A DNA stretch of 23,439 nucleotides from a virus, in IMG/VR virus record IMGVR_UViG_3300045921_000734, positions 1 to 23,439 of that record. One strand, 5' to 3'. The translations under genes were made by a program, and so were the position numbers. The number at the start of each line of letters is the position of its first letter. Position 1 is the first letter of the stretch. This document shows positions 1-23,439 of the stretch, piece after piece. Under the pieces are notes generated by a model. The model had not been told where the DNA came from, searched no databases, and saw only the letters and a program-made list of their open reading frames with translations.

Positions 1-552
1 GACCCGCTTACCAGCGAAACCCACGTCGTCGAGTCAAAACTTGACCAGGTGTTGAAACTTGCCAAAAACACGCCAGAGTTGCGCAAGCTGTCGATTGACC
101 TCAACTGCATGATGCACGTCGGCCAAAACTTGGCTGTCGACAGCGAAAACTTTGCGCAAAACAAGTTTGAGCAAGAGCGCAGCCAACTTTACACCTTGTC
201 GCTGGTAACCAGCAAAACCCCTTACATCCGCGTGGGCGACTTTCTAAACGTCGCCGTGGAGCCCACAGCCTCGCCGTCGCCGTGGTCAGGTTACTACTAC
301 GTCGAGCGGTGCCGGCACGTGATTGACAACAGCACCTTAAACAGCAGCTTTATCTTGCGGCGCGGCGAGTTTAACAGCGCAGGCAAGCCAAACTTTAACC
401 AGGCAGAGGTCTTTAACCAGTCAGAAGGCGTGAAAAGCAGCGCGCCCGGTCAACTTTTGAACGTGTCCGCGGTGCGCAGCTCAACCAAGCTTAAAGGGTC
501 TGAGTCAGCGACGTTGAAACCCATCTTAGACCCGCAAAGCGCGGAATTTTAA
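1..552 (+). CDS. C-terminal part of a tail/baseplate hub-like protein (partial at left edge)
   Basis: The reading frame is open from base 1 to the TAA at 550-552, so the start lies outside the window. The GTG at 49 is only an internal codon. The visible 183 residues include a GYYYVERCRHVID stretch followed by SFILRRGEF. A Tyr-Tyr-Val, then His, then a beta-strand ending in Arg-Arg is typical of the C-terminal part of phage late-control-D/baseplate-hub proteins. The last 60 or so residues are polar and probably disordered. The gene converges on the next one, and the two stop codons share the TTAA at 549-552. The family call rests on pattern recognition only. Another virion beta-protein is possible. 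Confidence 0.5.
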   Translation, partial: DPLTSETHVVESKLDQVLKLAKNTPELRKLSIDLNCMMHVGQNLAVDSENFAQNKFEQERSQLYTLSLVTSKTPYIRVGDFLNVAVEPTASPSPWSGYYYVERCRHVIDNSTLNSSFILRRGEFNSAGKPNFNQAEVFNQSEGVKSSAPGQLLNVSAVRSSTKLKGSESATLKPILDPQSAEF

Positions 553-998
553 GTTTCAGGCAGCGTCTCGTAGCCGGCGTTAAAGGCAGGCGGCTGCTCG
601 TCCTTGCTAAACGCCAAGACGTCCCACTTTAACTTTGACGCGAGCTGCGCCTTAAGCACCCCGCGGCCCGTAACTGACGTGGCCTTAAACTCCAAGTAGT
701 AGCCTGAAGGCACAATGGTCAGCGTGCGTCGGCCGCCTGGCGTTAGCGTAATTGGGCTGGCTGTCAGCGATGTGCGCACGCCTGACGGGGAGCGGTCTTG
801 CGTCTGCAAGATTTGAACTGAAAAGGTGCCCTCACTCACATTTTCAAGGATAACCTGCGTGGTGTGGTCTTCAAGCGGCAACGCGGGCGGGCGCGGCGAC
901 CCCTGCACAAAAAGGCGCGCGGTCGTGTAACCAGACACCATGGGGGCGTGCACCACCGTCGTGCGCACTAAAGGAGATGGATATTCGCCTGGAAGCAT
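549..998 (-). CDS. hypothetical beta-rich protein, possibly structural
   Basis: This 149-residue protein has no family I recognise. It alternates short hydrophobic strands with polar turns (TQVILENVS, GTFSVQILQT, RRTLTIVPSGYYLEFKA). There is no signal peptide, membrane segment or cysteine. This pattern suggests a compact beta-sandwich, as in many virion decoration or tail accessory proteins, but that is inference. The ATG at 996-998 lies 18 bases after the stop of the SWIM-domain gene, so the two are probably transcribed together. The leader has TAAC and AGTACTGT just before the ATG and no Shine-Dalgarno sequence. Its stop overlaps the stop of the convergent hub-like gene. Confidence 0.7.
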   Translation of the reverse strand: MLPGEYPSPLVRTTVVHAPMVSGYTTARLFVQGSPRPPALPLEDHTTQVILENVSEGTFSVQILQTQDRSPSGVRTSLTASPITLTPGGRRTLTIVPSGYYLEFKATSVTGRGVLKAQLASKLKWDVLAFSKDEQPPAFNAGYETLPET

Positions 999-1016
999 AA
1001 CAGTACTTGTTACTGG

Positions 1017-1997
1017 TTACTCACGGCCCTCGCCGCTGACCTCGCCGCGGTCGATAGCTTCAACCTCAGCGGTGTCAAAGTCAGGGGCCTCAATGTCACT
1101 GGTTTCAGCCTCTTCCTCTTCAGCCTCTTCCTCTTCGCTGTCAAGGTTTGCTGAGATGTCCGCTAAAAAATTGCGAATCTCGCGCAACAACTTTAACGCC
1201 TCACTGGGCTCGTCTTGGCCAGGCAACGCGGGGGCTGTCGGTTGCGCCTGCGCCGAAGCCTCAAGCTCCTCGCAAAGTCTAATCTCAGTCGCGTACTTGT
1301 TCATATTCAATCTAAGTACAGAGTCACCAAGTGGCGTTGCAGGTCCTGTTGAAGGGTTTTGGCTGCCTGGCGCGTTAGGCGGCGGCGGGGGCGCGTTTGA
1401 CGGCAGCTGGCCGCGGTTGCGCTGCAAGCGCGCGGCCTGAAGCCGCGCCTCGCGGTCAAGCGCGTTGGGCGCCGGGTCAGTCCACCGGTTGTGCGCGTAA
1501 CGCGCGAGGTTGCGCAGTGTTTGGCTCGCGTCTTCAGTGCCAGAGCTAAACATGTCGTCTGACGTCAGGCCCAAGATGTAGTCGCGCAGCCGGATGATGT
1601 GCTTGCAGATGCCAGGAGTTGCCTCTGGGTTAGTAGTTCGCGGGGCGCGGTTAAGCGCGCGGTTCATGCTCTGCGCGCCTACCACGCTGGACCCGCGCTG
1701 CTTTAACGCCCACGCCCAGCGGTAGCGAAAGTCCGGGCAGGTGCAGTCAACCAAGCACTCTAAGTCCTCCAGGCGCTGCGGGCTTTTTGGCTTGAAAAAC
1801 TTAATGTAACCGTGGTGCCGCAAGCCTGTCGTGCTTGGAAACGACTTGAAGTTAAAGATGTGGTAGGCCGTGTCCTCAAAGGCCTCAATTTTCAACGGGC
1901 CGCCGCGCACGGTCTGCGACCTGGCAACACGCTTGGGCTCGGCATAGCTTAAAAGCTGCCTGAAAGTCAGCCGCTCGACCAGGTACGTTTTGCCCAT
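1017..1997 (-). CDS. SWIM zinc-finger protein with acidic C-terminal tail
   Basis: This is a 326-residue protein. Residues 83-133 contain Cys85-x-Cys87 followed, after a 43-residue spacer, by Cys131-x-His133. This CxC...CxH arrangement is the zinc-binding signature of SWIM domains, which bind DNA or proteins. The N-terminal 80 residues look globular. Residues from about 200 are low-complexity: a proline run (NAPPPPPNAPG), then a glutamate-rich tail (SEEEEAEEEEAE) encoded partly by a 15-bp tandem repeat. The ATG at 1995-1997 is preceded directly by TTTAACT and lies 2 bases after the stop of the upstream gene, so the pair is co-transcribed. The function in the phage is unknown. A DNA-binding or virion-associated role is possible. 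Confidence 0.75.
   Translation of the reverse strand: MGKTYLVERLTFRQLLSYAEPKRVARSQTVRGGPLKIEAFEDTAYHIFNFKSFPSTTGLRHHGYIKFFKPKSPQRLEDLECLVDCTCPDFRYRWAWALKQRGSSVVGAQSMNRALNRAPRTTNPEATPGICKHIIRLRDYILGLTSDDMFSSGTEDASQTLRNLARYAHNRWTDPAPNALDREARLQAARLQRNRGQLPSNAPPPPPNAPGSQNPSTGPATPLGDSVLRLNMNKYATEIRLCEELEASAQAQPTAPALPGQDEPSEALKLLREIRNFLADISANLDSEEEEAEEEEAETSDIEAPDFDTAEVEAIDRGEVSGEGRE
1106..1135. repeat. 15-bp tandem repeat, two exact copies
   Basis: The unit CAGCCTCTTCCTCTT occurs twice head to tail. It encodes part of the glutamate-rich tail of the SWIM-domain protein on the minus strand. It is a likely site of slippage length variation. Confidence 0.8.
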
Positions 1998-1999
1998 AG

Positions 2000-2581
2000 T
2001 TAAATTCCAAAGATGTCTTTGCTTCCAACTTTTTCCTTAGCCTTCACCGCCGGGCGTTCAACTTTAGCTTTCACCGTTGGGCGTTCAGTTTTAGCTTTCA
2101 CCGCCGGATTTTCAGCTTTTTGAGCTTTTGGGACGTCAGACCTGACCCAAGTTTTCTTCGTCTTGTACATGCCAAACAGCGCGACGTCGGCGTTGGTCTT
2201 GACGCTGAACGCTGGTTTTTCAAGTGAAGGTATGATTTTGACCGGGTCGGCTGGCGAGATGTTAAGGTGGTCTTCTAGCCAACTTAACTGGCTTGGCGAC
2301 AACTTGATGGGCTTGGCGCCTTTTGACAGCAAGATAAACTTGTCGTTAAGCTGAAAAAGCACCGACAAGCCGTAGTAGTTGACCAACAGGTCGATGGTCT
2401 TTGGCACGTCTTTTAAGAGTTCAGCCTTGTACGCCTCTTGCTTGCTGTAACTTGACCAGGAAGTTAAAAATGCCCGAAGTAGCTCGTTAATGCCCTTGTT
2501 CTCGCCGCCCACATACGTGATGCCGCGGCTAGTCAAGTAACCGTGCTCAAACGTGTCGATAAAAACTGCCAAATTATACAT
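2000..2581 (-). CDS. hypothetical protein with lysine-rich C-terminal repeat tail
   Basis: This 193-residue protein is not recognised. Residues 1-140 look globular (start MYNLAVFIDTFEHGYLTSRG, later LSPSQLSWLEDHLNISPADP). Residues of about 150-185 consist of near-identical nine-residue repeats of the type VKAKxERPx. This is a basic, proline-containing tail like those of histone H1-like or other nucleic-acid-binding proteins. A nucleic-acid-binding role is inference. The ATG at 2579-2581 faces the divergent ATPase gene across 33 bases, with no clear ribosome binding site. The stop at 2000-2002 sits two bases before the ATG of the SWIM gene, which implies one transcript. Confidence 0.7.
   Translation of the reverse strand: MYNLAVFIDTFEHGYLTSRGITYVGGENKGINELLRAFLTSWSSYSKQEAYKAELLKDVPKTIDLLVNYYGLSVLFQLNDKFILLSKGAKPIKLSPSQLSWLEDHLNISPADPVKIIPSLEKPAFSVKTNADVALFGMYKTKKTWVRSDVPKAQKAENPAVKAKTERPTVKAKVERPAVKAKEKVGSKDIFGI
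2046..2126. repeat. 27-bp imperfect tandem repeat, about three copies
   Basis: Units start at 2046, 2073 and 2100. The first two differ at only a few positions, and the third is more diverged. Each encodes nine residues of the lysine-rich tail of the minus-strand protein at 2000-2581. Confidence 0.75.
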
Positions 2582-2614
2582 GACTTGCCTGACTCGCCAA
2601 CTGTTCTAACTACC
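2582..2614. promoter_or_regulatory. short divergent intergenic region
   Basis: These 33 bases separate the start codons of the lysine-rich-tail gene (minus) and the ATPase gene (plus). Any promoter for either side must lie here or inside the opposing gene. I see no clear -35/-10 pair. The plus-strand side ends in TTCTAACTACC before the ATG, related to the TTAACT seen before other starts. Confidence 0.3.
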
Positions 2615-4576
2615 ATGCCAATCCGGTTAAAGCGGCTTAACTTGCGAAACTGGACCACGATCCGTGAAGCTGAACTTGACTTCCCAGAAAAAGGGCTCGT
2701 GCTGGTGGTGGGAAAAACTACCGGAAGCCACAAGCGCGAGAGCGTCGGCGCGGGCAAGACCGCGGTAGGAGAAGCGATCTCCAGGGCGCTGCTTGGGGTC
2801 GCGGGGCGCTTTGAGCTTACCGGGCACTACTGCCACGACGAGGTCAACCAAAACATGTACGTCAAGCTCGACGCTGACTGCGACGGCACGCCGCTCTGCG
2901 TCGAGCTCGGCTACAAGTGCCGCGAGCTCTCTAAGACGGGCGAGGGGTTAAAGTTTACCTACGGCAAGACTGAGATCTGCCGGGCGCGCGTCAGCGACAC
3001 CCGGGCTGAACTTTGCAAGCTAGTGGGAATTACCCCAGAACTAGCCGAGTGGACGGTCTTCCTTGACGGCCAAAAGTTAGACTTTAACCGCATGTCGCAA
3101 CGGTCAGCGGTCGAGCTTTTGATGACCGCGCTGCAACAGCCGCCGTGGTCGCAGTACCACGAGCGGTCTAAGCGCGCGCTGGCCAACTTCAAGCGCGACT
3201 GCGACCGCGCGCAGGTCACGCACGAGGAAGCCCAGCGCGCCATGCAGGCGCTGGAAGCCAATGTCAACTTGGCTAAAAAGGACTACGACGCCGCGCTCGC
3301 TAAGTTCAACAACCAGCAGCGCGACTTCGAGCTTAAGCTGGCAGAGGCCCAAAAGTTAGCGCTTGAGCTCAAGGCGCAGCTTAACGCCGCCGAGTTGCAA
3401 CGCCAAAAGCTCGAGCTTGAGGCCAGGCGCCTGGAAGAAGCGTCAGCTGAAGCCCGCCAGCAACTTGAAGCAGCGCAGCGCGCGCTTGAGCGAAAAGTAT
3501 TTCAAGCCAGGCACTTTCGCCAGCTCCGGGCGGCCAAGCTTAAGGAGTTGGCTGACAAGCTAAGGTCAACAGAGTCAGAGCTCTTAAAGCTGAAGACGCA
3601 GCCCCTCGTGTGCCCCAAGTGCGGCCGGCCGCTCGACCAACCGCACCGCGAGGCTGAACTTAACGAGACCGCGGCAAAGCTCAGCGAGCTTAACGCTGAC
3701 CTGGACAAGTTCAAGGCGCTGGCCGCTGAAGTCGAGCAAGATGAAAAACTTTACCAGCGCCAGCTTGCCGAGCTTGACCAGCGCCTAAAGGCACAAGGGG
3801 CGCAGGCGCAACTCCGCAAGCTCCACGCCGACCGGCAAAACTTAGACCTGTCAACCCGCGCGCTGCAGCGCAAACTTGACGCGCAAGCGCTGCTGGTCCA
3901 ACAGCTGAAGCAAGGTCCTGACCGCAGCGAGCTTGAGCGCAAGGCTGCCGTCCTAGCCGAGCGCCAGGCCGCGCTCGCCAGCGCCCAGGCGCGCGTCAAG
4001 GACACCGCCCAGGCGCTGGTCGAAGCCGGCGAGGCCGTCAAGGTTGTGGACTACTTGAACACGGCGTTCAGCCCGGTAGGCATCCCAAATTTGGTGCTCA
4101 CCACCTGCATCGCGCCGTTAAACCACGTCGCCAGGAAGCTCAGCAACCTGGTGTCAGATGGGTCGATCAAGGTCACCTACAAGACCAGCCGGACACTGGT
4201 CTCAGGCGAAGAGCGGCCTGACCTGGACATCGAGGTGGCCAACCAGACCGGCGCCAAGCGCCTCAAGGGAAGCTCAAAGGGCGAGACTGGCCAGATTAAC
4301 CTGCTGGTGGCTGAAACCCTTGCCGAGGTCGGCGGGGTAGCCGCGCGCGTCGCCTACCGCTGGTACGACGAGGTAGCCAACTCGCAAGACCCAGTGGTGC
4401 GCCAGTGCGTCTTCAGCTACTTGAAAGACCTGGCCAACAGCCTAAACATCTTAATCTTCCTAGTTGACCACCACCCGGAGGCCGCGCAGTACGCTGACCA
4501 CTTTTTGGTGGTCCAAAAGGTAGCTGAAAAGACGTCTACGGTCTTTTGGGCTAAAAACGCGCTTGAAGTTGGCTAA
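2615..4576 (+). CDS. SbcC/Rad50-like (phage gp46-type) recombination ATPase
   Basis: This 653-residue protein is the ATPase half of a nuclease complex that processes DNA ends for recombination and replication. It has an N-terminal nucleotide-binding lobe with P-loop VGAGKT at residues 44-49. It is preceded by the GKTTGSHKRES stretch where related phage proteins have a GKN-type sequence. Long charged coiled coils span about 185-470 and are broken by a zinc hook, Cys333-Pro-Lys-Cys336-Gly-Arg. The signature region SKGETGQ is at 554-560. Walker B ends in Asp585-Glu586, followed by LVDHH at 616-620. I chose the ATG at 2615 because residues after it match the family start (MPIRLKRLNLRNW). An earlier in-frame ATG at 2543 lies inside the divergent gene. 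The Mre11/gp47 nuclease partner is not in the window. Confidence 0.92.
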   Translation: MPIRLKRLNLRNWTTIREAELDFPEKGLVLVVGKTTGSHKRESVGAGKTAVGEAISRALLGVAGRFELTGHYCHDEVNQNMYVKLDADCDGTPLCVELGYKCRELSKTGEGLKFTYGKTEICRARVSDTRAELCKLVGITPELAEWTVFLDGQKLDFNRMSQRSAVELLMTALQQPPWSQYHERSKRALANFKRDCDRAQVTHEEAQRAMQALEANVNLAKKDYDAALAKFNNQQRDFELKLAEAQKLALELKAQLNAAELQRQKLELEARRLEEASAEARQQLEAAQRALERKVFQARHFRQLRAAKLKELADKLRSTESELLKLKTQPLVCPKCGRPLDQPHREAELNETAAKLSELNADLDKFKALAAEVEQDEKLYQRQLAELDQRLKAQGAQAQLRKLHADRQNLDLSTRALQRKLDAQALLVQQLKQGPDRSELERKAAVLAERQAALASAQARVKDTAQALVEAGEAVKVVDYLNTAFSPVGIPNLVLTTCIAPLNHVARKLSNLVSDGSIKVTYKTSRTLVSGEERPDLDIEVANQTGAKRLKGSSKGETGQINLLVAETLAEVGGVAARVAYRWYDEVANSQDPVVRQCVFSYLKDLANSLNILIFLVDHHPEAAQYADHFLVVQKVAEKTSTVFWAKNALEVG

Positions 4577-4754
4577 ACCCTGGCTTCTTAGCCGCCAACT
4601 TGTACTTTACCGGTGACTTGCGGGCTTTAGGCGCCAAGATCAGCTCGTTAATCCCGCGCAGCCAGCCGCAGTACACCTTGCGCGCCTCAGCCTCAAGCCC
4701 CTGCAGCTTCAGGGACTCTAAGAGTTCCTGCTGATATGCATTTAATTCGCGCAT
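4551..4754 (-). CDS. small hypothetical protein
   Basis: This 67-residue protein has an amphipathic first half (ELNAYQQELLESLKLQGLEAEARKVY) and a basic second half (APKARKSPVKYKLAAKK). I do not recognise a family. The ATG lies inside a perfect 30-bp palindrome, in the context GTTAACACATG. Its last 26 bases overlap the end of the convergent ATPase gene. It reads like a real protein rather than a shadow, because its helix is well formed and the region has no other gene. It could be the last gene of the minus-strand virion block, downstream of the gene at 4798-5622. Confidence 0.6.
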   Translation of the reverse strand: MRELNAYQQELLESLKLQGLEAEARKVYCGWLRGINELILAPKARKSPVKYKLAAKKPGFSQLQARF

Positions 4755-4777
4755 GTGTTAACGTTAACACATGCGCG
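4748..4777. promoter_or_regulatory. perfect 30-bp palindrome containing a start codon
   Basis: The sequence is a perfect inverted repeat with no spacer, centred between 4762 and 4763. The half site is CGCGCATGTGTTAAC. It contains two abutting GTTAAC hexamers. Both strands therefore read GTTAACACATGCGCG. On the minus strand this ATG starts the gene at 4551-4754. On the plus strand it opens only an 11-codon frame. No T-run follows the palindrome in either direction, so a protein-binding operator or a hairpin at the start codon is more likely than a terminator. Confidence 0.75.
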
Positions 4778-4797
4778 TAAAAAAGTACAACAAAAAG

Positions 4798-5622
4798 TTA
4801 GGTTAAAAACCCCTTGTAGCTTGCCTTGTTGACCAGCTTGTAGGTGTTAAACAGCTGATTTTTAACATCGTCGGCCATCGCCGACACCGTCACCTGGTTG
4901 CTCCAGGTGTTCGAGTGGCACGGGCGGTGGACAAAGGTAAAGCTGGCCTCAAGCATTGTGGGCAAGTTGTAGTAATCTTCGCCCGACAGCCACGGCCCGT
5001 GCAGCTTCGTCGTGACGTCAGTAATGTACCCGACACAGCTGATGCCCGGCATGTCCGACCCCACGTAGATGAGGTCTAAGAAGACCGTGGGTGGCGGGTA
5101 GGTGTTGCCGCCGTCGTAGGAAAATTGAAACTTGCGCGACTCCACGTCGTCGCTGACGTCCACGCTGCCGCGCTCTAAGTTTGGCTCGCCAGTGCTGGAC
5201 TCCTTGACGGTAACCTTGTTGACCTCAGTCTTAGCCTGGCCGATGGGCAGCACCAGCGCCTGAAGTTTAGCCGCCACGTCTAAGAGGGTCAGCGCGCCGT
5301 CAGGGCAATACTCGTGGTCAAAGGCGTGGAGCTTAAATGAAAACGGGATTTGCAGCGGGTCAGTGTACTGGTACCAAGCCAGCGCCCCGTCAGGCGAGGT
5401 AAAAAGCGAGCGCGTGACATACGAGGCGCGCCGCACCAGGTCAATCGAGTCGGGCATCGCCGGGAAGTTAATGATTATCGCGTGCTTTAACGGCGGCTGG
5501 TTAGACAGCAGCGCCGTCACGTCGCGGTTGACCAGGTCGGTGAGCGTGACTAAGCTGCCTGACACCGCGGGGCGCGGCGCCTTGGACGCGCGGGTGTAGA
5601 TTTGGTTAAGGGTGCGCGGCAT
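4798..5622 (-). CDS. tail/baseplate protein downstream of the tape measure gene
   Basis: This 274-residue protein begins with a basic segment and then has a region (IINFPAMPDSIDLVRRASYV, later DPLQIPFSFKLHAFDH and LLDVAAKLQALVLPIG) that resembles proteins encoded just after tape measure genes in many phages. Those proteins join the tail tube to the baseplate. The stretch PPPTVFLDLIYVG and the C-terminal MLEASFTFVHRP continue a beta-rich fold. No catalytic motif is visible. The ATG lies just after the tape measure stop, with 3 bases between, so translation is probably coupled. The call is supported by position and texture and not by a unique motif. Confidence 0.65.
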   Translation of the reverse strand: MPRTLNQIYTRASKAPRPAVSGSLVTLTDLVNRDVTALLSNQPPLKHAIIINFPAMPDSIDLVRRASYVTRSLFTSPDGALAWYQYTDPLQIPFSFKLHAFDHEYCPDGALTLLDVAAKLQALVLPIGQAKTEVNKVTVKESSTGEPNLERGSVDVSDDVESRKFQFSYDGGNTYPPPTVFLDLIYVGSDMPGISCVGYITDVTTKLHGPWLSGEDYYNLPTMLEASFTFVHRPCHSNTWSNQVTVSAMADDVKNQLFNTYKLVNKASYKGFLT

Positions 5623-5625
5623 AAG

Positions 5626-8022
5626 CTAATACCATTTTAAGCCTGACGGCGCCCAAGCGCCGTATCCTAACGTGTGTTTTACCTCATCGCGCCGGGCCTC
5701 TTCATCACGTTTTTGATTTTCATCCCGGATATTCTTGTTCATCTTGGCTAATGTCTCATTAAGCTGCTTCATGACGTCAACAAACGCCGCGTAAGTATTG
5801 GCCTTTTCTATGTCAGGCTTGCCGTGCTTGTCTAACACGTCGCGGATAAACTGCTGGTTAACTTCCTTGCCAGCTTCTTTAAGCGCGCGTGAAAATCTCA
5901 GGATAACTTCTTGGCGCTCTTCATTGCTCTGAGCCTTCTTAAGTCTTTCCTCGACAAGGTTGATAATTTCATTGGAACGCCCCTTCAGCGCAAGTTTTGT
6001 AAATTCCTTCGTGTAGGCGGCCTCTAAGTTTTTATTTACCTGGTTCAAGCCCTGCATGGACTTAAACTCAATGTCAAGCGCCTTTTGCCACTTTGAAATT
6101 TCGCGGTTAATCAAGGTGCCGGCAATTGCCGCGGCAATCCCAATCACTGACGCGCCCAGCAGCGACCTTAGCGAGATAAATTGGCGCAGCCACGGCCCCA
6201 GCCGGCTTATCGCGGACGACAGGTCCTTTAAGTTCGCCTCTAACTTCGACCCCAGCGACGTTAACACTGACTTTAATGACAGCGACCTTAGCCACGCGTC
6301 AGCCGACTTTACCCAGGCGCCGAAGGGCTTAAGCCCCTGTTCGATCGCGCCCACGAGCGTGCCTGCCTTTTTGCCTTTTACAGCGTCAGGAAAAGGCAGC
6401 TCAAGCTGACCTGGCACGCCGAGCCCAGGGACCTTGGCGCCGCGGCCCTTTTCTAACAGCGTGTTGACCAGCGTCTGCTTTGCCATCTGAGCCAGTTGCC
6501 GCGTCAAGATAAACACGCCCGCGGCGGCCGCCGCCAGCTGCTTGATAAACATCGGCAGGTAGACGATGGCCAAAGTCTGCACGATAAACATCAGCGGCTT
6601 GGACGCGCTGACCCGCTTGATCAGCTCGCTGATGACGCTTATCACCGGGGTAAGCAGCTTCAAGATGGGCGTCAGCACCTGGCCCGCAAACAGCGTGAGC
6701 GAGTTGGCAAGCTGCCGCAGCGACTGCAAGGTCTCCTTAGACTGGTCTTGAAACTTCTTGCGCAAGCTAAGCTCCTCGTTAGCCTGCTTCTGCTGCGTGG
6801 CGATCGCCTGGTTCAAGCGCCCGAGCGTGTTGATGTCTAACCCCATGACCTCGCCCAGCTGGCGCAACGCCAGCGTCCGCGAGGCGTTGTCCATGCCGCC
6901 AGTCACCCGCTCGACAAAGTCAGACAACCCCTTGACTAGCTTTTCCGCGCCGGCCTCGGTGCTTAGCTCCTCTGGGCTCACCCCCAGCATCTGGGAGACG
7001 CCCATGCCCTCGATGGTCGTGGCCGCGCGCTTGTAAAATTCGGTCAAGTCGCCTGCCGCGCCGGTAAGCTGGTATAAGTTACCCTCGATGTTCGTCAGGT
7101 ACTTGGCCACGTCGCCTATCCCGGCGGCCTGGCCGGGGCGCATGAAGGCAAAGGCCCGCGCGAGGTTGGCCGAGAGCCGCGCGGCCTCGCGCGCGGACAG
7201 CGCCGTCTGCTCGGCCACGCGCGCCACGTTGTCGGCCACCTTTTCCGTGTTGACCCCCAGCACGCCGAATGACGCCACGAGCTCCGCGGCGTCGTCGGCG
7301 CTCATCCCGTAGGTCTTCTGCAGCAGCAGCGCGGTCTTGACCTCGCGCTCAAGGTTCCCCGTCAAGTCGCGCCCGCGCGCCACCAGCGCTTCAATGGTGC
7401 TGGCCGTCTCGTGCATGGACGCCCCGATGTCGCGCGCGGCCGCCAGCGACTGGCCAAAGATCAGGCCGCGGTCGCGCGACCGCGCCTCGGCCAACACCGC
7501 GTTGATGTTTGTCCAGAGCGACGCCGCGCGGCGCAGCAGCTCCACGTAGCCCGCAAACTTCCACGTCAGCTGGCTGTGCAGCTTGTTGTACTGGTCTACG
7601 GCCGCGTTGCGCAGGTGCTCTAACTTTAAGACGCTGTCAAGCTTGCTTAACTCTTGCTCGTACTGGTTAATGCGCTCCTTTACGATGGCCAACTCGGCGT
7701 TGCCAATTAACCGCTGCTGCGCGACAAAAGTTTCAAACTCTGCCTTGAGCAAGTCCTTTTGGCGCTGCAATTTTTCGACGTCGCGCTTGAACGGCTCCTC
7801 AGCCAGCTCCTTTAACTTGTTAAGCGCCGAGACGGCTTGCTGGCCAAATTGGGTGCGAAAAACTAAAAAGCCACTGGCAAGCTTGGAGATGCTGCTGATC
7901 ACCCGGTTGGTCATGTCCCACTGCTGCGCGATGATCGCCGAGTCGCGGCGGGTTTGCGCGAGCAGGTTGTTAATGCCAACTAGGTTTCGGACAGCATCTT
8001 CAATCGCCGTGGCTTGTGGCAT
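5626..8022 (-). CDS. tape measure protein
   Basis: This 798-residue protein sets tail length and lines the tail tube before DNA ejection. It is largely helical. A coiled-coil stretch covers about 65-180, and an Ala-rich helical domain covers 195-450 (YGMSADDAAELVASFGVLGV is typical of tape measure proteins). Two hydrophobic segments lie near 477-507 (MFIVQTLAIVYLP, AAAAAGVFIL) and 620-638 (LLGASVIGIAAAIAGTLI). A charged C-terminus follows. Size, hydrophobic segments and position before a baseplate-type gene all agree. The ATG at 8020-8022 follows the TAG of the small basic gene by 2 bases, with AGGAAG about ten bases upstream as a possible weak ribosome binding site. Confidence 0.9.
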   Translation of the reverse strand: MPQATAIEDAVRNLVGINNLLAQTRRDSAIIAQQWDMTNRVISSISKLASGFLVFRTQFGQQAVSALNKLKELAEEPFKRDVEKLQRQKDLLKAEFETFVAQQRLIGNAELAIVKERINQYEQELSKLDSVLKLEHLRNAAVDQYNKLHSQLTWKFAGYVELLRRAASLWTNINAVLAEARSRDRGLIFGQSLAAARDIGASMHETASTIEALVARGRDLTGNLEREVKTALLLQKTYGMSADDAAELVASFGVLGVNTEKVADNVARVAEQTALSAREAARLSANLARAFAFMRPGQAAGIGDVAKYLTNIEGNLYQLTGAAGDLTEFYKRAATTIEGMGVSQMLGVSPEELSTEAGAEKLVKGLSDFVERVTGGMDNASRTLALRQLGEVMGLDINTLGRLNQAIATQQKQANEELSLRKKFQDQSKETLQSLRQLANSLTLFAGQVLTPILKLLTPVISVISELIKRVSASKPLMFIVQTLAIVYLPMFIKQLAAAAAGVFILTRQLAQMAKQTLVNTLLEKGRGAKVPGLGVPGQLELPFPDAVKGKKAGTLVGAIEQGLKPFGAWVKSADAWLRSLSLKSVLTSLGSKLEANLKDLSSAISRLGPWLRQFISLRSLLGASVIGIAAAIAGTLINREISKWQKALDIEFKSMQGLNQVNKNLEAAYTKEFTKLALKGRSNEIINLVEERLKKAQSNEERQEVILRFSRALKEAGKEVNQQFIRDVLDKHGKPDIEKANTYAAFVDVMKQLNETLAKMNKNIRDENQKRDEEARRDEVKHTLGYGAWAPSGLKWY

Positions 8023-8024
8023 AA

Positions 8025-8243
8025 CTAGCGCTTCCTGCGGGGCAGCGGAAGGCCGTCAGTATACTGGCCGACGTCACGGTTTGCAAAGCCGCGCGCTGGC
8101 TGGTTTGTCAGCTCAGCAACCGCGTTAATGTACGCCTTGGCCTTCCAGCCAGGCCGCATGGCCTGGCGCGACGTCATGCGCGCGTAGCGCCGGGCAAACT
8201 TCCCAAGTTTAACTTTGCCTGACTTGACGTCATCGCGCATCAT
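8025..8243 (-). CDS. small basic hypothetical protein
   Basis: This is a 72-residue, strongly basic protein (VKSGKVKLGKFARRYARMTSRQ, ending PLPRRKR) with no known family. Its ATG overlaps the TGA of the sigma gene in an ATGA, and its TAG is two bases before the tape measure ATG, so the three genes are translationally linked. Genes in this position next to a tape measure gene are often tail assembly chaperones, but the composition does not show it. RNA or DNA binding is equally possible. Confidence 0.65.
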   Translation of the reverse strand: MMRDDVKSGKVKLGKFARRYARMTSRQAMRPGWKAKAYINAVAELTNQPARGFANRDVGQYTDGLPLPRRKR

Positions 8244-9136
8244 GCCTCGCTTGCCTCGCTTGTCTCGTTAGCCTCGCTAGCCTCGACTTCCTCGCTCTCA
8301 AGCAGCATGTTGACAAGCCGCGCGACCCGGCGCTGCTCGGCCAGCGACTCGCGCAGCGTGGCCCGCAACTTTTCCAGGGCATTTTGCACGATGCGGTACG
8401 CGCCCATCTTCGTAAGCCCGATCATCCGGCCGAGCTCGTCGTACGTCTTGCCGTTAGCCCACGCTGTCAAGAGTTGCTGCTCGCGCGGGCTTAACTTTTC
8501 AAGCTCGCTCTTGGCCCACGCGTAGCGCTGCTGGCGGTCGACATAGTCTGCCGGGCTTTCCTGGTCGCTCGGCAATTTCGCGTACAGGGTCTCGTCCTCG
8601 TCGTCATCCTCGCCGCTGCCCATCGGGGCGTCGAGCTCCACCTTAGGCATGTAGTGCGGGCTCCGCTTTCCCTGGTAGACATACGAGCCCGCGTACCACG
8701 CGATCTTGCCCAGGTGGTTGCGGATGGCTTGCGAGGCGTAACTTTCAAACTTGCCGTGCTCCGGCGAGTACTCACGGGCGGCCTTCAACAGCGCGATGAC
8801 AGCCTCCTGCTTCAAGTCTTCCACGTCAAGCTCGACATTTTTCTCCGCGAAGCGGTGCGCTATCCAGTAGGCCAGCTGCCCGTACTTTTCCAGCACCTCG
8901 TCCGCCGAGATCCCAAGCTCTTCAAGCAGCGCGCGCAAGCTTTCTTTCACCTCAGGCAACTTGTCGTGCTTGGTCTTGGCGAAGTCGTTGACCTTCTTAG
9001 GCGACAGGCGCGCGAGCTTGCGCACGGCAGGGCTGACCTCGCTGGGTTTAAGCTTGCCTTTTTGCACCGCCCTTGCCATGCCAAAAAGGCGCTGTTGCTT
9101 GACCGACTTTGCGCGTTCGAGTAAGTTGCTGCTCAT
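8240..9136 (-). CDS. RNA polymerase sigma factor (sigma-70 family)
   Basis: This 298-residue protein probably directs host RNA polymerase to phage promoters. Region 2 spans about 85-145, with DVEDLKQEAVIALLKAAREY and FESYASQAIRNHL as the core-binding and -10 recognition helices. Region 4 spans about 212-262 (LSPREQQLLTAWANG, then the helix-turn-helix YDELGRMIGLTKMGAYRIV). There is no obvious region 3. An acidic linker (SGEDDDEDE) joins the two. Residues 17-65 form an extra N-terminal domain (ARAVQKGKLKPSEVSPAVRK ... DFAKTKHDKLPEV) of a kind seen in small phage proteins. The tail is a Glu-Ala-Ser repeat. The gene lies just after the capsid terminator, with TTAGGAT before the ATG, so it may have its own promoter. 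Confidence 0.88.
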   Translation of the reverse strand: MSSNLLERAKSVKQQRLFGMARAVQKGKLKPSEVSPAVRKLARLSPKKVNDFAKTKHDKLPEVKESLRALLEELGISADEVLEKYGQLAYWIAHRFAEKNVELDVEDLKQEAVIALLKAAREYSPEHGKFESYASQAIRNHLGKIAWYAGSYVYQGKRSPHYMPKVELDAPMGSGEDDDEDETLYAKLPSDQESPADYVDRQQRYAWAKSELEKLSPREQQLLTAWANGKTYDELGRMIGLTKMGAYRIVQNALEKLRATLRESLAEQRRVARLVNMLLESEEVEASEANETSEASEA

Positions 9137-9152
9137 ATCCTAATTACAGTAC

Positions 9153-9186
9153 TAAAAATGCCGCCAGCGCGCGCTGGCGGCATTTT
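9153..9186 (-). terminator. strong intrinsic terminator after the capsid gene
   Basis: A 32-bp perfect inverted repeat (9155-9186) is centred at 9170/9171, with the GC stem GCCGCCAGCGC and its complement. In the minus direction it is followed by a run of five T. It lies about 40 bases after the capsid stop and just before the sigma gene. A T4 run on the other side could also make it work in the plus direction. It probably limits read-through from the highly expressed capsid gene. Confidence 0.85.
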
Positions 9187-9228
9187 ATTGTTAACCTCTA
9201 CCCGTCATTTCCCCCAATGTCACCTAAA

Positions 9229-10692
9229 TTAAGGAGAAGCGAAAGGAGGACCAAAAGAAGTCGGGGCGTTCTTAACCAGCCCGCGGCAGTACATCTTGCT
9301 GTTCACCACCTTCTTCGCGAAGCTGGTGGCAAACCCGCGCTGGTGCACGAAGTTCGGCAGCATGATGTCAGGCGTGGTGTACAGCTTCTGGTACTCTGCC
9401 AAGACGTAGCCAGTTGTCAGGAACTGGTCGCCCTTGTAACCCACCAGCCACTCGTTGTTCGGATAGTGCGGGTCAGCAAAGACCTTCTTGCCGTTCAAGT
9501 CGCCCAGGTAAGTGATGCCGTGCATCTGCGAGCGGTTGTTCTTGGGCACGAAGGTCGGCAGCGTGGTGATCACCGTGGCCGCCTGCAAGCCGGCCAAGAT
9601 CCAGTTGCCTGACACCATGTTAGTCGAGCCGTAGATGAAGTTTGAGGCAGTCTCAAACGCGTCCATCAGGCTAAACTTGTGGGTCTGGTAGTTCACGCCC
9701 TGCGGGGGTTGCGCGTCCCACACCACAAAGCCCGCGTCTGCCCGCGCCCGCAAGTCCATGATCACCTGGCGGTGCTTTTGGTACTGCAGCGAGTTAGTCA
9801 GCGCGTTCAGCAGCACCGGCTCCGCCTTGATGTTGTACATCGCCTGCAGGTTCTGGTCAGCCTCTTCCGTCCAGGTGGCTTTCAAGCGCAGCACCTTCGC
9901 TGTGACAGGCGTCGACGTGAGCTTGATGTCGTAGTTTTGGATGTTGAGGTTGCCTTCCGAGTCGTAGGCGTACGTGGCCGAGTAATTTGTGGCGGCATTA
10001 ATACCATCAAAGTGGACTTGGCCAGTGGTGTAGTTGATGGTCGCGCCAGACACCGCCGCTCCAGTACTGTCAACAAAGCCGCCGTTGCCGTCGTCTTGGT
10101 AAGTGCTAGCGCCCACGGTCACGGTCACCGTGCCCGCGCGCACCGGCGTCCACTCTAACGTAAAGTCACCATTAGATGTCGAGCCAGTCTCCTCAGAGAT
10201 CAGCTCGTCCGCATCATCCGCGCGGTCCACGGCGCCCTGCTGCGCGCGCCACATGGGCGAGCCCGCCGGCACGCGGCCTTTGCGGCGGCCCGTGACGATG
10301 TCCATGTACACGATCTGCGACACCGGGCCAGCCATGGGCTGCAGCGCCACCAGCTGGTCGATCACGTCGTTCTCAGACATGTTGGCGATGACCGGGAAGA
10401 TCCACTTGTCAAACGTGCCCAGGTTTTGGGTGCGCGTGGTCTCGTTCATCGGCCCAAAGTAAGACCGGCAGTTTTCAAGCAGCACGGCTGTCACCGGCTT
10501 CTTGTAGTCGGGCATGTGCTGCACAAACTCTTTCCAGCCGCGCGCCTCCCAAAGCCCTTTAGACGAGCCTTCAGGCACGCCAAGCGGAGTTTCAGCGAGA
10601 TGCCAGCCGAACTCGAGAATTTCAGTGAAGCGGGAGATGTTACCACCTGGCGAGGCAAGAACCGGTCTCCCAGTTTTATCACGAATAACCAT
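9229..10692 (-). CDS. major capsid protein (HK97 fold, T4/SPO1-type)
   Basis: This 487-residue protein forms the capsid shell. It has an N-terminal segment with VTAVLLENCRSYFG and a central region PVSQIVYMDIVTGRRKG. The helix KATWTEEADQNLQAMYNIKA (about 271-290) resembles the spine helix of gp23-like capsid proteins. This is followed by RQVIMDLRARADAGFVVW. Residues of about 180-245 form a small beta-domain insert (TVTVTVGASTYQDDGNGGF, TINYTTGQVHFDG) likely exposed on the capsid surface. The gene directly follows the protease-scaffold gene and is closed by a strong terminator, the usual arrangement for the most abundant virion protein. The ATG has no Shine-Dalgarno sequence but a CAA-rich leader. 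Confidence 0.88.
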   Translation of the reverse strand: MVIRDKTGRPVLASPGGNISRFTEILEFGWHLAETPLGVPEGSSKGLWEARGWKEFVQHMPDYKKPVTAVLLENCRSYFGPMNETTRTQNLGTFDKWIFPVIANMSENDVIDQLVALQPMAGPVSQIVYMDIVTGRRKGRVPAGSPMWRAQQGAVDRADDADELISEETGSTSNGDFTLEWTPVRAGTVTVTVGASTYQDDGNGGFVDSTGAAVSGATINYTTGQVHFDGINAATNYSATYAYDSEGNLNIQNYDIKLTSTPVTAKVLRLKATWTEEADQNLQAMYNIKAEPVLLNALTNSLQYQKHRQVIMDLRARADAGFVVWDAQPPQGVNYQTHKFSLMDAFETASNFIYGSTNMVSGNWILAGLQAATVITTLPTFVPKNNRSQMHGITYLGDLNGKKVFADPHYPNNEWLVGYKGDQFLTTGYVLAEYQKLYTTPDIMLPNFVHQRGFATSFAKKVVNSKMYCRGLVKNAPTSFGPPFASP

Positions 10693-10730
10693 AAGTGTAG
10701 TGTGTTGTTTGTTGTTTGTTGCCGTTGTTG
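10693..10730 (-). promoter_or_regulatory. CAA-rich unstructured leader of the capsid gene
   Basis: Between the protease-scaffold stop and the capsid ATG, the mRNA-sense sequence is 38 bases with only two G and three T. It is made of CAA and CAAA units (AACAAACAACAAACAAC in the middle). It cannot fold stably and has no Shine-Dalgarno motif. (CAA)n leaders such as the tobacco mosaic virus omega leader are known translation enhancers, so a similar role is proposed here. Confidence 0.5.
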
Positions 10731-12305
10731 TTACAGCGCCATAGTGGCGGCCTGAGAAAGTCGCCGGGCCACGGCGACACTCTCAGAAATACTTTGCGGA
10801 CCAGGCTCAAACGTGTTTAAGACCTCCACTTGCTGCAACTGGCTGCGCAGGTGGGGGTTGTCAACAGGCTTGTTGTCTTCATTCAACTTGTCCTGCTGCG
10901 CGTCTTTGTTACCTTTGTTGCCTTTGTTGTCTTCAGCCAGCTTGTCCTGCTTGCCCTGCTTGTCTTGCGGCTTATCCTCGGCTTTCGCCGTGCCAGTCAG
11001 CTTTTCACGGATCGCGGTCACCTGAGACAACTTGGTGGCCTTTTTGAGCTCTTCCAGCAAATCTTTGTCAGCCTCGAGCTTGTCCTTAAATTGAAGCTCC
11101 AGCAGGCGCTTGCCTAAGCGCGTGACGTCGCTCTTGTAGCGTTCTGCCATGTGCTCCAGCCCGCGGCACGCGAAGTCAAAGCGCCGCTCGGTCAGCACCA
11201 GCTCGGCTTTAGCTTTCTGCTCGCGCTCTTGGGCGCTCTCAGCCCGCAACTTCCAGCTCTTCCCGCGCTCAAGGGTGTGCTCCAGCAACTCTTGCAGGTT
11301 AGCCACCTGCGCGGTGCGCTCGCCAAGCAGCTTTTTAAGTTTCACTGCCGACTCCACCACGGCGTTCGTCACCTTCAGCAGCTTGTTGTAATCCTCTTGA
11401 AGTTTGGCTAACTCTGACGTCGGCTTCATGGCCGCGCTCCAGGCAGCCTCAAGCTCCGAAATTTCCGCGTGGAGCTTGTTAACTTCCCACGACCGCTTGG
11501 CGTCTTCGGCCAGGTAGTCAGCCGCCTTTTGGTGCAGCTCCTGCATCTCCGCGATGCCGTTAGCGTACTGAGCTGGGGTCAGCTTAGAGGTGTCAACCCC
11601 TTTCAGCGCAGTTAAGCGATTTCTGATCTCTTGAATCATAGTGTTGCAAGTTTTTTTAGGTTGAGTTGAAGGGGGTGCTGACTCCTTCAACGAAGTTAAC
11701 TGGGGCGTGCTGGAAGAAAGCGTAGTTTCGCGGTTAACTTGAAGTTGTTCCCTTTCAGGCATCAGCACCGCCTTAGAAAAGCTAGGCTTGATGACTACGT
11801 CCCAGCCCTCGCATACATAGTCATCCTGCACCTCGTCTACGCCGTCAGGGCCTTTAACCAGCGACCCATAACCGCGGCTTGACACTGTCGGGTTCCAGCC
11901 TGCCTCAATCAAGGCGACAAGCCGCTGGCCTTCAGGCGTGCCTAAGATTAAAATTTCACCGTCAACCACCGGCACCCCGTTATCTTCCGTCAAGACGGCC
12001 TTGGTAACTAAGATGGCGATGGGGCTTCGCAGGTCAACTTGGCCGTCTGCAGGGTGCTCTAACAGGCCAAACGCCGCGTTGCGCTTGATGGCTTCTTGCA
12101 GCGGCGACCCTTCCTTAAGGTTCTTCTCCCACACGCGCCGCGAGTAGCGGCGGTTGTTGCCATTTACGGTGTCGCACAGCGACAGGCGGCCAGAAATCCT
12201 GGCGCACTGCCGCCCCGACGGCATACTCTCAAAGACGATATGTTTTCGATCTGGCTGGAAAACCCCAAAGGCGTCTTCCAGAAGCATTCGCCTTGTTTGA
12301 GACAT
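10731..12305 (-). CDS. prohead protease fused to scaffold-like coiled-coil domain
   Basis: This 524-residue protein would cut scaffold and capsid proteins during head maturation. The N-terminal 185 residues match gp21-type prohead proteases. NGNNRRYSRRVWEKNL is at about 48-63, GLLEHPADG carries the likely catalytic His84, and TVSSRGYGS carries the likely catalytic Ser142/143. Residues 223-450 are a charged coiled coil typical of scaffold proteins. A Lys/Asp/Asn/Gln repeat zone (DKLAEDNKGNKGNKD) is near 460-490. An internal ATG at 11639 in a CAACACTATG context could give a 302-residue scaffold alone. I chose the ATG at 12305. Earlier TTG (12347) and GTG codons are in frame, but the added residues look like untranslated leader. 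Confidence 0.85.
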   Translation of the reverse strand: MSQTRRMLLEDAFGVFQPDRKHIVFESMPSGRQCARISGRLSLCDTVNGNNRRYSRRVWEKNLKEGSPLQEAIKRNAAFGLLEHPADGQVDLRSPIAILVTKAVLTEDNGVPVVDGEILILGTPEGQRLVALIEAGWNPTVSSRGYGSLVKGPDGVDEVQDDYVCEGWDVVIKPSFSKAVLMPEREQLQVNRETTLSSSTPQLTSLKESAPPSTQPKKTCNTMIQEIRNRLTALKGVDTSKLTPAQYANGIAEMQELHQKAADYLAEDAKRSWEVNKLHAEISELEAAWSAAMKPTSELAKLQEDYNKLLKVTNAVVESAVKLKKLLGERTAQVANLQELLEHTLERGKSWKLRAESAQEREQKAKAELVLTERRFDFACRGLEHMAERYKSDVTRLGKRLLELQFKDKLEADKDLLEELKKATKLSQVTAIREKLTGTAKAEDKPQDKQGKQDKLAEDNKGNKGNKDAQQDKLNEDNKPVDNPHLRSQLQQVEVLNTFEPGPQSISESVAVARRLSQAATMAL

Positions 12306-12393
12306 ATCGGGCCTAACCACGAGCCCGCGCGAGCTCGAACTTATCAACGTTTACTAGCTGGCCTAAGAGGATTAAATTTTAAACTTAAAATTA
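12306..12393 (-). promoter_or_regulatory. AT-rich region upstream of the protease-scaffold gene
   Basis: The region between the small gene and the protease start is markedly AT-rich compared with the rest. It holds an inverted repeat AATTTTAA-AC-TTAAAATT at 12375-12392, which overlaps the stop of the small gene. Being directly upstream of protease-scaffold and capsid genes, it is a candidate late promoter or operator. No match to a known promoter consensus is claimed. Confidence 0.35.
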
Positions 12394-12699
12394 CAGACGA
12401 GGTTTTACCCGCTGGTCTAGTACCATGGACTTCGGGTTGGAAATAAGGATGTCAGCCTGGTAAAAGTTCCACGCGTAGTCTAGCGCCTTTTCAACCACGC
12501 GCATGTCAGCCCCGCGCCGCTTAAACCACTCGAGGGCGTCGACGGCGTCAATTTCTTCAGACGTCCCGTCACTTAAAGTTAGCAGGTAAGTGCTAGAAAA
12601 CGGCTCGCGCCGCACCTTGACCAGCAGCCCGTTGCCAGTGTCCACTGGCGTGGTTGTGTCGCCCCGGCTGTCCTCAACCTTAGGGACCAGCAAGATCAT
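12391..12699 (-). CDS. small hypothetical protein of the virion block
   Basis: This is a 102-residue protein with no recognised family. It shows a small beta-rich first half (LLVKVRREPFSSTYLLTLSDG) and a helical second half (AVDALEWFKRRGADMRVVEKALDYAWNFY). The ATG overlaps the TGA of the preceding gene (ATGA), which implies coupled translation. Position just before the prohead protease suggests a head-related function, but that is inference from neighbours. Confidence 0.7.
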   Translation of the reverse strand: MILLVPKVEDSRGDTTTPVDTGNGLLVKVRREPFSSTYLLTLSDGTSEEIDAVDALEWFKRRGADMRVVEKALDYAWNFYQADILISNPKSMVLDQRVKPRL

Positions 12700-13370
12700 A
12701 ATGTCTTGACAACCTTGCAGAAAGCCTCAAAGACTTTCCCAGTGCCGGGCTGTGGCGCCGGCATGGGTTTTCCTTGGTTTAACAGGTCAGCAGGCGGCCT
12801 GTCCTCTTCAAGACTGGCGGCGCTGCTACCCGCGCTGTTGTCCAGGCCAAGTAAACTTTCAACCTGCGCGCCCTGGTTCAAGAGCACGTTAAGCGCCGTG
12901 GGCTGCGGTGACTGCGGCGCCTCAGGCGCGGCCGCCGGCTTTTCCACAGGCTTCTCAGCAGACTTCTCCGACTTTTCAACCTGCAAGCTCTTAAGCTTGT
13001 CGCAAATTAGGTTTGCCAACTTTTCAAGCTGCGCGTCAGTCAACTCGATCATCTGGACGCCGTCCTCTTGCTCGCCAATGCCCAGCTCTTGGCGCTCAGC
13101 CTGCTCCTCATCATCATCTTCGGCAGTGTCAGCGTCCTTGTCTACCTCTTCTGCCGCCGGCGGGATGATTGGCTTAACCCCCATTTTAGCCTGCGCCGCC
13201 TGCGGGATAAGCGGCTTAAACGCATCTTCAGCCTCTTTCAACTTCTTTTTCTTTTTCTTAAGCTTTTGGCGAAAGCGCAGGCGCGTGGGGGCGAGCAGCG
13301 GGGCCTCAACGGACCCCATGCAGCCGGTGTCAGTGGTCTCACCCAGGAGCGTTGAAATTAAGTCGTTCAC
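12696..13370 (-). CDS. hypothetical charged, low-complexity protein
   Basis: This 224-residue protein starts with GTG at 13368-13370. It has a basic helix with six consecutive lysines (FRQKLKKKKKKLKEAEDAF, about 33-51), an acidic zone (DKDADTAEDDDEEQAERQE), a short helical core (LTDAQLEKLANLICDKLKSL, about 110-129) and a Pro/Ala/Glu-rich remainder. It appears mostly disordered. No family is recognised. It heads the minus-strand virion block and is translationally coupled to the next gene. A scaffold or head-assembly accessory role is possible. The opposite-strand frame covering the same DNA is serine-rich and looks like its shadow. Confidence 0.65.
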   Translation of the reverse strand: MNDLISTLLGETTDTGCMGSVEAPLLAPTRLRFRQKLKKKKKKLKEAEDAFKPLIPQAAQAKMGVKPIIPPAAEEVDKDADTAEDDDEEQAERQELGIGEQEDGVQMIELTDAQLEKLANLICDKLKSLQVEKSEKSAEKPVEKPAAAPEAPQSPQPTALNVLLNQGAQVESLLGLDNSAGSSAASLEEDRPPADLLNQGKPMPAPQPGTGKVFEAFCKVVKTL

Positions 13371-13397
13371 ACAATATATACCATTCTTACACCAGGT
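13371..13397. promoter_or_regulatory. divergent promoter region candidate
   Basis: Only 27 bases separate the GTG start of the virion block from the ATG of the polymerase gene. They contain ATATATA (around 13375-13382), unusual in this G+C-rich sequence and suitable as a -10-like element in either direction. No clear -35 element is seen. The polymerase start has only a weak CAGG before it. Confidence 0.35.
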
Positions 13398-16300
13398 ATG
13401 ACTGCGGTAAAACTACAAGCCGCGCGCAAAAGCACCGCCGTCTTTCAAGACCTCGCTGGCAACCCGCTCTCGTTAAAAGGGATCGACAAGCACTACCGCG
13501 ACACCCTGGCCTTTTTGCACGGGGTCAACACCAACGGCAAGGTGCTTGTGGCCTTTGACCCCGACAACCCGCTAGGCGACAAAACGTTAACCCCTGGCCC
13601 TGACAACCCGCTGTGCAAAAAGTGCGGGCTTTACGAGTTGGGCGCCGCGTCGCCATTTATCAACTTTCATGGCGCCGACGACCCGCTGGTTACCGTGGTG
13701 ACTGACGGGGTGACGCCTAAGGAAGACCAGTTTAACGAACTTGCCGCCGGCGGCACCAGCGCGTTCCTCAAAAAGTTGTTTAGCGAGCTTGGCTTTGACA
13801 TCACACGCGTCAGGTGGGCGCCAATTACCCGCTGCTGCGCCAGGAAAACCCAGCCTAACCTGGCGACCAAAGGGCGCTGGTGCCGGCACTTTCTGGTGCA
13901 AGACCTGCTACGGCACCCGCCTAAAGTGCTCATGCCCGTAGGTTCAGTGGCGTTAGGGCTGCTGTCGCACAAGTCAAACGCGCAAGACTGGAGCGGGTAC
14001 GAGCTGACTTACCGCGGCTGGCCAGACGACTGGCTCACGACAGAGGACTTTGCCCGGCCGCGCCCGCACCCGGCTGACGCCACCGTCTTGACAGTTGGCC
14101 ACCCGCTCTTTGGGAAGTTGCCGGCGCTAAGGATCTTAATGGTGCCCATCCAGGCGCCGCGCCTGGTTTACGCCTCTCAAAACCAAAAGGTCATCAAGCT
14201 CTGGCACGCGCAAGTCAAGCACGCGCTTGACTGCGCCGTGCGTGACGCCGCGCCTAAGGCCTACGACAAGCCGTGGTGGAAGCTGTCAACTGACCCGCTA
14301 GAGATCACGCGCGAGTTGAGCGAGCTGATTGACCACCCAGGGACGCTCGTGGCCTATGACACTGAGACCAACGGCTTAAAGCCCTGGGGTGAAACTGCCA
14401 GCATCGTATTTTTAATGTTCCGCTGGCTCAGCCCAGTCACGGGAAAGCCTAAGGCGCTCGGCTTCCCGTGGAACTACCCTGAAAGCCCGCTTTACCCGCA
14501 CCTTGACACGCTTACCCCCGTGGTCTTAAACGCGCTTTACAGCTCCAAGGTTGTCGGCCACAACCTCACGTTTGACATGCTGTTTACGGCCGCTAACCTC
14601 AAGGGCGCGGACTTAAACAGGCTGGCCGACAGCGCCGCGTACGACACGTGGCACATGGCGTACATCTTAAAGCAGGCCACGGGGACGCTCGGGCTTGAGA
14701 TGATCGCCTACCAGTGGGTGCCTGACCTGGCCGGCTACGAGGAGGACATGTCGCTTTTAATCGAGCTCCACCGCGACACGCTGCACCCAGACGAGGGCGG
14801 GCACTACGCCAACTGCCCGCGCGACAAGTGGGAAACCCACCTCAAGCCCTACGTGATGGGTGACGTCGAGGTGGCTTACCAGGCGCGCCAAAAGCTTGAC
14901 GACAAGCTAAAGCAGGCGGCGTCATATAAAATTCCACTGGCCCACCCTGAGCACCGCGGGAGGTTTCGGTGGTTTGAGCCGCCGCAGCGCCACTGGGTTT
15001 ACCACCACATCGTGTCGCCCGCCGCGCGGCTGCTCATCAAGATGATGGGGCGCGGCATGTACGTGGACACAGCCGAGCTTGCCAAGCTCGAAGACTTGTT
15101 CCCCAAAAAGATCCAGGAGGTGCGCGACGAGCTGCGCCAAGTTGACCCGCGCATTATCGCGTGGTGCGAGCAAAATGAAGCCACAAAACCAGGCTGGGAG
15201 CTTGACCTTGAAAACAAGACGCAGCTAAAGGAGTGCCTCTTTCACGTGCTCCAACTTCCAGTCAAGCGGCTGACTGAGGTGGGCCAAAGACTTTTTGGCG
15301 AAAAAACTGACCCCAGCAGCATACCGCGCGAGGACGCCATCAAGTACGCGGCGCTTGACAAGTACACGTTGAACGTCATGTCGGTTGACTACCCGCAAGT
15401 GCGGCCGCTGCAGACTTACCGCAAGATCTTTAAGGAGTACAGCTCCTACATCAGGCCCATGCGCAATGTCTTCACACTCGGGTTAGACAAGACGGAGCGC
15501 AAGGCCTCGCAGCACCTGGCGCGCGACGGCTGCGTGCACGCGAGCTTCTTGCTCACAGGCACGCGTGGCGGCAGGTTAAGCTGCAAAGAGCCTAACTTGC
15601 AGCAGCTGCCGCGCGAGGGCCTGATCAAGCGCGTCTACGCCTCAAGGTTCAAAGACCGCGGCTGCGTTTACCAGGGCGACCTGAGCCAGATTGAGCTTCG
15701 CGTCATGGCGGCAGCCTGCGGCGACGCGGCGATGGTAGGCGCCTACCACCAAGGCATTGACCTGCACGCGCTGACCCACAGCAAGATCTTTCGCAAGCCG
15801 TATGAGGAGTGCGTCAGCGAGTATGTCGAGTGGCTCCAAAGCAAAGACAAGCTGAGCGAGGCTAAGAAATTGAAAGAAGAGCGCAAGGTCGCCAAGTGCA
15901 CCAACTTTTTAACCGGCTACGGTGGCGGCGCGTTCGGCCTGCAAAACTCACTGGCAGAGCAAGGCATCTACCTGTCACTTGAAGAGTGCGAAAACATCTT
16001 GGAGTCATTTTTTGACGCGTACCCTACCTTGCGCCGCTACTTGTCGTACTATAAAAGTTTCATCTTAAAGCACGGCTGCGCGGTGTCCATCTTTGGCCGT
16101 GTCCGCATCTTTGAAGAAGTTTTCAGCGACAACGAAAAGCTTAAGGCCAAGGCGCTGCGTGCCGGCTGCAACCACCTGATCCAAAGCACCGCGTCAGACA
16201 TGATGCTTATCTGCCTGGGCGCCATCGAGGCGTGCATGCGGCACGAAAATCTGGAATCCATCTTGGTGTCGACCGTGCATGACTCGCTGGTCATTGACGC

Positions 16301-16508
16301 GCTTAAAAGCGAGCTGCCAGTAGTGCACGAGATCGTCACCGGGGTGCTTAATAACATCCCTGAGGTCTTAAAGGCGACATTTGGCGACGACTACGACACC
16401 TCGTGGTGCCTGGTGCCGTTTTCAGGCGACGCGGAAGTCGGGCCTAACATGCTTGACACGCGCAAGGTCGGCGCCAACCCTGACTGGGACGAGCTGCTTT
16501 CAAGGTAA
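13398..16508 (+). CDS. DNA polymerase I family with N-terminal UDG family-4-like domain
   Basis: This 1036-residue protein replicates phage DNA. Residues of about 45-260 resemble family-4 uracil-DNA glycosylases, with Cys73-x-x-Cys76, Cys146/147 and Cys162 as likely iron-sulfur ligands and GHP at 234-236. The glycosylase motif near 103-110 is DGVTPKED instead of GEGPG-type, so activity is doubtful. The 3'-5' exonuclease has Asp321/Glu323 (DTET), Asn389 and Asp393, and Tyr485/Asp489. The polymerase domain has RLSCKEPNLQQLP at 726-738 and motif A with Asp761 in DLSQIELR. The O-helix shows Arg829, Lys833, Phe837 and Tyr841. Motif C is VHDS with Asp962. All catalytic aspartates are present. The same architecture is known from the phage SPO1 polymerase. 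Confidence 0.95.
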   Translation: MTAVKLQAARKSTAVFQDLAGNPLSLKGIDKHYRDTLAFLHGVNTNGKVLVAFDPDNPLGDKTLTPGPDNPLCKKCGLYELGAASPFINFHGADDPLVTVVTDGVTPKEDQFNELAAGGTSAFLKKLFSELGFDITRVRWAPITRCCARKTQPNLATKGRWCRHFLVQDLLRHPPKVLMPVGSVALGLLSHKSNAQDWSGYELTYRGWPDDWLTTEDFARPRPHPADATVLTVGHPLFGKLPALRILMVPIQAPRLVYASQNQKVIKLWHAQVKHALDCAVRDAAPKAYDKPWWKLSTDPLEITRELSELIDHPGTLVAYDTETNGLKPWGETASIVFLMFRWLSPVTGKPKALGFPWNYPESPLYPHLDTLTPVVLNALYSSKVVGHNLTFDMLFTAANLKGADLNRLADSAAYDTWHMAYILKQATGTLGLEMIAYQWVPDLAGYEEDMSLLIELHRDTLHPDEGGHYANCPRDKWETHLKPYVMGDVEVAYQARQKLDDKLKQAASYKIPLAHPEHRGRFRWFEPPQRHWVYHHIVSPAARLLIKMMGRGMYVDTAELAKLEDLFPKKIQEVRDELRQVDPRIIAWCEQNEATKPGWELDLENKTQLKECLFHVLQLPVKRLTEVGQRLFGEKTDPSSIPREDAIKYAALDKYTLNVMSVDYPQVRPLQTYRKIFKEYSSYIRPMRNVFTLGLDKTERKASQHLARDGCVHASFLLTGTRGGRLSCKEPNLQQLPREGLIKRVYASRFKDRGCVYQGDLSQIELRVMAAACGDAAMVGAYHQGIDLHALTHSKIFRKPYEECVSEYVEWLQSKDKLSEAKKLKEERKVAKCTNFLTGYGGGAFGLQNSLAEQGIYLSLEECENILESFFDAYPTLRRYLSYYKSFILKHGCAVSIFGRVRIFEEVFSDNEKLKAKALRAGCNHLIQSTASDMMLICLGAIEACMRHENLESILVSTVHDSLVIDALKSELPVVHEIVTGVLNNIPEVLKATFGDDYDTSWCLVPFSGDAEVGPNMLDTRKVGANPDWDELLSR

Positions 16509-16545
16509 AGTTTACAAATTTAACAACCCCGGTAAACTCAGCTGT

Positions 16546-17673
16546 ATGTTGAGCAAAGGACCCATACCAAGTTACCCGGGAAACCGCCTGGTCGGTGTCG
16601 AGCTTGAGTTTGACGCTGGCGGCGCCAGATTTAACATGCCTGACCTGCCTAAAGGGTGGGAATGGCAATACGACGGCTCACTTGCCAACGGCAGGGAGTT
16701 TGTGCTTAAACAGCCACTGTGCTACGACAAGCTGGTTGAAAAGGTCAAAAGTTTAAGCCAAGCGCTGTCAAAGGCCAACGTCTTCTCCCGCAAGACCGGC
16801 GGCTTTCACGTGCACGTCCAGATTAACGACTACACCTTGGAAGACTGCGCGCGACTGGCGGAACTTTATCGCCTTTTTCAGCCAGCCATCAACAAGCTGG
16901 TGGCCAAAAGCCGCATAAGAAATTACTTTTGCCGCCCGTTTGTGGATGAAGTCACGCCGCGGAAACTTTCAAACATGTTTGAGCTCGGCATCAGCGCGCG
17001 CTGCCGCGGGGAAGCCCGGCGCAGCCGGAAGACGATGGTGATCAACTTTGCCATGTTCCGGTGCCGAAACCCTAGAAGCCGGACCGCGGAGTTCCGGCAA
17101 GGCAGCATCTCCAAGCGGACAGACTGCATCACCGGCTGGGTGGCCTTCACCCTGGCGCTCACCGACGCGGCGCGCAACCTGGACATCTTTAACGCGGCTA
17201 AAAAGTTACGCAAAACTGTCAGCGGGCTTAAGCAGCTCATGCGCCTGGTTGAAAAGGCGACCGGCGCGACCCGCCTGGCGGACTGGGTCGAGTGGCGCGC
17301 TAGCTACCTGGCCGCGAAACCCACGCCGGAGATGATTAACCTGGCAGTCGAGTCACTTAAGGGCAAAGACTGGCACGGCATCTTTTATGTCGCCAAAAAG
17401 TTGAACGTGCACAACGAGCTCGCGCGCAAGGTCTTGCAGGCAGCGCTCGACAAAAAGCTCCTGGAAGAGCGCCGCGGGCGGTTCAGGGCTAGCCAAGCCA
17501 GTCTCCCGGCGTCGAGTCCACATAGTCATCAAGCCACTGCACCAGCGCCACAGGGTCAACTTCAAGTTGACAGTACGCCAGCCAGCGCCGCGCGTGTTCA
17601 ACCATGTCCTGCTGCTGGCGCAGGCGCCGCCAGTTGCGGCGCCAGTCATGGCGCCCAACTTCATGTTCAATGA
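16546..17673 (+). CDS. putative amidoligase (glutamine-synthetase-fold family)
   Basis: This family has an ATP-dependent carboxylate-amine ligase fold and forms amide bonds on peptides or proteins. Residues 17-22 are GVELEF (first metal/ATP motif), Asp43 lies in DGS, and 84-91 are TGGFHVHV. INFAMFRC is at 166-173, and RTAEFRQG at 179-186 supplies Glu182 and Arg184. Residues of about 283-314 look like a winged helix (KKLNVHNELARKVLQAALDKKLLEERRGRFR). The last 60 residues are Ala/Pro/Ser low complexity and run antisense to a plausible minus-strand gene. A TAG one frame back at 17490 would end the protein at a natural point. I chose the ATG at 16546, 38 bases after the polymerase stop. An upstream frame starting at 16381 lies inside the polymerase gene. 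Confidence 0.8.
   Translation: MLSKGPIPSYPGNRLVGVELEFDAGGARFNMPDLPKGWEWQYDGSLANGREFVLKQPLCYDKLVEKVKSLSQALSKANVFSRKTGGFHVHVQINDYTLEDCARLAELYRLFQPAINKLVAKSRIRNYFCRPFVDEVTPRKLSNMFELGISARCRGEARRSRKTMVINFAMFRCRNPRSRTAEFRQGSISKRTDCITGWVAFTLALTDAARNLDIFNAAKKLRKTVSGLKQLMRLVEKATGATRLADWVEWRASYLAAKPTPEMINLAVESLKGKDWHGIFYVAKKLNVHNELARKVLQAALDKKLLEERRGRFRASQASLPASSPHSHQATAPAPQGQLQVDSTPASAARVQPCPAAGAGAASCGASHGAQLHVQ
17487..17494. other. GGCTAGCC palindrome at convergent gene ends (first copy)
   Basis: This 8-bp palindrome contains the TAG stop of the minus-strand gene starting at 17731. It also holds a plus-strand TAG that lies in the -1 frame of the amidoligase gene. A second copy lies at the next convergent junction. 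Confidence 0.5.
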
Positions 17674-17731
17674 AGTCGAACGCGACATCTTCAAGGTCAG
17701 GCACTAGTTGCTCGATTAACTTTCGAACCAC
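17489..17731 (-). CDS. small hypothetical protein, antisense to the amidoligase 3' end
   Basis: This 80-residue protein starts with GTG at 17729-17731. Its sequence looks like a real helical protein: RKLIEQLVPDLEDVAFDFIE, then DWRRNWRRLRQQQD, and a Trp/Asp-containing C-terminus (DPVALVQWLDDYVD). No family is recognised. It overlaps the amidoligase frame by 185 bases tail to tail. Its start lies 9 bases from the ATG of the divergent gene, inside one arm of a 17-bp inverted repeat. I trust it more than the low-complexity amidoligase tail opposite. GTG start and lack of a ribosome binding site leave doubt. Confidence 0.55.
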   Translation of the reverse strand: MVRKLIEQLVPDLEDVAFDFIEHEVGRHDWRRNWRRLRQQQDMVEHARRWLAYCQLEVDPVALVQWLDDYVDSTPGDWLG

Positions 17732-17745
17732 AACTTAACTATGAC
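17729..17745. repeat. left arm of a 17-bp inverted repeat
   Basis: CACAACTTAACTATGAC reads here on the plus strand and its exact reverse complement lies at 18433-18449. Bases flanking both arms differ. The arm contains the GTG of the minus gene at 17731 and the ATG of the plus gene at 17741, separated by 9 bases. Confidence 0.85.
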
Positions 17746-18304
17746 GCTGAAAGTTGGCGCTGTCTTTAAGATCATGTCAAAGCTGTACGTCTGCGTGCGG
17801 GTCAACGACTGCTCCGCGCGGGTCGTGCGGACATCAATGAGCGAAGTTAACGACGACACCAAGCTTTACGACGAGTTTGACCCCGCGGGCGTGCGCATCA
17901 GCGCAAACCCTGAAATTGACCAGCTGATCTGCGTCCTGCCAAGGCACCGCATCAAGTTTCGGGAGTCGGCCTACAAGCCGCCAAAACCGCGCGAAGTTGG
18001 CGTGGTTACCTTGCCGGTTGCCACCAAAAAGTCAGCGACCAAGCGGGCTGAGCCAGCTGAGCCAATTGCGCCAGCTGAGCCAACTGAGCCAGCTATTATT
18101 ACACCATTTGAGCCCGCTGCCATCTCGGTTGAGCTGGCTGAAGCCACAGCCGGCATTGAAAAGACCGTCGCGCAAGCCGCGCCGCCAGCGCCAAACCCGG
18201 TGTTAACGGTACTGGCGCGCGCCGCGGGCGAGCTGGCTAGCCTTCTCCGCAGCAACCTTCAAGTTTTACCACCGGGCGGTCTGCCGCGTAGCCAAAGTTC
18301 CTAA
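17741..18304 (+). CDS. hypothetical protein with Ala-Glu-Pro repeat linker
   Basis: This 187-residue protein is not recognised. Residues 1-75 look like a small globular domain (VGAVFKIMSKLYVCVRVNDC, then EIDQLICVLPRHRIKF). A low-complexity linker with AEPAEPIAPAEPTEPA follows, encoded by 9-bp GCTGAGCCA repeats. A final helix comes next (VLTVLARAAGELASLLRSNL). The ATG is in the context CACAACTTAACTATG, within the left repeat arm. The last 68 bases overlap the convergent Cys-rich gene. A plus-strand TAG one frame back lies at 18238. The gene is bracketed by the inverted repeat together with its convergent neighbour. Confidence 0.6.
   Translation: MTLKVGAVFKIMSKLYVCVRVNDCSARVVRTSMSEVNDDTKLYDEFDPAGVRISANPEIDQLICVLPRHRIKFRESAYKPPKPREVGVVTLPVATKKSATKRAEPAEPIAPAEPTEPAIITPFEPAAISVELAEATAGIEKTVAQAAPPAPNPVLTVLARAAGELASLLRSNLQVLPPGGLPRSQSS
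18047..18094. repeat. 9-bp GCTGAGCCA tandem repeats
   Basis: GCTGAGCCA or near variants (ATTGCGCCA, ACTGAGCCA) occur five times in a row, encoding the Ala-Glu-Pro linker of the plus-strand gene. The number of units is likely to vary between relatives. Confidence 0.7.
18235..18242. other. GGCTAGCC palindrome at convergent gene ends (second copy)
   Basis: Same 8-mer as at 17487. It holds the TAG stop of the minus-strand Cys-rich gene and a plus-strand TAG in the -1 frame of the gene starting at 17741. Confidence 0.5.
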
Positions 18305-18437
18305 GCGGCGGAAACTTCTTAAGCGGGCAGCCCTGCGGGCTCGTCACGTAGTGCCCGCGGGTGCACCCGCCAAGCCAGTAGCTGCACTGGCCGCAAATTT
18401 TCAGCCGGTCACTGATGGTTTTAGGGTCTACGGTCAT
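18237..18437 (-). CDS. small Cys-rich (putative zinc-binding) protein
   Basis: This 66-residue protein has Cys15-x-x-Cys18, Cys25, His29 and Cys37 in the stretch RLKICGQCSYWLGGCTRGHY and SPQGCPLKKF, plus a terminal Cys62-Cys63. The spacing suggests one small zinc site formed by the first four cysteines. Small proteins with this RLxICxxC...GCPxKKF pattern occur in phages without assigned function; this is recalled and not searched. The ATG has the same CACAACTTAACT leader as the gene at 17741 and lies in the right repeat arm. The 3' end overlaps the convergent gene by 68 bases. Confidence 0.7.
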   Translation of the reverse strand: MTVDPKTISDRLKICGQCSYWLGGCTRGHYVTSPQGCPLKKFPPLRNFGYAADRPVVKLEGCCGEG

Positions 18438-18449
18438 AGTTAAGTTGTG
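18433..18449. repeat. right arm of a 17-bp inverted repeat
   Basis: GTCATAGTTAAGTTGTG is the exact reverse complement of 17729-17745. Here the ATG end serves the minus-strand Cys-rich gene, and the GTG end serves the plus-strand gene at 18447, again 9 bases apart. Confidence 0.85.
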
Positions 18450-19211
18450 CCTACAGATGTCTGTAAAGCTGTCAACATCCTAGCTAACGCGCAGCTAGAG
18501 CTGTTCAGAAAGGTCAACCAACGCGTGGCCGCGCTCCGGCGGCTTGCCTACCTGCTGGAGCAGCTTGGCGACGTCACCTTTTACATGCCTAACCTTGACC
18601 AGCTGCTCCCGCTGGCCCAGATTAACTTAAACACCTACCGCCAGCTTCAACTTGCCTGCCCGTTTTTAAACTTGCCCAACCTTAGCGCGCTTGACCAGCT
18701 GAAGTCCGCGATCTCCAATGCCTACAGCCAGCTATACAGCAAACTTTACAACTCGCCGTACAACCGCCTGGGCGGCATCCAAAAGCGGCTAGACGACGCG
18801 CTGTCAGCGCTCACGCAACGCCGCTTGATGTGGGACTACTTAAACTGGCTGTCTTGCGCCCAATTTGCCGCGTGCGACTTTCCGCAAGGCATGGCCGCCG
18901 AGCTCACGCGGGCGCGAGAGCTATTTCAGCAGCAAGTTGAGGTCTTCAAGACGCCGCTTCAGCCAAACGCCAGCGAGTTAAAGCTTGAAGTCACCTACGA
19001 GGTGCAAGGCGACCCAGGCACCTCAATCACGTACGGCGGCCAAACTTACTACCCCGGCGACACCTTTACGGGCAAAAGCCAGTACCGCACCTTTAGCTCG
19101 GCTGGGGCGCAAGTTTTCACGCGCCCGTACGTGACCACAGACGCGCAGCGCCAAAAATTGGCCGCGGTCAAAGAGACACTCAACTGGCTGAAAAGCAATA
19201 CCTTATTCTAG
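18447..19211 (+). CDS. hypothetical protein, possibly virion-associated
   Basis: This 254-residue protein starts with GTG at 18447. The first 180 residues are helical and rich in Leu, Gln and Asn (NILANAQLELFRKVNQRVAA, then QINLNTYRQLQLACPFLNLP). The last part contains a beta motif (GTSITYGGQTYYPGDTFTG) like those in several phage structural proteins. No enzyme motif is present. It begins the plus-strand run that leads to the terminase, and the next small gene begins 6 bases after its stop. A head or neck role is inferred from position only. An ATG at 18457 is out of frame and stops at once. Confidence 0.65.
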   Translation: MPTDVCKAVNILANAQLELFRKVNQRVAALRRLAYLLEQLGDVTFYMPNLDQLLPLAQINLNTYRQLQLACPFLNLPNLSALDQLKSAISNAYSQLYSKLYNSPYNRLGGIQKRLDDALSALTQRRLMWDYLNWLSCAQFAACDFPQGMAAELTRARELFQQQVEVFKTPLQPNASELKLEVTYEVQGDPGTSITYGGQTYYPGDTFTGKSQYRTFSSAGAQVFTRPYVTTDAQRQKLAAVKETLNWLKSNTLF

Positions 19212-19217
19212 GAAGAT

Positions 19218-19382
19218 ATGACCAGAGAAGAAAAATATGTGGTCGTCAAGGGCGACCAGCGGCTGACTGAAGGCATGTCAAAGGAAGAGGCGCAGAAGTT
19301 CGCCGACGAGCTGCGGCAACAGCTGCAGGAAAGCCAGCAACCCTACGATGACGTTGCCATAAAGCTGCTGCTGCTTGACTGA
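19218..19382 (+). CDS. small conserved-type phage protein (54 residues)
   Basis: This short gene encodes MTREEKYVVVKG, then LTEGMSKEEAQKFADELRQQ and ends IKLLLLD. It shows a beta-strand, an amphipathic helix and a final strand, a pattern common in small phage proteins of unknown function. It has the best Shine-Dalgarno-like sequence in this part of the window (AGGAAG four bases... just before ATG, as AGGAAGATATG). Its TGA overlaps the next ATG (TGATG context), so it is coupled to the gene at 19382. Confidence 0.75.
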   Translation: MTREEKYVVVKGDQRLTEGMSKEEAQKFADELRQQLQESQQPYDDVAIKLLLLD

Positions 19383-20164
19383 TGGACCCCGCCATCTTAA
19401 CCACGCTTGCAAAGTCCGCGCACGAGGTAGCCGCGTTAACCTCAGCCAAAAAGCCGTCGGCGCTCTTTGAAAAGCTTAAGGAAGCGGCAGAAACCGCTAA
19501 AGCGCGCAGCCCGGAGCCGCCAGGCGGCATGACTGACTCGCCTGACACGGCTGGCGCGGCGCTTGAAACCGCCCCGCTTCCTGCGACAACAGAGTCAGCT
19601 GCGCCAAGCGACCCAGGCGCGCCTGGCATGCCAGCGGCGCCTAACCCGCCGGCAGTTCAACCGGAAGTCGTGCCGCCACCGCCGAACGACGACGTGCTTG
19701 ACACCCTGGACCACGTCATTGAGGCCCTCAAGACCGGCCGTGAAATTACAGGGCTGCGCGAGCGCATCGCGCAGCTTATCACCAACCAAGAAAGCCGGGC
19801 CGAGCTCATCTCTAACCTGACCCTCACGCACGACTTTGACCGGCTTAAGCGCTACCTGAGGGCGCGGGCCGCGCTTGAAGACATGATGTTGCGGGCGGTG
19901 ACTGAACAGTCGCTGTCGCCCGTTGACGTCTTAGAGTTTCTGAACGTCATCCAAGAGCAGTCTGAAAAGATCTTAAACCGCGTGCAGTCGAGCGCCACTA
20001 ACATCCAAGACCTGACCGCGCTGCTCAACAAGGCCGACTACGCCGTGCAGACCCACGACGCCGAGCTGGCCAAGAAGTTTTCAAACACCTCGCCGCAGGG
20101 TCGCGAGATCATCCGCCGCCTGGCGCACCGGCTTTACAAGCTGTCTGCTGAAAGTGAAGGCTAA
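19382..20164 (+). CDS. hypothetical protein upstream of the terminase (small-terminase candidate)
   Basis: This 260-residue protein has a helical N-terminus (residues 1-45) and a Pro/Ala-rich linker of about 46-102 (ending EVVPPPPNDD). A helical domain of about 104-255 follows (VLDTLDHVIEALKTGREITG, RLKRYLRARAALEDMMLRAV, PVDVLEFLNVIQEQSEKILN). No helix-turn-helix was clearly seen. It overlaps the terminase large subunit gene by 11 bases. That position and helical makeup fit a small terminase subunit, but there is no diagnostic motif. A terminase-associated or neck protein is equally possible. Confidence 0.6.
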   Translation: MDPAILTTLAKSAHEVAALTSAKKPSALFEKLKEAAETAKARSPEPPGGMTDSPDTAGAALETAPLPATTESAAPSDPGAPGMPAAPNPPAVQPEVVPPPPNDDVLDTLDHVIEALKTGREITGLRERIAQLITNQESRAELISNLTLTHDFDRLKRYLRARAALEDMMLRAVTEQSLSPVDVLEFLNVIQEQSEKILNRVQSSATNIQDLTALLNKADYAVQTHDAELAKKFSNTSPQGREIIRRLAHRLYKLSAESEG

Positions 20165-22187
20165 GACCGAAAAAATTGACAGCGTTTTGCGCCAAATTTT
20201 GGAGGGTGAAAACGCCGACGAGCTTATCACCAGCTTAAGCGAGGCTGAGAAATCCCTCTTTTACCAGCTTTTAGCGTCGATCCGGCAAGAAAACGACCTG
20301 TCAATACTTGACCAGCTTTGGCGGGTGGACTACAAGCGCAAGCCGCCTACGATGCACGAGTTTTTGTTTGACCCCTACTGGCTGGGCAACGTCACCTCGC
20401 CGCAGGAAGGCAACTCAGGCATCTTTCCAATCTGGCAAAAGGCGCTGGAGGAAGACTTTGACCTCGACTCGCGCATCCACAACCTGGTGATCACCGGCTC
20501 GCTGGGCATCGGAAAGACGTGGAACATGGGCATCATCTTCCTGTACCGCCTGGTCATGGCGGTCTTGCTGCGCGACCCGCAGGCGTTCCTGGGGCTGTCG
20601 CGCGGGTCCACGATCTCGTATGTCGTGCTGTCAATCAGCAAGGGTGTCGTCGAAGAGACGGCGTTTGGCGACATCAAAAACTTCATGGAGCGGTCGCCCT
20701 TCTTCGTCGAGGAGTGCCACTTTAACCCAAACCTGAAGTACAGCAACCTGCGCATCGACCTGCCCAACAACATCTTGCTGACCGCCGGCTCAAAGAGCCA
20801 GCATGTCATCGGCCGAAACACGCTGGGCGTGTGCCTTGACGAGGGCAACTGGCGGCTTGAGGCAAACCCCGACCTGAAGGCCTACAAGCTGTACGACGAG
20901 GTCCGCACGCGCATCAAAAACCGCTTCCAAAAGACCGCTGGCTTTCTGCCCGCGATCAGCATCCTGGCGTCGTCAGCCCGCGACGAGTCAAGCTTCACTG
21001 AAAAGGTCATCAAGGACATCGAGGAGGCCAACGACCCGAAGACAGAAAAAGTCTACCGGTTTTCAGTCTTTCAAGCCCGGCGGCACCTCCTCAAGCTCAA
21101 GCCGCGGTGGTTTAAGGTCGCCTACGGCCTGAAGAGCGTCGACCCGACGCTGCTCGCGGGGTGGTACAACGAAGACGGCACGCCTCTTGACGGCGCGCGG
21201 CACGAAGACCCGCCAGCCGGCTGCCGCACCGTCTTGGTGCCTGAGGACTACCTCGACGCCTTTAAGCGCAACTGCAAGACGGCGCTGCAGTCTATCTGCG
21301 GCATCAGCACCGGCGGCAGCCACCTGCTGTTTCCCTCGACCACCGACGTCGAGCGGTGCCTTGAGCTCTCTGAAAAGGACGGGGTGCAAAACCCCGCGCG
21401 CGTGGAGCTCATGCCGATCTCCATGGAAGACCAGGCGGAGATCTGGGACTTCTTAGACCACCGCAAGTTTCTCACGCAGCGCTACAGCCAGGTCATACCG
21501 CTGCGCCACCCGGAAGCCAAGCGCTTCGCGCACCTCGACCTGGCCACTGCCAGCATGGCCGGCCTGGCCGTTTGCCACCTGGTCAACAGCCAGCGGGTCG
21601 ACGGCCTGGTTAAAGACGGCATCATCTACAGCGAGTACCGGCTGGTGGTCGAGTATGACTTTATCTTGACCATCGTGGCCGGCAAGTCAAAGCCCATCTC
21701 GCTGGAAAAGATCCAGCGCTTTTTCTTCTGGCTGCGGCAAGAGTGCGGCTTTAACTTCGGGCTCGTCACCGCGGACTCTTGGCAGTCCGCCATGCCGCTG
21801 CAGATGATGCAGGCGCGCGGCTTTGAGACCAAGCTCCTGTCGCTTGACCGCCAAAAGGCGCCGTACTACGCGTGGCGGACTGGCTTTGAGGAGCTGCGCA
21901 TCCGCCTCTACCCGCAGCGCCAGCTGTTGCGCGAGATTGAGACCCTGCTTGACCTGCCTGAGAAGGTTGACCACCCGGCCGACGGGTCGAAAGACACCTC
22001 TGACGCGGCCGCCGGCGCCTACTGGAACGCGATCAACTACGAAAAGTTCCAGGGGTCGCCGTCAGGCACCGAGCCGGCCATCTACCCTGACCTGGTCTTG
22101 AGCCAAGGCCTTGGCGACGCCCCGCCGATTGACTTTCCACTTGAGGCCCAAGTGACACCGCAACCAGCGCCGCTCTTCCAAGCGTAA
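20154..22187 (+). CDS. terL: terminase large subunit
   Basis: This 677-residue protein is the DNA packaging motor ATPase and nuclease. Walker A is GSLGIGKT at 115-122. Walker B is LGVCLDE with Asp229-Glu230. The coupling motif is near 270-275 (ILASSAR). The C-terminal RNase H-like nuclease domain has Asp462 in AHLDLA, Asp541 in TADSW, and Asp617 in KDTSDAAAGAYW, the three metal-binding acids expected of TerL. The start is GTG at 20154, overlapping the preceding gene by 11 bases, which suggests coupled translation. The N-terminal 100 residues and the Pro-rich C-terminus are less conserved. The partner portal gene is not seen here. Confidence 0.95.
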   Translation: MKAKTEKIDSVLRQILEGENADELITSLSEAEKSLFYQLLASIRQENDLSILDQLWRVDYKRKPPTMHEFLFDPYWLGNVTSPQEGNSGIFPIWQKALEEDFDLDSRIHNLVITGSLGIGKTWNMGIIFLYRLVMAVLLRDPQAFLGLSRGSTISYVVLSISKGVVEETAFGDIKNFMERSPFFVEECHFNPNLKYSNLRIDLPNNILLTAGSKSQHVIGRNTLGVCLDEGNWRLEANPDLKAYKLYDEVRTRIKNRFQKTAGFLPAISILASSARDESSFTEKVIKDIEEANDPKTEKVYRFSVFQARRHLLKLKPRWFKVAYGLKSVDPTLLAGWYNEDGTPLDGARHEDPPAGCRTVLVPEDYLDAFKRNCKTALQSICGISTGGSHLLFPSTTDVERCLELSEKDGVQNPARVELMPISMEDQAEIWDFLDHRKFLTQRYSQVIPLRHPEAKRFAHLDLATASMAGLAVCHLVNSQRVDGLVKDGIIYSEYRLVVEYDFILTIVAGKSKPISLEKIQRFFFWLRQECGFNFGLVTADSWQSAMPLQMMQARGFETKLLSLDRQKAPYYAWRTGFEELRIRLYPQRQLLREIETLLDLPEKVDHPADGSKDTSDAAAGAYWNAINYEKFQGSPSGTEPAIYPDLVLSQGLGDAPPIDFPLEAQVTPQPAPLFQA

Positions 22188-22198
22188 GTGTATTTAAG

Positions 22199-22705
22199 AT
22201 GACTATGGAACTAGTGCGCTTGCCGATAACATACACGCCAAGCCCCACAAAGGCTGACGGCGCCAAGGCACTGGCCGTGCAACTTGCTAGCGGGGTCGTG
22301 GGTTACCTGGCGTGCGTCGACGGCGGACCGGTTGACGCGGCGCTGGTCAACGAAGATGGCGTAATTTCACTGGTGGTCAACAGCGCAAAGGCCATCGACG
22401 CGTTTCAAAATTACCCTGAAGGCCCAATCAACACGTTAACGCTAGGCTATAACTTTGACGGGGCAAGCGCCCACACGTCAAGCGAGTTTCGCCCATTTGA
22501 CCAGTTTGACGGTTACCCTGAAGGAACTGTGACAACTTTAACTTTAGGCTACGAGTTTGGCGAGGGCACGTTACTTGCTGGCGAGTCAGTAACTTTTGAC
22601 GACTTTGAAAGTTACCCCGAAGGGGCATTTCAACCGCTTAACTCTGGCAGTGGCTGGCTTGGGCTTGGGGCGCGCTGGCTTGGGCTTGGTGACACTTTAA
22701 TATAA
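22199..22705 (+). CDS. repeat protein with YPEG motifs, probable virion/tail protein
   Basis: This 168-residue protein contains three related segments: FQNYPEGPINTLTLGYNF at about 69-86, FDGYPEGTVTTLTLGYEF at 103-120 and FESYPEGAFQPLNSGSGW at 136-153. A WLGLG repeat follows. The last segment resembles the FESY..G..LNGGTGW element of many phage tail and adhesin proteins. The N-terminus (AKALAVQLASG) resembles that of the next gene (AKALALVNEEF). Two in-frame ATGs at 22199 and 22205 are possible. The second has GATGACT before it. Role in adsorption or tail fibre structure is inferred. Confidence 0.65.
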   Translation: MTMELVRLPITYTPSPTKADGAKALAVQLASGVVGYLACVDGGPVDAALVNEDGVISLVVNSAKAIDAFQNYPEGPINTLTLGYNFDGASAHTSSEFRPFDQFDGYPEGTVTTLTLGYEFGEGTLLAGESVTFDDFESYPEGAFQPLNSGSGWLGLGARWLGLGDTLI

Positions 22706-22728
22706 CCACGGTTTTAACATAACACGTT

Positions 22729-23439
22729 ATGGCGACAATCATTACGCGGAATTTTGCCGCAGGCAGTGCTAAGGCGTTGGCACTGGTTAACGAAGAATTT
22801 GTGCGCAAGCTAAAATTTGGCGACAACTGGTCTAAGATCAGATTAGGGATCTTGTGCGCGATAAAACCATTGTCTACAGATTACGCAACATCAAATATCC
22901 CCCCAATTGACTTTTGTTTTGGGTTATGCAAAGGAGCTAACGCAATAGCTGATACTATTGGGTTAAGCCGCCACACCCAAACAACACCAACAGAGTGGGT
23001 TGGCGCGCGCTTGTCAGGTGACGGTTCTGCACCACAAAATGCAACTGGCTTTACATACAATGCTGGTTCTGGAAATCCGTACTATTCAACAGTATTTAGC
23101 GGTGTAGTAGCTAGAAATAGCACTGCAAATGTTAGGCAAGCATCAGCATCTACAAACCCTATAATTCCAGTTGCTGAGTCTGGCACAAATCGCCGCGCAA
23201 TCTTACTAATTGAACTCGAACGAGGCGCGCCAAATTACACCTTAAGAACTTACACCCCAACTTCCGCTATGAACAGCGTAGACTTTACGCCTGGAAGTTT
23301 GTCACTGGCGCTTGACCAGGTAACATTTAACCAAAGTATTAGCGTGCAAGGAAATACACTTAACAAATCTTCAGACAACTCATTTGCCTACAGCCCTGGC
23401 AGCAACCCGCTTGACACGCTGTCACTCTACTGGTCTAGC
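22729..23439 (+). CDS. probable tail or structural protein (partial at right edge)
   Basis: The frame is open from the ATG at 22729 to the last base, giving 237 residues. It begins MATIITRNFAAGSAKALALV and has Thr/Ser/Asn-rich beta-type sequence (NATGFTYNAGSGNPYYSTVF, NRRAILLIELERGAPNYTL). No enzyme motif is visible. Its start lies in a short inverted repeat CATAAC-AC-GTTATG. The DNA is clearly AT-richer than upstream: 26 of 60 bases are G or C at 23101-23160, compared with 42 of 60 at 21541-21600. Together with its relation to the preceding gene, this suggests a receptor-binding or tail component acquired from elsewhere. Confidence 0.75.
   Translation, partial: MATIITRNFAAGSAKALALVNEEFVRKLKFGDNWSKIRLGILCAIKPLSTDYATSNIPPIDFCFGLCKGANAIADTIGLSRHTQTTPTEWVGARLSGDGSAPQNATGFTYNAGSGNPYYSTVFSGVVARNSTANVRQASASTNPIIPVAESGTNRRAILLIELERGAPNYTLRTYTPTSAMNSVDFTPGSLSLALDQVTFNQSISVQGNTLNKSSDNSFAYSPGSNPLDTLSLYWSS

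Follow-up and report, generated by a model that had tools for sequence, protein, structure and literature searches.

A 17-bp inverted repeat in a tailed-phage genome fragment as a probable compact divergent start region used twice

Two small genes in the virus record IMGVR_UViG_3300045921_000734 are bracketed by a 17-bp sequence and its perfect inverted copy, which raises the question of whether the bracketed segment is invertible or mobile, or whether the two arms serve the genes that start within them. The window analyzed here is the complete IMG/VR record of 23,439 bp. Judged by the neighboring genes, it is a fragment of a tailed-phage genome: these genes encode a family A DNA polymerase, an amidoligase, a gp23-like capsid protein, an S77 head protease, an SbcC-like protein and a sigma factor, and a terminase-like protein in the window matched annotated terminases. 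The phage-encoded sigma factor (8240–9136, minus strand) contains Sigma70 regions 2 and 4. The stretch that separates the capsid gene from the sigma-factor gene contains a perfect inverted repeat of its own, AAAATGCCGCCAGCGCGCGCTGGCGGCATTTT (9155–9186), which resembles an intrinsic terminator and could act in both directions.

The sequence CACAACTTAACTATGAC occupies positions 17729–17745 on the plus strand and its exact inverted copy lies at 18433–18449 on the minus strand, confirming at both places the exact 17-bp inverted repeat of the original prediction. Identity between the arms ends sharply at 17 bp, and the flanks do not match. When up to three mismatches were allowed, no third site for the 17-mer was found in the window (0.04 sites expected in shuffled sequence), and the genome-wide search that the original prediction had proposed returned the two copies only. 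No exact copy was found elsewhere in IMG/VR by a search that may omit very near records. When the window was simulated 300 times with a second-order Markov model, the mean number of perfect 17-bp inverted repeats was 0.067 per sequence, and in no simulation (0/300) were the arms within 1 kb of each other; pure chance was rejected as the origin of the repeat on the basis of these simulations. The earlier statement that the match is far beyond chance hence holds against random sequence; a complete null would also have to allow for the box common to the start codons at which the two copies lie. It had also been reasoned that finding the same 17-mer at many starts would make it only a start-site motif, and this proved to be so for the 7-bp core, TAGTTAA, but not for the 17-mer as a whole.

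Both arms are divergent start junctions in which 9 bp lie between a GTG and an ATG, with the start codons 10 bp apart. The left arm reads CAC, the 9-bp gap AACTTAACT and ATG, where CAC is the GTG start of the outer left gene (17489–17731, minus strand) and ATG is the start of the inner left gene (17741–18304, plus strand). The right arm has its two starts 9 bp apart as well, namely the ATG of the inner right gene (18237–18437, minus strand) and the GTG of the outer right gene (18447–19211, plus strand). The two inner genes converge and overlap tail-to-tail by 68 bp, and the overall layout is as originally described, with an inner plus-strand gene, a convergent Cys-rich minus-strand gene and a GTG/ATG pair in each arm. 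The outer left (80 aa) and inner left (187 aa) products belong to no known family; the inner right product (66 aa) contains 6 Cys residues and weakly matched phrog_13558 (E 0.0095), and the outer right product (254 aa) has no clear family and weakly matched phrog_8709 (E 0.014). A usable function was obtained for none of the four from Pfam or PHROGs, Rfam yielded no match, and the structure models predicted for the inner left and inner right products had low confidence (pLDDT 43 and 47).

Within the arms, a TAGTTAA box was localized to 17735–17741 on the minus strand (left) and to 18437–18443 on the plus strand (right). Each box faces the outer GTG gene of its arm, with TAGTTA at –10 to –5 and 4 nt between this hexamer and the start. 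The box is present on the outer-gene strand only; the inner ATG overlaps it (CAT-AGTTA...), and neither inner ATG gene in the window has a TAGTTAA box on its own strand. At another start in the window, that of a small gene at 4551–4754 (minus strand), a 30-bp perfect palindrome, CGCGCATGTGTTAACGTTAACACATGCGCG, spans the start codon (4748–4777) and folds far better than its shuffles (z –4.8).

The box is not confined to the arms. In the window and the one relative that covers the region (67.8 kb in total, both strands), TAGTTAA was found at 8 sites, and 7 of these precede a start by at most 25 nt, in the same strand as the gene, as against 0.08 expected. Four of the 7 belong to the cassette in the two phages, so that the sites are not all independent, and the relative has the other three, at unrelated genes. 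Starts were assigned by inspecting open reading frames, not by a trained gene caller; of these, 13/63 had TA at –10 and 18/63 had it at –6, over a background of 2.6%, and TAnnTA occupied –10 to –5 in 11/63. ATG contexts throughout the two records carried TA at the same positions in 2.4% and 3.2% of cases. A TA-rich box at a fixed distance of ~10 bp before starts is hence enriched over background, and a Shine-Dalgarno signal is absent, such words preceding 8/62 starts as against 10.6% by chance. An unsupervised (EM) motif search of the upstream regions was too noisy and the clear result came from position and word counts; a scan with the generic sigma-70 consensus detected no promoter at either arm. 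Judged from these counts, the TAGTTA box is a common, strand-specific start-site signal of this phage group. The sigma factor encoded in the window is a candidate for its reader. A different start context, GTTCTAA(C/T)TACCATG, was observed at 2603–2617 of the window and near position 3377 of the relative (L004), on the minus strand; the two genes concerned, one SbcC-like (window) and one glycosyltransferase-like (relative), show no apparent relation.

The relative in question, IMGVR_UViG_3300032103_000228 (L003, 44,335 bp), was the only one found to cover the region, and its TerL is 77% identical to that of the window. This was the record retrieved from IMG/VR whether the query was TerL, the DNA polymerase, the left gene or the Cys-rich gene. 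The scan with the 254-aa gene produced no match although the relative encodes a homolog at 48% identity, hence negative scans of this kind carry little weight. A relative of the polymerase is also encoded on a 9-kb MAG contig that ends before the cassette; the remainder of this MAG yielded no TerL relative. The DNA polymerase reading frame is 1825 aa long in the relative (L003 443–5920) and 1036 aa in the window; extra stretches interrupt the match of the former, the pattern that inteins would give. Several amidoligase-family genes were noted in these phages (L004 16218–17393, L005 9003–10190 and window 16381–17673), in the relative beside a glutamine-amidotransferase-like gene. Some large phages encode tubulin/FtsZ-family proteins, and one such protein was recognized in the relative (L004 9273–10409; Pfam E 1e-9).

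The original prediction had suggested examining related phage genomes for presence, absence or flipping of the segment. In this one relative the segment is present with its orientation unchanged, and the four arm genes follow in identical order and orientation with identities of 61%, 43%, 65% and 48% from outer left to outer right. The inner left value (~43%) applies to the N-terminal 108 aa, and the window protein is without a 17-residue N-terminal stretch found in its homolog; in the inner right protein (65–66%) all 6 Cys residues are kept. The junctions themselves displayed the following features: (i) the left junction (L003 7543–7557) has kept the 9-bp gap and CTAACTATG, reads CAC-accctaact-ATG and retains CATAGTTA; (ii) the right junction has 42 bp between its starts, with two boxes back to back, one before each start, arranged as TTAACTACGC, a 14-bp spacer and GCGTAGTTAA (cTTAACTACGC ... 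GCGTAGTTAAc), and it is the only junction with the box on both strands, one per strand; (iii) a 33-bp deletion in this right junction would yield CATAGTTAACTTATG, which is near the window arm; and (iv) the left and right junctions are not repeats of each other. From this comparison, the 17-bp identity is not conserved in the relative, and the divergent start layout and the TAGTTA core are.

We consider it probable, from the arrangement of these sequences, that the arms represent one compact start region, composed of a –10-like TAGTTA box and overlapping, near-leaderless divergent starts, which is used twice. One strand of each 17-mer would provide TAGTTA and, after a gap of 4 nt, the outer gene's GTG; the other strand would provide an inner ATG that overlaps the box. 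The box would serve as a –10-like promoter element giving rise to leaderless or near-leaderless mRNAs, a reading prompted by its position, its strand specificity and the lack of a Shine-Dalgarno signal; the phage's own sigma factor may be what recognizes it. With both divergent junctions around a convergent gene pair using the same short element, an inverted repeat would arise and inversion would not be needed. Since the start codons are 10 bp apart, an arm could accommodate only one polymerase at a time, and the outer gene may be in competition with the inner one for this site. The original suggestion of a bidirectional control element used twice thereby gains support, the TAGTTAA core being located just upstream of starts in both phages.

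In our assessment the arms are a variant of two known kinds of element, TA-led starts and divergent promoters. Bacterial TA-like signals ~10–12 bp upstream of starts, with the consensus TANNNT, have been interpreted as promoters of leaderless genes (PMC3160421; PMC12340547), and in Deinococcus 6–7 bp separate the –10 motif from the start (PMC12340547). The phage arms resemble these in having a TA-rich box at a fixed short distance, Shine-Dalgarno words at chance level and a GTG start in use; they differ in that the box is TAGTTA(A), mostly 4 nt from the start (6–7 nt in a few cases), and in that the likeness is one of sequence, in a phage pair. The sixth base of the box is A and not T as in TANNNT, which speaks against the promoter reading, as do the negative sigma-70 scan of the arms and the lack of a box for the inner genes of the window on their own strand. 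The 4-nt gap is shorter than the 6–7 bp reported in Deinococcus, which makes a transcript beginning precisely at the start codon less certain. In bidirectional promoters, divergent transcription starts are 7–25 bp apart (PMC10268837), the –10 elements overlap symmetrically with starts most often 18 bp apart (PMC10268837; PMC12825309), and in strongly activated examples from E. coli transcription one way excludes the other (PMC12825309). The arms resemble them in that two divergent genes, here with start codons 10 bp apart, lie on one short common element, so that polymerase binding would be mutually exclusive. Unlike them, the window arms carry the box on one strand only, and the 10 bp measured here separates start codons, not transcription starts.

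The box alone is insufficient to account for arms that are identical at 17/17 positions. Comparison of the relative's left junction with its right junction collapsed by 33 bp gave agreement at ~11/17 positions (counted by eye); by this measure, box and start layout explain ~11/17 positions. Agreement within other non-orthologous start pairs of these phages is mostly 13/17 or lower, a few pairs reaching 14–15 (15 once). The remaining identity suggests either that one junction was recently copied from the other or that a longer site common to both is under selection. By the first of these, gene conversion or another copying process would have homogenized the junctions recently and the 17-bp identity would be mainly the trace of it, a reading compatible with a start region used twice. 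The contrast between ~11/17 in the relative and 17/17 in the window, and the lower agreement of other start pairs, are what copying would leave behind; yet the flanks do not match at all beyond the 17 identical positions, a common operator or a strong start consensus would look alike, and one relative cannot polarize the changes. On balance we give homogenization a real chance of having occurred, albeit somewhat short of even.

Selection for one shared operator would mean that the 17-mer is bound by a phage regulator that governs both divergent pairs together and whose site includes the box. The presence of two identical copies that each cover both starts fits such a role, as does an imperfect symmetry centered on TTAA, and the separate palindrome over the start at 4754 implies that start operators may exist in this genome. 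Against this, the 17-mer is not a clear dyad, its outer parts are not kept in the relative and no candidate regulator was tied to it, and an operator of this kind appears to us unlikely.

The original proposal of an invertible or exchangeable module is not supported. Phage DNA inversion systems of the Gin/Cin type consist of short inverted repeats around a segment, an invertase and alternative tail-fiber ends. The locus is similar in that a perfect repeat in opposite orientation brackets a two-gene segment, and from the sequence, flipping of 17746–18432 between the arms by a site-specific recombinase would preserve all four starts. Both genes would be left with equivalent start regions, however, so that nothing obvious would be switched. 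An inverted segment would have its Cys-rich gene at the left end and pointing to the right; this arrangement was not seen in the relative, where the orientation is that of the window and the arms differ such that they could not serve as paired recombination sites. Alternative tail-fiber ends are likewise missing here, and no recombinase or invertase was recognized in the window's proteins or in those of the relative that were scanned, though both records are fragments and the enzyme could come from elsewhere. Rare flipping is possible, the comparison being with one relative only; as an explanation of the repeat, inversion is highly improbable. Equally remote is a mobile or exchangeable cassette inserted as a unit with 17-bp terminal inverted repeats: two small genes between identical inverted ends do have this appearance, but they occupy the same place in the relative, amid neighbors ~50–77% identical, without such ends, the arms also contain the starts of the flanking genes and so belong to the flanks, no transposase was found, and the IMG/VR search gave no other exact copy of the 17-mer. 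Both readings were rejected on the conserved place and orientation of the segment and the differing arms of the relative.

A compact start region used twice can be carried further, to the proposal that TAGTTA-N4-(A/G)TG, read by the phage sigma factor, drives leaderless genes from starts 10 bp apart, in which case the 17-bp element would be promoter, both translation starts and polymerase-exclusion switch in one, used twice to coordinate four genes. We regard this full version as speculative and, taken as a whole, rather doubtful. More generally, the locus illustrates that in a compact phage genome a start signal used on both strands, and not DNA inversion, can be the source of a conspicuous inverted repeat. 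TAGTTA-N4-start without a Shine-Dalgarno sequence is a concrete start motif for an uncultured phage group, which aids the annotation of gene starts, and it hints at a host or a phage sigma factor that uses leaderless mRNAs.
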